Shown here: piece after piece, positions 1 to 64,000 of the stretch
Layout of the letters: each line of letters opens with the position of its first letter
How positions within the stretch are numbered: the stretch's first letter is position 1
Position numbers and translations under genes: made by a program
Notes under the pieces: generated by a model
Told to the model about the DNA's origin: nothing
Database searches by the model: none
The model's input: only the letters and a program-made list of their open reading frames with translations
Source of the DNA: Helicobacter himalayensis
Lineage (GTDB): Bacteria > Campylobacterota > Campylobacteria > Campylobacterales > Helicobacteraceae
Assembly: GCF_001602095.1 (NCBI RefSeq)
Contig: NZ_CP014991.1
Coordinates: 992,001 to 1,056,000 of the forward strand
Reading direction: 5' to 3'
DNA: 64,000 bases

Positions 1-1314
1 CCCTATCATCTACAAAATCTGGGTGGAAATTCCTCACACCCCAAAAATCACCAAGCGTAATATCCGCACCACTTCGCATATCCTTGGAAAAACAATTTTC
101 ACAACTAGGACGCGTAATCGTATGTCCCAAAAATCCCGTATAGTAAGGCGATAGAGTGTGTGGTATTGTCTTTGTCTTTGTCTTTGTCTTTGTCTTTGTC
201 TTTGTCTTTGCGGCAAAAATGCCCCTCTCCCAACCATAATCTTTTCCGCGAAAATTAAAATCAAGAAGTTGAGAATCCTCCCCCTCAAGCATACTTTCCT
301 TATAAATCCGCCATATTTTTGGACTAGGCACTGAGTTGCAAATCACCTCGATAGTAAGAAGGTTAGGATATTTTTTACGCAAAAATGCATTAAGTCCGTG
401 AATCTGGCACTGCACGCCACTAAAAAGCACAAGCCTGCCTGCGCGTAAAAACTCTTTAGCCTTGATGAAGCAATCGCCAATTGGCGATTCCACATATTTT
501 GAACGGCGGAAATTATCAAGCTCTTGCAAGGATTCTATAAAGCTGTGGCGCACTTCGAGGTTTGCTACTCCATCTATTGTCTCGCCTTGTGCGAGTGAAT
601 CGTATTTCACCTCTGCTACGCTGTGTTGCGCGCTCATCTTGGCATTTTTTTGACTTCTTAGATTTTGTGGATTCTGAGATGCAGTGTTCTTTGAGGTTTT
701 TGTGGATTGCTTTGGATTCTTAGAATCCTCGCAACAAGACGCGGGGCTTTCGGAATCTGGCTTCACATACCCCGCGCCAAATACCACGCCACCTTGCTCC
801 AAAACAGCGCGTGCCAAAAGGCTAAACACACCGCCACTTGAGCTTTTTAAGCGCAAAGATTCATCATTTACCTTGATTGCATAAGCCTGTGGAATAAACT
901 GCGTTGGAATCTTGCGCGCAACTTGATTTTGTAAAGTAGAATCTGAAAGGTTAAGGTTTAAAAGATTTGTGTTGGGAGAATTTGAATATTGTGATTTTTG
1001 CTTAGTAAGTAATGCCCCCCCCCTAGGGCTATTTTTGCATTTTCAAGCGCGATGAAATGCAGTGTCTGATTTGGCATAACTTTTGGGAAAGTAGATTTTT
1101 TACGCACGCTATCATAAGGCGCGGTGTGTAAAAATGGCAATGTCGGGCAGGCAATCTCGCACTGCTTGCATTCCGTGCAAGTCATCTCATCAATATGCGG
1201 ATACATAAAACCCTCAAAATCCCAATTCATCTCTATGCTATCGTGCGGACAAGCACTATAACACGCATGGCAACCGCAACATAACTCGTATTTTGGCAAA
1301 ATTGGCAAACTCAT
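1..1314 (-). CDS. Coenzyme F420 hydrogenase/dehydrogenase beta-subunit-like protein, phase-variable (out of frame here), cut by left edge
   Basis: The first 90 residues (start 1314, ATG) carry two ferredoxin-like clusters, CCGCHACYSACP and CTECKQCEIACP, typical of the F420H2 dehydrogenase beta-subunit family; in host-associated bacteria this family often sits with polysaccharide or pyruvyltransferase genes. A run of nine G (coding sense) at 1023-1015 shifts the frame and translation stops near 958. Below the tract another frame stays open to base 1 and continues the family pattern: AYAIKVNDESLRLKSSSGG, VVFGAGY, SGVQCQIHGL, SCENCF, ADITLGDFWG. Ten (or seven) G would join the two halves, so the gene is OFF as assembled. 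A lysine-threonine hexamer repeat lies in the body. The substrate is unknown; a role in surface glycan modification is inference. Confidence 0.8.
165..210. repeat. TTTGTC hexanucleotide tandem array, about 7 units
   Basis: Six perfect TTTGTC units plus partial units at each end. In the open minus-strand frame of the F420-like gene they encode a lysine-threonine dipeptide repeat. Changes in unit number add or remove two residues and cannot change the frame, so this is a length-variable linker and not an on/off switch. Confidence 0.9.
1015..1023. repeat. C9 tract (G9 in coding sense), phase-variation switch
   Basis: Nine consecutive C inside the F420-like gene. The 5' part of the gene reads in one frame up to the tract and the conserved body reads in another frame after it. 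One added G, or two removed, restores a single frame. Confidence 0.85.
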
Positions 1315-1377
1315 TCCTTAAAGCGAGAATTTAAAAAACTACCATTGTAACTAAAAATCTTTAAAGATTTTTTAAGA

Positions 1378-2574
1378 TTAAAGGTGCGCTTTGCGTGAAA
1401 TGCTTAAAACTAAGCCAATGGCAAAGCAGTTTGCAAGCAGCGAGCTTCCACCATAACTGATAAAAGGCACTGCAATGCCCTTAATAGGTGTAATGCCAGA
1501 AATCCCAAAAGCATTGATGATAAATGAAAATGCAAGCAACAACGCCACACCCACACAAAAAAGGTAATAAGTCATATTTTGCACGCGATTTGCGATTTTA
1601 AAGATATAAAAAAGCATCGCGCAAAAAAGCACTACAACACAAAAAAGCCCCACAAAGCCCAACTCCTCGACAATCCCAGCCAAAATAATATCCGTATGCA
1701 CTTCGCTTAAAAAGCCAAGTTTTATTACGCCTTCGCCCAAGCCATTGCCCAAGAATCCGCCATTTGCGATAGCATTGCTTGCATGGTAAATTTGATAAGG
1801 TTCTGGCAGATTTTCCACGCGCAAAGATTGCGCTAAGCCTTGAGGTAAAAGCGCAAGGATAGAATCTTGTGCATTTGCCCACCACAGCTTCACACGCATA
1901 ATGCGATGCGGACTTGTCACAATCGCTACAAGCCCCACGCTTAGTGTTGTAAGCATAATAATCCCCAAAAGTCGCAAGCTCCCGCCTGCAAAAAGTAGCA
2001 TAAATCCAAGCGTGAGTGCAAGCACAATCACCTGCCCTAAGTCATTTTGCAAAACCGCTATTAGCACCACAGCCACAAAAAACAGCACCAAATATGGAAT
2101 GAAAGTTTTGATCTCATCAATTAAGCGCACATGCTTTTTGGTGCTAAATTTGCGCGAAAAACTCCACGCCAAAAAATACACAAAGCCGATTTTAAAAAAT
2201 TCCGAAGGTGCGAGAGAAAAGCTAGGCAAGCGAATCCAACGTTTTGCTCCACCGGCAGAGCTCACCAAAGAAGTTGGCAAAAAATGCATACCAATCATCA
2301 GAAGAAGTGAAATCACAAACAACATAAGCCCGATTTTTTTGAAACTTTCATCGGGATCGAGTTGCGCAAACAGCCACATAAAGAGGATTCCAATGATAGC
2401 CACAAAAAGCTCGCGCTTAAGAAAATGAAATGGCTCGTAATTAAAAAAACCCACCAAATACACCGCGAGCGAATACGACATAAGCACGCCCACACAAATA
2501 AGACCAATACTAATAAAAAAAAGTCGTTTGTTTGCCAAAAGGGTTCCTTTAAGATTTGTGTTTGCCTTATGCAC
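1378..2574 (-). CDS. ftsW: FtsW/RodA family lipid II polymerase (SEDS), probably FtsW
   Basis: 398-residue polytopic membrane protein of the SEDS family, which polymerises lipid II glycan strands; FtsW works in the divisome with a class B PBP. Family marks are visible: SSAGGAKRWIRLP and LAPSEFFKIG after the fourth segment, then GLGEGVIKLGFLSEVHTD (the large extracytoplasmic loop), and PFISYGGSSL near the C-terminus. About ten hydrophobic segments are present and the length is normal. The GAKRWI plus PFISYGGSS pattern favours FtsW over RodA, but the split between the two is not absolute. Confidence 0.88.
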   Translation of the reverse strand: MHKANTNLKGTLLANKRLFFISIGLICVGVLMSYSLAVYLVGFFNYEPFHFLKRELFVAIIGILFMWLFAQLDPDESFKKIGLMLFVISLLLMIGMHFLPTSLVSSAGGAKRWIRLPSFSLAPSEFFKIGFVYFLAWSFSRKFSTKKHVRLIDEIKTFIPYLVLFFVAVVLIAVLQNDLGQVIVLALTLGFMLLFAGGSLRLLGIIMLTTLSVGLVAIVTSPHRIMRVKLWWANAQDSILALLPQGLAQSLRVENLPEPYQIYHASNAIANGGFLGNGLGEGVIKLGFLSEVHTDIILAGIVEELGFVGLFCVVVLFCAMLFYIFKIANRVQNMTYYLFCVGVALLLAFSFIINAFGISGITPIKGIAVPFISYGGSSLLANCFAIGLVLSISRKAHL

Positions 2575-2830
2575 GCGCTAAAATCACTAATTTTCACTTT
2601 TTACACGCCCAAAACCGCGAACTCTACCCAAAAAAGCTTTTTATGTCAATACAGCGACTTTTGCGAGCTTGCAATATACGTGGATTCTAAAGATTGCAAC
2701 AAACGCGATAGGATATGCAAAAATTTGGCTATTTTTTTAATACACCACAAGCTTAGAGTCTAATGGATTTAAGAAGTTTTTAAACTTAAAAAACTTAAAG
2801 TGTGACTCTTACTTTATTACAGGAGCAAAT

Positions 2831-3247
2831 ATGAAAGTTCAAGGTTTAACAATGGCGGTTTTGGCAAGCGTTTTTGCGCTGGGTGTAGCTTATGGTGCAG
2901 ATTATAGCAAGAAAAGCGAATCAGAACTTATCAAGCTTAATGGCACGCTCAAAAAAATTGAAGATGCGGTGGATTTAAAACTTGAAATCAAAAAACGCAT
3001 TGCAAAAATGGACGACAAGCAAAAGCCAGAGTTTGTAAAAAAACTCAAAGAATCTTATGAGGAAAACACAGCTGAAATGAAAGTCAAAGACTTACGCAAA
3101 CTCGAAAGGGAGACAAAAGAAGCATTTGCAAAAAGAATACAAAAGCTTAGCGATGCCGAGAAAAAAGAGCTTGGCTTAAACAAGGAAGCTCACTCGTGCC
3201 ATATGCACGGAGATGATGAGCACAAGCATAAACACCATAAACACTAA
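2831..3247 (+). CDS. DUF1104-like periplasmic protein with histidine-rich tail
   Basis: 138 residues. The N-terminus is a clear signal peptide (MKVQGLTMAVLASVFALG, cleavage near AYG-AD). The mature part is a charged, helical Lys/Glu-rich segment resembling the DUF1104 family of small periplasmic proteins in Campylobacterota; family function is not established. The last 18 residues hold nine histidines (HSCHMHGDDEHKHKHHKH), which suggests Ni, Zn or Cu binding (inference). An AGGAG site lies 6-10 bases before the ATG. Monocistronic, divergent from ftsW across a 256-base spacer in which I see nothing else. Confidence 0.75.
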   Translation: MKVQGLTMAVLASVFALGVAYGADYSKKSESELIKLNGTLKKIEDAVDLKLEIKKRIAKMDDKQKPEFVKKLKESYEENTAEMKVKDLRKLERETKEAFAKRIQKLSDAEKKELGLNKEAHSCHMHGDDEHKHKHHKH

Positions 3248-3470
3248 TTCTATCGCTTAAAATCCCTCTATTGTGGTTTTAAGCGATAAACCTATCAAAA
3301 ACATCTCTCAAGTCGCTTCAACATCAAAAAACATCAAATAGACACGCAAGCGCAAGCGAGGCGGATGGAAACAAAATTCACTTCCACAAAGATGAATGCA
3401 TTCAAAGGAATAGATTCTCAAATTGCCAAACAACGTTACAGAATCTACAAGCCCAATCAATCAAAAAAAC

Positions 3471-3535
3471 GCTGAGTATATGCATGAGCTGAAGTGGAAT
3501 TTATTCCCGAGAAGGTGATACGATTGAGGGAATTA
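3471..3535 (+). repeat. Dispersed spacer repeat, copy 1
   Basis: The segment running from GCTGAGTAT through GAGCTGAAG, GGAATTTATTCCCGAG and GATACGATTGAGGGAAT matches, with substitutions and a small insertion, the complement of 63549-63622 at the other end of the window. Both copies lie in gene-poor spacers next to AGAATCTAAGA-CTCTCGCCTT. Confidence 0.5.
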
Positions 3536-3870
3536 AGTGCTCTGCCCCAAACGCCACCATATTCGAAATCTAACCCTTACGCGCACAAATGCTAAACTTG
3601 ACGAGAAGCTTTTTACGATCCGATACTTTCGCTCTCTCAACAAATCGCGTGCGCTACCTGCCGACAGCGAGCTTGGCTTTGCAACGCGCGCGGTGTGCTC
3701 AATGCGTATAGTTTTGGAATGTTTCGCCCAACGCCTACAAATTCTTAAAAAACAATCCATTGTTCCCACAAACTTCATCTTTGCTAAAAGAGCTTAATCT
3801 CACGCAAGAGGAAATCGATACGCTTGAAATATTTTTAAAAAACGCTTTGAAAATGCTTTGATAAAAATGG
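3480..3870 (+). pseudogene. Remnant of a di-haem cytochrome c peroxidase-like gene
   Basis: No intact ORF is present, but fragments in different frames recall the end of the cytochrome c peroxidase/MauG family: IRNLTLT (compare the family's LRN-LTAPY segment) and, after 3765, SSLLKELNLTQEEIDTLE followed by IFLKNALKML and a stop, which is the typical C-terminal helix. Haem motifs are not seen. The rest of the 3248-3995 spacer shows nothing coding. The call rests on short matches and could be wrong. Confidence 0.35.
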
Positions 3871-3931
3871 GCGCGGTAAGGTGCTTTTTGATTGATAAGA
3901 ATCTAAGATACTCTCGCCTTATCTAGTTGAT

Positions 3932-3962
3932 GAGAATCTAAAGGGCTAATCCCCAGATTCTC
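3932..3962. terminator. Inverted repeat downstream of fba
   Basis: GAGAATCT and AGATTCTC form an 8-bp stem that continues with a GGG/CCC pairing towards the loop. It lies 34 bases past the fba stop codon, where a terminator for the minus-strand transcript is expected. The U-run is weak. Confidence 0.4.
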
Positions 3963-3995
3963 TAAAATCTTAGAATTTGTAGCTTTTTGAAATTA

Positions 3996-4919
3996 TTAGG
4001 CTTTGCCCGCAGAGCCTAGCACCTGCATACGCTCGACGATGACTTTTTGCATTGCTTGCATTCCGGGGGCAAAAAATTTACGCAAGTCAAATTGTGTCGG
4101 ATCTTCATTTGCCACGCGACGCACTTCCGCCATAAAAGCGATACGCAAATCCGTGTCAATATTAACTTTATTAATCCCACCTTTGACTGCTTCTTGCAAA
4201 AACTCAAAAGGCACGCCCTTGCTACCCTTGAGATCTCCACCAGTGGCTAAAAACGCTTCGCGTACATATTGTGGTATCGCGCTTGCACCATGCAAAACTA
4301 GCGGTATATTTGTTCGGCGTTTGACTTCCTGCAAACGCGCAAAATCAAGCTTTGGTTCGCCCTTAAACTTAAAAGCTCCGTGACTTGTGCCAATAGCGGG
4401 TGCTAGATAATCAACCTTTGTTTCTCTGACAAACTCTTCTGCTTCATCTGGATTGACTAGCACTGCGTCTTTTTCATCAACAGAAATATTGTCCTCTATC
4501 CCCATTAGTCGCCCAAGCTCCGCCTCTACGCTGACGCCTTTGCTGTGTGCGTATTGCACGACTTCTTTAGTTGTAGCAACATTTTCTTCAAAAGGATGGT
4601 GTGAGGCATCAATCATCACGGAAGTAAAGCCCGCGTCAATTGCCTTTTTGCAAGATTCAAAGCTAGTGCCGTGATCAAGGTTTAGCGCGACTGGGATTTG
4701 CGGGTAGCGCTTGCTTAGGATTTGCACGAGCCCTACTGCCATATCAATCCCCATATATTTTATCGCACCTTCACTTGCTTGCACGATGATAGGCGAGTTT
4801 GCCTCAAGCGCGGCGTTAAAAATTGCATTTAACATCTCAAAATTTACAAAGTTAAACGCACCTACGCCATAGCCCTCTTTATGGGCTTTTAGTAAAATTT
4901 CACTACCACTTACTAGCAT
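3996..4919 (-). CDS. fba: Class II fructose-bisphosphate aldolase
   Basis: 307 residues, full length for the Zn-dependent class II aldolase that splits fructose-1,6-bisphosphate in glycolysis/gluconeogenesis. Visible marks: the start SGSEILLKAHKEGYGVGAFN, the zinc/substrate segment ALNLDHGTSFESC, SVMIDASHHPFEEN, TSHGAFKF, LVLHGASAIP and GINKVNIDTDLR. An AGGAG-like site precedes the ATG. It lies 50 bases downstream of the peb4-type gene on the same strand, an order also known in Campylobacter. Confidence 0.95.
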   Translation of the reverse strand: MLVSGSEILLKAHKEGYGVGAFNFVNFEMLNAIFNAALEANSPIIVQASEGAIKYMGIDMAVGLVQILSKRYPQIPVALNLDHGTSFESCKKAIDAGFTSVMIDASHHPFEENVATTKEVVQYAHSKGVSVEAELGRLMGIEDNISVDEKDAVLVNPDEAEEFVRETKVDYLAPAIGTSHGAFKFKGEPKLDFARLQEVKRRTNIPLVLHGASAIPQYVREAFLATGGDLKGSKGVPFEFLQEAVKGGINKVNIDTDLRIAFMAEVRRVANEDPTQFDLRKFFAPGMQAMQKVIVERMQVLGSAGKA

Positions 4920-4969
4920 TATTCCTCCTTAAATTTCAAATATGGAAGTTTCAAAAATAGAATCTTACC

Positions 4970-5797
4970 TTATTTGTTTATTTGAATCTTCGCGTTCTTA
5001 CGTAAAGCTTGAACTTTTTCGCCTATTGCTTGATTAAACGCCTGCATTTGCATATCTTGCAGAATAATTTGTTTTGCTTGATCATAACCAATCACCTTTG
5101 GCTCAGTTTTGCTTTCTAAATAAATCACATGGTAGCCAAACTGCGTTTTAACAGGAATTTTAGTGTAAGTACCGGGCTTTAAATCAAATGCTGCTTTTGA
5201 AAACTCAGGCACCATACGCGCGCGGTGAAATGTGCCTAAATCTCCGCCATTTTGTTGTTGTTTGCCCACTGGATCGATTGTTTTTTGATTTGCTAAGTCA
5301 ATAAATTTTGCCTCAACTTTTCCTCTAATTTTATTTAGATCTGCGATAATAGCCTTTGCCTCATCTTCACTTGCCACGACAATATGGCGCGCTTTGCCCT
5401 CTTGATCGATAAAACGTGCTTCATTTTCTTTGTAAATTTGGCGGATTTGCTCATCGCTAAAGTTTGGCATTTGAATTGATTGGGCTTGCTTTTGCATCCA
5501 AGAATCTAGTAATAAGCGTTTTTTAAATGCTTCGACTTTGTCAGTGTAGTCTTTTGTCGTATCCATCTTTTCCGCACGTGCTGCACCAAGAACTATGTAT
5601 TCATCAATGACTTGATTAAGCACGATTTGCTTTTCTTGCTCGTTTAATTTGTCAAAATCAAAGTTTGGAAATTCTTGTTTAAAACCCTCAAAGTCCTTTT
5701 CTGTAATCGCCTTGCCATTTACCGTCGCATAGGTTTTTGCTGTCAATGCAGGTGAGAGTATCCCAACCAATGCCAAGCTTAAAAGTATTTTTTTCAT
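4970..5797 (-). CDS. Periplasmic peptidyl-prolyl cis-trans isomerase (PEB4/Cbf2-like, parvulin)
   Basis: 275 residues with a signal peptide (MKKILLSLALVGILSPALTA), a SurA-like helical N-terminal domain, and a PpiC rotamase domain (about 125-235) shown by ARHIVVASEDEA, GGDLGTFHRARMVPEFSKAA and TQFGYHVIYLESK. The family acts as an outer-membrane-protein chaperone. Position directly upstream of fba supports the PEB4 (Cbf2) assignment. Confidence 0.88.
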   Translation of the reverse strand: MKKILLSLALVGILSPALTAKTYATVNGKAITEKDFEGFKQEFPNFDFDKLNEQEKQIVLNQVIDEYIVLGAARAEKMDTTKDYTDKVEAFKKRLLLDSWMQKQAQSIQMPNFSDEQIRQIYKENEARFIDQEGKARHIVVASEDEAKAIIADLNKIRGKVEAKFIDLANQKTIDPVGKQQQNGGDLGTFHRARMVPEFSKAAFDLKPGTYTKIPVKTQFGYHVIYLESKTEPKVIGYDQAKQIILQDMQMQAFNQAIGEKVQALRKNAKIQINK

Positions 5798-5893
5798 AAT
5801 CCACTCCGTTTTTTTATTTGCTTCGTTTAAGGCTTCAAAAACCTTAAAAACGCGTATTGTAGCTTATGAATCTTAACAAACTGTTGACTTAGC

Positions 5894-6562
5894 TTAAGGC
5901 AATTTCTGTGCCAAATCTTGTGCTAATTCAATGCAACCTTCGATATTTTGCTTTTGACTCACAAATGCCACTATATCAGGGTCAAACGCGCTAAAAGTCG
6001 TCATACCAATAGCCACTGCCACATAGTTTGGATTCCAATCAAAGTTTTTCTTAAAAAACACAAACGCGCTAGGTGAGGTAAAAATCAGCACGCTATCGCC
6101 CCTTGGCTTTAATGTGCTATCAAGTTTTTTTGGTTGATTGATATAGGCTACGATTTGCTTTAGTTTGATATTTGCGCTTATGAGCTTTTCATCAAGCTTT
6201 GAGACGATATTTTGCGCGCGCAAATATAGTGGATTCTTATCGCTCAAAAGCTCGATAAGTTCTTTTGCAAAATTCGCTCCATGCGCATCACTACCAATAT
6301 GCGCAATGTTTGCACCAGCATTTTGCAAGGCTTTTGCACTTGAATGTCCGATGACATAGCTTGGGATATTCACCCACGCACGCAAGGATTCGTGTTTTTT
6401 AGCAGATTCTATTAAGGCAAGAATGGCGTTTTTAGAAGTAAAAATAAGACTATCAGCACCCTCTAGTGCATCTGGTGCAATATCTTCATAAGCGATTTCA
6501 CTGACCACAAGGCTTTTAACCTCGCTATTTTCTTTTGTCCCTATAAGCACAATTTCCCTCAA
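5894..6562 (-). CDS. hemD: Uroporphyrinogen-III synthase
   Basis: 222 residues. HemD closes and rearranges hydroxymethylbilane into uroporphyrinogen III in haem synthesis. HemD sequences diverge strongly; support comes from length, the two-lobed pattern, and segments such as SLIFTSKNAI, VIGHSSAKALQNAG, YLRAQNIVS and LIFTSPSAFVFF. Its start overlaps the stop of the upstream membrane protein gene by 4 bases (ATGA), so the two are probably cotranslated. Confidence 0.75.
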   Translation of the reverse strand: MREIVLIGTKENSEVKSLVVSEIAYEDIAPDALEGADSLIFTSKNAILALIESAKKHESLRAWVNIPSYVIGHSSAKALQNAGANIAHIGSDAHGANFAKELIELLSDKNPLYLRAQNIVSKLDEKLISANIKLKQIVAYINQPKKLDSTLKPRGDSVLIFTSPSAFVFFKKNFDWNPNYVAVAIGMTTFSAFDPDIVAFVSQKQNIEGCIELAQDLAQKLP

Positions 6563-7098
6563 AAGTGCCTCCTGCTAGCAAACCCTAGCACTAACCCCAA
6601 ACTTCCAAAAATGATAAGTAAAATTCCTAAAAATATACTTATCAAATATGAGAGAATCTGCGGAAATATCGCAAACACAATGCCCAACACAACGCATATC
6701 ACGCCAAAACTAAGGGCTGGGAGAAACATCGAGCCACCAAACTGCTTAAAAGAGCGCGCGGTGAGAATCCATAAAACACCATTGCAAAGCACGCCAACAC
6801 CAATGATAAGTGCGATAATTTGCTCACCCATCTCTTCGCCTCCGACAAAAAGCGCGATAAAAAGCGCAATAGCAATAAGAATAGAGACAATCCCATCAAT
6901 GAGAATCCACACCATTTTACGCATACTTTGCAAATAGAAAAACACGCAACCAACGCCTAAAAGCAAAATAAATAGCACACCAAAAAACGCAATAGTAAGC
7001 ATTGTCTTTGTTGGATAAGCCATACACACCACGCCTAGCACGACAGAGCAAGCGCTCAATATAAGTAATGCAACAGAACTTTTATTTCTCAAAATCAC
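6559..7098 (-). CDS. HdeD-like (DUF308) small membrane protein
   Basis: 179 residues, almost wholly hydrophobic with six predicted membrane segments in three pairs, the layout of the HdeD/DUF308 family (E. coli HdeD is linked to acid resistance). Typical features are the repeated gly-rich helices and GVLWILTARSFKQFGGSMF in the centre. Function here is not known. Overlaps hemD by 4 bases. Confidence 0.65.
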   Translation of the reverse strand: MILRNKSSVALLILSACSVVLGVVCMAYPTKTMLTIAFFGVLFILLLGVGCVFFYLQSMRKMVWILIDGIVSILIAIALFIALFVGGEEMGEQIIALIIGVGVLCNGVLWILTARSFKQFGGSMFLPALSFGVICVVLGIVFAIFPQILSYLISIFLGILLIIFGSLGLVLGFASRRHF

Positions 7099-7242
7099 AT
7101 ACTCCCTTAAATTTCAAATTTCCTAACTATCCATCTAAATACCTTAAATAAGGCGTTTAGATAATCTGCTTTAAGAGCCAAGAGTAAAGGCTGAATTATA
7201 AAACATTTTTCTAAAGCTTCACTTAAACGCATTTTATTGTGA

Positions 7243-7248
7243 TACAAT
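7243..7248 (+). promoter_or_regulatory. Extended -10 like box TACAAT
   Basis: TGTGATACAATGC fits the Campylobacterota sigma70-type -10 box, with a T-rich upstream segment. It would start transcription near 7254, exactly at the base of the hairpin described next and about 190 bases before the transporter gene. Confidence 0.45.
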
Positions 7249-7252
7249 GCAA

Positions 7253-7371
7253 ACTATAAGTGAGACATAGCACCTCTACTTGCATTTTTTAGAATCCTTG
7301 CCCTTGTAATAACACATTGCAAAACTCTTGATTCTGTGCAAGCTATGTCTGTGAGCGTGGGCATGGATAGT
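7253..7371 (+). ncRNA. Candidate structured RNA (6S-like rod or long 5' leader)
   Basis: The 347-base spacer 7099-7445 contains nested complementary pairs: ACTAT 7253-7257 with ATAGT 7367-7371; AGACATAGC 7263-7271 with GCTATGTCT 7342-7350; TTGCA 7280-7284 with TGCAA 7337-7341; AGAATC 7291-7296 with GATTCT 7330-7335; TTGC 7298-7301 with GCAA 7319-7322. TGCAA and GCTATGTCT may compete at one junction. Together they give a long irregular rod with bulges just after a TACAAT box. 6S RNA, which has this shape, is one possibility; a leader regulating the downstream transporter is another. No covariance search was run. Confidence 0.35.
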
Positions 7372-7445
7372 AATTTCTAGGTTTTTGCTTTTTGTGGTTG
7401 AGGATACCTAATTAAAGATTTTAGATTCTAAGAGGTAAAGGCTTT

Positions 7446-8609
7446 TTGAATAAGAAAACATATTTTTGGTTAAGCTTTGCAATTATGGTGGCTATCACAT
7501 TCAATTTGCGTGCGCCTATAAATTCGATGGGACCGAGCATTGAAGCAATTAAAGAATATTTTAATATTTCAAGCTCTGTGGCAGGATTGCTAAATTCTAT
7601 CCCGCTACTTGCGTTTGGGAGTATTTCTTTTGTGGTGGCGTATTTTTCAGGTGTGCGCCTTTTGTTTATTGCGCTGTGTTGTATTGCGCTTGGTGAGATT
7701 ATGCGGAGCTTTGGTGGAATTGGCGGGCTTTTTGTTGGTATGGGGCTTTTAGGTGCGGGCATTGCGGTGGCAAATGTGCTTGTGCCAAGCTTCATACGCA
7801 AAAAGTTTGGCAAGAAAACGCCTGCGATGATGAGCGTGTATTCGCTCGTGTTAAATATCTCTTCTATTATTGGAATCTTATTAGCATTGCCACTTATAGC
7901 ACTTTTTGGGATTAAAATTGCAATGGCATTTTGGGCAATTTTTGCACTTTTTGCAATTGTACTTTTTCTGCCAGAAGTAAAAAATCATCGCTTTTCGCGC
8001 ACGCGGGCAAAACCAACAACGACAAAAAGCTTATTTGTTGATTTTAACGCGTGGAAAATTACACTATTTATGGGATTGCAGGGCTTTGTGGCATACAGCA
8101 CTTTCACATGGCTTCCCGTAATTATCTATTCAAAAGGTTATAGCTTGGAATATGGGACAAATATTTTGCTTTATATGCAACTTATTTCTATGCCTGTGGC
8201 GTTTTTAGGTCCATTATTATTAGGGCGTTTGCGCGAAATATATCGCTCGGTGTATATGGCGTTTTTGTGCGGGTTGTATGCGATAGGCTATGTGGTGATG
8301 CTCTTTTTTGATTCTCAAAGTGCGATGATTGTGGGCGTGCTTTGTCTTGGGATTCCAATGGGCGGGGTTTTCGGACTAGCACTTTTATTTATCTCGCAAA
8401 AGAGCGCAACGCTTGCAATTGCGACAAAGCTTTCTTCTATGTCGCAGGGCTTTGGCTATCTCATTGCTGCAAGTGGTCCGTTTTTAATCGGTGTTTTGCA
8501 CGATTTGAGTGAAAGCTATGTGCCGGGTATTGTGCTTGTGCTGTGTGTAGCATTTGCGCTCAATATTTTTGGAATCCTCACAAATAAATGTAAGGTTATC
8601 GGCTCATAA
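7446..8609 (+). CDS. Major facilitator superfamily transporter, CynX/NimT type
   Basis: 387 residues with twelve hydrophobic segments. The start RAPINSMGPSIEAIKEYF followed by LLNSIPLLAFG is typical of the CynX/NimT (cyanate/nitroimidazole) subgroup. The chosen start is TTG at 7446; no better ATG with a site lies upstream in frame. Its end overlaps the convergent S4-protein gene by 6 bases. Substrate unknown. Confidence 0.8.
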   Translation: MNKKTYFWLSFAIMVAITFNLRAPINSMGPSIEAIKEYFNISSSVAGLLNSIPLLAFGSISFVVAYFSGVRLLFIALCCIALGEIMRSFGGIGGLFVGMGLLGAGIAVANVLVPSFIRKKFGKKTPAMMSVYSLVLNISSIIGILLALPLIALFGIKIAMAFWAIFALFAIVLFLPEVKNHRFSRTRAKPTTTKSLFVDFNAWKITLFMGLQGFVAYSTFTWLPVIIYSKGYSLEYGTNILLYMQLISMPVAFLGPLLLGRLREIYRSVYMAFLCGLYAIGYVVMLFFDSQSAMIVGVLCLGIPMGGVFGLALLFISQKSATLAIATKLSSMSQGFGYLIAASGPFLIGVLHDLSESYVPGIVLVLCVAFALNIFGILTNKCKVIGS

Positions 8610-8849
8610 TTCTTTCACAAAGAGCGCACTTTGTGCCTTTGGCACGCTTTTTGTCGTTGGAATATCTAACACGCGATAATTCTTTTCATATTCTAAGTAG
8701 CGCAGAGTGATGATGTCGTTGATTTTGATTTCTTTTGAACTTTTTGCCACCACGCCATTTACCAGCACCACGCCATTTTCACACATATCTTGTGCCACTG
8801 CGCGCCGTTTTAAAATATTAGTCGTGTTAAGAAACTTATCAATACGCAA
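8604..8849 (-). CDS. S4-domain RNA-binding protein (Hsp15-like)
   Basis: 81 residues, nearly all one S4 fold: RIDKFLNTTNILKRRAVAQ, then NGVVLVNGVVAKSSKEIK and GDx-like INDIITLRY. Proteins of this size bind structured RNA; E. coli Hsp15 rescues stalled 50S subunits, but equivalence is not proven here. Confidence 0.75.
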   Translation of the reverse strand: MRIDKFLNTTNILKRRAVAQDMCENGVVLVNGVVAKSSKEIKINDIITLRYLEYEKNYRVLDIPTTKSVPKAQSALFVKEL

Positions 8850-9008
8850 AGAGAATCCTTAAATTATTTTTTTTATGTATTGTAACGCGTATCCCTATAT
8901 TTAATGTAATAAATAAAGTCAAATTTAGAATAAAAATCGGCGAAGCGATATATTTTCAGAATTAAAATAGCACATAGTGCCTTAAAAAGTGAATTTGAAA
9001 GTTTCAGA

Positions 9009-9096
<88 letters not shown>

Positions 9097-9122
9097 GAAA
9101 GTAGATTTTCAAAGTTTCACAA

Positions 9123-9208
9123 TGGTGCGCTGAGCGAGATTTGAACTCGCACGGGTCGCCCCGCCACCCCCTCAAGATGGTGTGTCTACCAATTCCACCA
9201 CCAGCGCA
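9123..9208 (-). tRNA. tRNA-Leu (GAG)
   Basis: Second class II tRNA, minus strand, with encoded CCA. Acceptor TGCGCTG/CAGCGCA; anticodon loop TTGAGGG inside stem CCATC/GGTGG gives anticodon GAG (CUC/CUU codons); long variable arm and T loop AGTTCAAATCT present. Tandem with tRNA-Leu(CAA), separated by 26 bases. Confidence 0.94.
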
Positions 9209-9212
9209 GGTC

Positions 9213-9240
9213 GCAGATTCTCTAAAGTTAGAGAATCTGC
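9213..9240. terminator. Perfect 13-bp hairpin between atpE and tRNA-Leu
   Basis: GCAGATTCTCTAA and TTAGAGAATCTGC form a 13-bp inverted repeat around two bases. It lies 18 bases after the atpE stop and 4 bases before the tRNA gene on the same strand, so it may terminate or attenuate atpE transcription or act in processing. No U-run follows. Confidence 0.45.
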
Positions 9241-9258
9241 ACTATTTAAATGCTTTGC

Positions 9259-9591
9259 TTAGATAGTTGCGATAAATCCAGCCGGTAAAAATGGATTTGT
9301 GTAAAGCGCGATAATCGCCAAAACAAGTGTATAAATAACTTGTGCTTCAATAAGCGCAAGCGCAATAAACATTGTTCCAAGCAATTTACCGCTAATGCCG
9401 GGATTACGCGCTGTGCCTGAAATAGTCGCTGCTGCTGCGTGTCCCATACCGATAGCACCACCAAGTGCTGCGATACCCACACCAATAACCGCACCTGCTA
9501 CTGAAAACGCTGCAACTGTATCTGCTCCGCTAGGCTCTGCACCAAATGCTAACCCAAGCGCACCAAAAAATAGCACGAGAAAAAACTTCAT
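9259..9591 (-). CDS. atpE: F0F1 ATP synthase subunit c
   Basis: 110 residues: an N-terminal extension resembling a signal segment (MKFFLVLFFGALGLAFGAEP) then the two-helix hairpin of the c-ring. GAVIGVGIAALGGAIGMGHA is the first helix, ARNPGISGKLL the polar loop, and ALIEAQVIYTLVLAII carries the proton-binding glutamate. A leader-extended subunit c is usual in Campylobacterota. AAGGAG lies just before the ATG. Confidence 0.95.
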   Translation of the reverse strand: MKFFLVLFFGALGLAFGAEPSGADTVAAFSVAGAVIGVGIAALGGAIGMGHAAAATISGTARNPGISGKLLGTMFIALALIEAQVIYTLVLAIIALYTNPFLPAGFIATI

Positions 9592-9687
9592 CTGAAACTC
9601 CTTACAATTTAAATCTCAAAGCCTTTCGGATCACTCCCCTACTCTTAGACTTTGGAAACCGAAAGTCTAGCGCGGGATTTATAAAAA

Positions 9688-11070
9688 TTAGTTTAAAGCA
9701 CAAGATTGAGAGTGAAAAATTTCGATTTTTTGACGCAAAAAACTTAGCGGTGGCAGGGCGCTAGGTAATAAAAAGTAGTTTATGTTCCCGCTGTGAATAG
9801 AATCTAGCTCTTTGCCATTTTCTAGCACAATCCTAAAAAGGCGCAAATAATACTCTTCGCCCTCTTTGTAAATCTCGCCAATATCATTTTTCATACATAT
9901 AATCTCACTGCCTAGCGGTGCAACAATCTGCTTTGGCTCATTTGGAAAAATACTAAATTTACAAAGTGCTTTTGTGCCACATTCACTCACCTGCGCATTG
10001 ACTTGATAGCTCCCCTCGCTTATGGCGGTTTGGTGATTTTGAGTATTGGATTTTTCAAAAGGGCGGTGGATAATGTAGCCATCTGTAAATCCGCGATTTT
10101 TGAGCGTATTTAGTTCATCTTGATAATGTTTGTCTTGTAGCTTGCGTGCGCCATAGTAGTCATCAAGCGCTTCTTTGTAAGTGCGTGCAGTGATAGCAAC
10201 ATAATATGCAGACTTTGTGCGCCCCTCGATTTTAAGCGCGTCAATAGCATTAGAATCTAGAATCTCTTTAATATGGCTTGCGAGATTAAGGTCTTTTGAG
10301 TTAAAAATATGCGTGCCGATGCCCCCCTCCTCCTCTAAACGCATCATCACGCCATTATCTGGATTTTTCACATAAAATTCGCGCCCATCAAAAGGCACAA
10401 GCTTATCGCTCTGCAAATCGCGCACAAAATATTCATAATCAAATCGGCAATCATTTGCGCAACTTCCGCGGTTTGGCACGCGTCCATTTTGCAAGGCAGA
10501 GATGAGACAACGCCCAGAAAAAGCAAAGCACATACTTCCATGTACAAAAATTTCTAGTTCTAAATCAGGCAAAGCTTTTTTAATCTCTACTGCATCTTTC
10601 AAGCTTAGCTCACGCGCGCAAACAATGCGCTTCACACCCATTTCATAAAACACCTCCGCGTCAAGAACATTCAGCACATTTGCTTGTGTGGAAAGATGCA
10701 AAGGAATATGCGGCGCGATAGATTTTGTGAGCTTCACCACGCCCGGAGTCGCGATGATAAAGGCGTCAGGTTCTAGCTCTGCCATTTTTTCAATATGAGA
10801 TTCTAGGAGTTTTAATTGCGCATTAAAAGGAAAGCCATTGATTGTGACATAAATTTTTTTACCAAGATTATGCGTGTAGCGCACGGCTTTGGCGAAAGTT
10901 TGCATATCAAATTCTTTGCCTGCGCGCGTGCGAAGTGAAAAGTGGCTTACCCCGCCATAGACAACATCTGCGCCAAAGTTAAGCGCGATTTTGAGCTTGT
11001 CAAAGCTTCCGGCGGGAGAAAGGAGTTCGGCGCGCTTTGGGGAGGTAGATTGCGTAGTGTAAGTTTGCAT
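9688..11070 (-). CDS. Peptidase U32 family protein (TrhP/YegQ type)
   Basis: 460 residues. ELLSPAGSFDKLKIALNFGA and VVYGGVSHFSLRTRAGKEF start the U32 TIM-like domain; IFVHGSMCFAFSGRCLIS and NRGSCANDCRFDYEY hold the conserved cysteines. The C-terminal beta-rich part is also present. The TrhP/RlhA branch helps tRNA or rRNA hydroxylation; sequence alone supports the family but not the exact target. Confidence 0.85.
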   Translation of the reverse strand: MQTYTTQSTSPKRAELLSPAGSFDKLKIALNFGADVVYGGVSHFSLRTRAGKEFDMQTFAKAVRYTHNLGKKIYVTINGFPFNAQLKLLESHIEKMAELEPDAFIIATPGVVKLTKSIAPHIPLHLSTQANVLNVLDAEVFYEMGVKRIVCARELSLKDAVEIKKALPDLELEIFVHGSMCFAFSGRCLISALQNGRVPNRGSCANDCRFDYEYFVRDLQSDKLVPFDGREFYVKNPDNGVMMRLEEEGGIGTHIFNSKDLNLASHIKEILDSNAIDALKIEGRTKSAYYVAITARTYKEALDDYYGARKLQDKHYQDELNTLKNRGFTDGYIIHRPFEKSNTQNHQTAISEGSYQVNAQVSECGTKALCKFSIFPNEPKQIVAPLGSEIICMKNDIGEIYKEGEEYYLRLFRIVLENGKELDSIHSGNINYFLLPSALPPLSFLRQKIEIFHSQSCALN

Positions 11071-11148
11071 AGTATTCCTTAAAAACTATATAAAATATTT
11101 TTGTGGATTCTAAAAGGATAAATAGTAAAATTAGGGAAAAGTGAGAAT

Positions 11149-11856
11149 CTACTTATTCCCAAAAGACGCGATGAGTGCTTCTATCTCATCATCATTGGCT
11201 ACATCTGCCTTATCATCGCCCGCAATATACACAGCCGAACTCACGCGCTTACTATCTTCAATCTTGCCTTCAAAGAGAGAGTTCATATATTGCGCGAGCG
11301 CACGCATCACATTTATCACGCGCTCGATTTTTTGTCTATGGATATCTTGATACTGCATCAAATCCATTGCCTGCATACACGCATCTGCAATATCATCGCA
11401 AGAATAATTAATTTCTTTTGAAAGTTTTTGCGCTTCTTTCACCTCTTCTAGCGCGTTTGTAAAGCTTTGAATATGTGGGAACGCCTCACACAGCTTATTA
11501 AAAAGTTCCTCTTGAGATTGCAAAATCTTTTTAAGTGCCTTATTTTTCTTTACTGCTTCATCTGAAGAGCTACTCATAATTTCTAGCTGGTCAAAAATCT
11601 GCGTGCCTTTAGCTTCAGAATCTTTTGTAACATCATCAAGCTGATGCACGACTTTATGGTCGTCCGTAGGTGGCGGTGGTGGCCATTTCTTATCCGCTTC
11701 TATGCGGTAATTTGATACATCACCAAACTCCCCCTCTTCTTGTATTTTAGAATCTTGAGGACTATCAGATTGCGCTTCTTCGCCCTGCGCACTATCAAGA
11801 GAATCTAGCGTATCTTCCCCACCATTCATCAATGCGTCTAATTCTTCTTGTGTCAT
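11149..11856 (-). CDS. cheZ: CheZ-like CheY-phosphatase (Campylobacterota type)
   Basis: 235 residues. The N-terminus MTQEELDALMNG resembles the FliM/FliY CheY-binding peptide. An acidic linker with a proline run (about 59-64) follows. The helical core contains MQYQDIHRQKIERVINVM, in which Asp and the Gln four residues on match the catalytic pair of CheZ. The C-terminal DDEIEALIASFG resembles the CheY-P docking peptide. The layout fits the remote CheZ described in Helicobacter pylori. Confidence 0.8.
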   Translation of the reverse strand: MTQEELDALMNGGEDTLDSLDSAQGEEAQSDSPQDSKIQEEGEFGDVSNYRIEADKKWPPPPPTDDHKVVHQLDDVTKDSEAKGTQIFDQLEIMSSSSDEAVKKNKALKKILQSQEELFNKLCEAFPHIQSFTNALEEVKEAQKLSKEINYSCDDIADACMQAMDLMQYQDIHRQKIERVINVMRALAQYMNSLFEGKIEDSKRVSSAVYIAGDDKADVANDDEIEALIASFGNK

Positions 11857-12121
11857 TTTTTTAAACCTTAAAAAAACAAAATTTGCGTCGCATTATAGTA
11901 TGTTTTGTTTTTTCTTTTGTTAAAACTTTCATTTTTTACGAAAGAATTTTGCAGGAAAAGATTCTGTATTTTGCAAACTTTAAAGGGTTTTTATAATAAA
12001 AGTTTATAACACTTCTATAAAGATTATTAAATTTTTCCACTCAAATATTAGCAATTTTTAGAATTTTGTGCTAAAATCCGCGCTTTTATTTTCAAAACAT
12101 AACTACATAAAGGAGCAATTT

Positions 12122-14011
12122 ATGGCAACAAAGCATTCTTTTCAAACTGAAATCACACAACTTTTGGATTTGATGATTCACTCACTCTATTCTAATAAAG
12201 AGATTTTTTTGCGCGAGCTTGTAAGCAACGCGTCTGACGCGCTAGATAAGCTTTCTTATCTCACACTCACTGATGAGAAGCTCAAAAAGCTTGATTTTTC
12301 CCCACGCATTGACATTAGCTTTGATGAAAGCAAGGGTATTATCACTATTAAAGATAATGGTATAGGTATGAACGAGGCGGATTTAAAAGAGCATTTGGGT
12401 GTGATTGCAAAATCCGGAACAAAAAGCTTTCTTTCCCAGCTTAGTGGCGACAAGAAAAAAGACAGCGCACTTATTGGGCAATTTGGCGTGGGTTTTTACT
12501 CGGCATTTATGGTGGCAAGTCGTGTCGTAGTGCAAAGCAAAAAAGCTGGCGAAGACAAAGCCTATGCATGGGTGAGTGAGGGCAAAGGCGAATATGAAAT
12601 CGGTGAATGCGTGCAAGAAGATTTTGGCACACAAATCACGCTTTATCTCAAAAAAGATGAAAAGCACTTCGCCTCACGCTGGGAGATTGAAAATATCATT
12701 GGCAAATATTCCGAGCATATTGGATTCCCAATTTTCTTACACTACAAAGAAATGGTGAGCGAGGAAGAGGGGGATTCTGCAGAATCTAAAGATTCTAAAA
12801 AAGAACCAAAGCAAAAAGAAGTCAAGCAAGTCAAGCAAATAAACTCTGCCAAAGCCCTTTGGAATCTGCCAAAATCCGAGCTTAAACCAGAGGACTACAA
12901 AGAGTTTTATAAAAGTTTCGCGCACGATAATGCCGAGCCTATGCGTTGGGTGCATACAAAGGTAGAGGGAAATTTGGAATACACCACGCTTTTTTATTTC
13001 CCATCAAAAGCGCCATTTGATCTCTACCGCGTGGATTATAAAAGTGGTGTAAAGCTATATGTCAAGCGCGTGTTTATCACTGATGATGATAAAGAGTTGC
13101 TACCGACATATTTGCGTTTCGTGCGCGGGGTGATAGATTCTAGCGATTTACCTTTAAATGTCAGCCGTGAGATTTTACAACAAAATAAGATTCTAGCAAA
13201 TATCAAATCCGCCTCGACAAAGAAAATTTTGAGCGAAATTTCTGCGATGACAAAAGACGAGAATCTTTACAAAGAATTTTACGCACAATTTGGCAAAGTG
13301 CTTAAAGAGGGGCTTTATAGCGATTATGAAAACAAAGAAAAACTTTTGGAGCTCTTGCGCTTTGAAAGTAATAAAAACGCCTTTATCTCGCTAAAAAGCT
13401 ATAAAGATTCTATGCCAAAAGAGCAAAAAAGCATTTATTATCTTTTGGGCGAAAATAAGGATTTGTTAAAAAATTCTCCACTCTTAGAAAAGTTCCAAAA
13501 CAAGGGCTTTGAAGTGCTTTTACTCAGTGATGAAATCGATGGTATGGTGATTCCGATGGTTGGCGAGTATGACAAAGTCCCACTAAAAAACATCAGCTCA
13601 AAAGATACAATAAGCGAGATTGGCGATGATGGTGTCGATGAAAAAGTGCAAAAAGAGTTTGAGGGCATTATCAAAGCTTTTAAAGAAGCGTTAGGTGAGC
13701 GTGTAAGCGAAGTAAGCCTAACAAGCCTTATGCAAACAAACCCGCTAAGTCTTATCAAGCAAGATGATAATCCAATGATGGCACAGCTTTTCGCACAAAT
13801 GGGGCAAAAAATGCCAGAATCTAAACCTAGCGTGGAGTTAAACATAAATCACGCGATTTTCCAAAAGCTTAAAAATGTAAAAGATGACACGAAAATAGCA
13901 AAAGTGGCAAATCTGCTTTTTGATAGCGTGCTTATTGTCGAGGGACAAAGTCTGCAAAGTGCAAAAGACTTTAGCACGCAGCTTAATGATGTGTTGCTAG
14001 AGTGGCTTTAA
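12122..14011 (+). CDS. htpG: Molecular chaperone HtpG (Hsp90)
   Basis: 629 residues from the ATG at 12122, which has AAAGGAG 6-12 bases upstream; an upstream in-frame ATG at 12068 lacks a site. GHKL ATPase motifs are intact: NKEIFLRELVSNASDALDKL, DNGIGM, GTKSFLS, GQFGVGFYSAFMVA. Middle domain DLPLNVSREILQ and the C-terminal dimer domain are present. A Lys/Glu/Ser-rich linker (about 220-245) contains repeated DSAESKDSKK-type residues. Confidence 0.96.
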   Translation: MATKHSFQTEITQLLDLMIHSLYSNKEIFLRELVSNASDALDKLSYLTLTDEKLKKLDFSPRIDISFDESKGIITIKDNGIGMNEADLKEHLGVIAKSGTKSFLSQLSGDKKKDSALIGQFGVGFYSAFMVASRVVVQSKKAGEDKAYAWVSEGKGEYEIGECVQEDFGTQITLYLKKDEKHFASRWEIENIIGKYSEHIGFPIFLHYKEMVSEEEGDSAESKDSKKEPKQKEVKQVKQINSAKALWNLPKSELKPEDYKEFYKSFAHDNAEPMRWVHTKVEGNLEYTTLFYFPSKAPFDLYRVDYKSGVKLYVKRVFITDDDKELLPTYLRFVRGVIDSSDLPLNVSREILQQNKILANIKSASTKKILSEISAMTKDENLYKEFYAQFGKVLKEGLYSDYENKEKLLELLRFESNKNAFISLKSYKDSMPKEQKSIYYLLGENKDLLKNSPLLEKFQNKGFEVLLLSDEIDGMVIPMVGEYDKVPLKNISSKDTISEIGDDGVDEKVQKEFEGIIKAFKEALGERVSEVSLTSLMQTNPLSLIKQDDNPMMAQLFAQMGQKMPESKPSVELNINHAIFQKLKNVKDDTKIAKVANLLFDSVLIVEGQSLQSAKDFSTQLNDVLLEWL

Positions 14012-14954
14012 ATGCCTTTGTTGCGCGAACCCAAAAATACAAAAAGGGGACAAAAGCCTACAAAGCGCAAAAAAGGCTTTCCTCTCTATGCGCTTAAACT
14101 CATCATCTAATAGCGACAAGAATACCAAGAAAGAATCTTGCACGATTTTTTTGTGCTTCTACATCACTCACAAACTCAGGTTACACCTTTGCAAATACCC
14201 AGATTCTACCGATTATCCGCATTACACTTGGTGGCAAAAGTCAATTGCTCGGCGTTGAAGGTGTGCAACACAGCCTTTTATATTTTATAGCGGAGAGAAT
14301 CTACCACTGCTTTGGTGGATTTTGCAAAAACCTCTTGATAGTCCAATCTCACACACAAAGATAATGTCGGAATCTTTAAGCGCGAGCGTTTCAAAATTCA
14401 CATTCACAAACGAGCCAGAATTGCTAAAATCCGAACAAGAAATCGCATTCGCCCCCGCCAATTTTTACACCAAGTCCTATTCACCCTCTTTGGCACAATT
14501 CGTAGAAAGCCCTCAAGCAAGCGCAAAATAAATCTTTGGACGCTTTGTGACTTGCGCATTTTTCTGCTCTAAAATTTTTTTATTCGCACACACCACTTCC
14601 GCACCATAGATATAACCATCTCTGGCGTTATCTAGTTTAATGTTATTCAGCCATTGCACACATTAACCCCAAGCTTAAGACTTTTTTCATCAAAATCCGC
14701 ACCTAGTGTAAAAATCCCATCTCAAAGTGTAGTCATCATAATTTTACTTCACCTCTATTTCCATAAGTATGCGTCACAAACACATTTGGTTAAACTCACA
14801 TCTCTGCAAAAGCAAGATTTACACTTGGTAGCGCACTAATGAGTGCTAGGGAAATTTTAGATTAATTTGGTGTTTTGTTACTAATCTTTATTACAATCGC
14901 GGGCGATAATTTTTCGTTATCAATAAATTTTAATCACAAAAAAAAGGAGTTTTT
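14012..14954 (-). pseudogene. Decayed coding stretch, possibly an outer-membrane receptor
   Basis: 943 bases without an intact gene. On the minus strand, pieces such as WLNNIKLDNARDGYIYGAE followed by KILEQKNAQVTKRPKIYF look like strands from the end of a TonB-dependent receptor barrel, broken by stops and shifts. A TACAAT box at 14892-14897 belongs to ahpC. Apart from that nothing else is recognisable. The receptor call is weak. Confidence 0.25.
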
Positions 14955-15551
14955 ATGCTAGTAACAAAACCAGCACCGGATTTCACAGCAGAGGCTATCA
15001 AGGCAGATGGGACTTTTGATGATAATTTTAACCTTTATAACAATATTGGTAAAAATGGCGCGGTAGTGTTCTTTTGGCCAAAGGACTTTACTTTCGTTTG
15101 TCCGAGCGAGATTATCGCATTTGACCACAGGGTGAAAGACTTCGCAGAGCGCGGATTCAATGTGATTGGCGTGTCTATTGACTCTAAAGAAGTGCATTTT
15201 GCGTGGAGAAATACACCGGTGAAAGAGGGCGGTATCGGCGCGGTAACTTTCCCTATGGTATCAGATATTACAAAGCAAATTTCACGCGATTATGATGTGC
15301 TATTTAATAGCGCAGTGGCGCTACGCGGAAGCTTTTTGATTGATAGAAATAAGGTTATCCGCCACGCGGTGGTAAATGACTTGCCACTTGGTAGAAATGT
15401 CGATGAAATGGTGAGAATGTGCGATGCGCTTTTGCACTTTGAAGCACACGGCGAAGTATGCCCAGCAGGCTGGCAAAAAGGTGAAAAGGGTATGGTAGCA
15501 AACGCAAAAGGCGTAGCAGAATACCTAAGCCAAAACGCAGACAAACTATAA
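14955..15551 (+). CDS. ahpC: Peroxiredoxin AhpC/TsaA (2-Cys)
   Basis: 198 residues. Typical 2-Cys peroxiredoxin: peroxidatic Cys49 in DFTFVCPSEI, resolving cysteine in HGEVCPAGW, and the FLIDRNKVIRH strand. It reduces H2O2, organic peroxides and peroxynitrite. AAAAGGAG precedes the ATG and TACAAT at 14892-14897 is the likely -10 box. The AT-rich stretch between them contains TTATCAATAAATTTTAATCA, which might be an iron or peroxide regulator box (inference). Confidence 0.95.
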   Translation: MLVTKPAPDFTAEAIKADGTFDDNFNLYNNIGKNGAVVFFWPKDFTFVCPSEIIAFDHRVKDFAERGFNVIGVSIDSKEVHFAWRNTPVKEGGIGAVTFPMVSDITKQISRDYDVLFNSAVALRGSFLIDRNKVIRHAVVNDLPLGRNVDEMVRMCDALLHFEAHGEVCPAGWQKGEKGMVANAKGVAEYLSQNADKL

Positions 15552-15641
15552 TTTGCCTCATTAGCTTCATTGCTCGCTTAAAGTGCAAGTATCTCTTGCC
15601 TTAAGCGGCTTCAAAAACCTTATTCGGATTTCTTTTAAACT

Positions 15642-17497
15642 TTACTCAACCAAAAATACATAATTATTTATTGGCAGACTAAAATAATTTCGATTGCTAA
15701 AAAATAGCGAATCGTTAATTGAATTAGAATCCGTATTTTCACGATTTGACAATCTATAAATGAATTCTTTTAAGAGTGTTTTTGCGGATATATATGGCAA
15801 TCCTATGCGTTCAGTCTTGTAGATAAGCTTATATTTTTGTTGCATTTGTTTTATATATGTCTCATCTATGTGATTACTGCTAGCGCGGGTTAAGATAATA
15901 ATATCACCGCTTTTTGGCACACTAACTTCCGGATTATTGAGGTACGTATATGGAGAATCTGGATTTGTTTTAATATTTATACCATTTTGAAGTGATGTCT
16001 TTATATCAAAATTCCACACCTCATAAACTTCATTCAAGTAACGAATAAAATATGTCAAATACCAATCGTTATACAACAAAGGGTCTCTACCAATCCCATC
16101 AAAATATATATCTGTCTTTGATGTTTGTTTCGCGATATAATCTTGCATAAATTTAAGCGTATCGTGAAACACAACACCATAATTTTTAAGACTAGTAAAA
16201 GTATAAACTCCTTGTGGTATCGAAATAAACATATACAACACAATACACACTGCCAAAGATAGTTTCAAAATCCATTTTATAAAACCACGAAGTATATTTT
16301 GCAACACACTTACAATGCGATAAGTAGATTTTACAGCATATATTACGCCACCTATACCCATAAAATATGCAGGAAGTAAATAATAACTTTCAAAAATTCC
16401 AAGTTTTATGTATCCCACCACACATAAAGCACTTGCCACTAAGCAAGAATCCCAAAAAGGATTGAGCAGATTCCAACGACTAGATTTATCTCCATTATTA
16501 AAACAATGTAACTTTTTATAAAAAACTACTTGCAGGATTCGCACAAAAATCAAGGCTGGAACTAGAATGGTAATCAAAGAATCATTTAAGACAAAATTAC
16601 CAAGTCCTCTTATTGTAAGGGCTAGTTGTTGCGAGAAAGTCCAAGTAAAATTAGAACCTCTCTCATAAAATCTTTCTATTTGTGGCATCACCAACACAGC
16701 ATAAACTACCAAGAACATCATTGCGCTTAAACACACCAAGCTATGATATGTTAATATTTTCTTGTCACAAGCCCTTATTCTCTTAGCTAATCTTTTATAC
16801 CAACCTGCTTGATTTTCTTCGATAAACGACTCTAGCGTATTATTTGTTTGCGCTTGCAATAGATAAATTAATAGATAAAAAAAGCTAAAACCTCCAATTA
16901 ACAAAAACGCCGTTTCTTTCAAATATATACAAACATTTGCGCTTACAAGACCGATAAAGGCAAACTTAATATGTTGCGTGCGTTGATAAGCAAAACTCGA
17001 AAGCAAAAATGCACATACAAAGAATACCTCTAAGCGCTCTGGATAGCAGATACCAAGCATCGCGGTAACAAATCCAGGGTTTAAGAAACATACAAGTAAA
17101 GCTACAAATATTAATGCACTATATTTGCTTAGAAGTGCTTGGGGGGGGGGGCTATCAATGATTTTGCAGAATCTAACACATTTCTTAGGATTAGTAATAC
17201 CATAAACGCCACAGCAAACACAATTGTCGCATTTATCGTAAAAAACAAATAAGGGGAAGTAGAAATTTTAGCAAGTAATTTTATATCCAAAAAAGCAAGA
17301 GGATAAAATCGCCCGCTTATTGGCTTATATCCACTATCTGTTGTAGTGTTTGAATTATAAATATCAAGCCAATACCAAATATCATCTAAGTTAAAGGTGT
17401 ATCGAGAATACACCACCATACCTACACAAAACACCAGCACAAAAAACCAATATATCAAACCCCCAAACATCAATTTTTTTATTTTTGACACCAGCAA
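15642..17497 (-). CDS. Polytopic GT-C-like membrane glycosyltransferase, phase-variable (out of frame here)
   Basis: Start at 17497 gives a hydrophobic N-terminus with YSRYTFNLDDIWYWLDIYN, an acidic loop after the first membrane segment as in GT-C and O-antigen-type enzymes. A run of eleven C in coding sense (17151-17141) ends this frame at APPPKHF and a stop; the next frame is open through ALLSKYSALIFVALLVCFLN to a 472-residue body with about ten membrane segments and a periplasmic tail. Twelve or nine C would join the halves (about 617 residues). A surface-glycan role is inferred from topology; donor and acceptor are unknown. AT-rich compared with its neighbours. Confidence 0.7.
17141..17151. 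repeat. G11 tract (C11 in coding sense), phase-variation switch
   Basis: Eleven G inside the GT-C-like gene, the longest homopolymer seen in the window. The frame before it and the frame after it are both open but differ by one base. Confidence 0.9.
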
Positions 17498-17568
17498 ATC
17501 TCCTTACTTAAAAGCTCATTTTACTAACATAAAATCGGCGACATTATACAAAACACCCCCAGCAGAAC

Positions 17569-18240
17569 TCAATACGATAAACTATTTTTCACAAACGCAA
17601 CTGCTTCTAACGCGTTTTTACAAAGCGGGGTATTAAAGGATTCTAAACTTTGCTTGCTTCCATAGCCACAAAGCACACCAATTCCACTAATGTTGGCATT
17701 TTTTGCCGCTTGTAAATCTAAAATCGTATCGCCTACCATAAAACACTTTTCACGCGCAATACTGCGCCCCAAATTTGCCCCAATCTGCTCAAGTGCTTTT
17801 AAAATCGGCTCAGAATCTGGCTTTGGCTTTTCCACTTTCTCGATTCCAAGCACGATCGCAAAATATTCCAAAACTCCAAAACTCTCCAAAAGTTTCGCGC
17901 TAAAATCCCCGCGCTTTGTCGTCACCACGCCAAGAGTTGCAAAACTATGTGCTTGTAAAATTGCCTCTTTTGCGCCCTCTAGCAATGTCGTGCCCTCCTC
18001 CATACACGCACGATAGCACTCGCGATACGCGCTCACATAGGATTCTATCTCCTCGCTTTTCACCCCATTTTGCGCAAACATGGAATCTAGTGTGTGTCCG
18101 ATACTTTGGACTATCCCATCCCTTGTTGGTGGTGGGGCATTATGCACCTTGTATGCGTGTAAAAAGCTCTCCACAATCGCAGGTGTAGAATCTATCAGCG
18201 TCCCGTCCAAATCAAATAAAATCACTGCTTCTTTACTCAT
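17569..18240 (-). CDS. gph: HAD-superfamily phosphatase, phosphoglycolate phosphatase type
   Basis: 223 residues. HAD motif I ILFDLDGTLIDSTPAI, a helical cap, motif II VVTTKR, motif III with KPKPDSEPI, and motif IV MVGDTILDLQAAKNANI. Matches the Gph group that removes phosphoglycolate, though other phosphate substrates are possible. Confidence 0.8.
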   Translation of the reverse strand: MSKEAVILFDLDGTLIDSTPAIVESFLHAYKVHNAPPPTRDGIVQSIGHTLDSMFAQNGVKSEEIESYVSAYRECYRACMEEGTTLLEGAKEAILQAHSFATLGVVTTKRGDFSAKLLESFGVLEYFAIVLGIEKVEKPKPDSEPILKALEQIGANLGRSIAREKCFMVGDTILDLQAAKNANISGIGVLCGYGSKQSLESFNTPLCKNALEAVAFVKNSLSY

Positions 18241-18267
18241 TTTTACTCCTACTTTTTGTGTATTTTG

Positions 18268-19611
18268 CTAATTTTTCGCACCTAGCGCACCTTTGTGAAA
18301 CTCATAATATATCACGCCAAGGGTTACAAAGCTGGCACATAAAAATGAAAGTGGGTAGCTCGCCCAAACCCCATCGATACCAAAATGCGCGCTCAAAATA
18401 TAAAGCAATGCCACGACAAACAAAAGATTTGTTGAAATTGTCACAATAAATGAGCTTAGTGGGCGCTGGATTGACTGCAAGAAAATCGAGCTCACAAGAT
18501 TAAAGCCCAAAAAGATATAACCCAAAAAATAAATGTGCATCGCATGCGAAGTAGAATCTAGCAAATACACCGTATCCTCGCGTAAAAAAAGACTAATGAT
18601 ATGTGTATCAAACACGCCAAAAAGCCCAAAAAGCAAAAGTCCGCACACCGTGGCAAAAGCCACCACAAAAAGATAGATTTTTTTTACCCGCGCAAACTCA
18701 CGCGCACCATAATTAAAACTCGCAATGGGCTGCACACCCTGCGCACACGAGAGAATCACGGTAAAAATAATCGTCCCACTATAAAGCAAAATACTATACA
18801 CAGAAAGCGCACTGCTCCCGCCAAGCTCTTTAAGCAGGTGGTTAAAAAATATCATCACAAAACTCACACTTAGCTCTGCAAAGCTTTGGGGCACGCCATT
18901 GCGAGCGGAAGCAAAAAGCGAATGGAAGTCAAAAGCACGCACAAAATAAATCTTGCCTTTTTTGAAAATAAAATGCGTGAGTAAAATACACATTCCCATA
19001 AAATGCCCCAAAATCGTAGCAAGTGCGGCGCCAAAGATTCCCATTTCAAACACAAACAAAAAGAGGTAATTTAAGATGATATTCCCTACAGAACCTATTA
19101 TCATCGCGCTCATCGCAAGAACAGGGCGTTTGTCATTAATTGCAAAAACATCTAAAAGCGGATGCAATACGATAATAAACGAGCCTAAAAAAATCACACG
19201 CAGATATTCCACCACAAAAGGTGCGATTTCATCATTTGCTCCAAGCTGAAGTGCTATAAAATCCACAAAACAAAACAGCACAAAACCCAAAATAACGCTA
19301 CTAAAAAACGCAAAATAGCACACCGAGCTAAACATAAGACGCGCTCTATGCTCCTGCCCCCTGCCTAGATAATACGAAGCAATGCTTGCTGCACCCATAC
19401 CAAAAAGCAACTCAAATGCAATTAATACCGGAAACACAGGCCAGCACACGCCAATAGCCGCTAGCGCCTTGTCGCCGATGGCTTTGCCTACAAAGATTCC
19501 ATCAAATGTGGAATAGGTGGAAAGCGCGAGCATAGCGCAGAGATTTGGGATAAAAAAGTAAAAAAATAAGCGCGTGAGGGAATCTTTGCTTATGTCGATA
19601 TTTTTTGCCAT
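18268..19611 (-). CDS. MATE family efflux transporter
   Basis: 447 residues, twelve membrane segments. Family marks include STFDGIFVGKAIGDKALAAI near the N-terminus, LGRGQEHRARLMF, and GVQPIASFNYGAREFARVK. The lineage resembles Na+-driven MATE pumps that export cationic drugs. Ends 28 bases upstream of the gph start on the same strand. Confidence 0.88.
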   Translation of the reverse strand: MAKNIDISKDSLTRLFFYFFIPNLCAMLALSTYSTFDGIFVGKAIGDKALAAIGVCWPVFPVLIAFELLFGMGAASIASYYLGRGQEHRARLMFSSVCYFAFFSSVILGFVLFCFVDFIALQLGANDEIAPFVVEYLRVIFLGSFIIVLHPLLDVFAINDKRPVLAMSAMIIGSVGNIILNYLFLFVFEMGIFGAALATILGHFMGMCILLTHFIFKKGKIYFVRAFDFHSLFASARNGVPQSFAELSVSFVMIFFNHLLKELGGSSALSVYSILLYSGTIIFTVILSCAQGVQPIASFNYGAREFARVKKIYLFVVAFATVCGLLLFGLFGVFDTHIISLFLREDTVYLLDSTSHAMHIYFLGYIFLGFNLVSSIFLQSIQRPLSSFIVTISTNLLFVVALLYILSAHFGIDGVWASYPLSFLCASFVTLGVIYYEFHKGALGAKN

Positions 19612-19815
19612 TGTTTTTCCTTTGCCTTATCTTGCCTTGCTCGCCTGTTTGAAATTTGTCGTGGATTATTGCGCGTCCATTTTTGGCGGAATATTGAAAT
19701 GCAATTTTAGCTTAGAATCCTAGAAAACAAGCAAAAATCTCAAAGCGCAATGCGATTTTAAAATTTATGGTATTGTTTGGGCTCATAAAACACATAAAAT
19801 ACACAAGGGCATAAA

Positions 19816-20547
19816 ATGCAAAAGGCTTACAAACTCCTAGCACAGGCAAAAAATATCTCGCATAATCACGCAAAAATGCTTATTGATAAAGGACTTGTGC
19901 GCGCAAATGGCGTACGCTTGAAACTCGCGCGTGAAGAGATTGCGCTAGATTCTCGCTTTGAAGTGCAAGAGATTGCTAAACCACAGATTCTCTACCAAAA
20001 CAAGGATTTGCTAGCCCTTGAAAAGCCCGCGTTTATAGAATCTTATGAGTTGGAATCTTTTTATAAAAATGATGGTTTTGTGCTATTACATCGGCTTGAT
20101 AGAGAATGCAGCGGGGTGATTTTGCTAGGAAGAGAACAAAGTGAGTTTTTAGAGCAAGCAAAATTGGCGTTTAAAAAAAGGCAGGTGTATAAGGAATATC
20201 GCGCGCTTGTCTCTAGGATAATCCCAGAAGCACTCACCATCACAAAGCCTATCACAACACACAAAAAATATGGCTTTGCAAAATCACGCATTGACAAAAA
20301 TGGCTTAGAAGCAATCACACATATCGAGCCTTTAGCGATACATGGCAAAAAAAGCTTGTTAAAGGTGATTATCCCAACAGGCAGGACGCATCAAATCCGC
20401 GTGCATCTAAGCAGTATAGCTCACCCGATAGTTGGAGATAGAATCTATGGTGGGATAGACTACAAACGCCTTTTACTACACGCTCATCGCATAGAAATTT
20501 TAGGGTATAAAATCACTTCCACACCACCAAAGGAATTGGAGCTTTAA
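19816..20547 (+). CDS. RluA family pseudouridine synthase
   Basis: 243 residues: a short S4-like N-terminus (NHAKMLIDKGLVRANGVRLK) and a RluA catalytic domain with the active-site motif HRLDRECSGVILLG, YKEYRALV, and IPTGRTHQIRVHLSSIAHPIVGD. It modifies U in rRNA or tRNA; the site cannot be told. Confidence 0.88.
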   Translation: MQKAYKLLAQAKNISHNHAKMLIDKGLVRANGVRLKLAREEIALDSRFEVQEIAKPQILYQNKDLLALEKPAFIESYELESFYKNDGFVLLHRLDRECSGVILLGREQSEFLEQAKLAFKKRQVYKEYRALVSRIIPEALTITKPITTHKKYGFAKSRIDKNGLEAITHIEPLAIHGKKSLLKVIIPTGRTHQIRVHLSSIAHPIVGDRIYGGIDYKRLLLHAHRIEILGYKITSTPPKELEL

Positions 20548-20557
20548 AAATATTTGC

Positions 20558-21709
20558 TTAAAAGTTATTTATCGCGTGGATAATTTTTTGCGTGCTTTCC
20601 TCACTTTGGACTTGGCTAATTGGAATGCTAAGGATTTGAGAATGTAAATCTTGGTTTGGCAGATTGAGCGTGTTATATTGCGCGAAAGCCTTTTGCTTAT
20701 GGATTGGAAGCGGGTAGTGAATAAGAGATTCTATCCCTTGTGCGCGTAAATGCTCTTGCAACGCATCTCGGCGCGATGAACGCAGGACAAAGAGATGCCA
20801 CGTGTGAAAAGGCGCGTGCAAAATATCGCTAGTTTGGGTGGATTGCGCAGAATCTAGCTCATAATCTGCAAGCGTTGGCAAGCTAATGTCTTTATGTTGA
20901 ATGCCTTGTAAATACGCCTTTGCAATCTTGCGCCGCGCGAAATTATCAGAATCTAGAACTTTTAATTTTTGACGCAAAAACATCGCTTGAATAGAATCTA
21001 AGCGCGAATTTATTCCCTGCAAAGTATGGATATATTTTTGCTCGCTACCACTATTTGCGATTGTGCGGATTGTGTGTATCAAAGCTTCATCATCGCTCAC
21101 CACCGCACCACCATCACCTAGCGCGCCAAGATTTTTAGCCGGATAAAAGCTAAATGCCCCCGCATTTGCGTAGCTCCCTGCACGTTTTTTGGATTCTGTA
21201 TTATCAAAATACGCGCCGTGTGCCTGCGCACTATCTTCAATCACAAGCAAATTGTGCTTTTTGGCAAAATCTAAAATTGCACGCATATTACACAACTGCC
21301 CAAACAAATGCACAGGCATAATCGCCCTTGTGCGAGAAGTAAGCAGAGAATCTAGCGATAAACAATCAAGCAAAAAATCCTTTTCACTCGGCGGGGCAAA
21401 AATGGGCGTGAGACTATTTTGCGTGATGGCAAATGCACTTGCGACATAGCTATTTGTCGGCACAATCACTTCATCAAAATCACGCAGTTTGCCAAGCTCT
21501 TTGTAAGCCTTTAAAATCAAAAAAAGCGCATCATACCCACTGCCAACGCCTACGCAATATTTCGCGCCACAATACGCGCTAAACTCGCGCTCGAAAGCTT
21601 GACATTCTTCACCCAAAACAAACTGCGCACGAGAAAGATTCTCTTCAAATGTCTTCGCAAAACAAAAGCGTGCATTTATTTTAGCAATATCAATAAATGG
21701 GATTTTCAA
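20558..21709 (-). CDS. DegT/DnrJ/EryC1/StrS family sugar aminotransferase
   Basis: 383 residues. PLP enzyme of the nucleotide-sugar aminotransferase family: IPFIDIAKIN start, GSGYDALFLILKAY, EVIVPTNSYVASAFAI, EDSAQAHGA, and the PLP-lysine segment FSFYPAKNLGALGDGGAV. Such enzymes make amino-deoxy sugars for surface glycans. It stands alone next to oorC and is not in a sugar operon, so its product is not clear. Confidence 0.85.
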   Translation of the reverse strand: MKIPFIDIAKINARFCFAKTFEENLSRAQFVLGEECQAFEREFSAYCGAKYCVGVGSGYDALFLILKAYKELGKLRDFDEVIVPTNSYVASAFAITQNSLTPIFAPPSEKDFLLDCLSLDSLLTSRTRAIMPVHLFGQLCNMRAILDFAKKHNLLVIEDSAQAHGAYFDNTESKKRAGSYANAGAFSFYPAKNLGALGDGGAVVSDDEALIHTIRTIANSGSEQKYIHTLQGINSRLDSIQAMFLRQKLKVLDSDNFARRKIAKAYLQGIQHKDISLPTLADYELDSAQSTQTSDILHAPFHTWHLFVLRSSRRDALQEHLRAQGIESLIHYPLPIHKQKAFAQYNTLNLPNQDLHSQILSIPISQVQSEESTQKIIHAINNF

Positions 21710-21725
21710 CGCCCACCCCTAGAAT

Positions 21726-22280
21726 CTAGCCTTCTAGCGCCTCTTTGGCGTATTTTTCACCTAACAAAAACGCCTTTTTATTGACTTCTTTTACTTTGTC
21801 TGGGACTTTTTCTAGCATTGTTTCAAAGACGATTTCCCTATCCACGCACTTTGTCATTGTAACGGTAATTGCAAGTGCCACAACTGATTGCGTTACGACA
21901 TTTCCCACTTCCTCTTTTGCAATACTAATGATTGGAATCTCATAGATTCTATAATTTTTCCTATCTTCTTCACTAGGCTTTACGAGGTTTGGCTCTACGA
22001 CAATAATATTGCCCTTTTTCACACCATTTTTGAAAGAATCATAACTCACCTGTGCAGTGGAAAGCATAAAATCAATTTCGCCCTCACTCGCATAAGGATA
22101 CAAAATCTCCTCGCTATCAAGCAAAATATCCACCTTCGTCGGTCCGCCACGCACTTGACTTGTATAAGTAGCGGCTTTCACGCCATAGCCTTTGTCTTTG
22201 ATTTTTGCCTCCGCGAGAATCTCACCTGCGAGCAAAACGCCCTGCCCGCCGACACCTGTAAATCGTAGCTGATGCTCCAT
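21726..22280 (-). CDS. oorC: 2-oxoglutarate:acceptor oxidoreductase, gamma subunit
   Basis: 184 residues with FTGVGGQGVLLAGEILAEA and YTSQVRGGPTKVDI, typical of the gamma subunit of 2-oxoacid oxidoreductases. Last gene of oorDABC; two bases separate it from oorB. The complex oxidises 2-oxoglutarate to succinyl-CoA and is essential in H. pylori-type central metabolism. Confidence 0.95.
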   Translation of the reverse strand: MEHQLRFTGVGGQGVLLAGEILAEAKIKDKGYGVKAATYTSQVRGGPTKVDILLDSEEILYPYASEGEIDFMLSTAQVSYDSFKNGVKKGNIIVVEPNLVKPSEEDRKNYRIYEIPIISIAKEEVGNVVTQSVVALAITVTMTKCVDREIVFETMLEKVPDKVKEVNKKAFLLGEKYAKEALEG

Positions 22281-22282
22281 TG

Positions 22283-23110
22283 TTACTTCCCTCCCTTAGC
22301 TTGCGCTCTTTTAATCACCTCATCATATGCCTTGCAATACTCTATCCGATTTGTATCGTGCTTTAGCACGCCTGTTGGAAATTTATCGATTTTTTCCTCA
22401 TCGCTTAGCGCATCAAATTTCGCTTTAGAAACGAGTCTGGATTCTATCCATTGCAACATTCGCGTAGCTTCGCCCATTTTATTTTTACGCCCAAGGTTAA
22501 TATGGCAGTTGCTATGAATATCAAAGAAACTAAAACCATTATGGCCAAAGCCCTCTACTAAGAGCTTTTCAAGCTTTTTGGGACTTAGCACGCTTTCACG
22601 CCCTACAAAACTCGCGCCCGCTGATACAGCCACAGAGCAAGGGTCAAAACTAGGATCGACATTGCCATATTGCGCTGTCACAGTCCAAAAGTCTTTTGGC
22701 GTTGTGGGTGAAGTTTGAGAGTTTGTAAGTCCATAGATGAAGTTATTGATAAGCACGAGATTAATATCAATATTCCTGCGACATGCATGAATTGTGTGAT
22801 TCCCCCCAATAGCCATAGAATCGCCATCTCCAGAGATAACAATCACCTTTTTATCTGGATTTGCAAGCTTTATGCCCGTAGCGTAGGCGAGTGTGCGCCC
22901 GTGCGTAGTATGCACAGTGTTGCAATTGACATAAGAAGAGAATCTCCCACTACAACCAATCCCACTCACAATGCACACATCATCCATTTTCCAACCAAGA
23001 GTATCAATAGCCCTAATCACAGCCTTAAGCACCACGCCATCGCCACAGCCCCAGCACCAAAGTGTGGGCATTTTATCCATTCGTAGATATTCTTCGTAAT
23101 TAAATGCCAT
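22283..23110 (-). CDS. oorB: 2-oxoglutarate:acceptor oxidoreductase, beta subunit
   Basis: 275 residues from the ATG at 23110 (MAFNYEEYLRMDKMPTLWCW), with GGAG upstream inside the end of oorA; a longer reading to 23176 is not needed. TPP-binding features: CWGCGDGVVLKA, GIGCSGRFSSYVNC, HGRTLAYATGIKLANP, ISGDGDSMAIGGNH. Holds TPP and a [4Fe-4S] cluster. Confidence 0.95.
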   Translation of the reverse strand: MAFNYEEYLRMDKMPTLWCWGCGDGVVLKAVIRAIDTLGWKMDDVCIVSGIGCSGRFSSYVNCNTVHTTHGRTLAYATGIKLANPDKKVIVISGDGDSMAIGGNHTIHACRRNIDINLVLINNFIYGLTNSQTSPTTPKDFWTVTAQYGNVDPSFDPCSVAVSAGASFVGRESVLSPKKLEKLLVEGFGHNGFSFFDIHSNCHINLGRKNKMGEATRMLQWIESRLVSKAKFDALSDEEKIDKFPTGVLKHDTNRIEYCKAYDEVIKRAQAKGGK

Positions 23111-23111
23111 A

Positions 23112-24230
23112 CTACAACTCCTGTATTTTGTTAATAATTTCAGCAGGAGAAATACTCCTACCATTTGCCTTGCCAAAAAATGCCACTTCGCGTTTTAAAA
23201 TACGTTCAATTTCCCCAAGATACTGCCCCTTGTTAAGCTCAACAACAAGAATCTTATTGATTCTTTTACCGAGTGCTTGAAGCTGTTTTTGCGGACTAGG
23301 CCAAAGTGTGATAGGACGAAACATTCCAACTTTTACGCCATTTTTGCGCAAAGAATTTACCGCCTCTTTGGCTGACAAAGACACAGAACCATAACAAATA
23401 AGCGCAATTTCTGCATCTTCTAGCTTGTATTCTTCAAATTTTACAATATCATCGACACTATTTTCAATCTTAGCAAAAAGCCTATCAATCAAGTCTTGCG
23501 AGAGCTTCTCGTCCTCTGTTGGGAATCCTGTCGCTCCGTGATGCAAACCTGTAACATGATAGCGATATCCTTTGAAAAATGGATTCAATACCGCAGGCTT
23601 GCCAGCCTCTACACCATAGGGCTTGTAGTCCTTTGGATCGCCTTTAAACTCTGCTCGATTGATAATCTCTATCTCACTTAATTCCGGAATCTGCGCTCGC
23701 GCGTGCATATGTCCGATAGTCTCATCAAGAAGTAAGAATACAGGTGTCATATATTTTTCGGCGAGATTAAATGCCCTAATTGTCTGCGTGTAAGCCTCGC
23801 TGAGATTCCCAACTGCTATGGCGATAGAGCAAAAATCACCATGACTTGGACTTTTTGCTTGATTAACATCGCCTTGTGAAACCCTTGTAGGAAGCCCGGT
23901 AGATGGACCGCCACGCATAACATTAACTATTACAAGCGGGATTTCCGCCATAAAGCCATAACCTATCTGCTCTGATTTTAATGAGATTCCCGGACCTGAA
24001 GTTGCTGTCATTGCCTTCTTCCCGCTCATTGCCGCACCAAGCGCAACAGAAATGCCTGCAATTTCATCTTCCATTTGGATAAATTTCCCGCCCCTCTTAG
24101 GAAGCTCCACACTCATCTCGTGTGCTACCTCGCTTGAAGGCGTAATGGGGTAGCCACCAAAAAAACTACACCCACATTCAAGTGCCGCTTGCGCCACCAA
24201 CTCATTTCCCCCTGTGATTACCTCTCGCAT
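23112..24230 (-). CDS. oorA: 2-oxoglutarate:acceptor oxidoreductase, alpha subunit
   Basis: 372 residues. GGNELVAQAALECGCSFFGG, GYPITPSSEVAHEMS, ISVALGAAMSGKKAMTATSG and LVVELNKGQYLGEIER match the alpha subunit of the OOR complex. AGGAG precedes its start. Cotranscribed with oorD, oorB, oorC. Confidence 0.95.
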   Translation of the reverse strand: MREVITGGNELVAQAALECGCSFFGGYPITPSSEVAHEMSVELPKRGGKFIQMEDEIAGISVALGAAMSGKKAMTATSGPGISLKSEQIGYGFMAEIPLVIVNVMRGGPSTGLPTRVSQGDVNQAKSPSHGDFCSIAIAVGNLSEAYTQTIRAFNLAEKYMTPVFLLLDETIGHMHARAQIPELSEIEIINRAEFKGDPKDYKPYGVEAGKPAVLNPFFKGYRYHVTGLHHGATGFPTEDEKLSQDLIDRLFAKIENSVDDIVKFEEYKLEDAEIALICYGSVSLSAKEAVNSLRKNGVKVGMFRPITLWPSPQKQLQALGKRINKILVVELNKGQYLGEIERILKREVAFFGKANGRSISPAEIINKIQEL

Positions 24231-24310
24231 ACTCTCTCCTTAACTTATTGTGTGCTGTTACTTAATTTCACACTCTTTTAAATTTTTATGCTTGCTAGTG
24301 TGTTAGGTTT

Positions 24311-24625
24311 CTATTCTAGCACCATAAATTTATTTTCTTTCACCATTTGCGCGCGTGCCTTAGATTCTGCTGTGAGTTTTGCAAATTTAAATTCATCTTT
24401 GCTCGCGACAAATATCGCAAAATCCGGGCAATGCAACTCGCATTCATAGCACCCAATGCAACTTTCAGGGTGTGTCACAGAAATGATTTTCCCCAGAATC
24501 TTATGCTCATCTTTTTGCATACCAAGCACACCACTCGGACAGAGCGAAACGCAAATATCGCACGCCTTACACCTTGATTCATCAATCCAAACCGGAACAT
24601 TCTCCGGTGCTTGCTTTAGCCCCAT
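24311..24625 (-). CDS. oorD: 2-oxoglutarate:acceptor oxidoreductase, delta (ferredoxin-like) subunit
   Basis: 104 residues with two [4Fe-4S] motifs, CKACDICVSLCP and CIGCYECELHCP. First gene of the oor operon, passing electrons from OorAB to ferredoxin/flavodoxin-type acceptors. Confidence 0.94.
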   Translation of the reverse strand: MGLKQAPENVPVWIDESRCKACDICVSLCPSGVLGMQKDEHKILGKIISVTHPESCIGCYECELHCPDFAIFVASKDEFKFAKLTAESKARAQMVKENKFMVLE

Positions 24626-24760
24626 ACTTCCTCCTTGTTTCTTTTTTGTATTCTAAACATTGACAATGACAAAAACAGGTATATAGTAAAGGATAAAAGT
24701 TTAAATATTTGTTAAACTTTTTCTAAAGAAAGTTTGAAAAGTTTGGGTGGTGACAAAAAG

Positions 24761-25960
24761 CTACTGCAAGAGAAAATAAAACCAGTCGCCAGTGATTCCA
24801 TATACATTCACAGGCGTGCCATTTGGTCCATTTTCACGAAAAAGCGTATATATGCGAATTTTATTCACAAAAACAGCAAAGCTCCAAAGATAAAGTGCCA
24901 CATGTGAGTTACGCAATACAAGAAAAAAGAAAAATCCAAGTGCCACCCAATAATAGAGCATACCTATGCGTCCAAAAAAGTGCAATGAAATCACAATCCC
25001 ACTTAGGAAAAAGATTGGACCACAAAGGATAATAATCCATCGCCATTCAATATCTATCTTTTGAAAATATAAAATACTAAAGACAAGTAGGACAAGGTTA
25101 AAAATAAATATGCTAATAGGAAATCCAGCCTCTCCTCCTCCACCCTCTTCATAAAATACAAGCTTTTGTGAGAAAAATTCAGGCAAAAAAGTCGCGTAAG
25201 AATACAAAAATGGAAAGAAATGTCCTAAGACAAACATAACTGCCAAGATAATTACCATAAAAATACCTAATGCAGGAAACTTGCGGATAAGAACAAAAAG
25301 TGGGAAAAACAAAATCGCACTTGTATGACAAAAAAACGCAAGCGCAAGAAATACAAAAGATTGAAATCGCGTTCTAGCACTAAGCGCAAACAAAAGAAAT
25401 ATGCTTGAATATCCCTGTCGCATAAGCCACCCAAGCTCAAAGAATCCATAAAATAAAAATAGAAGCGCTATGCACACGCTAAGCTCTTGCCTGCTATATC
25501 TTTGCGCGCCATACTTTTCAATCCATATCAATAAAAGTGTGCCTTCTGTGATAGCATTTAAAATGTTAAACTGAACACTACTTATCTGACCAAAAAGTAA
25601 CGACCAAATACTCCAATAAAGTGGTAATAAAAACTCAACGCCCTTGCCGTAATCAAAGAGTGCATCTAAGTTACCATTACTCAGATTGATAAAAGTGTTG
25701 TAGTAGTTCTGTAAATCTGAGTGACAAAGATTGCAATCACAATAGCATACCCCCCCCCCTATCACTATACAGATTCCAAGTGCTACTCGGGCAAATCTAC
25801 CGGGTGAGAAAAAAGAAAGAATGAGTAATAAAAATATTGCAGTAAAAAACGCAACCGGTGCGCTAAAAGGTAAAATAAGATAAGGAATAAGCGCAATCAA
25901 GCCTTCAAACGCAAAGTGCAAACGTGCATTTGAAAAATCCATATTTTTAAGCTTTACCAT
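24761..25960 (-). CDS. EpsG-like polysaccharide polymerase, paralog 1, phase-variable (in frame here)
   Basis: 399 residues, about ten membrane segments. Layout and signature positions (DYGKGVEFLLPL, LMRQGYSSIFLLFAL, a conserved FFCHTSAILFF) match the EpsG family, Wzy-like integral membrane proteins involved in polysaccharide polymerisation. A G10 run lies at codons for Gly68-Gly70 and is in frame, so the gene is ON. Residues 1-69 are identical to paralog 2; the body after the tract differs strongly, and the last residues (GDWFYFLLQ) match again. Downstream copy of a tandem duplication. Confidence 0.72.
   Translation of the reverse strand: MVKLKNMDFSNARLHFAFEGLIALIPYLILPFSAPVAFFTAIFLLLILSFFSPGRFARVALGICIVIGGGVCYCDCNLCHSDLQNYYNTFINLSNGNLDALFDYGKGVEFLLPLYWSIWSLLFGQISSVQFNILNAITEGTLLLIWIEKYGAQRYSRQELSVCIALLFLFYGFFELGWLMRQGYSSIFLLFALSARTRFQSFVFLALAFFCHTSAILFFPLFVLIRKFPALGIFMVIILAVMFVLGHFFPFLYSYATFLPEFFSQKLVFYEEGGGGEAGFPISIFIFNLVLLVFSILYFQKIDIEWRWIIILCGPIFFLSGIVISLHFFGRIGMLYYWVALGFFFFLVLRNSHVALYLWSFAVFVNKIRIYTLFRENGPNGTPVNVYGITGDWFYFLLQ
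25750..25759. repeat. C10 tract (G10 in coding sense) in EpsG paralog 1
   Basis: Ten C at the border between the block shared with paralog 2 and the divergent body. The corresponding place in paralog 2 (27125-27129) has only five C. Frame is open across it. Confidence 0.9.
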
Positions 25961-26111
25961 TCACTACCCCCACAGATTCTGTGAAAATTGCCTGCCACTT
26001 CCTGTCATATCTAACCCTCTTGTCACACACGCACTAAATCTCCTATGAAAATTTCATAAAAAAGCGCAATTGTAACCAAAAAAGCAAAAAATGGGCTTAA
26101 AGGTGCTTTTG
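25755..26111. repeat. Identical block, copy in paralog 1 (357 bp)
   Basis: By eye, base-for-base equal to 27125-27481, an offset of 1370. It covers the first ~69 codons, the start site and the whole 5' spacer. The block ends at the G/C tract on one side and at GGTGCTTTTG on the other. Confidence 0.9.
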
Positions 26112-26142
26112 CTCTATTTCTAAAGAAAGTTTGGGTGGTGAG

Positions 26143-27330
26143 CTACTGCAAGAGAAAATAAAACCAGTCACCAGTAATAGGGTAGAAATTCACCTTATTT
26201 TCAATACGTCCAGTAATATATGTGCGAATTTTGTCAAAAAATATTACAAAACTCCAAGCATAAAGTATCACAATATTTGGACGCAATACAAGAAAAAACA
26301 AAAAGCCAAGAATCACATAGTAATACAATAAGCCCAATCGAATAAACATATTGTCCGCAACAAAAACACTAGATAATAAAAGTGGAGCGCATAAAACTAT
26401 AATCCATCTCCATTGAAAATCAATCTTATGAAAATAAAAAATACCAAAACCCACGAGCAAAAATGTATATATACCATATCTTAGACTTGTAACATTAAAA
26501 GAACTGGATAATCCCTCATAATAAGCAACTTTGTGTGATAAAAAATCCGGAAATAATGAGCTATAAGAAAAAATTAATAATAAAAAATTCCTACCCACAA
26601 ACAACGCAATTAAAAATACTACCACCAAAACACTTATTTTAGGATAGTTTCTTATCATATAAAAAAGTATAAAAAATACAATTGCGCTTGTATGACACAA
26701 AAAAGCAAGTAAAAGGAAGAAAAATATTTTAAATCTATTATGCGTGCTTAAAGCAAACAATAAAAATATACTTGAAAAAAATTGTCTTATTAGCCAATGT
26801 GGCAAAAAATAATCAATCATCAAAAAAACTAAAGCAATACAAATACTTGCTTCTTGATTGCTATAGCCTTTTGTGCCATACCTCTGTAACCACACAAGAA
26901 GTAAAAGCATTGCTCCAACGGTATTTAATATGCTGAAACTTACACAACTTATATCACCAAGACAATATGCCAACAGACTCCAAAAAAGCGGTAAAAGGAT
27001 TTCTACGCCTTTGCCATAATCAAATAATGCCCCCCCCCAATCACCAGCAACAAGTTTTCGATAAGTGTCGTAATAATTAAGTAAATCTACAACACACTCT
27101 GTGGTGTCGCCTTGTGCAACTGCTCCCCCTATCACTATACAGATTCCAAGTGCTACTCGGGCAAATCTACCGGGTGAGAAAAAAGAAAGAATGAGTAATA
27201 AAAATATTGCAGTAAAAAACGCAACCGGTGCGCTAAAAGGTAAAATAAGATAAGGAATAAGCGCAATCAAGCCTTCAAACGCAAAGTGCAAACGTGCATT
27301 TGAAAAATCCATATTTTTAAGCTTTACCAT
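26143..27330 (-). CDS. EpsG-like polysaccharide polymerase, paralog 2, phase-variable (in frame here)
   Basis: 395 residues, same topology as paralog 1 and identical in residues 1-69. It carries its own G9 tract, but about 30 codons later (GDWGGALFDYG at residues 96-106), where paralog 1 has no run; at the place of paralog 1's tract it has only five G. Currently open through the tract, so ON. It lies between msrAB and paralog 1 on the same strand, with the duplicated 5' spacer in front of each copy. Confidence 0.72.
   Translation of the reverse strand: MVKLKNMDFSNARLHFAFEGLIALIPYLILPFSAPVAFFTAIFLLLILSFFSPGRFARVALGICIVIGGAVAQGDTTECVVDLLNYYDTYRKLVAGDWGGALFDYGKGVEILLPLFWSLLAYCLGDISCVSFSILNTVGAMLLLLVWLQRYGTKGYSNQEASICIALVFLMIDYFLPHWLIRQFFSSIFLLFALSTHNRFKIFFFLLLAFLCHTSAIVFFILFYMIRNYPKISVLVVVFLIALFVGRNFLLLIFSYSSLFPDFLSHKVAYYEGLSSSFNVTSLRYGIYTFLLVGFGIFYFHKIDFQWRWIIVLCAPLLLSSVFVADNMFIRLGLLYYYVILGFLFFLVLRPNIVILYAWSFVIFFDKIRTYITGRIENKVNFYPITGDWFYFLLQ
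27030..27038. repeat. C9 tract (G9 in coding sense) in EpsG paralog 2
   Basis: Nine C at a different codon position from the tract in paralog 1. Frame is open. Confidence 0.88.
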
Positions 27331-27481
27331 TCACTACCCCCACAGATTCTGTGAAAATTGCCTGCCACTTCCTGTCATATCTAACCCTCTTGTCACACAC
27401 GCACTAAATCTCCTATGAAAATTTCATAAAAAAGCGCAATTGTAACCAAAAAAGCAAAAAATGGGCTTAAAGGTGCTTTTG
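27125..27481. repeat. Identical block, copy in paralog 2 (357 bp)
   Basis: Second copy of the shared 5' block; ends 5 bases before the msrAB stop codon. Two direct copies 1370 bp apart allow loop-out of one gene body or gene conversion. Confidence 0.9.
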
Positions 27482-27485
27482 TGTT

Positions 27486-28598
27486 CTAACGCACAAACTC
27501 TATCAAATATCCATAACCCTCTTTTTCCATAGATTCTAAAGGCACGAAGCGGATTGACGCGCTATTAATACAATAACGCAACCCGCCCTTTTCCCTCGGT
27601 CCGTCATCAAACACATGCCCCAAATGCGACTTTGCAGCGCGTGAAAGCACCTCTGTGCGTATCATATTGTAGCTCCTATCCTCTTCAAAACTCACAACTT
27701 CCCTTGCAATGGGTTTTGTGAAGCTTGGCCATCCACAACCAGAATCATACTTATCACTTGAGCTAAAAAGTGGCTCACCACTCACAATATCCACATAGAT
27801 TCCGCGCGCGTGATTGTCCCAATACTCGTTGCTAAAGGCGCGCTCAGTGTTTTTCTTTTGCGTTACACTATATTGCAGGGCGCTTAAACGCGCTTTGAGT
27901 TCAGAATCGCTAGGCTTTGGATAATCCTTTGCCTCGATGATTGGCTCGCGCGCCTTGTTTAAGTCGATATGGCAATACCCACCGGGATTTTTCGCCAAAT
28001 AGTTTTGATGATATTCCTCTGCTCTCACATAGTTTTTTAGTGGCTTAAGCTCGACTTGGATTTTTTCTTTATACTTGCCTTGTAGGGAATCTAGCGCCGC
28101 ACGCGCGATTGGCTCATCTTCTGTGGATTCTGGCAAATAGTAGATTCCGGTGCGATATTGACGCCCGCGATCATTGCCCTGCTTGTTAATGCTCGTTGGG
28201 TCTATCACTTTGAAATAATACTTCAAAAGTCGCTCTAACGGGAGTTTCGTGCTATCATACACCACTTTCACACTTTCGGCGTGATCGCTCGCATATAACA
28301 TCTGATAGCTCGTCTCCTGCGTCTTTCCATTAGCATAGCCCACCTCGACACTTTGCACACCATAGATTTTTTTCATATATGCTTCTAATCCCCAAAAACA
28401 CCCGCCAGCAAGATAAATTGTCTTAAAAATTTGGATAGATTCCATAGCTTTCTCCTTCGGATTTTCTTGAGCGTGTGATTGATTCTGTGCTAGATTCTGC
28501 GCACCAAAAGCCTGCACTGCGCAAAATAAAATAAACAGAGAAATTATATAAATTTTTTGCATACCAACTTTCTTGAATCCTCCCTTGCCACAATACAC
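27486..28598 (-). CDS. msrAB: Fused peptide methionine sulfoxide reductase A/B
   Basis: About 357 residues from the internal start [20 protein letters not shown] at 28559 (a signal peptide, so exported); the longer reading starts at 28598. MsrA domain first: [18 protein letters not shown] with catalytic Cys, [15 protein letters not shown]. MsrB domain follows: [51 protein letters not shown] with the catalytic Cys. Repairs both epimers of oxidised methionine in exported proteins. Confidence 0.93.
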
Positions 28599-28654
28599 CC
28601 AAACTTTAGATAAATCAGAATCTTAGCTTGCAAATATAAATACTTATCAAAACC

Positions 28655-29708
28655 CTATACCACCTCTTCTACTATGAACCTTGGACGATGTTTTAACTCT
28701 TTATACATTTTACCAAGATACTCTCCAATAATCCCAAGACTAAGTAACTGCACCGCGCTAAAAAAGCATAGCACAATCACAATAGACGTCCAACCCGAAA
28801 TAGTCTGCGTGGTAAAAAGCCTCATAAAAAGGGCATAAAGCCCAAAGCCAGCAAAAAACACAAAAAACACCATACCAAGCATACTTATCAATCGTAAAGG
28901 TTTGATAGAAAAGCTAGTAACACCATTCCATGCAAAAGAAAGCATTTTGGCAAGACTATATTTAGACTCTCCAGCCTCGCGCTCCTTGACACTGAATTTC
29001 ACAAAATCTAACCTAAATCCCAAATCTAACACTAAAGCACGCAAAAACAGATTCCGCTCATCATAGGATTTAAGTGCCTCTAGCGCCCTTTTACTCAAAA
29101 GTCGATAATCGGCGTGATTTGTCACCAGATTCACACCAAGTGCTTGCATAAACGCATAAAATCCAAGCGCGCTGTATTTTTTAAATACAGAATCACTCCG
29201 CCTATCCTCTCTCACGCCAAGCACAATATCCGCCCCAGCCACAAATTTTGCCACAAACTCATCAAATTTCTCACAATCTTGCTGCAAATCGCCATCTATA
29301 CTTATCACACAATCGCATTTGTCCCTTGCATATTCTAATCCAGCCAAAAGCGCGTTTTGATGTCCATAATTTCTGGAAAGCCTTATAGATACAACTTCTA
29401 TTTTGTTGGTATTGAGATGACTAATTAGGGGGGGGGGCAATAGTATTATTTTTAGATTCTATGCTAGCTATTTGATTTATATCCAATGAATATGATATTT
29501 TTGCTTTTTTACTAGAAAAACTCACCAACATTTCCCAAGTTTTATCCTTACTACCATCATCAATAAAAATAAGCTTAGAATCTGGTGCGATACTCTTACC
29601 AACCATATATTCTAGTTTTGTTTGAAGTCGCAAAAATGTCTGCTTAATAATCGCCTCTTCGTTATAACACGGCACAACTACGCATAAACTAGGTAACGAA
29701 TTTCTCAT
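28655..29708 (-). CDS. GtrB/DPM-like family 2 glycosyltransferase, phase-variable (out of frame here)
   Basis: The N-terminus (start 29708) reads LPSLCVVVPCYNEEAIIKQT and LIFIDDGSKDKTWEML, the GT2 nucleotide-sugar site, then runs out at a C10 tract. The other frame, open from 29440, continues with LSRNYGHQNALLAGLEYA, ISIDGDLQQD (the DxD site), the acceptor segment and two C-terminal membrane helices (SMLGMVFFVFFAGFGLYALF and the next). Nine or twelve C join them into about 350 residues. Members move a sugar from a nucleotide to a polyprenyl-phosphate carrier. OFF as assembled. Confidence 0.85.
29428..29437. repeat. G10 tract (C10 in coding sense) in the GT2 gene
   Basis: Ten G; frames on either side differ by one base. 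C9 gives the continuous reading IAPPLISHLNTN. Confidence 0.9.
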
Positions 29709-29923
29709 AAATTTTGCTCCAATAAAACATCTTAAATGAACTCGGATTGTAGCCTAAAAACGCTCAAACAAAATTAAGCTAGCAGCTTTCCATAACACCC
29801 ACAAACCCTAGCAAAAGCAAGCTTCAATGAAAGAATCTATTCATAATTTTACATAACTTTAGCGCATTCTCATCAAGCCAAAGTCTTGCATTTGTTGCAT
29901 CATTTCTCCTTGAAATCCACCCT

Positions 29924-30904
29924 TTATATCGGAAACACTCTTATGCTTGGGTCAAGGTTTTCCTGCAAAATATTCTCAATCGCATAAAGCGTGCCTGTCG
30001 CGCCACTCGCGCACCCACTGCACGCCCCAAGATAGCGGATATAAATATCCACATGCCCATCACTAGAATCTTTAATATCCAAAATCTCCATATTTCCGCC
30101 GTCCATCATAAGCATTGGGCGCACTTTCTCATCAATAAGAGAATCCACCACTTTTGCCCTCTGCACCATTGTCATTTCTTTAAACGCAAGCGTACCCTGC
30201 GCACTTTTAGCGACATTTTCTTTCAATTTTTCAGATTCCATTTCAGCGCGCACTTGAGCTAAAATATCCACCAAATAATATTCTCTCTTTTCGTGTCCGC
30301 CGGGTTTTACACAGCTTTTACAAAACGCGCCTGCTTTGGTGTAGTTTGTGATTTCTTCCACGCTTTTCAAATCGTTTAACCTTATCACTTCCTTAATCGT
30401 TGAAAGGCTCACGCGCGCGCACTCACACACGATGATTTCATCTTCAAAATCCTCTTCGCTTTTGCCTAGATACATTCCCGCGGCTTTTTTAATCACATCA
30501 TACGCCATCACCGAGCAGTGCATCTTTTGTCCGGGTACTGCGGGCGTATCCGGATCATCACGCAAGGCATATTCGACATCAAGATTTGTGATTTTTACCG
30601 CGTCTTGCACCTTTTTACCAAGGCAGAGCTCCACCATCATATCACTACTTGCAATCGCCGTCCCACAGCCAAAACTCTTAAATTTCGCGTCAATAATTCT
30701 ATCCTCAGAATCCACCAACCAATACAGCCTTACCGCATCACCACAAGATTCTGCGCCATAATCTGCCACGATGAGTTTTGCGCCCTTTGCATCAGCGTCT
30801 TTTTGCGTCAAAACACCCAAATGCGTTGGATTATCCATTCTGTCACTTACTTTTTGGCTATATGCATCCCACAACGCCCCACCTAATAAATCATTTTTTG
30901 CCAT
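29924..30904 (-). CDS. nifU: NifU-like Fe-S cluster scaffold
   Basis: 326 residues with all three NifU parts: IscU-like N-terminus (DAYSQKVSDRMDNPTHLG, with conserved Cys in AESCGDAVRLYW and FGCGTAIASSDM), a central [2Fe-2S] part (CECARVS and CKSCVKPGG), and a C-terminal Nfu domain with GACSGCASGATGTL. Assembles clusters with NifS. Ends the nifS-lipoprotein-nifU set on the minus strand. Confidence 0.93.
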   Translation of the reverse strand: MAKNDLLGGALWDAYSQKVSDRMDNPTHLGVLTQKDADAKGAKLIVADYGAESCGDAVRLYWLVDSEDRIIDAKFKSFGCGTAIASSDMMVELCLGKKVQDAVKITNLDVEYALRDDPDTPAVPGQKMHCSVMAYDVIKKAAGMYLGKSEEDFEDEIIVCECARVSLSTIKEVIRLNDLKSVEEITNYTKAGAFCKSCVKPGGHEKREYYLVDILAQVRAEMESEKLKENVAKSAQGTLAFKEMTMVQRAKVVDSLIDEKVRPMLMMDGGNMEILDIKDSSDGHVDIYIRYLGACSGCASGATGTLYAIENILQENLDPSIRVFPI

Positions 30905-31000
30905 TGTGTTCCTTTCAAATGTTTGTTGTTCTAAATTTAATGAACTTTTATAAAAATTCTGCTAACAGATTCTAAACATATTAAAACTTAGGATATCGCT

Positions 31001-31642
31001 CTATTGTGTTTGTTTATTGGCTCTTAGTTTTGTGAGACTAACATCACCCTTAAATTCCTTTCCTATAAGTCCAACTAGATATTTCACAATATCTAGTTGA
31101 TATTTTTCGTAAATTGAAATATCTGCACTGAGAAAGCCAAACCATATCATGCTTGGAGTTTCGCTCTCATCCATTAAACAATGAACAGCTATCCCTATGT
31201 TTTGAAGCACGATACTCACAGTATAAACATTTGTTATCGGTATGCTCGTGGTTGTCGTGACTGTCCTACCAGGATTAAAACCGTAGCCCGTGTATGAAGA
31301 ACTAGGTATATAGGTGCTACTTTGTCTAGTCTGATAGCTTGTATAACTTCCTGTGTAACTAGATGAGGAGACATCAAGCGAGAAAGTTACAAAACACCTC
31401 GATTCTTGTCGTTCTACATTGAAGCCCAAAATACCAAATCCCTGTTCAACCATCGTTTCAGCTAATAAGATTCCAAACTTTTTATCCTTAATGGTCGGAT
31501 TACTCCCGATATATATTGCCAATGGCTCTTGTGGGTCAAAAGATATTTGTGGGTCAAGCTGTGTGGAATAATACACGCTCGAACACGCACCAAAATATAC
31601 ACAGAAAAACAACAATAGACTACTTATGCTACAGATTTTCAA
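31001..31642 (-). CDS. Outer-membrane or periplasmic lipoprotein, unknown function
   Basis: 213 residues. A signal peptide ending in a lipobox (FFCVYFGACSS, Cys20) marks a lipoprotein. The middle is Ser/Tyr/Thr-rich (SSSYTGSYTSYQTRQ). It recalls DUF4136-type lipoproteins, but I do not recognise the family. Odd position: it starts 5 bases after the nifS stop and separates nifS from nifU, which usually adjoin in Helicobacter. Confidence 0.6.
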   Translation of the reverse strand: MKICSISSLLLFFCVYFGACSSVYYSTQLDPQISFDPQEPLAIYIGSNPTIKDKKFGILLAETMVEQGFGILGFNVERQESRCFVTFSLDVSSSSYTGSYTSYQTRQSSTYIPSSSYTGYGFNPGRTVTTTTSIPITNVYTVSIVLQNIGIAVHCLMDESETPSMIWFGFLSADISIYEKYQLDIVKYLVGLIGKEFKGDVSLTKLRANKQTQ

Positions 31643-31646
31643 CTAG

Positions 31647-32825
<1,179 letters not shown>

Positions 32826-32974
32826 CTAATATTTGTGTCTTTTTTCGGTATCATCGGCTTTTTAGCCATTTGAAAACTTATTGTGTTGCCTACAAGAAAC
32901 GAGGCGGATTTTACACAATGTTTATTAATTAATTTTGACTTCAATTAAAAATTTTCCTTGAAAAAATATTTAGT

Positions 32975-32992
32975 AAGGAATCTTATTTGCTT
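32975..32992 (+). promoter_or_regulatory. Sigma54 (RpoN) promoter for flgL
   Basis: AAGGAATCTTATTTGCTT has the GG/GC pair with the exact 12-base step (GG 32977-32978, GC 32989-32990) of -24/-12 elements. It lies about 126 bases upstream of flgL in a 304-base spacer. Many hook and rod genes of Helicobacter are RpoN-dependent. A TACAAT box near 33085 is a second possible promoter. Confidence 0.6.
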
Positions 32993-33117
32993 AGTAAAAG
33001 TTTGTGAAGAATTACCGAAACTTAATGGATCAAAATCCAAGGACGGATTCTAAAACGCTAGATTCTAAAGATTTAGCGCGATACAATGCCTATTTAGCTT
33101 AATTCTAGGGAGAGAAT

Positions 33118-35682
33118 ATGCGTATCACTTTTGGCACAAAATATAATCAAATGAACTACTATCAATCCACTATGCAGCAAAAGCTCTCAGACATCAATAC
33201 AAAAATTGCCTCTGGTTTAAAAATCCAATATGGCTACCAAGATAGCTCGGTTTTCAATCAGAATCTAAAGCTTGAATACGAGGAACTCACGCTCGATCAA
33301 GGGATTGACAACTCAAATACCGCCTACACACGTACGCTTAATACCGACAAAGCCTTAAGCGAACTTTCAGAAACTGCCCTGCAATTTAATACAAAGCTTA
33401 TCCAAGCGGCAAATGATATTCACTCACCTGCCTCACGCGAGGCGATTGCAAGGGATTTGGAAAAACTTAAAGAGCATATGCTAAGTATCGCAAATACTTC
33501 TATCGGTGGGGAATTTCTCTTTGCAGGAAGCAATGTAAAAATCCGCCCATTTACGGAAAATGGTGAGTATAAAGGCAACGACGAAAGACTTGAGACGCTT
33601 ATAAGCTCAAATAATCTTATGCCTTATAACATTACCGGACAAGAGTTATTTTTCGGGCGAGATTCTGATAGTTGTAAAAGTATCACAACAAATATCCGCA
33701 AACTTAATCAAAGCAAGCTCAACCCCGACATAATGGATAGAATCCGCCGCGGCGACATACCTGAAGAAGTGTATATCAAGGAAGGCGACACCTTGCGTGA
33801 TTTGATAGGTGATGATGACAGAGATACGACAAATAATGGCAAGGAATTTTTCTATATGCGTGGTGTGCGCCCAGATGGCACGAGCTTTAAGAGTAAATTT
33901 TCCTTTGATGTGGGTTATAGTGATGAAAAAAATGCCACACGCGTGCAGGACTTGCTGGAAAAAATCGGCAGAGAATTTGGCAATACAACAAAAAATAAAG
34001 TCGTTGATGTGCGTATGAATTATTGGGGTGAGATTGAAATCAAAAACCTTGACCCGGGTAACGCAAACATTGATTTTCACCTCATCTCAAGCAATGCGGA
34101 TGTAGAAAATGTAGATGATTTACAAAAAATGGGTGCGCGCGTTACAAGCTTCCAAAAAAGCCCATTTTTAGGCTCATACACGCAAAGCCATTTAGAATCT
34201 GTGCGCGATAATTACGACCATAGAATCTCCACTTTGCCTAGTGCTTTCCTCACCAAAGACAATGTGCCAGCCACGCTCACAACAAGGATTAGGGATATTT
34301 TCCCACCTGAAATTGATACACTCATCTTTGCAGGCACGCGCCCAAACACAAATGATGGTAAGGTAGATTCTGCGCCGATTGAGAATCTGCAAATAAACAT
34401 CGATGATAATATGCAGGTGCGCGACTTACTAAAGGCTATCAGCCTGCATTTTGGTGGAAAACTAGAGGGCGAAATCATCAACGGCGAACTAACTTTTAGG
34501 GATAATAATGTGCGCAATAGAGATACTGATATGCTCGAGCCGCCTTTTAATGGAGAGAGTGGCTTTAGTATCAATCTCACGACTTTTTCGCGTGGTATGG
34601 AAAGTCAAGGCATACGCAATGACTACAAAATGGAGTACGACAGAGTGAGCTTTGAAAATCGTGGCTCTAAGCTTATTTCAAATGTGCAGCAGATTCTTAA
34701 AGGAGGTATGGGCTTTGCCACTGATGAGACGAAGCTTTCTGAAGTTGCAGGGGGAAGCATTGATGGGCAGGTATATAATCTTGACTTAAGCGATCATAAC
34801 GGCATTCCAATCTTTGCAAAAGTAGAATTTAGCAATGCGCAAGGCTCGTTTCTTGTATTACCAAATCCAGACTTTGACCCTACAAAGCCAGAAAGCGCCG
34901 AGCTTAGAATCCCGCTTTATAATCCCCACGATGAGCCACCAGCGATAAATCTCACAAAGGCTGATGATGTAACTTACCGCCAGCTTATGGATTCCATAGG
35001 TATCGCACTAAATTTCACAAACAAAGATTCTCAAAGCTATCTAAACACGCTCTTGCAAGATGGCACACCAACACAGGAGGGCAAAAAAGCCTATGAGGAG
35101 CTTATCAAAGCGTATAAAAGTCGTATGGAAGTCGAACTCACGCCACAGGGCAAAATGGAGATAAAAGACACAATGCGCTCAATCTCACGAATGCAATTTA
35201 TGATTTACAACGCGCAAAGCAATGAGTTTTCCGATGATGCCTTGCGCAATCATCGCAGTTTTCTTACTTTTAACGCAAATAATGCGCTGACAATCGACCA
35301 GCCTGATGTGAGTATTTTCGAAGGGATTGATGAGATTATTACTGCGGTGCGTAGCGGAATCTACCGCCCTGACAACTTTGGGGAAAACTACACCCCAAAT
35401 ATGCGCAATATTGGGATTCAAAACAGCATCGAGCTTTTTGGGCATTTTAGTAACCATATCGAAAAGATGATTGCTCAAAATGGCGCGCATGGCAGGAGTT
35501 TTCAAAACGCTATCCGCCGCAATGAAGTGCTAAAAGTGCAAATTGCCTCAATCAAAAGTGATAACATAGGCACAGATGTCGCGCAAACTTATAATCATTT
35601 CTCAAATCTCACAACAAACTATAATGCCGTGCTTTCCTCTACAAGCCGCATTAATCAAATGTCGCTGGTGAATTACCTATGA
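33118..35682 (+). CDS. flgL: Flagellar hook-associated protein 3 (FlgL)
   Basis: 854 residues, like the very long FlgL of Helicobacter (about 830 residues) and unlike the ~300 of enterobacteria. N-terminus MRITFGTKYNQMNYYQSTMQ and the heptad-rich D0 helix, then GEFLFAGSNVKIRPF, and a C-terminal D0 helix LKVQIASIKSDNIGTDVAQT ending in LSSTSRINQMSLVNYL. A large variable insert forms the middle. RBS GGGAGAG 5-11 bases before the ATG. Confidence 0.93.
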   Translation: MRITFGTKYNQMNYYQSTMQQKLSDINTKIASGLKIQYGYQDSSVFNQNLKLEYEELTLDQGIDNSNTAYTRTLNTDKALSELSETALQFNTKLIQAANDIHSPASREAIARDLEKLKEHMLSIANTSIGGEFLFAGSNVKIRPFTENGEYKGNDERLETLISSNNLMPYNITGQELFFGRDSDSCKSITTNIRKLNQSKLNPDIMDRIRRGDIPEEVYIKEGDTLRDLIGDDDRDTTNNGKEFFYMRGVRPDGTSFKSKFSFDVGYSDEKNATRVQDLLEKIGREFGNTTKNKVVDVRMNYWGEIEIKNLDPGNANIDFHLISSNADVENVDDLQKMGARVTSFQKSPFLGSYTQSHLESVRDNYDHRISTLPSAFLTKDNVPATLTTRIRDIFPPEIDTLIFAGTRPNTNDGKVDSAPIENLQINIDDNMQVRDLLKAISLHFGGKLEGEIINGELTFRDNNVRNRDTDMLEPPFNGESGFSINLTTFSRGMESQGIRNDYKMEYDRVSFENRGSKLISNVQQILKGGMGFATDETKLSEVAGGSIDGQVYNLDLSDHNGIPIFAKVEFSNAQGSFLVLPNPDFDPTKPESAELRIPLYNPHDEPPAINLTKADDVTYRQLMDSIGIALNFTNKDSQSYLNTLLQDGTPTQEGKKAYEELIKAYKSRMEVELTPQGKMEIKDTMRSISRMQFMIYNAQSNEFSDDALRNHRSFLTFNANNALTIDQPDVSIFEGIDEIITAVRSGIYRPDNFGENYTPNMRNIGIQNSIELFGHFSNHIEKMIAQNGAHGRSFQNAIRRNEVLKVQIASIKSDNIGTDVAQTYNHFSNLTTNYNAVLSSTSRINQMSLVNYL

Positions 35683-36452
35683 AAAATATTCCAATCATTA
35701 AATACGAACATATCCGCGATATGGCGGATTCTCACAGCATAAGAGTGAAGGAGTTTGAATCTCAAATCGCCTATCTTAAGAAAAGGGGCTATGAGTTTTT
35801 AAGTCTTGATGAGTTTAGCGCGCGTAAAATGCAAAAAGAGCCTTTGAATGAAAAATGTGTGCTTGTGATTTTTGAAGGTGGGTGGAGAGATTTTTATGAA
35901 AATGCCTATCCGATTTTAAAGCATTTTTGGGCGAAGGCGGGCGTTTTCATCGCGACAGAATGGATTGAGGAATCTAGTATTCAAGCGCTCAAAGAGCCAA
36001 ATATGGCGGATTCTCACTTGTCGCATAATGAAGCGATTTTAGCCCTAGCGCAAAATCCACGTAGTGTGGTTTGCACTTGGGAAGAATTGCGCGTATGTAG
36101 TGGGCTTATCAGCTTTGGATCGATGACGCATACTTATCAGCTCTCAAACTTTGTGCGTAAGCCGTGGCACGAGGACGCAAAGCTTTCAAAAGATTTGATT
36201 GCTAAGAATCTTAAGAGTAATACTACACATCTTTTATGGCCTCGTGGGCAGTGGGACCAAAACCTCCTGCGCACAGCCAAAACACTTGGATTCGCTAGCT
36301 TTTACACCGCGCAAAATGGCACAAACTTCCAAGGCACAAGCCTTGAAGCAAACAACATCATCACGCCCACAAATAGCCTCTTTACGCTCAAAAAGCAACT
36401 TTTTGTGTATTCTAGCAGTTTGAGCTTGAAGCTATTTAGGTGGTTGTTATGA
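35679..36452 (+). CDS. NodB-like polysaccharide deacetylase homolog with degenerate active site
   Basis: 257 residues, start overlapping the flgL stop by 4 bases (ATGA), so translationally coupled. Fold cues: IKYEHIRD, FESQIAYLKKRGYEFLSLDE, GVFIATEWI, HLLWPRGQWDQNLLRTAKTLGFASFY. The usual TFDDG motif is VIFEGGW here and the metal-binding H-x3-5-H motif is GSMTHTYQL with one histidine missing, so catalysis is doubtful. Could be a structural or binding protein linked to the hook. Confidence 0.65.
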   Translation: MKNIPIIKYEHIRDMADSHSIRVKEFESQIAYLKKRGYEFLSLDEFSARKMQKEPLNEKCVLVIFEGGWRDFYENAYPILKHFWAKAGVFIATEWIEESSIQALKEPNMADSHLSHNEAILALAQNPRSVVCTWEELRVCSGLISFGSMTHTYQLSNFVRKPWHEDAKLSKDLIAKNLKSNTTHLLWPRGQWDQNLLRTAKTLGFASFYTAQNGTNFQGTSLEANNIITPTNSLFTLKKQLFVYSSSLSLKLFRWLL

Positions 36453-36538
36453 AATTTAAAAGCTCCGTAATTTAAGCCTAGCTTATCAAAACCAAAACTA
36501 AAAGTTAGCAAACAAATAAAACAAAGAAACTTCATCAT
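36453..36538 (-). CDS. Short ORF beginning with a signal peptide, probably truncated
   Basis: An ATG at 36538 with AAGGAGA 7-13 bases upstream starts MMKFLCFICLLTFSFGFDKL, a convincing signal peptide. The reading continues to 36302 but lies antisense over the deacetylase gene there. It may be the left-over 5' end of an exported protein cut when the island formed. Confidence 0.3.
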
Positions 36539-36585
36539 ATTATTTCTCCTTGCAGTGTCAAAATGGCATTACACTACAAATACCA

Positions 36586-37921
36586 CTATACAAGATTGCT
36601 TGCCACAAGTTCGGCTTGAGCTAGGATTCTATTTGTTGCGAGTTTTTGCATATCTGGCGGATAGCCATACTTGTTTAGCACCCTTTTAACCGCTACCTTT
36701 AGCTTAGCACGCACACTCTCTTTGTGCTGCCAATCTAGCGTAACATTGCGCTTTAGAGTCTCAAAAATAGCTATGGCAAGTTCTTTTAGCTCATTCTTGC
36801 TCATCACTTCTTTTGCGCTCTCATTTTTGGCAATCACCTCATAAAAGGCGTATTCATACTCCTTTAGCCCCATATCCTCTCTTTGTTTGTCGCTAGAGAT
36901 TAACTCTTTGCTTAATGCAATAAGCTCTTCTATGGCTTGTGTAACACTAAGGAGGTTGTTTTGGTATTTTTGCATTGTCTTTTGAAGTCGCTCTATAAGG
37001 CTTTTAGCGGAGAGTGCGGAACAAAGACGCGCTTTTAGCTCATCGTTTAAAAGCTTTTGTAAAGTCTGCAAAGCAAGGTTTTTGTGCTTATGGGAGGCAA
37101 TTTCATTTAAAAATTCCTCTGATAAAATAGAAAGATTTGGCTTTGCAATCCCTGTGCTATCTAAAATATTCACCACCCCATCACTCACAATCGCGTCATT
37201 GATGATTTGTTTTATCGTGCTTTGTGCTATAAGGGATTCGCTCTCCTTGTCTCTTTCGTATTTTTTCAAAGTCCTTTTAATGATGTCAAAAAATGCTACA
37301 TCTTTTGCGATTTTCTCTGCTTCCACGCAAGGCAGAGCCATTGCATAGGATTTTAGAAGCCTTGTTGCATTATCTAAAAATCGCTTTTTGCCATTTTCTT
37401 GGGCTAAGATATATTCTAAAACTTGGGCGATAAACTGATATTGTTTATCCCGCGCTTGAAGTGTAAAGTATTGCAAATAGTCAATTTCTTGTAGCATTTG
37501 AGCGGTGATTTCATAGTTTTCTTGCATTTTTTCTATGATTTTTGTCTTATTTTACACAAACTCGCCCTTACCTCCGCTTTGAGTATAAAATTCTAGGGCA
37601 TTTTTAAGCTCATTTGCAATTCCTAAATAATCCACAATCAGTCCTGCGGGTTTGTCTTTATACACAAGATTTACCCTCGCTATGGCTTGCATAAGATTAT
37701 GTCCGCTTAAAAATTTGTCCATATAAAGCGTATGCAGCGGTGGCACATCAAAGCCTGTAAGCCACATATCGCAGACAATCACCATTTCTAGCCCACTATC
37801 AATACTTTTAAACCTTTTTGCAATCTCACTTCTTTGCGCCTTGCTCGTGTGGTGTTTGCTAATCTTATCGCCATCAGCACTACTTGCGGTAATGATAACT
37901 TTAAATATCTTTTGCAAAAAG
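36586..37921 (-). pseudogene. hsdR: hsdR 3' half (type I restriction subunit), broken
   Basis: Two fragments. 37921-37552 holds [37 protein letters not shown] and [20 protein letters not shown], the last helicase motifs of HsdR. 37527-36586 (313 residues) holds the C-terminal helical domain (DFVxx-type YEYAFYEVIAKN, VRAKLKVAVKRVLNKYGYPP). They are split by a stop near 37552. The nuclease and first helicase domain are absent; the place where they should be is taken by the HepT/MntA pair. Confidence 0.82.
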
Positions 37922-38203
37922 CATAATGCCTTGTGTGTCAATCTCACTTTTGAGCGCATTATCTGCCTTCGCATAATCTACAATATCCACGAAAAAGGGG
38001 AGATTAGAATCCTCAAACTCTGCCTTGATTTTGGCGATGAGTTTTATATTAATGTCGCCTTTTAGGGCAATATCTATATCACTTGTTGGCTTAAGTGTCC
38101 CTCTTGCGCGTGAGCCAAACAAAAAAGCGTGAGTAATGGCTTGATGTGGTTCTAAAATCTCTTGAATGATTCCCAAATATTTTTCTGAAAGTTCGCAATT
38201 CAT
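37901..38203 (-). CDS. mntA: MntA-like minimal nucleotidyltransferase (antitoxin)
   Basis: 100 residues with the motif [15 protein letters not shown], an exact GS-X10-DXD as in MNT antitoxins. MntA adds AMP to the HEPN toxin to silence it. It overlaps the HEPN gene by 4 bases (ATGA). The 3' end runs into the hsdR fragment. Confidence 0.8.
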
Positions 38204-38595
38204 GGGTGAGCCTTGAGGGTCTCGTATAAATCCCGCACGAGCGGATAAAAATCCTCTAAAATATAGCGCACATTCTCATCAAGCGCACTTTGCGTGTAGG
38301 TATGGCTTGTGATATTTCGCATTGCGAGTGCCTCTAGCCATTTTTCACAATCTTGCAAAAGCTCGTATTCAAAGGCTCTTCTTATGCTTTCTCTTGGACT
38401 TTTGATTTCAAAGCCTTCGTTTTCTAGGAAATCTTTAAGCACTTTCCAGCAAAGCTCTATGAGCACCTCAAATCTTTGGATAATGCCCTCTTTTTCTAGA
38501 TTTGAGAAAGTCCGATTTTCTTGCTCCTTGACTTCATAGAGATTCAAAAAGGCTCTTTGGAAAAATTCAAATCTTTGCTTGAATCGCTTATTCAT
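38200..38595 (-). CDS. hepT: HepT-like HEPN protein (toxin)
   Basis: 131 residues, all helical, resembling the HI0074 substrate-binding family. RNITSHTY matches the RX4HXY catalytic motif of HepT-type RNases exactly. Together with mntA it forms a complete HEPN-MNT toxin-antitoxin pair that sits between hsdM and hsdR remnants. Confidence 0.8.
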   Translation of the reverse strand: MNKRFKQRFEFFQRAFLNLYEVKEQENRTFSNLEKEGIIQRFEVLIELCWKVLKDFLENEGFEIKSPRESIRRAFEYELLQDCEKWLEALAMRNITSHTYTQSALDENVRYILEDFYPLVRDLYETLKAHP

Positions 38596-38607
38596 TGTTG
38601 ATTGTCC

Positions 38608-40343
38608 TTAACTATCACAAAATTCTCCACCTATCAAAGCAAGATTTTCTAAAATCCTGTGGTTAAGCTCTTGTTCCTCTTTGATTTGGGATTCTAGCTC
38701 TGCTTTTAAGTGCGTAAATTCTGCTTCAAAGTCGAAGTCTTGCTCACTCTCTTCTAAGCCTACAAATCGCCCGGGCGTCAAGGTGTAACCAAGTGCGGCG
38801 ACTTCTTGTAGGGAGGCGGATTTGCAAAAGCCCTTGATGTCGGCATAAGGCGGGGTGGATTCTAAACTTTTAGAATCTTGCTTGGATTTTATATGTTGGG
38901 ATTCTTCGCTTGTTGAGATTCTTCGGGCTTTGCCCTCAGAATGACAAAAGGGAGAGTCAGTATGACAAGTGGGAGTTTTGTCATATTGCCCCATCTTGTC
39001 ATATTTGCTAGTGAGGGTGAAATCCTTGCGGATTGCACGAGGCGAAGCCGAAATATCCGTATTAGAATCTTTTAAATGGGATTCTGCGTGCGCTTTTTGC
39101 GCTTTTTGCCACGCGTGGTAAGTTTGACTTATCTTTAAATATCCTCATTGGTTAAAATACGATTTTTGCGATTAATGAGCTACCCACAATTTCTTGCGTC
39201 TATGAAAAGGATTTCTTTATTTGTTTTGGAGCGGCGGATAAACCACAGGCAAGCGGGGATTTGTGTGTTTAAGAAAAGCTTCGCAGGGAGATTTACAATA
39301 CAGTCAATGAGATTAGATTCTATTAAATTTTTGCGTATCTCGCCCTCTGTTGCGGTGTTGCTTGTAAGGCTACCTTTTGCAAGGACAAATCCCGCCACGC
39401 CTTTGGGAGCTAGATGATAGAAAAAGTGCTGTATCCACGCATAATTCGCGTTTGTAGAAGGTGGTGTGCCAAACTTCCAACGTCCATCTTGCTTTAAGAG
39501 TTCGCCACTATAATCAGAATCGTTAAAAGGAGGATTTGCAATGACAAAATCCGACTTTAAGTCCTTGTGTGCGTCGTTTAAGAAACTGCCCTCGCTATTC
39601 CATTTCACTTGACTAGAGTCAATTTGCCTAATGGCAAGGTTCATTTTAGCTAGTCGCCATGTCGTTTGGTTGCTCTCTTGTCCTAGCATAGAGATGTCAT
39701 CAATATTGCCTCGATGAGATTGCACGAAAAGCTCACTTTGCACAAACATTCCACCACTGCCACAGCAGGGGTCAAACACGCGCTCCTTGTAAGGCTCTAG
39801 CATCGCAATAAGAAGCTACAACGCTTTTTGGAGTGTAAAATTGCCCACCCTTTTTGCCCTCGCTTAATGCAAACTCGCCTAAGAAATATTCAAAAATATG
39901 CCCTAAAATATCGCACTTTGCGCAGTCACCCTGCAAAGAGGGATTAGAGAGCAAGTCAATAAGCCACCTAAGCAAATGGAATCTAGATTCTCCTTAGCAT
40001 AGACTTTGGGCAAAACGCCTTTGAGGCTTGGGTTTTCTGCCTCTATGGTTTGCATTGCATTATCTAAAAAGGTGCCGATGCTGCTTTGCTTGGCGTTTTC
40101 CATAATGTAGCCCCAGCGCGCCTTTGGTGGCACGAAAAATGCGTTATACGCAAGGTATTCGTCTCTATATTCAATGTCTCCGCCCTCATTTTGCACTTTC
40201 TTAAAAGTGGCTTGGAAGCTATCAGAAATGTATTTTAAGAAAACTAAGCCTAAAACAATGTGCTTGTATTCAGTGGCGTCAATGTTTTTGCGCAGTTTGT
40301 CCGCAGATTTAAAAAGTGTTTGAGCTAAAATTTTATGCGTCAT
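38608..40343 (-). pseudogene. hsdM: hsdM (type I methyltransferase), broken by several frameshifts
   Basis: Reading from 40343: N-terminal domain KLRKNIDATEYKHIVLGLVF; shift near 39985; LSEGKKGGQFYTPKSVV; shift near 39805; [14 protein letters not shown] and the catalytic [10 protein letters not shown] (N6-adenine type); stop after IDARNCG near 39180; another shift near 39140; then YHAWQK and the C-terminal GYTLTPGRFVGLEE. hsdS is missing. An extra segment at about 38899-38972 is a small repeat inserted in frame. Not functional. Confidence 0.85.
38899..38972. repeat. Small dispersed palindromic repeat inside hsdM remnant
   Basis: On the minus strand, TGTCATTCTGAGGGCAAAGC followed by CCGAAGAATCTC is the widespread small repeat that, when translated, gives CHSE-ARRISTSEES peptides. 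Nearby TGTCAT copies (38950-39003) suggest short tandem derivatives. Confidence 0.45.
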
Positions 40344-40455
40344 TGAGGAGCCTTTTTAAAGTGGAATCCTTTAATTTTGACATAATTTTACTTATAAATA
40401 AATGCTTAAAATAAATATACTTTCTATTATGAAAATACTTCTCTAGCAAAAGGCT

Positions 40456-40473
40456 CAATCCCCTTAGGGATTG
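40456..40473. terminator. Hairpin between the GmrSD-like gene and hsdM remnant
   Basis: CAATCCC-CTTA-GGGATTG, a perfect 7-bp stem with a 4-base loop, 84 bases past the 585-residue gene. The rest of 40344-40556 shows nothing. Confidence 0.4.
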
Positions 40474-40556
40474 GCTGGATTGTTTTGATTATCTGCATTG
40501 ACACAATACGCGGATACTCCTCCACCTCATGTTTTTATTGCATAATAGCCCTAGTG

Positions 40557-42314
40557 CTATTTCTCTCCAAAAACAGTCTTAAAAAACTCTGCAAATCTCT
40601 GATGAATCGCCCGACCCCTCTTTTCAATATCCTCTTTTAACCAATCTTTTTGAGTGTTATTTGCTAAATCTTGTGCTTCCATGAAATAGGAATTTTTATA
40701 TTTCTCTTTCTTTTTGTTAAAATATCCATTTCCCGCTTCTATATTTTCTTTCTTTTCAAGTAGCATTTTATTACCAATATGTTCTAAATATACTTTTGCG
40801 TCCTCTTCACTCCAACCATTATAGTTTGTATCCTGCCATTTTTTAGGAAAAATATGCTCAATTTCTGCTTTAGCTAAAGTGTAATTCTTCCCATTTTTGT
40901 TCCATTGTGTTACTTGTTTTTCGCTATATATTAGCGCATAAACTGCAAGAATATAGCGAACTTGCTTAGGGAGAGCTCTACTAGAAAAATCTAAAAAATT
41001 TTCTAGTATAGGCACTTTTAAGTTAGGCAGATTTATACCCGACTCAAAAATACACTCTATATTATTGTTGATAATATTTACATTGGCTTTCATAAAGCCC
41101 CAAAATACTCCAGAACTTCCACCCTTTCCATACATAAGCCCTAAAGTATTATAAGCTACAACTTGAGGCAAGACTACATCAAAAATATCGCTATTTTTTT
41201 CCTTATCAAATTTATAAAAACACACGCTTACAACCATTTGCCACAATTTATTTTGATAAATATTTAAAACTGCAAAATATTTTTGTGCTTTAGGACTTAA
41301 ATATTCATAAGGATTACACCAAAATTCACCCAATCTTTGAATAAATTCAAAAGTCTCATTTTGCTTTAATAAATCCTCATTAGCTGCAAAATTTACCTTT
41401 TTCTTTTTGGAATTTGCTTTATCTTTTTGTGTCCAAAACTCAAGCACGCTGGGTATAACCGTATCTACTTCCTTATGCTTTGCTCTAATGATATGTTCAT
41501 ATTGGGTAAATAAAAAGCTTATGTCTTCTTTGTTTAGATAGTTTGAATTTTGGATTTTACTTTCTAACTCTTTCCACTCCTTTGCAAATTTATTTTTCTC
41601 ACCCTCTTCTTTTTTCCTCTCAAAAATCAAGCCTTTAAAAATATCGGCTGGACTTAAAGAAACTCCTCTATTATTTAAGGTATTAAAAATTCTTAAAGCC
41701 TTATCGCGCCCATCGCATTCAATGGGCAAAATCACACATGAATCTAATAAACATAAACAAAAGTTTTTCCACTCTGCTGGCTTATTTTTAGCTAATTCAT
41801 CAATTTTATTTTGAAAGAAAATAAAATTTTTTTCATACAAAGAAAGCTTTTTAGACTCTTTATTAATGTCTAAAATATCTTCAAAAAGATTTTCTAAACT
41901 TTCATTATCCAAATCCGTAGCCACCTCACTTTTTAAATGTATTTTTTTAAAATCAATATTCCCTGTTAAAGCATCAATATCCCAAAGACAAGAAGCAAGA
42001 TTGCTTTTTAATTTATCAATGTTATTTTGCCCTCTTGCCTTTTGGTATAAGGCGCGTATCAAAAGATTTAAAGTCGTTGTGCGTTGTTGTCCATCAATGA
42101 TATTTTGTCTGCCATTATCTTTATACACTACAACAGAACCTAGAAAATATTCTTCATCTTCGTCTTTGTTTTCAAAAAAATTTAACACATCATCCCAAAG
42201 TTGTTCGCATTCATCTTCTGACCAAACATAATTCCTTTGATACATAGGAATTAAAAATTTATTTTTTGATAAATAATCAAAGATGCTTTTCCTCTTCGCT
42301 CGCATTTCTGCCAT
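40557..42314 (-). CDS. GmrSD-like type IV restriction protein (DUF262 + DUF1524)
   Basis: 585 residues. The N-terminal DUF262 nucleotide-hydrolysing domain shows YQRNYVWSEDE and IDGQQRTTTLNLL; the C-terminal DUF1524 has an HNH-type site: AEIEHIFPKKW and later GNKMLLEKKENI. GmrSD proteins cut DNA with modified (glucosylated hydroxymethyl) cytosine, as in some phages. Single-chain fusion, full length. A modification-dependent nuclease next to so many methyltransferases must ignore their marks; specificity cannot be read here. Confidence 0.82.
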   Translation of the reverse strand: MAEMRAKRKSIFDYLSKNKFLIPMYQRNYVWSEDECEQLWDDVLNFFENKDEDEEYFLGSVVVYKDNGRQNIIDGQQRTTTLNLLIRALYQKARGQNNIDKLKSNLASCLWDIDALTGNIDFKKIHLKSEVATDLDNESLENLFEDILDINKESKKLSLYEKNFIFFQNKIDELAKNKPAEWKNFCLCLLDSCVILPIECDGRDKALRIFNTLNNRGVSLSPADIFKGLIFERKKEEGEKNKFAKEWKELESKIQNSNYLNKEDISFLFTQYEHIIRAKHKEVDTVIPSVLEFWTQKDKANSKKKKVNFAANEDLLKQNETFEFIQRLGEFWCNPYEYLSPKAQKYFAVLNIYQNKLWQMVVSVCFYKFDKEKNSDIFDVVLPQVVAYNTLGLMYGKGGSSGVFWGFMKANVNIINNNIECIFESGINLPNLKVPILENFLDFSSRALPKQVRYILAVYALIYSEKQVTQWNKNGKNYTLAKAEIEHIFPKKWQDTNYNGWSEEDAKVYLEHIGNKMLLEKKENIEAGNGYFNKKKEKYKNSYFMEAQDLANNTQKDWLKEDIEKRGRAIHQRFAEFFKTVFGEK

Positions 42315-42413
42315 TTTTACTCCCTTTTTTCACAATTTTTGAGAATATTATCATCATTATCTAAAAATATGCTTTCCTCTCCACTCTAATCTGTTTGTGC
42401 TTATCGTATTGAA

Positions 42414-43013
42414 TTATTTTTTCCACACAATATGCCCATTGATATTGTGTTTCTCATACACTTTTAACACATCTTCTAAAAAATCCACCAACTCTTTTTC
42501 GTTTGTATTTTTTGCAGATTCCAACATTCTTAAAAACATTTTTTTGCCTGTTTCTGTTTGTTTTAGGTTTTTCTTTAAGAAATTATGCTTACTGCAAAGC
42601 GTTTGTCCATTTTCTAAACTCGCCTTACCTCCTAAATCTTTAGGTTTAATATGGTCTATGTGAAGCTCTACGCCTTCTTTTTTACCCATTCCACAAATCA
42701 CACATTGATAATTATCCCGCTTTAAAATTTGCTTTTTTAAACTTGGGCTAAAATCCTCTAAATCCTCTCTTAAATGCACAAAATTAGGTTCATAGCGATA
42801 AATGCCTTTTGCGATTTTTTGTAAATAACCCCTTTGGTGCAAACTTCTAATCCCTCTATCAGGGTCTCTAAAAACTTTGCCTGTGCGCCTCTGCCATTCC
42901 TTAACTACCCAATCTACAACTTCAGGATGAGCAATATCTCTTTTAGCATTTGCTTTGAAAAATTCCATTATCAAATCAAGCTGGCTTCCTTTTTTGATAT
43001 TTTCACGCATCAA
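42414..43013 (-). CDS. HNH restriction endonuclease, partner of the next methyltransferase
   Basis: 199 residues. Winged-helix-like N-terminus (HPEVVDWVVKEWQRRTGKVF) and a C-terminal HNH fold: CVICGMGKKEGVELHIDHI with zinc-type cysteines, then KPKDLGG and NGQTLCSKHN. It overlaps the methyltransferase upstream by 11 bases, the usual layout of a type II pair. Specificity unknown. Confidence 0.8.
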   Translation of the reverse strand: MMRENIKKGSQLDLIMEFFKANAKRDIAHPEVVDWVVKEWQRRTGKVFRDPDRGIRSLHQRGYLQKIAKGIYRYEPNFVHLREDLEDFSPSLKKQILKRDNYQCVICGMGKKEGVELHIDHIKPKDLGGKASLENGQTLCSKHNFLKKNLKQTETGKKMFLRMLESAKNTNEKELVDFLEDVLKVYEKHNINGHIVWKK

Positions 43014-43827
43014 ACAATCCTTTCTCTTTTTTGATTGTCTCTAAAAAGCGATTTTTTGAGAGTTCGCAATACTCTTTATCCAGCTCTATGCCTATAAACT
43101 TGCGTTTATTCAAATATGCTTCTATCATTGTTGTTCCACTCCCGCTAAAAGGGTCGCAAACTACATCTCCTACAAAGGAAAAAAGTTTGATACATCGCTT
43201 AGGTAACTCTCTAGGAAAGGGTGCGGGGTGTCCTATGCGCTTTTTAGATTCTCCATTAAAACTCCATAAGCCATTAGTCCAAGCCATAAACTCCTCTTTA
43301 CTTATATCGCTTTGTCCTTTGTGTTTTTTCTTCCACTCGCCTTTATAAAGCACGAGGATTAACTCAACAGGTGCGATAACATAAGGAGCAGAAGCACTAA
43401 GCCAACTCCCCCACGCAGTGCGCCTTGAGATATTACCCTCATTCCAAATTATTGTGCTGTGATATTTCCAGCCTACTTTTTTAGCAAGAGTTGTGATGTC
43501 TGCTCCCACGCTTTGCTGCCCACCTTTGTTTTTATCAAGCGGGATATTAAGACAGAATCTTGCGCCATCTTTTGCCCAAAAATAACAATTTCTAAGCCAT
43601 TTTTGCGTGAATGCAAGATAGTGTTTATAATCATTGGAATCCGCACTAGAGTTATACTCTATGCCTACATTATAGGGTGGTGAAGTGATAATTAAATCAA
43701 GACTTTGAGGGCTTAGCAACTTTTTATGCAACACAGAATCAAACAATAATGTAGTATTTTCATAGCTAAAAAAACCATTACCTATTTGCACTATATGCTT
43801 AATACGATTTATCTTATCTCTATCCAT
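43003..43827 (-). CDS. DNA methyltransferase, beta-type (TSPPYN)
   Basis: 274 residues. Catalytic motif ITSPPYNVGIEY comes first, and the SAM motif CDPFSGSGTTMIEAYLN last, so motif order is that of beta-class enzymes (N4-cytosine or N6-adenine). Overlaps the endonuclease before it by 8 bases and the HNH gene after it by 11, so four genes (M-R-M-R, 45683-42414) form one compact unit. Confidence 0.85.
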   Translation of the reverse strand: MDRDKINRIKHIVQIGNGFFSYENTTLLFDSVLHKKLLSPQSLDLIITSPPYNVGIEYNSSADSNDYKHYLAFTQKWLRNCYFWAKDGARFCLNIPLDKNKGGQQSVGADITTLAKKVGWKYHSTIIWNEGNISRRTAWGSWLSASAPYVIAPVELILVLYKGEWKKKHKGQSDISKEEFMAWTNGLWSFNGESKKRIGHPAPFPRELPKRCIKLFSFVGDVVCDPFSGSGTTMIEAYLNKRKFIGIELDKEYCELSKNRFLETIKKEKGLFDA

Positions 43828-44587
43828 TTTGAATAAGCCCTAAAATTTCTAATACATCATAATTGTGATTCTTACTTAAGATTCCAAAAATCTTAAAAGT
43901 TTCTAGCAAAAAGTTCTTATCTTTAGAATCTAAAATAAGAGTAGCGCATTCTTTAGATTCTGCTATTCTGCCTAAAAGTAATGGCATATTTTCTTTTGCC
44001 TCTAGCTCTGTAATTGGGAAGCATACATAAAGCATAGGTTGCACACCTATTGCCCTTTGTTTTTCTTTGATTATAATTTCAAGCAAAATATCAAAATTAC
44101 CAAATTTATGCATTAAAAGCGGGTATTTTACTTCGCAATAGTAAAAATTCATATCTAAAATATTTTTACTTGCAGGGTGGCTTCGTAAAATCGATAAATC
44201 AGAGCGAGAATCTAAAAATTCATCACTCTTAACATTGCTTAAAAACTCATATAAATTGCTAATTTCTTGTTGCGTGATTATCTTCCATTGGTAAAAATAA
44301 TATAAATACTCACTTAACTCATAAAGTGCCTTATTTTTGCCATTTGCCCCTATAAAATGTGTCTCTTGTAAGGTGCTTAAAGCAAGTTTTTCTTTATCGT
44401 TTTTATCCACATCATAGCCGATTTGCCATTCAATATAATGCTTTTGAGAGAATGGAATTTGCCTTGTTGGAGTTGGGATTCCATATTCATAAAAGCTATT
44501 TCTCATCTTTACTCTAATCTTGCCACTTTGCGTTGTGAGTGGGAGTTCTATAAAAATTTTATTATTTTCTAATCTTTCAATCCTCAT
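43820..44587 (-). CDS. Probable type II restriction endonuclease
   Basis: 255 residues, family not recognised. A possible PD-(D/E)XK core is LDMNFYYCEVKYP (Asp, then E-V-K). Position supports the call: it overlaps the upstream N6-adenine methyltransferase by 11 bases and nothing else there could be its partner. AT-rich. Confidence 0.6.
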   Translation of the reverse strand: MRIERLENNKIFIELPLTTQSGKIRVKMRNSFYEYGIPTPTRQIPFSQKHYIEWQIGYDVDKNDKEKLALSTLQETHFIGANGKNKALYELSEYLYYFYQWKIITQQEISNLYEFLSNVKSDEFLDSRSDLSILRSHPASKNILDMNFYYCEVKYPLLMHKFGNFDILLEIIIKEKQRAIGVQPMLYVCFPITELEAKENMPLLLGRIAESKECATLILDSKDKNFLLETFKIFGILSKNHNYDVLEILGLIQNG

Positions 44588-45683
44588 AATGCTTTCCTAA
44601 TAATTTTCTAAAATACTCTGTAATTTCTGGGCTTATAGTCTTACTCTCACTTGCTTTGATAAACGCAGATTCTAAGGCTTTAAATTCCTTAAAATCTATC
44701 AAAATATCACAATTCCCCAAATAATAAGGAGTATGGGCAATCATCATTTTAAACACATCAATGTAACAATATAAACTATATTTTTCTTTGCTCACATAAA
44801 TTGTATTGCTATTTTCTTTTGTTATGAAAGTTTTTGAGCGACGCAGGGCGTTAATATCACGCAAAGTGTAAAACATCGCTACTTTTACTTGAGAATCTAC
44901 ACGTTTTTTATTAGGATATTTATCAATATATTTTGCTATAAAATCAAAATCATTAAGCTTAAAAGAATTGCCCTCTAAGGTATGAAAAGTAAAATTTAAA
45001 ATAAAATCATAATCCATTCCCTGATTGTCTCTTTCATACAAAGCAATGATAATAGGAAAATATCCCATAGATTTAGGACAGAAAATAGCAGAGCTAATAA
45101 TCATAGAATCTATCAAGCGATAGTGTTTGCTAAAATCTTTCAATGCCTTAAAATTGCTTTCTTTAATGAGATAGGAAAGTGGGTGAAGCACACAAATATA
45201 ATCCGCCCTTAATGCATCAAAAGAACGCAAAAAGCTAATGCCAATATCACGTGCTTGAAGATGAGAATCCACAGGGGCAGAATTACTATTTTTAAGGTGA
45301 TTTTGCACGATAGAAGTTTTATCATTATAAGGAGGATTGCCTATGATTATGAGCTTGTTAGATTCTGTAATCCTAAATTTGTCTCTTTGGACATCAGCGA
45401 GTGCGTTAGTATGGATAAATAGAGGTTTGGGCGTAAAGTTCTTAAAATTCTCCTTTGCTTGTTTTAAAGCTTTTTCATCAATATCTGTGCCGATATTTTG
45501 CTTAAATCCTTCTAATTGCAAAAAGCTTCCATATCCGCAAGAACTATCAAGCAAAACATAATCTTGTGGATTGTTAATAGAATCTAAAAGCATTTGATAA
45601 GCAATGCCCACGATAGAATCAGGCGTGTAAAAACTGCCTTGATTAATTGTTTGGATTTTGTTTAAATGTGTTTGGATTGTCAT
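44577..45683 (-). CDS. N6-adenine DNA methyltransferase (gamma-type, NPPYN)
   Basis: 368 residues. GSFYTPDSIVGIAYQML (motif X), LLDSSCGYGSFLQ (SAM motif I), LIIIGNPPYNDKTS (motif IV). Starts 15 bases after guaA-tail copy E. The first ~60 bases have a diverged second copy at 49621-49681, where the remainder of the gene is missing. Confidence 0.85.
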   Translation of the reverse strand: MTIQTHLNKIQTINQGSFYTPDSIVGIAYQMLLDSINNPQDYVLLDSSCGYGSFLQLEGFKQNIGTDIDEKALKQAKENFKNFTPKPLFIHTNALADVQRDKFRITESNKLIIIGNPPYNDKTSIVQNHLKNSNSAPVDSHLQARDIGISFLRSFDALRADYICVLHPLSYLIKESNFKALKDFSKHYRLIDSMIISSAIFCPKSMGYFPIIIALYERDNQGMDYDFILNFTFHTLEGNSFKLNDFDFIAKYIDKYPNKKRVDSQVKVAMFYTLRDINALRRSKTFITKENSNTIYVSKEKYSLYCYIDVFKMMIAHTPYYLGNCDILIDFKEFKALESAFIKASESKTISPEITEYFRKLLGKHYED

Positions 45684-45698
45684 TTATTATTTTCTCTC

Positions 45699-45765
45699 CT
45701 ATTCCCACTCTAATTTACCGGGGTTTGCTTGTGCCTGCACCACGCGGTTAATACTAATTGTGTTG
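45699..45765 (-). repeat. guaA 3'-end copy E (decayed)
   Basis: Encodes INRVV-...-PG-..-EWE. CACCACGCGGTTAAT and the CCCACTC end are still shared with guaA; most third bases have changed. Shares CCCACTCTAATTTA with copy D, which sets D and E apart from A-C. Confidence 0.7.
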
Positions 45766-46628
45766 TTTGAATAGTTAAAATAAAAATATTTCATATTGTT
45801 TTCTATTTCAAAATTAGCGATTAAAAGTTCCTTGCCAATATTTGCTTTTTCCTGCTTGTAATTATTCATTCCATATTGCAAAGTCCATTCTTTCACGCAA
45901 AAACCCTTATAAAGCTCTCGTATAAAATTACTATCATCATAAGTTAGCAAAAAATTATGCTTTGTATTTTTAAGATTATCACAAAGTTTTTGATGATTAA
46001 AACTCGTATGCAAATCGCCTTTTTTACCATAGAGTCTTGATTTTGTAGCAGAATAATAGGGTGGATCTAAGAACATAAAGACATCTTTGCCCTCTTTTTG
46101 CAAGAGATTCTCATAGCTCTCATTGCTAAAAATAAAGTTTTGCAAGATTATATCCATATTTTTAAGCCTATCAATGGAGCTTTGTGTAAAGCGAAATTCA
46201 AAAGCTTTTTGCGAATATCCTCCACAATCAACCACTCCACTAAAAGTAATGCGATTAAGCACGAAAAAATCCACAGCCCTTTGAAAATCATCTAAATTTT
46301 CATTCCTGCGACTTAAGATATTCTCATAAAGTTCTCTGCCATTTTTATAATATTTTTTAATGTTTTGAATTGCATTAATCAAAGCTTGATTTTGTGTTTT
46401 TAGGATGCTCCAAAAACAATACACATCTTTATTTAAATCATTTGCGAAAAATTGAATTTGTTTTTGATGTAAAAGATTTTGAGCAAGATAAATCCCCACA
46501 CTTCCACCGCCAAAAAATGGCTCTCTATACTCACTAAAGCTTTGCGGAAAATAATCTTTTAAAATCTTAATCGCTCTACTTTTACCACCCGGATAACGAA
46601 GTGGTGATTTATAGAATCTAATATTCAT
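45699..46628 (-). CDS. D12-class N6-adenine methyltransferase with guaA-derived C-terminal tail
   Basis: 309 residues. PLRYPGGKSRAI, REPFFGGGSVGIYLA and FLDPPYYSATKSR are the Dam/D12 motifs. The enzyme should end soon after KELLIANFEI; instead it runs on about 35 residues into INRVVQAQANPGKLEWE, a decayed copy of the GuaA C-terminus (INRVV...PPGTIEWE in guaA). Overlaps the frameshifted endonuclease by 11 bases. Confidence 0.85.
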   Translation of the reverse strand: MNIRFYKSPLRYPGGKSRAIKILKDYFPQSFSEYREPFFGGGSVGIYLAQNLLHQKQIQFFANDLNKDVYCFWSILKTQNQALINAIQNIKKYYKNGRELYENILSRRNENLDDFQRAVDFFVLNRITFSGVVDCGGYSQKAFEFRFTQSSIDRLKNMDIILQNFIFSNESYENLLQKEGKDVFMFLDPPYYSATKSRLYGKKGDLHTSFNHQKLCDNLKNTKHNFLLTYDDSNFIRELYKGFCVKEWTLQYGMNNYKQEKANIGKELLIANFEIENNMKYFYFNYSNNTISINRVVQAQANPGKLEWE

Positions 46629-47704
46629 TGTTTATCCAAATTTCAAAATGATTTTGTTTGGATTCTATATTTAAGGCTTTTAAGGTAGCAATTTGAGAAC
46701 CAGAAAAAGCATTGTTTTTAATAAAAGAATCCAAATTTTTGCTTGGCAAAATAATACTATCTTGCAAAATGTTTGAGGTTAATCTCAAGACAATTTTAAA
46801 ACTATCATATCTTTCAATTTTTGAGAGATTATTATAAAGCATAAGCTTTAAAAGTCCATCTTTTATATCATCATTACTCGGCAATAATGCGTTTTTACTA
46901 TGTTTGCTCTCGCATAAATACAATGTATCATTTTTGAAAAACACATCATCAATTGTAAAAAAATATTCTCCTCCCAAATAATTATTTATAGTAATTTTTG
47001 CTTTCTTCCCTATGCCTATATTTTCTTTGGGTTGTAAAGTTAAAGCCTCTCTATTTTGAGCTTGTTTTGCCTTACCCCTTGAAAACTCCATAAAAGATTC
47101 TCTATTTTTAGAAATTTTGCATATAAAATTATCTATATTTTGCACATTATGAAGTTTTATTTTTAATGTATGAGAAATATCAATATAAGCATTTTTTGCC
47201 ATTTTTGCTAATTTGGCAAGATTTTCACTGCTTAGCTGATTAAGATTCCAATGTAATGCTGATTGATAATACTTAATAAGTTGCTTGAGTTGATCTAAAA
47301 TATATGCATTATTAAATGCTTGTTTAGTGATTTTACCAGCTTTTTTTTGGGTGAATTTCTGCTTTATCATAAAATCCCAAAATCACATAGATATTTAAAA
47401 GACTCATCAAAGAAATGCTATCCCATTGCAAGTAATCCATATCACCATTAATGCCCTCATCTTTAATAATTGGAATAATGCTAACAATCTTATTTGCATA
47501 GCTATCAAAAGTATCGTACATCCTTGCATAAGGATAAGAGCGGGTGCGCTTAGGGCTAACCCATTTGCTTAAAGCTAAAGTTTTATTTTGAAAATGAATC
47601 AAACACTTGCTGTGCAAAGAATTAATATTTGTAAAAGTGAAGCTTTCCAAATTTTCTTGCCATATTTTTGTATAAGAAAAATTTTTAATTTGTGCTTGTA
47701 ACAT
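46618..47704 (-). pseudogene. Type II restriction endonuclease split by one frameshift at an A8 run
   Basis: First part (47704-47333) has WVSPKRTRSYPYARMYDTFD and IIPIIKDEGINGDMDYLQWD; second part (47370-46618) continues with AGKITKQAFNNAYILDQLKQL, SALHWNLNQL and a nuclease-like core TIDDVFFKNDTLYLCESKHS (Asp, then E-S-K). The join is an A8 run in coding sense; A7 gives PKKAGKITKQ and one ORF of about 360 residues. Either a recent mutation or a slippery switch. Partner of the D12 methyltransferase. Confidence 0.75.
47341..47348. repeat. T8 run (A8 in coding sense) at the endonuclease frameshift
   Basis: Eight T at exactly the point where the two endonuclease frames meet. Confidence 0.8.
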
Positions 47705-47751
47705 AAAACTTCCTTAGGATTCCAATTTAGCCCACAGCTTTGCAATAATTC

Positions 47752-47838
47752 TCTTTATCCACAATGCCGCTCTTTTTCCGCGAATTTTACACTATAAGCA
47801 TTAAATGTGTGATTTTAACAACAAAATCTAGGTGTAAA
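47752..47838. repeat. Direct repeat flanking the Dam-like module, left copy
   Basis: ATTTTACACTATAAGCATTA, TGTGTGATTTTAA-AACAAAATCT and GGTGTAAAA recur at 49547-49629 with few changes. The spacer 47705-47917 contains only this repeat. Confidence 0.8.
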
Positions 47839-47917
47839 AATATCAAATCCATGTAGAATCAGAGATTTACGCAAGGATTCTCGGCTATTATCTTGCAAGA
47901 TTTGATTTGTTAAAATC

Positions 47918-48691
47918 TTACTTTGTGTGCGTAATCCTATACTTTGCACTTGCTTTAAGGCAAATGCTGTTGTAATTATTTATATCCTTAAACTCAAATT
48001 CCCAAATCAAAAATTCACCACCACGCTTTTCAAAAATAACGTTGTTACTTGTTTTTGAGTATGAATACTCCATTGTCTTAGCGGATAATAAAGTTGTCGT
48101 ATGATGATATTTTTTGTTTGAGTATTTTTTTGCCTCTATTAAAACAACTTTATCTCTCCCCTCAAATCCGCTATCTACCTCTGTTTGCACAGAAACTACT
48201 TTGATATTTTTGTAATATTGTGTATCAAAAGAAAATTCCGGCGTGTATTTCCGACCTCGTATGCTTAAAACCAAGCTTTCATCATTTAAAAATGTCCTTA
48301 TAAGAGACGAAGCATAAGCAAAATCTAAATGTTGCATTTGAGAGTTTCCAACTTTTGCACTTTTTAGCTCAAAATCTAATTTGCTTATATAGGTTTCGCA
48401 TTGTGTTTGAATGTCTGGAATATCAACATAACCCTCGCCTTTGCAGATAATATATTCCCCATTTTTGATAGGCAAAATAAAAAGTTCGTTATCAATAAAA
48501 ATCTGTGGTCTATCCTCTCTACTATCTTGCTTGCATAAAATACGCACTTCTTTTTGCGAGACTTTGTGAAAGTCTTTTACGCATTTCTTAATTTGTCCTG
48601 CCTTTAATAAAAAGGGTTCTTTATTAAAATCGTGTTGATACATTTTTAAATCATCATAGATTTTTTGCCAGCTTTCATTATTTTTACTCAT
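47918..48691 (-). CDS. Type II restriction endonuclease (PD-(D/E)XK type), partner of Dam-like enzyme
   Basis: 257 residues. EVDSGFEGRDKVVLIEAKKY gives a good nuclease core (Asp, then E-A-K). The start overlaps the end of the Dam-like gene by 8 bases. GATC-type specificity is possible from the partner but not proven. Confidence 0.72.
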   Translation of the reverse strand: MSKNNESWQKIYDDLKMYQHDFNKEPFLLKAGQIKKCVKDFHKVSQKEVRILCKQDSREDRPQIFIDNELFILPIKNGEYIICKGEGYVDIPDIQTQCETYISKLDFELKSAKVGNSQMQHLDFAYASSLIRTFLNDESLVLSIRGRKYTPEFSFDTQYYKNIKVVSVQTEVDSGFEGRDKVVLIEAKKYSNKKYHHTTTLLSAKTMEYSYSKTSNNVIFEKRGGEFLIWEFEFKDINNYNSICLKASAKYRITHTK

Positions 48692-49541
48692 AATTTCCCC
48701 TAATCAAAAGTTCAGTAATTTCCCCTCTCTTATCGCCCTTACAATTAATCACTCTTTTTGCTTGAATTTCTATAATTTCAAAATCCTTATAAAGTTCTCT
48801 TATAAATTCTGCATTAGAATTGCTTTGTAAAACTTTTATGCCTTTAGAATCTAGCTCCCTAAAAACATTATAAAGCCTGAATTGTTCTTCTTTTAAAAAA
48901 TTATCCGTATAGCTTACAAAGCTAGAGGTTTGGCTAAGTGGATAATAAGGCGGGTCAAAATATACAAAATCTCCCTTTTTAGCGTTTTTGATAGCCATTT
49001 CAAAATCAATATGCATAATGCTCACATTTTTTAAGGCATTATGCGCATTCATAATCAAATCTTTATCATAAATCTTAGGATTTTTATAACTTCCCATAGG
49101 TGTGTTAAACTCGCCCTTAGCGTTGTAGCGACATAATCCGTTAAAACAAGTTTTATTAAGATAAATAAACCTTGCAGCGCGAAAAAAGGGATTGAAATTG
49201 GCAAAGTTTTTTTGTCTATCAAGATTGCGAATGTGATAAAAAGTTTCTTTATTATGCGTATTTTGTAAAATTTCTAGCTCTACTAAAAGTTTTTCAGGAT
49301 TATCTTGGATTGCTTGATAGGCGTTGATAAGCTCTTTATTTTTGTCATTCAAATAAATTTTAGATGCGCATAATCCTTGATTATGCAAAGCAAAAAACAA
49401 AGCCCCGCCACCCACAAATGGTTCAAAATAGCACTTGAAATGCTTTGGGATAAAAGGCATTATCGTATCTATCAACGCCCTTTTTCCACCCGCCCATTTT
49501 ACAAAAGGCTTAGATTCTGCATTTTCAAATGAGTGTTGCAA
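48684..49541 (-). CDS. Dam-like N6-adenine methyltransferase (D12 class)
   Basis: 285 residues. PFVKWAGGKRALID, YFEPFVGGGALFFAL, NKTCFNGLCRYNAKGEFNTP and FVYFDPPYYPLSQTSSF match the Dam/DpnM/EcoRV alpha group. Start is a TTG at 49541 directly after the right direct repeat; no ATG is better. Gene order M then R, opposite to the modules on either side. Confidence 0.85.
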   Translation of the reverse strand: MQHSFENAESKPFVKWAGGKRALIDTIMPFIPKHFKCYFEPFVGGGALFFALHNQGLCASKIYLNDKNKELINAYQAIQDNPEKLLVELEILQNTHNKETFYHIRNLDRQKNFANFNPFFRAARFIYLNKTCFNGLCRYNAKGEFNTPMGSYKNPKIYDKDLIMNAHNALKNVSIMHIDFEMAIKNAKKGDFVYFDPPYYPLSQTSSFVSYTDNFLKEEQFRLYNVFRELDSKGIKVLQSNSNAEFIRELYKDFEIIEIQAKRVINCKGDKRGEITELLIRGNYE

Positions 49542-49546
49542 TATTT

Positions 49547-49629
49547 TATCCTTATGTGACTCTTTTCTGTAAATTTTACACTATAAGCATTAAAAATGTG
49601 TGATTTTAATAACAAAATCTGTGGTGTAA
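49547..49629. repeat. Direct repeat flanking the Dam-like module, right copy
   Basis: Right partner of 47752-47838. On the minus strand it continues the reading of the methyltransferase-start relic next to it (GSFTPQILLL...), so it is itself decayed coding sequence. Confidence 0.8.
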
Positions 49630-49681
49630 AACTTCCTTGATTAATCGTTTGGATTCTATCTAAATGCATTTGGATTGCCAT
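49621..49681 (-). pseudogene. 5' relic of a second copy of the 368-residue methyltransferase
   Basis: From ATG 49681: MAIQMHLDRIQTINQGSF, against MTIQTHLNKIQTINQGSF at 45683. The match then fades. It starts 8 bases after the stop of guaA-tail copy D, as the intact gene does after copy E. Confidence 0.82.
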
Positions 49682-49689
49682 TTCTCTCC

Positions 49690-49769
49690 CTACTCCCACT
49701 CTAATTTAGCCGGTGGTTTGCTTGGCTTGTCTGCATCACGCGGTTAATGCCTTGTGTTTTATTGATGAT
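49690..49769 (-). repeat. guaA 3'-end copy D (relic)
   Basis: In one frame it still reads IINKTQGINRVM, against [13 protein letters not shown] in GuaA, and ends in the shared GAGTGGGAGTAG. It is no longer fused to a gene; it begins 10 bases after the stop of the 316-residue methyltransferase. Confidence 0.75.
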
Positions 49770-49779
49770 ACACTTCTTA

Positions 49780-50730
49780 TCAAGCTTCTAACATTAAGAT
49801 ATTATCAAAAAGATTTATCCTTTCTTTGCCTGTATTTTTTAGTTTTATTTTTTGTATATCAATATGTTTTATGTTTTGTGGAATCTCAAAGTATTTTTTG
49901 AGTCCCTCCCAATCACATTCTCTCAATGTAACAATTTCATTTAAATGAAAGCTCACATAAAATTCTCCTATTTGAGACACAAAATATTCAGAATCTATTT
50001 TGTCTTGTGCAATTTCACAATACTGCTCATCTTTCTCAAAACCTATAAAATTTCTCCCGAGTCGTTTTGCGGCAATTGCTGTTGTTCCTGTCCCTAAAAA
50101 TGGATCTAAAATTGTATCCCCCTCTTCACTGCTCATCAAAATAATCCTCTCTAGCAAATGAATAGGAAGTTGGCAGGGGTGGTTATCTCTATTTTTAGTG
50201 TGTCTTATGCGATGAATATCTGTCCATACATCAGAACAAAGAGGTCCAAAAGGATGCAAAATACCCTTTTTCCCTCCATAGTCTTTAACTAAAATGCCCT
50301 TCCTGTCTCTCTTGTGTGGATAGCGAACTTCTTTAAATCTACTTTTCACCTCACCTTTTGAATAAAATAATATTCCATAATGTGCGGGTTGCAAGGTTTT
50401 TCCCATCGGAGCGGTCATTGCCTCCCAACTTATCCAATGCCTAAACATAGCTTTATCATTGAGAAAATTTGCATAATAGACAAGCCATTTTGGAATATTG
50501 TGCAAAAAAATAAAGCCATCATTTTTGAGTACTCTTACACATTCGTTTATCCATTTTTCACACCATTGCAGATATTCAGATTCTAAGAGTTTATCTTTAT
50601 GGGAATTGTATTTTTTTTTAAGATTAAAAGGTGGGTCGGCAAAAACGCAGTCTATACTATTACTTGGAATTTTTTTTAATAATTCTAAACAATCACCTTG
50701 TAAAATTTCATTCATAGGTAAGTTTTTCAT
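49780..50730 (-). CDS. DNA methyltransferase, beta-type (DPPF)
   Basis: 316 residues. CVFADPPFNLKKKY (catalytic) precedes ILDPFLGTGTTAIAAKRLGR (SAM site), so beta order; the DPPF form suggests N6-adenine. A C-terminal extension of about 80 residues may be the target-recognition part. Three bases after the endonuclease gene. Confidence 0.84.
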   Translation of the reverse strand: MKNLPMNEILQGDCLELLKKIPSNSIDCVFADPPFNLKKKYNSHKDKLLESEYLQWCEKWINECVRVLKNDGFIFLHNIPKWLVYYANFLNDKAMFRHWISWEAMTAPMGKTLQPAHYGILFYSKGEVKSRFKEVRYPHKRDRKGILVKDYGGKKGILHPFGPLCSDVWTDIHRIRHTKNRDNHPCQLPIHLLERIILMSSEEGDTILDPFLGTGTTAIAAKRLGRNFIGFEKDEQYCEIAQDKIDSEYFVSQIGEFYVSFHLNEIVTLRECDWEGLKKYFEIPQNIKHIDIQKIKLKNTGKERINLFDNILMLEA

Positions 50731-50733
50731 TTT

Positions 50734-51702
50734 TTACACCTTAAAAATATTTTTAAGCATTAATTCAAATCGTTGTAATTCATCACAACGAAAAGTAAAA
50801 ACTTCATCATAAGCCTCAACCATACGCCTTAAATCTTGTTTGCGAACATACCAGCCAATCCCATCAATAAATCCATAAAACTTAGCATTTGGATAATGCT
50901 TTTTAATCAACATTCCTACTGTAATCTCTGTTTTTGCCTTATCGCCTTGCCCAGAACTTGTTGTGCTTAAAAAAGAGGATTCTATAATAATTTGCGGATT
51001 TTGTTTATTCGGAATAATAAAATCCATAGTGCGTTTGCTAAGGTTTTCATTTAAACCTAAAAGTGGCAAGTCTCCACTATCATAATAAATAGATAAACGA
51101 GAGAGAATTTCTTTAATCGTGGATTCTGGATTATTCTGCATAGCACCTGAATAACTCCCTTTTTGGCGATAGCGAATAAGTGTGTCAATCATTGCATTTT
51201 TATCAAAATTAACTTTTTGTAAATTTAATTTATTGAGTTCAAATAAAGGTAATGTTTTAGCCAAAAAGGGGTTAGATGAGCCTTGAAAAAAGAGATTAAT
51301 GAGTCCTTTTGCAAAATTTTCATTATTTTTAATGAGATTTTTTATTTTTTTATCACCCCATTCTTTTAAATCTGTCTCAGTATTATGTGTATTCCAATGT
51401 TGCATATTAAGAAGCATTGACAAATCATTATCTTTTACGATTCGTGCAATCGTAATAATTCTTTTGAGGTTTTCATTAGCAATACCATTAAGCACGAGTA
51501 AAGCTTCTAATCCAAATTCATTTGTTTGTATAAAATTGACAAAAACCTCTTCTTTACAGCCTTGATTTAAGATTTGATTTTGCAAATTCAATAGTAAAGT
51601 CTTTATAAGGTTAATTGTGTTTGCCTCATAGCTTTCTTCAAATTGTGAATTTGAAAAATAAAAAGAGTTTTTCTCAATCACAATATTATATTTCTTACTC
51701 AT
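50734..51702 (-). CDS. Type II restriction endonuclease
   Basis: 322 residues. RQKGSYSGAMQNNPESTIKE and MDFIIPNKQNPQIIIESSFL followed by TTSSGQGDKAKTE look like a PD-(D/E)XK variant (Asp, then E-S-S, with Lys later). Starts 9 bases after the stop of guaA-tail copy C. Partner of the next methyltransferase. Confidence 0.7.
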   Translation of the reverse strand: MSKKYNIVIEKNSFYFSNSQFEESYEANTINLIKTLLLNLQNQILNQGCKEEVFVNFIQTNEFGLEALLVLNGIANENLKRIITIARIVKDNDLSMLLNMQHWNTHNTETDLKEWGDKKIKNLIKNNENFAKGLINLFFQGSSNPFLAKTLPLFELNKLNLQKVNFDKNAMIDTLIRYRQKGSYSGAMQNNPESTIKEILSRLSIYYDSGDLPLLGLNENLSKRTMDFIIPNKQNPQIIIESSFLSTTSSGQGDKAKTEITVGMLIKKHYPNAKFYGFIDGIGWYVRKQDLRRMVEAYDEVFTFRCDELQRFELMLKNIFKV

Positions 51703-51711
51703 AATCTCCCC

Positions 51712-51823
51712 CTACTCCCACTCAATTGTGCCCGGTGGCTTAGAAGTGATGTCATACACCACGCGGTTAATGCCCTCTACTTCATTGATGATTCTATTGT
51801 TTGCAAATTCTAAAAAACTAGAA
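51712..51823 (-). repeat. guaA 3'-end copy C (fused in frame)
   Basis: Bases 51714-51789 are identical by eye to 55929-56004 of guaA (76 bp); similarity then fades over about 35 bp. Confidence 0.9.
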
Positions 51824-52974
51824 TCTAGCACTGCATTTTCTAGGCTTCGTTGTGAAAACAAAAATCTTCCATCGCATACAAATCCAAGCTCCTCCCAATC
51901 AACATTATTGAGCCTCTCACATAATATTCCCAATATCACAGAATCCACCTTAAATTTTGGAAAAACTGCTAGGACTGAACCATCATAAGCCTTGCATTCG
52001 TGAATAAAAAATGGCTTTTTATTGCGCGTTTTAGTATTGACATAAATGCGTGATTTTTCACTTTTATAATAATCCCTTCCCCATTCCCACCAATTTTCCT
52101 CATTGAATTTTTTAATCCTCCGCCTTAAAAGCTGCCCTTTAAAATCTTGTAAATACGCACAATTTTTACCATAGATTCCATAAATCATTTTTCTCGTTTT
52201 GCCACTTTTAGCAGTAGTAGAATTTACAAATTCCACATTACCAACCTCTTCATTTGTAAAGATAGAATCTGCACCACTTACTGCTCCAACTTTGACAAAA
52301 AATAAATCTTTAAAAGGAATCGTGTAGGCTTTTTTAGTGAAAAGTAGCTGTCCATTTACACAGGAAAACTCTCTTAAACACTGCGTCTTGCGAGTAAAAT
52401 TATCCTTTTCAAACCTCCAAATCGCACAATTTGGCTGGGCATTGTCAAAAATCTTTTTATCACCCAAATCAATAAAATGCGTGATACTACCTTGAGAAAA
52501 TAAAAACTCATTTAAACGCACACTTGAGGTTGATTTCAAAAAATCTCGTGGGGTAATAAAAATCAACTCTCCTCCCTCTTTTAAGTGCAAAATACATTTG
52601 TAGATGAAAAAAAGATAAAGATTTGAGCGAGAATCAAAAAGCCTAGAATAAGGTTTAAGAAGTGTCTTTGTAGATGTAGCAATATCTTGATAACGCACAT
52701 AAGGCGGATTCCCAATAATGCAATCAAATTTTTCATTCACAGGATAGCCAAAAAAATCTTCTTGCAAAACCGCCTTATCACAAACTACACTAGAATCTAT
52801 TTCAATACCCACTTTATTTTTAGGTAGATTTTCAAAAAACGCCCCATTGCCACAGCTTGGCTCTAAAAATCGCGGATTTTGTAGAATCTTTGTGCTTTGA
52901 ATGAGGCTTAGCATATCACTTACAATATAGCTTGGGGTAAAAACCTGCCCTAAAGTTTCTACATTAAGATTCAT
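51712..52974 (-). CDS. N6-adenine methyltransferase (gamma-type, NPPY) fused to a guaA tail
   Basis: 420 residues from the ATG at 52974 ([18 protein letters not shown]); the longer reading to 53004 is not needed. [15 protein letters not shown] and [13 protein letters not shown] are the SAM and catalytic motifs; [17 protein letters not shown] marks the natural end of this family. Then the frame runs straight into [20 protein letters not shown] and the full GuaA C-terminus PPGTIEWE. So the last ~37 residues come from guaA. Confidence 0.87.
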
Positions 52975-53596
52975 AAAAATATCTCCTAAAATGCAAATAA
53001 GCATCAGCTCTAAGTTTTAAAGATTCCTCAAAAGTTCCAAGTAAAAAAGCTTTTGCACTTTCAAAATCTCTATTTATCAGTTTGCGATTATTGTCCCATT
53101 TAGCTTGAAAGGGGAGATTGTTGCCATTTGGCAAGATAGATTCTAAACTTTTTAACGAAGTAGCAAACACATCACTAGGATTATCTTTGTTTATAATTAA
53201 AAAATAATAATCCTTGCCATTTGGTTCTAGATTCTCACTTAAAGTTTTGAAATATATTTCCCAGCTTACACCATTATTAAAAGGTGGAATTTTACCTGTT
53301 AAGGCATAATAGATTCCTAGTTTGCAGTTGAGATTATCAGTTGTTTTTGTCGTGCTAACTTTAATATTTACAGGATAAAATACATTATTTTCATAAAAAC
53401 TAAAATCTACCCAATCACGCATATTTGGGTGATTTATTACAAATTTTGATTCTAAAAGTCTAAAAATTTCATCTTCGTTAAAAGCTGAATTTATCCGCCC
53501 ATCACGACTTTGAGTGCTTAGTTGTAAGTTTTGTTTTTTAAGAAAAACTACTATGTCATTTAATAGATTTGGCAATGTGGTTTTGTTTTCACTCAT
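52964..53596 (-). CDS. Type II restriction endonuclease (PD-(D/E)XK-like)
   Basis: 210 residues. [20 protein letters not shown] then KVS gives a nuclease core with Asp and N-I-K. It starts 3 bases after the stop of guaA mini-ORF copy B and overlaps its methyltransferase by 11 bases. Family not named. Confidence 0.68.
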
Positions 53597-53599
53597 TCC

Positions 53600-53803
53600 C
53601 TACTCCCACTCAATAGTTCCCGGTGGCTTAGAAGTGATGTCATACACCACGCGGTTAATGCCATCTACTTCATTGATTATGCGATTACTCACAGATTCTA
53701 AAAAGCTATGTGGCAAATGCGCAAAACTTGCTGTCATTCCATCTAGTGCCTCCACTGCACGCACACAAATGGTATTATCATAAGTGCGATTATCGCCCAT
53801 TAC
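53600..53803 (-). repeat. guaA 3'-end copy B (about 204 bp)
   Basis: Aligns without gaps to 55927-56130 with only scattered substitutions. Confidence 0.92.
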
Positions 53804-53854
53804 CTCAACGCTTTTGATATTTATCTTATATTTACTTAAGATTCTAAAGCCCAT
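53600..53854 (-). CDS. guaA tail mini-ORF (copy B), 84 residues
   Basis: ATG overlaps the stop of the upstream methyltransferase (TAATG), so it could be translated by reinitiation. From [20 protein letters not shown] to PPGTIEWE it equals the last ~65 residues of GuaA with single changes. The first ~19 residues ([10 protein letters not shown]) are not those of the resident guaA (LLNVCSVG) but still fit GuaA elsewhere (IKSV-VMGD), hinting at another allele. Alone it is the GuaA dimerisation end; a function is unknown. Confidence 0.7.
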
Positions 53855-55143
53855 TATAATTTCTCACACACAACAATATACTCTTCGTTCATTGTATTGG
53901 ATTTATATCCACTTTTATTGCTTGGTGAATTTTGAAGTGGCATTGATTTGTTAGAAATTTTGCGTTTAATTGTTTGCAAGTGCATAAAACCATTATTGCA
54001 AAAAACTTCGGCAATAAATTTATCAGTAGGAAGTTCTATATTTTTTACTCTGCGATTGCCTACTATAAAAAATACTTTACCACCGAGATTTATAGAATTT
54101 ATTAAAGATTGAATGTTAGATTCCAAATCAAAATAAAAGCTTGAGATTTCTAGAGCTCTTTTTTTATCTGCTTTATCAATCTCTATAATGTAATCCCTAA
54201 TCAATCCTTTATTATAGAGATTTTTAGCCTTTATGCCCCCCATAAGCCTAGAGTCTAATTTCCTAGCGTCTTTAAAACCTAACCATTCGTTAATAAAAGT
54301 GCTAAATTGCCCATACGCCACAGTGGTTTTAGAATCTCCATAAGGTGGGCTTGTTAGTAAAGTATCAAATTTTTGCTTTGGATTTTGAAAATTCGCATTA
54401 CTAAGATTAAGATTAACTTCTTGTAATTTTGGTTGATAAAATTGCAAATAATCCTTTAAAATAGTTTCTATATTTTTGATAAAAATGGCATATACATTGG
54501 GCTTATAATTTTCATAATTCTTCATTCTAAAGAGCTTAAATTCATTATTACGAGTATAGCTACACTCTCGCAAAGTCTCACTAAAACTAAGCATAAAGAG
54601 ATTTTGCACATTTTTATCCTCTAAATTTTTAAGATGAGAAAAAATCAGTTTTAAATCTTGCTGTGCGTTTTTATCTATCCAAAAATCAAGATTGGTAATA
54701 TTCTCCAAAGGATTAAAATCTAAAGAAGGTTTATTTTTAGATTCTAATTGACGCAATAATCTTTCCTTTTGTCTAATAAGATAAGAGGATTCTATATAAG
54801 TCATTCTCGCCTTTGAAATTGTTATCGCTAAAGGATTTAAATCAAAACCTACAAAATGTTTAATTCCATATTCTAAACCACTTACAAAGCTACTTCCGCT
54901 CCCACAAAATGGGTCTAAAAGATTACTTTTTTTTGCTTTAAACTCTTTTAATAACTCTAAGCCAATTTGAGGAAGCATTGTTGCGGGATATTTATGTAAA
55001 TTAGGATACATTGACGCGTAAGATTGCCCCAAAAAGTCGTATTTAGGTTTATAAATTGCTAGATATTCTTGCTTTTTAGAATCTCTAATCGTGTGTTTTG
55101 GCGCAAAATCTGCATTGAAGCGGGGTTTTTCTAAAAATGTCAT
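53854..55143 (-). CDS. DNA methyltransferase with DPFCGSGSS and TSPPYG motifs (probably N4-cytosine)
   Basis: 429 residues. [20 protein letters not shown] (SAM site) lies near residue 75 and [20 protein letters not shown] (catalytic) near 270. TSPPY is usual for N4-cytosine enzymes. Its start overlaps the end of the BsaWI-like endonuclease, which fits a C5-CCGG-type partner, but specificity is not established. Confidence 0.83.
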
Positions 55144-55904
55144 TAGAGTTTCTCGCTTATGTAATCAATTAAAGCACTTAAGGGTTTTATAAAATTTCCT
55201 GTTTGTATATTTTTGCCAATAAATGCGCAATCAAAAAATTTGAACATTCCCCTATGTTGAGGATTATTGATTTCATTGTAGAAATTTACAGTGGCAAAAC
55301 ATACAAGCGGTAATATAGGAGGATTATAAGAAATGTCATATTTTTCTTTAATGCTAGATTCTGTATTGGCGATTTCCATTAAAAGCTTCCATTTATAAGT
55401 CTGTCCCGCCCTTTCACGCAAGGAAGTTTTAAGCGACAAAATTAAACATTTGTGGAATTTATTTTTAGAATCTAAGCTATAAATCACCAAATCCACATCG
55501 GGCTTTTGTATCTCCTCCCCCACTTTGATATAAAATAAATCTTGCCATTGTGGAACAGAAGAAATTTTAGAGGTAATGAAAATATTTTGTCTTATATTGC
55601 CTTGTTCTTTATTTTTAAGAAATACCCAAACAATAAGGTTTGAAAATGCTCCTCCAGCAATACTTTTTCTCGCTTGACTCGCGTCTCTTATTTCGCCCTG
55701 TTGAATTCTATTTTGAATAAGAATTTCTACTTCATCTTTGCAATCTACAAGGTAATCATAGAGATGATTAAAAATTTCTTGCAATCCAAATTTTTGAGTA
55801 GAAATATCAACATTAATTTTTGCAATCATTGGTTGCATATAATATCTAGATTCTATATCTTGCAAGGTTTTTATTTCATCTTTGTTTAACATTTTGTAAC
55901 TCAT
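55143..55904 (-). CDS. Type II restriction endonuclease, BsaWI-like
   Basis: 253 residues. KPDVDLVIYSLDS and CLILSLKTSLRERAGQTYKW give the active site (PD..., S-L-K) and the SLRERAGQTYKWKL signature I know from BsaWI-type enzymes, which cut CCGG-centred sites. First gene of the module next to guaA, 22 bases after the guaA stop. Recognition here is inference. Confidence 0.75.
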   Translation of the reverse strand: MSYKMLNKDEIKTLQDIESRYYMQPMIAKINVDISTQKFGLQEIFNHLYDYLVDCKDEVEILIQNRIQQGEIRDASQARKSIAGGAFSNLIVWVFLKNKEQGNIRQNIFITSKISSVPQWQDLFYIKVGEEIQKPDVDLVIYSLDSKNKFHKCLILSLKTSLRERAGQTYKWKLLMEIANTESSIKEKYDISYNPPILPLVCFATVNFYNEINNPQHRGMFKFFDCAFIGKNIQTGNFIKPLSALIDYISEKL

Positions 55905-55926
55905 AGTTTTTATTATTTATACTCCA

Positions 55927-56130
55927 TTACTCCCACTCAATTGTGCCCGGTGGCTTAGAAGTGATGTCATACACCACGCGGTTAATGCCCTCTACTTCAT
56001 TGATTATGCGATTACTCACAGATTCTAAAAAGCTATGTGGCAAGTGTGCAAAACTCGCAGTCATTCCATCTAGTGCCTCCACTGCACGCACACAAATGGT
56101 ATTATCATAAGTGCGATTATCGCCCATTAC
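55927..56130 (-). repeat. guaA 3'-end, resident copy A
   Basis: The genuine 3' end of guaA, source or recipient of copies B-E. The bases after its stop run into the BsaWI-like gene. Confidence 0.9.
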
Positions 56131-58014
56131 TCCCACACTGCACACATTTAAAAGCACGCAAAATGCCTGCCAAACTTTATCATAAAGCCCCGCCTTATAA
56201 AGCTCTTCTACAAAGATAGAATCCGCCTCGCGCAATAAATCTAAATCCGCCCTATTCACCTCTCCCATAATGCGAATAGCAAGTCCGGGTCCGGGAAATG
56301 GATGGCGCATAAGCATAGATTCTGGCATTCCTAGCTCCCTGCCTAATGCCCTCACTTCATCTTTAAAAAGCTCTCTTAAAGGCTCTATTAACTCAAATTG
56401 CATCCATTCAGGCAACCCGCCTACATTATGATGGCTTTTTATCGTCTTAGATGGTCCTTTCACGCTTACAGATTCTATCACATCGGGATAGAGTGTGCCT
56501 TGTGCTAGGAATTTTATCTCACCCTTTGCATTGTGCTTTTTTGCCTCTTTTTCAAAGACTTCTATGAAAGTCTCGCCGATGATTTTACGCTTCATCTCTG
56601 GGTCAATCACACCTTTAAGCCTCTCTAAAAACAACACACTCGCATCACACACAATCAAAGGCACTTTTAAGTTTTCTTTAAACATCTTCTCAACTGCCTC
56701 TCTCTCACCTTTACGCAAAAGCCCCGTATCCACAAATACAGGGATAAGGGCATCTCCTATGGCATGATATAAAAGCGTGGCAACAACGCTAGAATCCACC
56801 CCACCACTTACAGCGCATAAGACTTTTTGCCCTAGTTTTTGCGCGTTTTTAGAATCCCAAGATTTTCCAAAAACTCTTTTTCTTAGTTTTATAATCTCTG
56901 TTTGAGCAAAATTACGCATATTCCAGCTTGTATCCGCACCACAAATTTGCAGGGCAAAATTCTTTAGAATCTCCCCTCCGCACTCACTATGCACAACTTC
57001 AGGGTGAAACTGCAGTGCATAAATGTTTTGCTTCAAATTTGCTATCGCGCAATAATGCGTGTTCCCAGACTTTGCAAGCTCTACAAAACCTTGCGGGATA
57101 GATTCCACCTTATCAGCGTGGCTCATCCATACGATAGAATTCTGCTTAACATTATGAAATAAAACATTATGCGATTTTAAAGCACTTGCTAAAACTGCAT
57201 TTGAAACTTCCAAATGCACAATTGCAAAATCCCTTCCTTGAGAATCTTTTGCACTTCTGCCTATCTCTTTAAATCCTAATTTCTGGTAGAATTTTAGCCC
57301 CCGCGCATTATCTGCATTGCAATCTACTACAATGCTATCAAACTGCTTCAGATGTCGCATAAATGCTTCACGCAATAATGCCCTCCCCACACCACGTCTA
57401 AAAAACTTCGGATGCACAAAAAGCATTTCAATACGATTGTGCTCTACTCCAAGAAAGCCTAAAAATGTCTCTTCATCAGTTGCTACAAGTGTATTTTTAG
57501 ATTTTTCCAAAAGCGCATTAACATCGTTTTTAATTTCCAAAATAGCATTCTCTGTTAAAAATTCGTGGCTATCTCTAACAGAATCCTCCCACAAATCCAC
57601 AAGTGCCACCTTTGGCATTTTTTTATGGTCAAATTCACTAAAAGTTAAATTCTCTTCTATATTGAGAATCTCCAAAACCGCCTTGCCAAACTCTTGCGCC
57701 TCTGCCCTCACCACAGAGCCACCAAAAAAATGCGCGATATATTGCATACCATAGCAAATGCCAAGCACAGGGATTCCTAACTCAAATATCCTAGAATCAG
57801 GCTTATATGCGCCCTCTTCATACACGCTAGCAGGTCCTCCGCTTAAAATAATGCCTTTAGGTTGCTTTGCCTTAATAGAATCTAGTGTTTCAAAATACGG
57901 AACAATCTCTGTATAGATTCCATATTCGCGCAGTCGCCTAGCGATTAATTGCGTGTATTGAGAGCCAAAATCCAAAACCAAAATTTCCACATTTGCTAAA
58001 AAATCTTGTCGCAT
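55927..58014 (-). CDS. guaA: GMP synthetase with a nested GNAT acetyltransferase domain
   Basis: 695 residues against about 510 usual. GATase part 1: [20 protein letters not shown], nucleophile Cys87 in GICYGMQY. Then residues ~126-278 are foreign: [35 protein letters not shown] and VGRALL, and [14 protein letters not shown], a complete GNAT fold with the acetyl-CoA loop RRGVGR. GATase resumes at [16 protein letters not shown] and FHPEVVHSE (His337, Glu339). ATP-PPase P-loop SGGVDSS at ~403 and the C-terminal dimer domain ending PPGTIEWE are intact. Makes GMP from XMP; the GNAT role is unknown. Confidence 0.93.
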
Positions 58015-58203
58015 AAAAACCCTTGTAAGAGATAAATTTCCAAATGATAATAGAACAAGATTCTAACAAAAATTAACTTAAGTCTATAAACTTCAAGCTA
58101 CAAGCTATGCTTTAGTGTGCATTTAGCATAAAGGTAATGCTAAAAATTACAACTCCAAAAGCGAGAATTTACCCACACAATGTGCGGAGCAAAAGCACAA
58201 GTC

Positions 58204-59475
58204 TCACATAAGAGTGTAAATATGCAATCCCAAAAGCGCACCACATAACACAAAAGGCGTGATGAGCAAAGAGACAAATACATATTGCAAAAAGCTAATA
58301 GAGATTCCATATCGCTTCAAACTTGCAAGCCATAGCAATGTCGCTAGAGAGCCTATGGGAGTGAGCTTTGCACCGATATTGCAACCTAGTAAATGCGCAA
58401 AAATTAGCTCTCTGGCAGAATCTAAAAGTGCCAAATCTCCAAGCATTACCATTGGCAGATTATTAATTACACTTGCTCCAAGACTTGAAGCAATACCTAC
58501 GCTAAAGATTCCAAAAAATGGTGAAAATGTATCAAAATGCCTTAAGCCATTTTGCAAAAACTCCACTAAGCCTATATTTTTTAGCCCAAAAACCACAACA
58601 AACAACCCCAAGCTAAAGACAACAATACTCAAAGGAGCTTCTTTTAGAATGGCAGAAAATTTAAGCTTTTGCGTTGAGATTCCACAAATTACGCTTAAAC
58701 TTGCTACCACAAGCGTAAAAACGCTAAGTGGGATTCCAAACTCTTCCCCGCTAATAACACCAACAAGCAACACCACTATCAAACTTGCACAAAAAAACGT
58801 GATACTAGGCTTTGGTAAGTGGCTAGTGTTGAGATTAAACTCCAAAGTTTTTGGGAGTTTGCGCATAAATAGAATCCAAAATAGCACAATGCAAGCTAGA
58901 ATGCTAAAGAGTTGTGGAAGTGCCATAAAAAGCATAAAATCTACAAATTTAATCCCAAAAAAATCTGCGGTGATGATGTTTGTAAGATTTGAAAAAGTAA
59001 ATACATTCGAAGCAAAATCACTCATAAATCCTATAAATAGCAAAAAAATAATCAATGGATTGCGTGAGAATTTCACATTTTTAAGATGTGCTAAAAGCGC
59101 GATAACAAGTGGCGTTAGGATTAAAATCGCGCCATCGTTTGCAAAAAAAGTTGCTAAAAGACTTGCAAGTAAGCCCATAAGCAAATAGAATTTCCACATT
59201 TGCAAACTCTGTTTATGTGTAGAGAGTTTTAACATAAAATGCGCTAAGACTTCAAAAAAGCCAAGTTTCTCAAGTGCGAGTGCAAAAATGATAAGCCCAA
59301 TGAGTGCTAAAGAGCTATTCCAAACCATTCCCCACACAAAGAAAACATCACTTAAGCTCACACTTCCTAAAGCTAGACTAAAAAGCGCGCCAAGTGTGCT
59401 AGTAAGCCAAATTGGCATACCAAATGGGCGTGTAAAAATCCCAAGCATTACAAGAGAAAATATTACAAATGCCAT
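58204..59475 (-). CDS. ArsB/NhaD-superfamily transporter
   Basis: 423 residues, eleven to twelve membrane segments. FFANDGAILILTPLVIALLA and GFMSDFASNVFTFSNLTNII are the paired conserved segments of the ArsB/ion-transporter family; ASVINNLPMVML and GAKLTPIGSLATLLWL the second pair. Arsenite export is one option, organic anion or Na+/H+ exchange another. Confidence 0.78.
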   Translation of the reverse strand: MAFVIFSLVMLGIFTRPFGMPIWLTSTLGALFSLALGSVSLSDVFFVWGMVWNSSLALIGLIIFALALEKLGFFEVLAHFMLKLSTHKQSLQMWKFYLLMGLLASLLATFFANDGAILILTPLVIALLAHLKNVKFSRNPLIIFLLFIGFMSDFASNVFTFSNLTNIITADFFGIKFVDFMLFMALPQLFSILACIVLFWILFMRKLPKTLEFNLNTSHLPKPSITFFCASLIVVLLVGVISGEEFGIPLSVFTLVVASLSVICGISTQKLKFSAILKEAPLSIVVFSLGLFVVVFGLKNIGLVEFLQNGLRHFDTFSPFFGIFSVGIASSLGASVINNLPMVMLGDLALLDSARELIFAHLLGCNIGAKLTPIGSLATLLWLASLKRYGISISFLQYVFVSLLITPFVLCGALLGLHIYTLM

Positions 59476-59616
59476 AAACCTTCCTACGATAATCTAACTT
59501 AAGACGATCATTATAATGAAGCAAACTTAAATAAAATCTTTGAAAATTTAAAGTTAAAGGCTAAAATGCGCGCTTCTTAAAATCCCCAAAAATTTTAAGC
59601 TCTACAAGGTAACAAA

Positions 59617-61554
59617 ATGGATAGTAAAGGTAGCAAAATGGACGAGCATTTTGATGTGATTGTCGTAGGTGGTGGGCACGCAGGGCTTGAAGCTGCGTGC
59701 GCGGCTGCGAAAATGGGCGCAAAAACGCATCTTTTCACAATTTTACTTCAAAATCTCGCGCTTGCAAGCTGCAATCCAGCCGTTGGCGGACTTGGCAAAG
59801 GACATTTAGTGAAAGAAATTGACGCACTTGGCGGTGTGATGGGGCAAATCACAGATGAATGCGGTTTGCAATTTCGCACGCTCAATGCTTCAAAAGGTCC
59901 TGCTGTGCGTGGCACAAGAGCGCAAATTGATATGGATATTTACCCCATTATCGCAAAAAAAATCGCACTTAACACCCCAAACCTTAGTCTTTCTCAAGAG
60001 CTCATCACGGATTTAATCACAACCACAGATGAGAATCCACGCCCAAAAGTCATAGGTGTCAAAAGCAATCTCGGCAAGAGCTACTACGCAAAATGCGTGA
60101 TTCTCACTACCGGCACATTTTTGCGAGGGCTTATTCACATTGGTGAAAAACAGCTTAAAAACGGACGTTTTGGGGAATTAAGCGCGGAAGATTTAGCGCA
60201 TTCTTTCCACGCGCTTGGACTTGAAGTAGGCAGGTTAAAAACCGGCACATGTGCTAGGATTGATGGACGCAGTATTGATTTTAGCGATTTAGAAGCCCAC
60301 CACGGAGACAGCAACCCACCACATTTTAGCGCACGCACAAAGGATTTTAACCCCAAGCAGATTCCGTGTTTTGTGACTTATACTAATGAAAAAACGCATA
60401 AAATTATCCGTGCAAATTTCCACCGCGCGCCACTTTTTACAGGACAGATTCAAGGTGTGGGACCGCGCTATTGTCCAAGCATTGAAGATAAAGTCAATCG
60501 CTTTGCGGATAAAACGCGCCATCAGCTTTTCTTAGAGCCACAAACGCGCGATTGTGTGGAATACTACATTAATGGGCTTTCAACCTCGCTCCCAACGGAA
60601 GTGCAAGAGGAGATGATACACAGCATTAAGGGCTTGGAAAACGCGCGCATTACGCGCTATGGCTATGCCATAGAGTATGATTTCGTGCAACCCACGCAGT
60701 TATGGCACACGCTAGAGTGCAAAAAATGTGAGAATCTTTTCCTCGCAGGGCAAATCAATGGCACAACAGGATATGAAGAAGCCGCCGCACTTGGGCTTAT
60801 GGCAGGGATTAACGCGGTAAAAAAACTCCAAAACAGAGCGCCTTTAATCTTGCGCCGCAATGAGGGCTATATTGGTGTGATGATTGATGATTTAGTGACT
60901 AAAGGCACAAATGAGCCCTATAGGGTTTTTACCTCGCGTGCGGAATATCGCCTACTTTTGCGCGAGGATAATGCGTATTTGCGCCTTGGTGGCTATGGCT
61001 ATGAGTGCGCACTTGTGAGTGAAGCGGAGTTTGAAGCGATAAATAAGGATAAAAAAGATATTGCACGTGTGCTTGAATTTCTCGCGCAAACCTCAATCAC
61101 GCCAAACAAGCCAAACAAGGAGCTTTTAGAATCCCTACATTTAAAAGCCATTAATGATAAAACCACACTTTTACAAACGCTAAGTATTAATGAATTTAGC
61201 AATGACGCGCTATGCGCGCTATGCAAAGCGTTTGGTTTGGAGCTAGATTCTCTAAGCGAAAGGGCATTAGAGCAAGTGCGCATAGAATCCAAATACGCAA
61301 GCTACATTAGCAAGCAAGCAGATTCTTTGCAAAATATGGAGCAAATGCTCAGTGTGGAAATCCCGCAAGATTTTAGCTTTGATGGGATTCCGGGATTAAG
61401 TTTAGAAGTAATTGAAAAGCTAAAAAAATTTAATCCAAAATCGCTTTTTGAAGCCAGTCGCATAAGCGGGATAACGCCAGCAAGTCTTGATGTATTGCAT
61501 TTGTATATTCATTTGCGACAAAAGCGCGCACAAGCTATGCAAGCCCAAATTTAA
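59617..61554 (+). CDS. mnmG: tRNA uridine-5-carboxymethylaminomethyl modification enzyme MnmG (GidA)
   Basis: 645 residues as read; an ATG at 59638 ([20 protein letters not shown]) may be the true start. FAD site [71 protein letters not shown]-type C-terminal FAD contact ([17 protein letters not shown]), [16 protein letters not shown]. Works with MnmE on wobble uridines. Confidence 0.95.
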
Positions 61555-61563
61555 GGAGAATCT

Positions 61564-62478
61564 ATGCTTTCAAAGGACATTTTAGCCTATTCAAAGGTGC
61601 GCTACGAACTGCGCGCATATATGACTTATCTTTTCGAGCAAAATATCCACGAAACGCCACAAATAAACCTAGAGCAGATTCTTAAAGGTGTGGAGAAAAT
61701 CAAAGATGAAATCAAGGATTTTGAGTTAATTTATGTGCTAGATTCTAAGGGCAATCAACTAAGCTACATTGCTTCCAAAACAAACTTGAGTTGCGTGCAT
61801 TCCAAGCTTAATGAAAATTATGCTGATAGGGCGTATTTTTATGAAGCCATAGAGGAGGAGCGCTGTATCGTAACCAACCCCTACCCGACTATGCATAGTG
61901 GCAAGCTCATCGTAACGGCATCTTATCCCATTTATGACCACAAGCACAAATTGCAGTATGTCATCTGTATCGATGTGCGCCTAAGCGACGCACTCAAAAT
62001 CACCGCTACCACGCCACTTTTCAATACTTTTTCACACCTCAGTACGATAATGTATTTTATGATTTCCACTATGCTTGGGCTTATTGCATTACTATTGATG
62101 ATAAAAGGTTTTATGAGTTTTTGGGATTCGGTAGAGCATTTCCGCGATTTTAAGACGGAAAATATTTTCCGCTCGACAATTCTACTCACACTCGCGCTTG
62201 CGATTTTAGACTTGGTGAAGACGATTTTTGAAGAAGAGGTGCTTGGGCGCAATATCCACGAAAACAGCGGGCTTGTCAATCGCACTATGATTCGCTTCCT
62301 TGGTTCAGTCATCATCGCGCTTGCAATTGAAGCACTTATGCTGGTGTTTAAATTTACCTTGCAATTGCCAGAAGAGATTATATACGCGGTGTATTTGTTG
62401 CTTGGTGTATCCGCGCTGCTCATTGGGCTTGCAGTTTATGTCAAACTCACCGCAACGCCAAAACGAAGACAAAATTAA
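61564..62478 (+). CDS. Cache (PDC)-domain membrane protein
   Basis: 304 residues. Residues ~30-150 look like a small-ligand Cache/PDC sensor (LDSKGNQLSYIASK, NYADRAYFYEAI, IVTNPYPTMHSGKLIVTASY, VICIDVRLSD), without an N-terminal membrane anchor. The C-terminal half has four membrane helices and no output domain (no HAMP, kinase, GGDEF or chemoreceptor part). 9 bases after mnmG, with AGGAGAAT. Unknown function. Confidence 0.7.
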   Translation: MLSKDILAYSKVRYELRAYMTYLFEQNIHETPQINLEQILKGVEKIKDEIKDFELIYVLDSKGNQLSYIASKTNLSCVHSKLNENYADRAYFYEAIEEERCIVTNPYPTMHSGKLIVTASYPIYDHKHKLQYVICIDVRLSDALKITATTPLFNTFSHLSTIMYFMISTMLGLIALLLMIKGFMSFWDSVEHFRDFKTENIFRSTILLTLALAILDLVKTIFEEEVLGRNIHENSGLVNRTMIRFLGSVIIALAIEALMLVFKFTLQLPEEIIYAVYLLLGVSALLIGLAVYVKLTATPKRRQN

Positions 62479-62499
62479 CCCACAACATAAGGAGAACCT

Positions 62500-63490
62500 A
62501 TGAAAAAACAATTTAAAAAAATGCTTGCAAAGCTAAAAAATTTCTTTTTGTCAGAGAATCTACAACGTTTGGAGCAAATACTTATGGCTCAAGGCAAGGT
62601 TCTAAGTTTGCAAAATACACAAATCGCCCACGCTCTCAAATCTACAAAATCTCAAGCTGTGCTAAATGCCAACAAGGGGGGGGGGCAATAGTTATAATCT
62701 TGCGCCATTTTTTATAGAATCTGCAGAATTTCGCATCTTTAGTCAAAATGGCGAAGATGGAATTATCGATTTTTTAATCCAACTTCTTGATTTAAGCGCA
62801 TATCCAAAGGCATTTATTGAATTTGGTGTGGAAAACTACACAGAATCCAACACACGTTTTTTATTGAAAAACCGCAATTTTCAAGGCTTGGTGCTTGATG
62901 GAAGTAGCGAAAATATAGAATCTATCAAACGCGATGAGCTTTATTGGAGGCACGATTTAGAAGCACAATGCGCTTTTATCACAAAAGAAAATATTAATGA
63001 GATTATCAAATCCTACCTCAAGTCGCGCGATTTAGAAAATGTTGCGCTTTTAAGCATTGATATTGATGGGAATGATTACTATGTGTGGGAGGCAATTAGA
63101 TGTATCAAACCTGCGATTGTGGTGGTGGAATATAATGCTATTTTTGGAGCACAAAAATGTGTAAGTGTGCCTTATCGCGCTGATTTCAATCGCTTTAACG
63201 CGCATTTTAGTGGGCTTTATTTCGGTGCGAGTATTCGCGCGCTAATCCAGCTTGGCGAGAAAAAAGGCTATGTTTTTGTAGGGGCAGATTCTAGCGGGAC
63301 AAATCTTTTCTTCATAAAAAATCATTTCAAAGAAGAACTCTCACTCATTGCTACACACAGCCTAGAATCTTACTGCACGCGTCATCTTGCACGACAATCA
63401 CGCGATATTAATGCTAAGCTTACTTTCCTTTTCCACATAGCAAGAGAGAAAGAAATTGCACATTTGCCACTTTTTGAGCCACAAAAATAA
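62500..63490 (+). CDS. FkbM-like methyltransferase-family protein, phase-variable (out of frame here)
   Basis: A Lys-rich helical N-terminus (MKKQFKKMLAKLKNFFLSEN, start 62500, AAGGAG site) runs to a G10 tract and stops at ANKGGGQ. The body, open in the next frame, has FRIFSQNGEDGIIDFLIQLL, FIEFGVENYTESNTRFLL, GLVLDGSSENI, ALLSIDIDGNDYYVWEAIR, as in FkbM-like SAM enzymes found in glycan loci. G9 or G12 would join it (about 329 residues). Substrate unknown; OFF as assembled. Confidence 0.75.
62676..62685. repeat. G10 tract in the FkbM-like gene
   Basis: Ten G between the two frames; G9 gives NKGGGNSYNLAPFF. Confidence 0.9.
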
Positions 63491-63678
63491 GATTCTATTC
63501 CATTAAATGTATCACTTACAAGAGCAAAGCCCCTGACAAGCTCCGCTTCTATTCCTTAAAATGTATCGCTTACGCGGAAATAAATCCCGCTTCAGCTCCG
63601 CTACGCGTGCATACTCAACGCGTTTTGGCTGATGAGATTCTAAGATTCTCTCGCCTTGAATGGTGTTTTTAGATTCTA
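63491..63678. repeat. Gene-free spacer with tandem and dispersed repeats
   Basis: ATTCC-TTAAATGTATC-CTTAC occurs at 63496 and again at 63549. The part 63549-63622 is the inverted partner of the 3471-3535 spacer element. GATTCTAAGATTCTCTCGCC near 63636 also resembles 3898-3920. No coding signal. Confidence 0.55.
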
Positions 63679-64000
63679 TTATTCCTTAAATTGCGCTGTA
63701 TTGTTTTGCATATCCTGAATCTGCGCACTAATATTTTGCAAGTAAAACACCGCAAACTCCTCACTATCGGCACTTCCATAGATTTGAGCCACAAGCGGAT
63801 ATTTTTCAAACATCGCTTTTTTAGCATCTTTATCTTGGCTAATGCGCGCTTGAGCCCTTAAGCGCAAAAACACGCCCTCATTATTGCACGAGCAATACTC
63901 GATATTAGCGTGGTTTTGAATATGTTTGTAGAGATTTTTTTTCGTAGAAGTTGCAAAATAGATTTTCCCATTATAAAGCAAGGCACTTTGCACGGGGCGC
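63679..64000 (-). CDS. PPOX-fold (pyridoxamine 5'-phosphate oxidase-like) protein, cut by right edge
   Basis: At least 106 residues; the frame stays open past 63993 (RPVQSALLYNGKIYFATS), so the start lies beyond the window. KNLYKHIQNHANIEYCSCN, VFLRLRAQARI and FEKYPLVAQIYGSADSEEF match flavin-binding PPOX-class proteins of the NimA-like type. Confidence 0.6.
   Translation of the reverse strand, partial: RPVQSALLYNGKIYFATSTKKNLYKHIQNHANIEYCSCNNEGVFLRLRAQARISQDKDAKKAMFEKYPLVAQIYGSADSEEFAVFYLQNISAQIQDMQNNTAQFKE

Follow-up and report, generated by a model that had tools for sequence, protein, structure and literature searches.

Restriction-modification units bounded by guaA-tail copies in Helicobacter himalayensis, and the likely insertion of a Dam-like pair into a fused relic among them

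When restriction-modification (R-M) systems are inserted, roughly 100 bp of the target can become duplicated, as described in two papers (PMC3874152, PMC3031569; citing Nobusato et al. 2000, Furuta et al. 2010), and in H. pylori an R-M pair with a flanking direct repeat may have entered another R-M cluster by such a long-target-duplication insertion (PMC4978471). Genomic islands, GIsul2 among them, form a second point of reference, since according to one report they integrate at the 3' end of guaA by site-specific recombination (PMC9376610).

The locus described here, in a window of 64,000 nucleotides from the Helicobacteraceae genome of Helicobacter himalayensis (G000:C1:992001-1056000), shares features with both. 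As in the R-M insertions with long target duplication, a gene pair is flanked by what appear to be target-derived direct repeats of ~100 bp, again in the Helicobacter family, but the apparent target is an already decayed fusion of a methyltransferase gene (M368) and a TIR-like gene within an array bounded by guaA tails. Read in this way, the inner insertion matches a mechanism already described for R-M genes. The array also has guaA as its landmark, as the islands do. Unlike the islands, whose attachment site is short, it is built on a repeat that is the coding tail of the gene, 60 to more than 100 bp long, and no integrase was recognised among the part of the array proteins that was scanned. 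Within the openly licensed papers searched, we found none on a tail-bounded R-M array at guaA.

Behind guaA, R-M genes follow in series on the same strand as guaA, and in this stretch the guaA 3' tail can be recognised in five copies (Table 1); the genes form an array of type II R-M units, each bounded by a copy of the tail. M368 and the PabI-type gene, for example, belong to known methyltransferase and restriction endonuclease families (PF07669/PF02384 and PF09522) and lie side by side, and we class them as a type II R-M system. R361 had no Pfam match, and the frameshift that splits it reflects either slippage (phase variation) or decay. The D12 gene has a different end in the relatives G114 and G086 than in the window. 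Another array gene, M430 (51712-53004), encodes a methyltransferase of Eco57I type that ends in ~40 residues of the GuaA C-terminus (PF00958); an equally long ORF with a GuaA-tail end is present in G086, G114, and G070.

Table 1. Positions of guaA, its tail copies, the R-M genes and the relics within the window, listed in the reading direction of the array
Feature	Position	Strand	Evidence
guaA (GMP synthase), array head; the repeats derive from its 3' tail	55927..58014	-	ORF, tail repeats
guaA 3'-tail copies, first three	55927-56050; 53597-53723; 51709-51830		
R322, restriction endonuclease of DpnII type, in the unit upstream of tail D	50734..51702	-	PF04556
M316, N6/N4 DNA methyltransferase, R322 partner	49780..50730	-	PF01555
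guaA-tail copy D, variant lineage with CAGACA...AAATTAGAGTGGGA	49682..49775	-	tail comparison
Relic A, start of an M368-type methyltransferase gene (~32 codons) in the G114-like allele	49584..49683	-	alignment
Direct repeat copy A, flanking the Dam-like pair upstream in reading direction	49536..49631	-	score 98 vs 31
M285, Dam-family N6-adenine methyltransferase; TTG start inside repeat A	48684..49541	-	PF02086, TIGR00571
R257, DUF6996/DUF6997 protein, presumably the restriction partner of M285	47918..48691	-	PF22518, PF22515; paired homologues
78-nt spacer between R257 stop and repeat B	47840..47917	-	sequence search
Direct repeat copy B, flanking the pair downstream in reading direction	47740..47839	-	alignment
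Relic B, M368 codons ~18-32, G114-like allele	47795..47839	-	score 70 to G114, 20 (chance level) to own M368
TIR-like gene, remnant 3' end	47727..47759	-	score 50 to G086 TIR-R361 junction, 0/2000 shuffles
R361, putative restriction gene, frameshift-split at A8 tract 47341-47348	46618..47704	-	open 361-codon gene in G114, G086
D12-class adenine methyltransferase, with tail E as its last ~20 codons	45699..46628	-	PF02086, TIGR00571
guaA-tail copy E	45692..45772	-	tail comparison
M368, intact Eco57I/N6-type adenine methyltransferase	44577..45683	-	PF07669, PF02384
PabI-type restriction endonuclease, M368 partner	43820..44587	-	PF09522, E=5e-52

When the C-terminal 87 residues of GuaA were used as a query against 121 genomes of the family, at least 15 of them, spanning five genera, had more than one match to the tail; this count takes in the genome of the window (G000) and leaves out G032 and G080, where the matches seem to come from a single fragmented guaA gene. 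Mapping of the fetched loci showed that the tail-bounded units recur and that their order varies. The recurring units are R210-M430 (with the GuaA-tail C-terminus), R253-M429, M532-R248, R322-M316, R281-M305, TIR-R361-D12, M368-PabI, and M274-HNH, and for many of the units Pfam nuclease families could be identified (DpnII, TdeIII, BsaWI, PabI, Tsp45I, HaeII, and CfrBI types). In one genome (G040:C3, L049), guaA is followed by tail-bounded type II pairs that include Tsp45I-type and HaeII-type nucleases, and the tails there are nearly identical. The first gene of TIR-R361-D12 (L047:9806-10495) encodes a CAP12/Pycsar-type TIR domain (PF10137), an odd companion for a restriction pair.

The neighbours of the units that matter most here could be placed in several relatives. 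In G046, G054, and G059 a homologue of M368 immediately follows guaA itself, and in G040 such a homologue follows a duplicated tail; the PabI partner of an M368 homologue is followed by a tail in G111 and G086; and TIR-R361-D12 lies downstream of a tail in G114, G086, G044, and G081. D12 is followed by M368 in G114 and G086, with no significant tail between the two genes in either genome by a shuffle test. A decayed tail had been suspected at this joint from the alignment, the best case being G114 against tail D, but it too fell short of significance (95/3000). The tail at the D12-M368 joint was thus either lost in G086 and G114 or gained in the window.

We consider it a plausible if tentative proposal, at somewhat under even odds, that the guaA-tail copies serve as shared recombination sites through which Helicobacteraceae species gain, lose, and exchange whole R-M pairs as units behind guaA without an integrase, with the scars described below as by-products. 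Homologous recombination between the tails would have moved the units, possibly following the uptake of DNA. In a search for a plasmid or phage vehicle, the tail query gave only guaA-like matches from other bacteria at less than 80% identity, and there was no Helicobacter vehicle among the matches listed.

A first-pass annotation, made from the sequence alone, had described two nested pairs of repeats around the Dam-like genes, and both are real and far above chance. The outer pair, which comprises a guaA tail plus a methyltransferase start (45617-45770 and 49616-49765), aligned with a score of 142, compared with a mean of 20 and a maximum of 33 in 300 shuffles; the inner pair scored 98, compared with a maximum of 31 in 2000 dinucleotide shuffles. 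The relic of the methyltransferase start that had been placed after tail D is indeed present, but it extends for ~100 bp, to M368 codon ~32, instead of the ~60 bp originally given. Its best alignment is with the M368 of G114 (score 110), whereas against the window's own M368 the score is 74 and the likeness ends at ~68 bp.

The outer repeat had been taken as the record of one of at least two successive insertions with long target duplication. In the fullest form of this explanation, R361-D12 entered a tail-M368 unit and duplicated the tail together with ~32 M368 codons, the left copy then took in the Dam-like pair, which brought a further duplication, and recombination eventually overwrote the start of the intact M368. 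A simple duplication predicts that tails D and E should be each other's closest match, as they are (92%), and over M368 codons 1-17 Relic A is about as near the window gene (46/54) as it is to G114 (47/54). The window M368 is also a mosaic in its first ~115 codons: compared with G086, identity is 67-78% over ~45850-45370 (one step reaches 82%) and mostly 82-93% around it, so that the difference between the M368 alleles could have arisen after a duplication. However, over codons 20-32 (39 nt, within relic B) the relic agrees with G114 at 34 of 39 positions and with the window's own M368 at only 23, which is the level of unrelated orthologues, and joints between a tail and M368 occur without any such history in the four genomes noted above (G040, G046, G054, and G059). 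The explanation also requires the extra overwriting event and the insertion of a truncated piece of TIR-R361-D12. A third relic, consisting of a tail end and a G114-like M368 start, lies 760 kb away at C1:1804192 (L093:4195-4300), where it adjoins another methyltransferase; its tail part scored 29 (0/3000 shuffles). Because the arrangement recurs in other genera, the joint alone does not report a duplication: a tail followed by an M368 start is a standard unit joint and by itself no sign that R361-D12 was inserted with target duplication. The recurrent boundary, the different alleles, and the distant relic together weaken the case for an outer target duplication, and the outer scar is probably better read as a unit boundary plus a deletion. 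We regard the outer duplication as unlikely, and leave it some weight because D and E are mutual best matches and a later event may have overwritten the start of the intact M368.

The inner repeat, reported at first as 85 bp, is slightly longer, at about 100 bp. In the reading direction, copy B consists of M368 codons ~18-32, a short shared stretch, and the last codons of the TIR-like gene, and is followed by R361; in the relatives, it is the TIR-like gene that precedes R361. Copy A has the same stretch preceded by M368 codons 1-17, and runs into M285; it resembles the TIR end indirectly, through copy B only. The description of the inner repeats as decayed methyltransferase sequence is therefore right for about half of their length (47795-47839), and 47727-47759 is TIR 3' end instead. 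This latter assignment depends on the relative used: beyond the match to G086, the comparison with the TIR 3' end of G114 was equalled in 7/2000 shuffles, and those with G044 and G081 were at chance. The second relic has the TIR 3' end as its last part, so a deletion probably fused M368 to TIR. Read together, these alignments suggest that the fused M368-TIR relic existed first and that ~100 bp of it now flanks M285-R257 on both sides.

The pair itself has homologues elsewhere. R257 matches only DUF6996/DUF6997, and some plasmid homologues lie at features annotated as DNA adenine methylase. A protein with the same domains as R257 is encoded between two tails in G086 (L048:6870-7646), where it has a different methyltransferase partner. 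Homologues of the whole pair are found in G044, G047, G075, and G085, and in each case the DNA homology is limited to about 49529-47932, with the repeats not shared. At this locus the pair is absent from the relatives G114 and G086. The first-pass annotation had called for a relative lacking the Dam-like module and carrying a single copy of the repeat; these two genomes have no pair and a single intact M368, but the M368/TIR fusion is in neither, and no genome was found that has the fusion without the pair. The flanking repeats, the homologous pairs whose homology stops at the pair, and the relatives that lack it at this locus all support the inner insertion, and of the two insertions first proposed it is this one that stands: the Dam-like pair was likely inserted into the fused relic with a target duplication of ~100 bp. 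The spacer downstream of R257 gave no convincing match in its own genome or in the family. The best of its weak matches, in G001 and G002, lies next to a primase-like gene in an unrelated part of the chromosome, and we take it as chance. That the ~100-bp repeats are no target duplication at all, and that the Dam pair came by homologous recombination with a homologous relic on one side, would suit both the shuffling of array units between genomes and the lack of a convincing match for the spacer, but is decidedly improbable, as neither M368 nor TIR sequence is present at the ends of the homologous pairs and the two repeat copies overlap exactly where target duplication predicts.

We therefore return to the reading in which units joined the array, a deletion followed, and the Dam pair was then inserted with target duplication, and to this sequence of events as a single history we assign a probability of roughly 0.6. 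Units with the variant tails D and E would first have joined the array, so that a G114-like M368-type unit stood after tail D, beside TIR-R361-D12, with tail E and today's intact M368-PabI beyond. A deletion, perhaps a single one, would then have run from M368 codon ~32 into the last TIR codons and removed most of the first M368 unit together with the TIR gene. M285-R257 would next have been inserted into the fused relic, with ~100 bp duplicated on both sides and the target providing the first codons of M285, and the repeat copies would since have decayed to ~88% identity.

The locus thus presents an R-M array with a nest of events that can be put in order, namely the joining of units, a deletion, and an insertion that duplicated its target, while relatives show the units intact. 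Shared by several genera, a tail-bounded R-M array at guaA would be a natural system in which to ask how R-M systems come and go without a dedicated recombinase.
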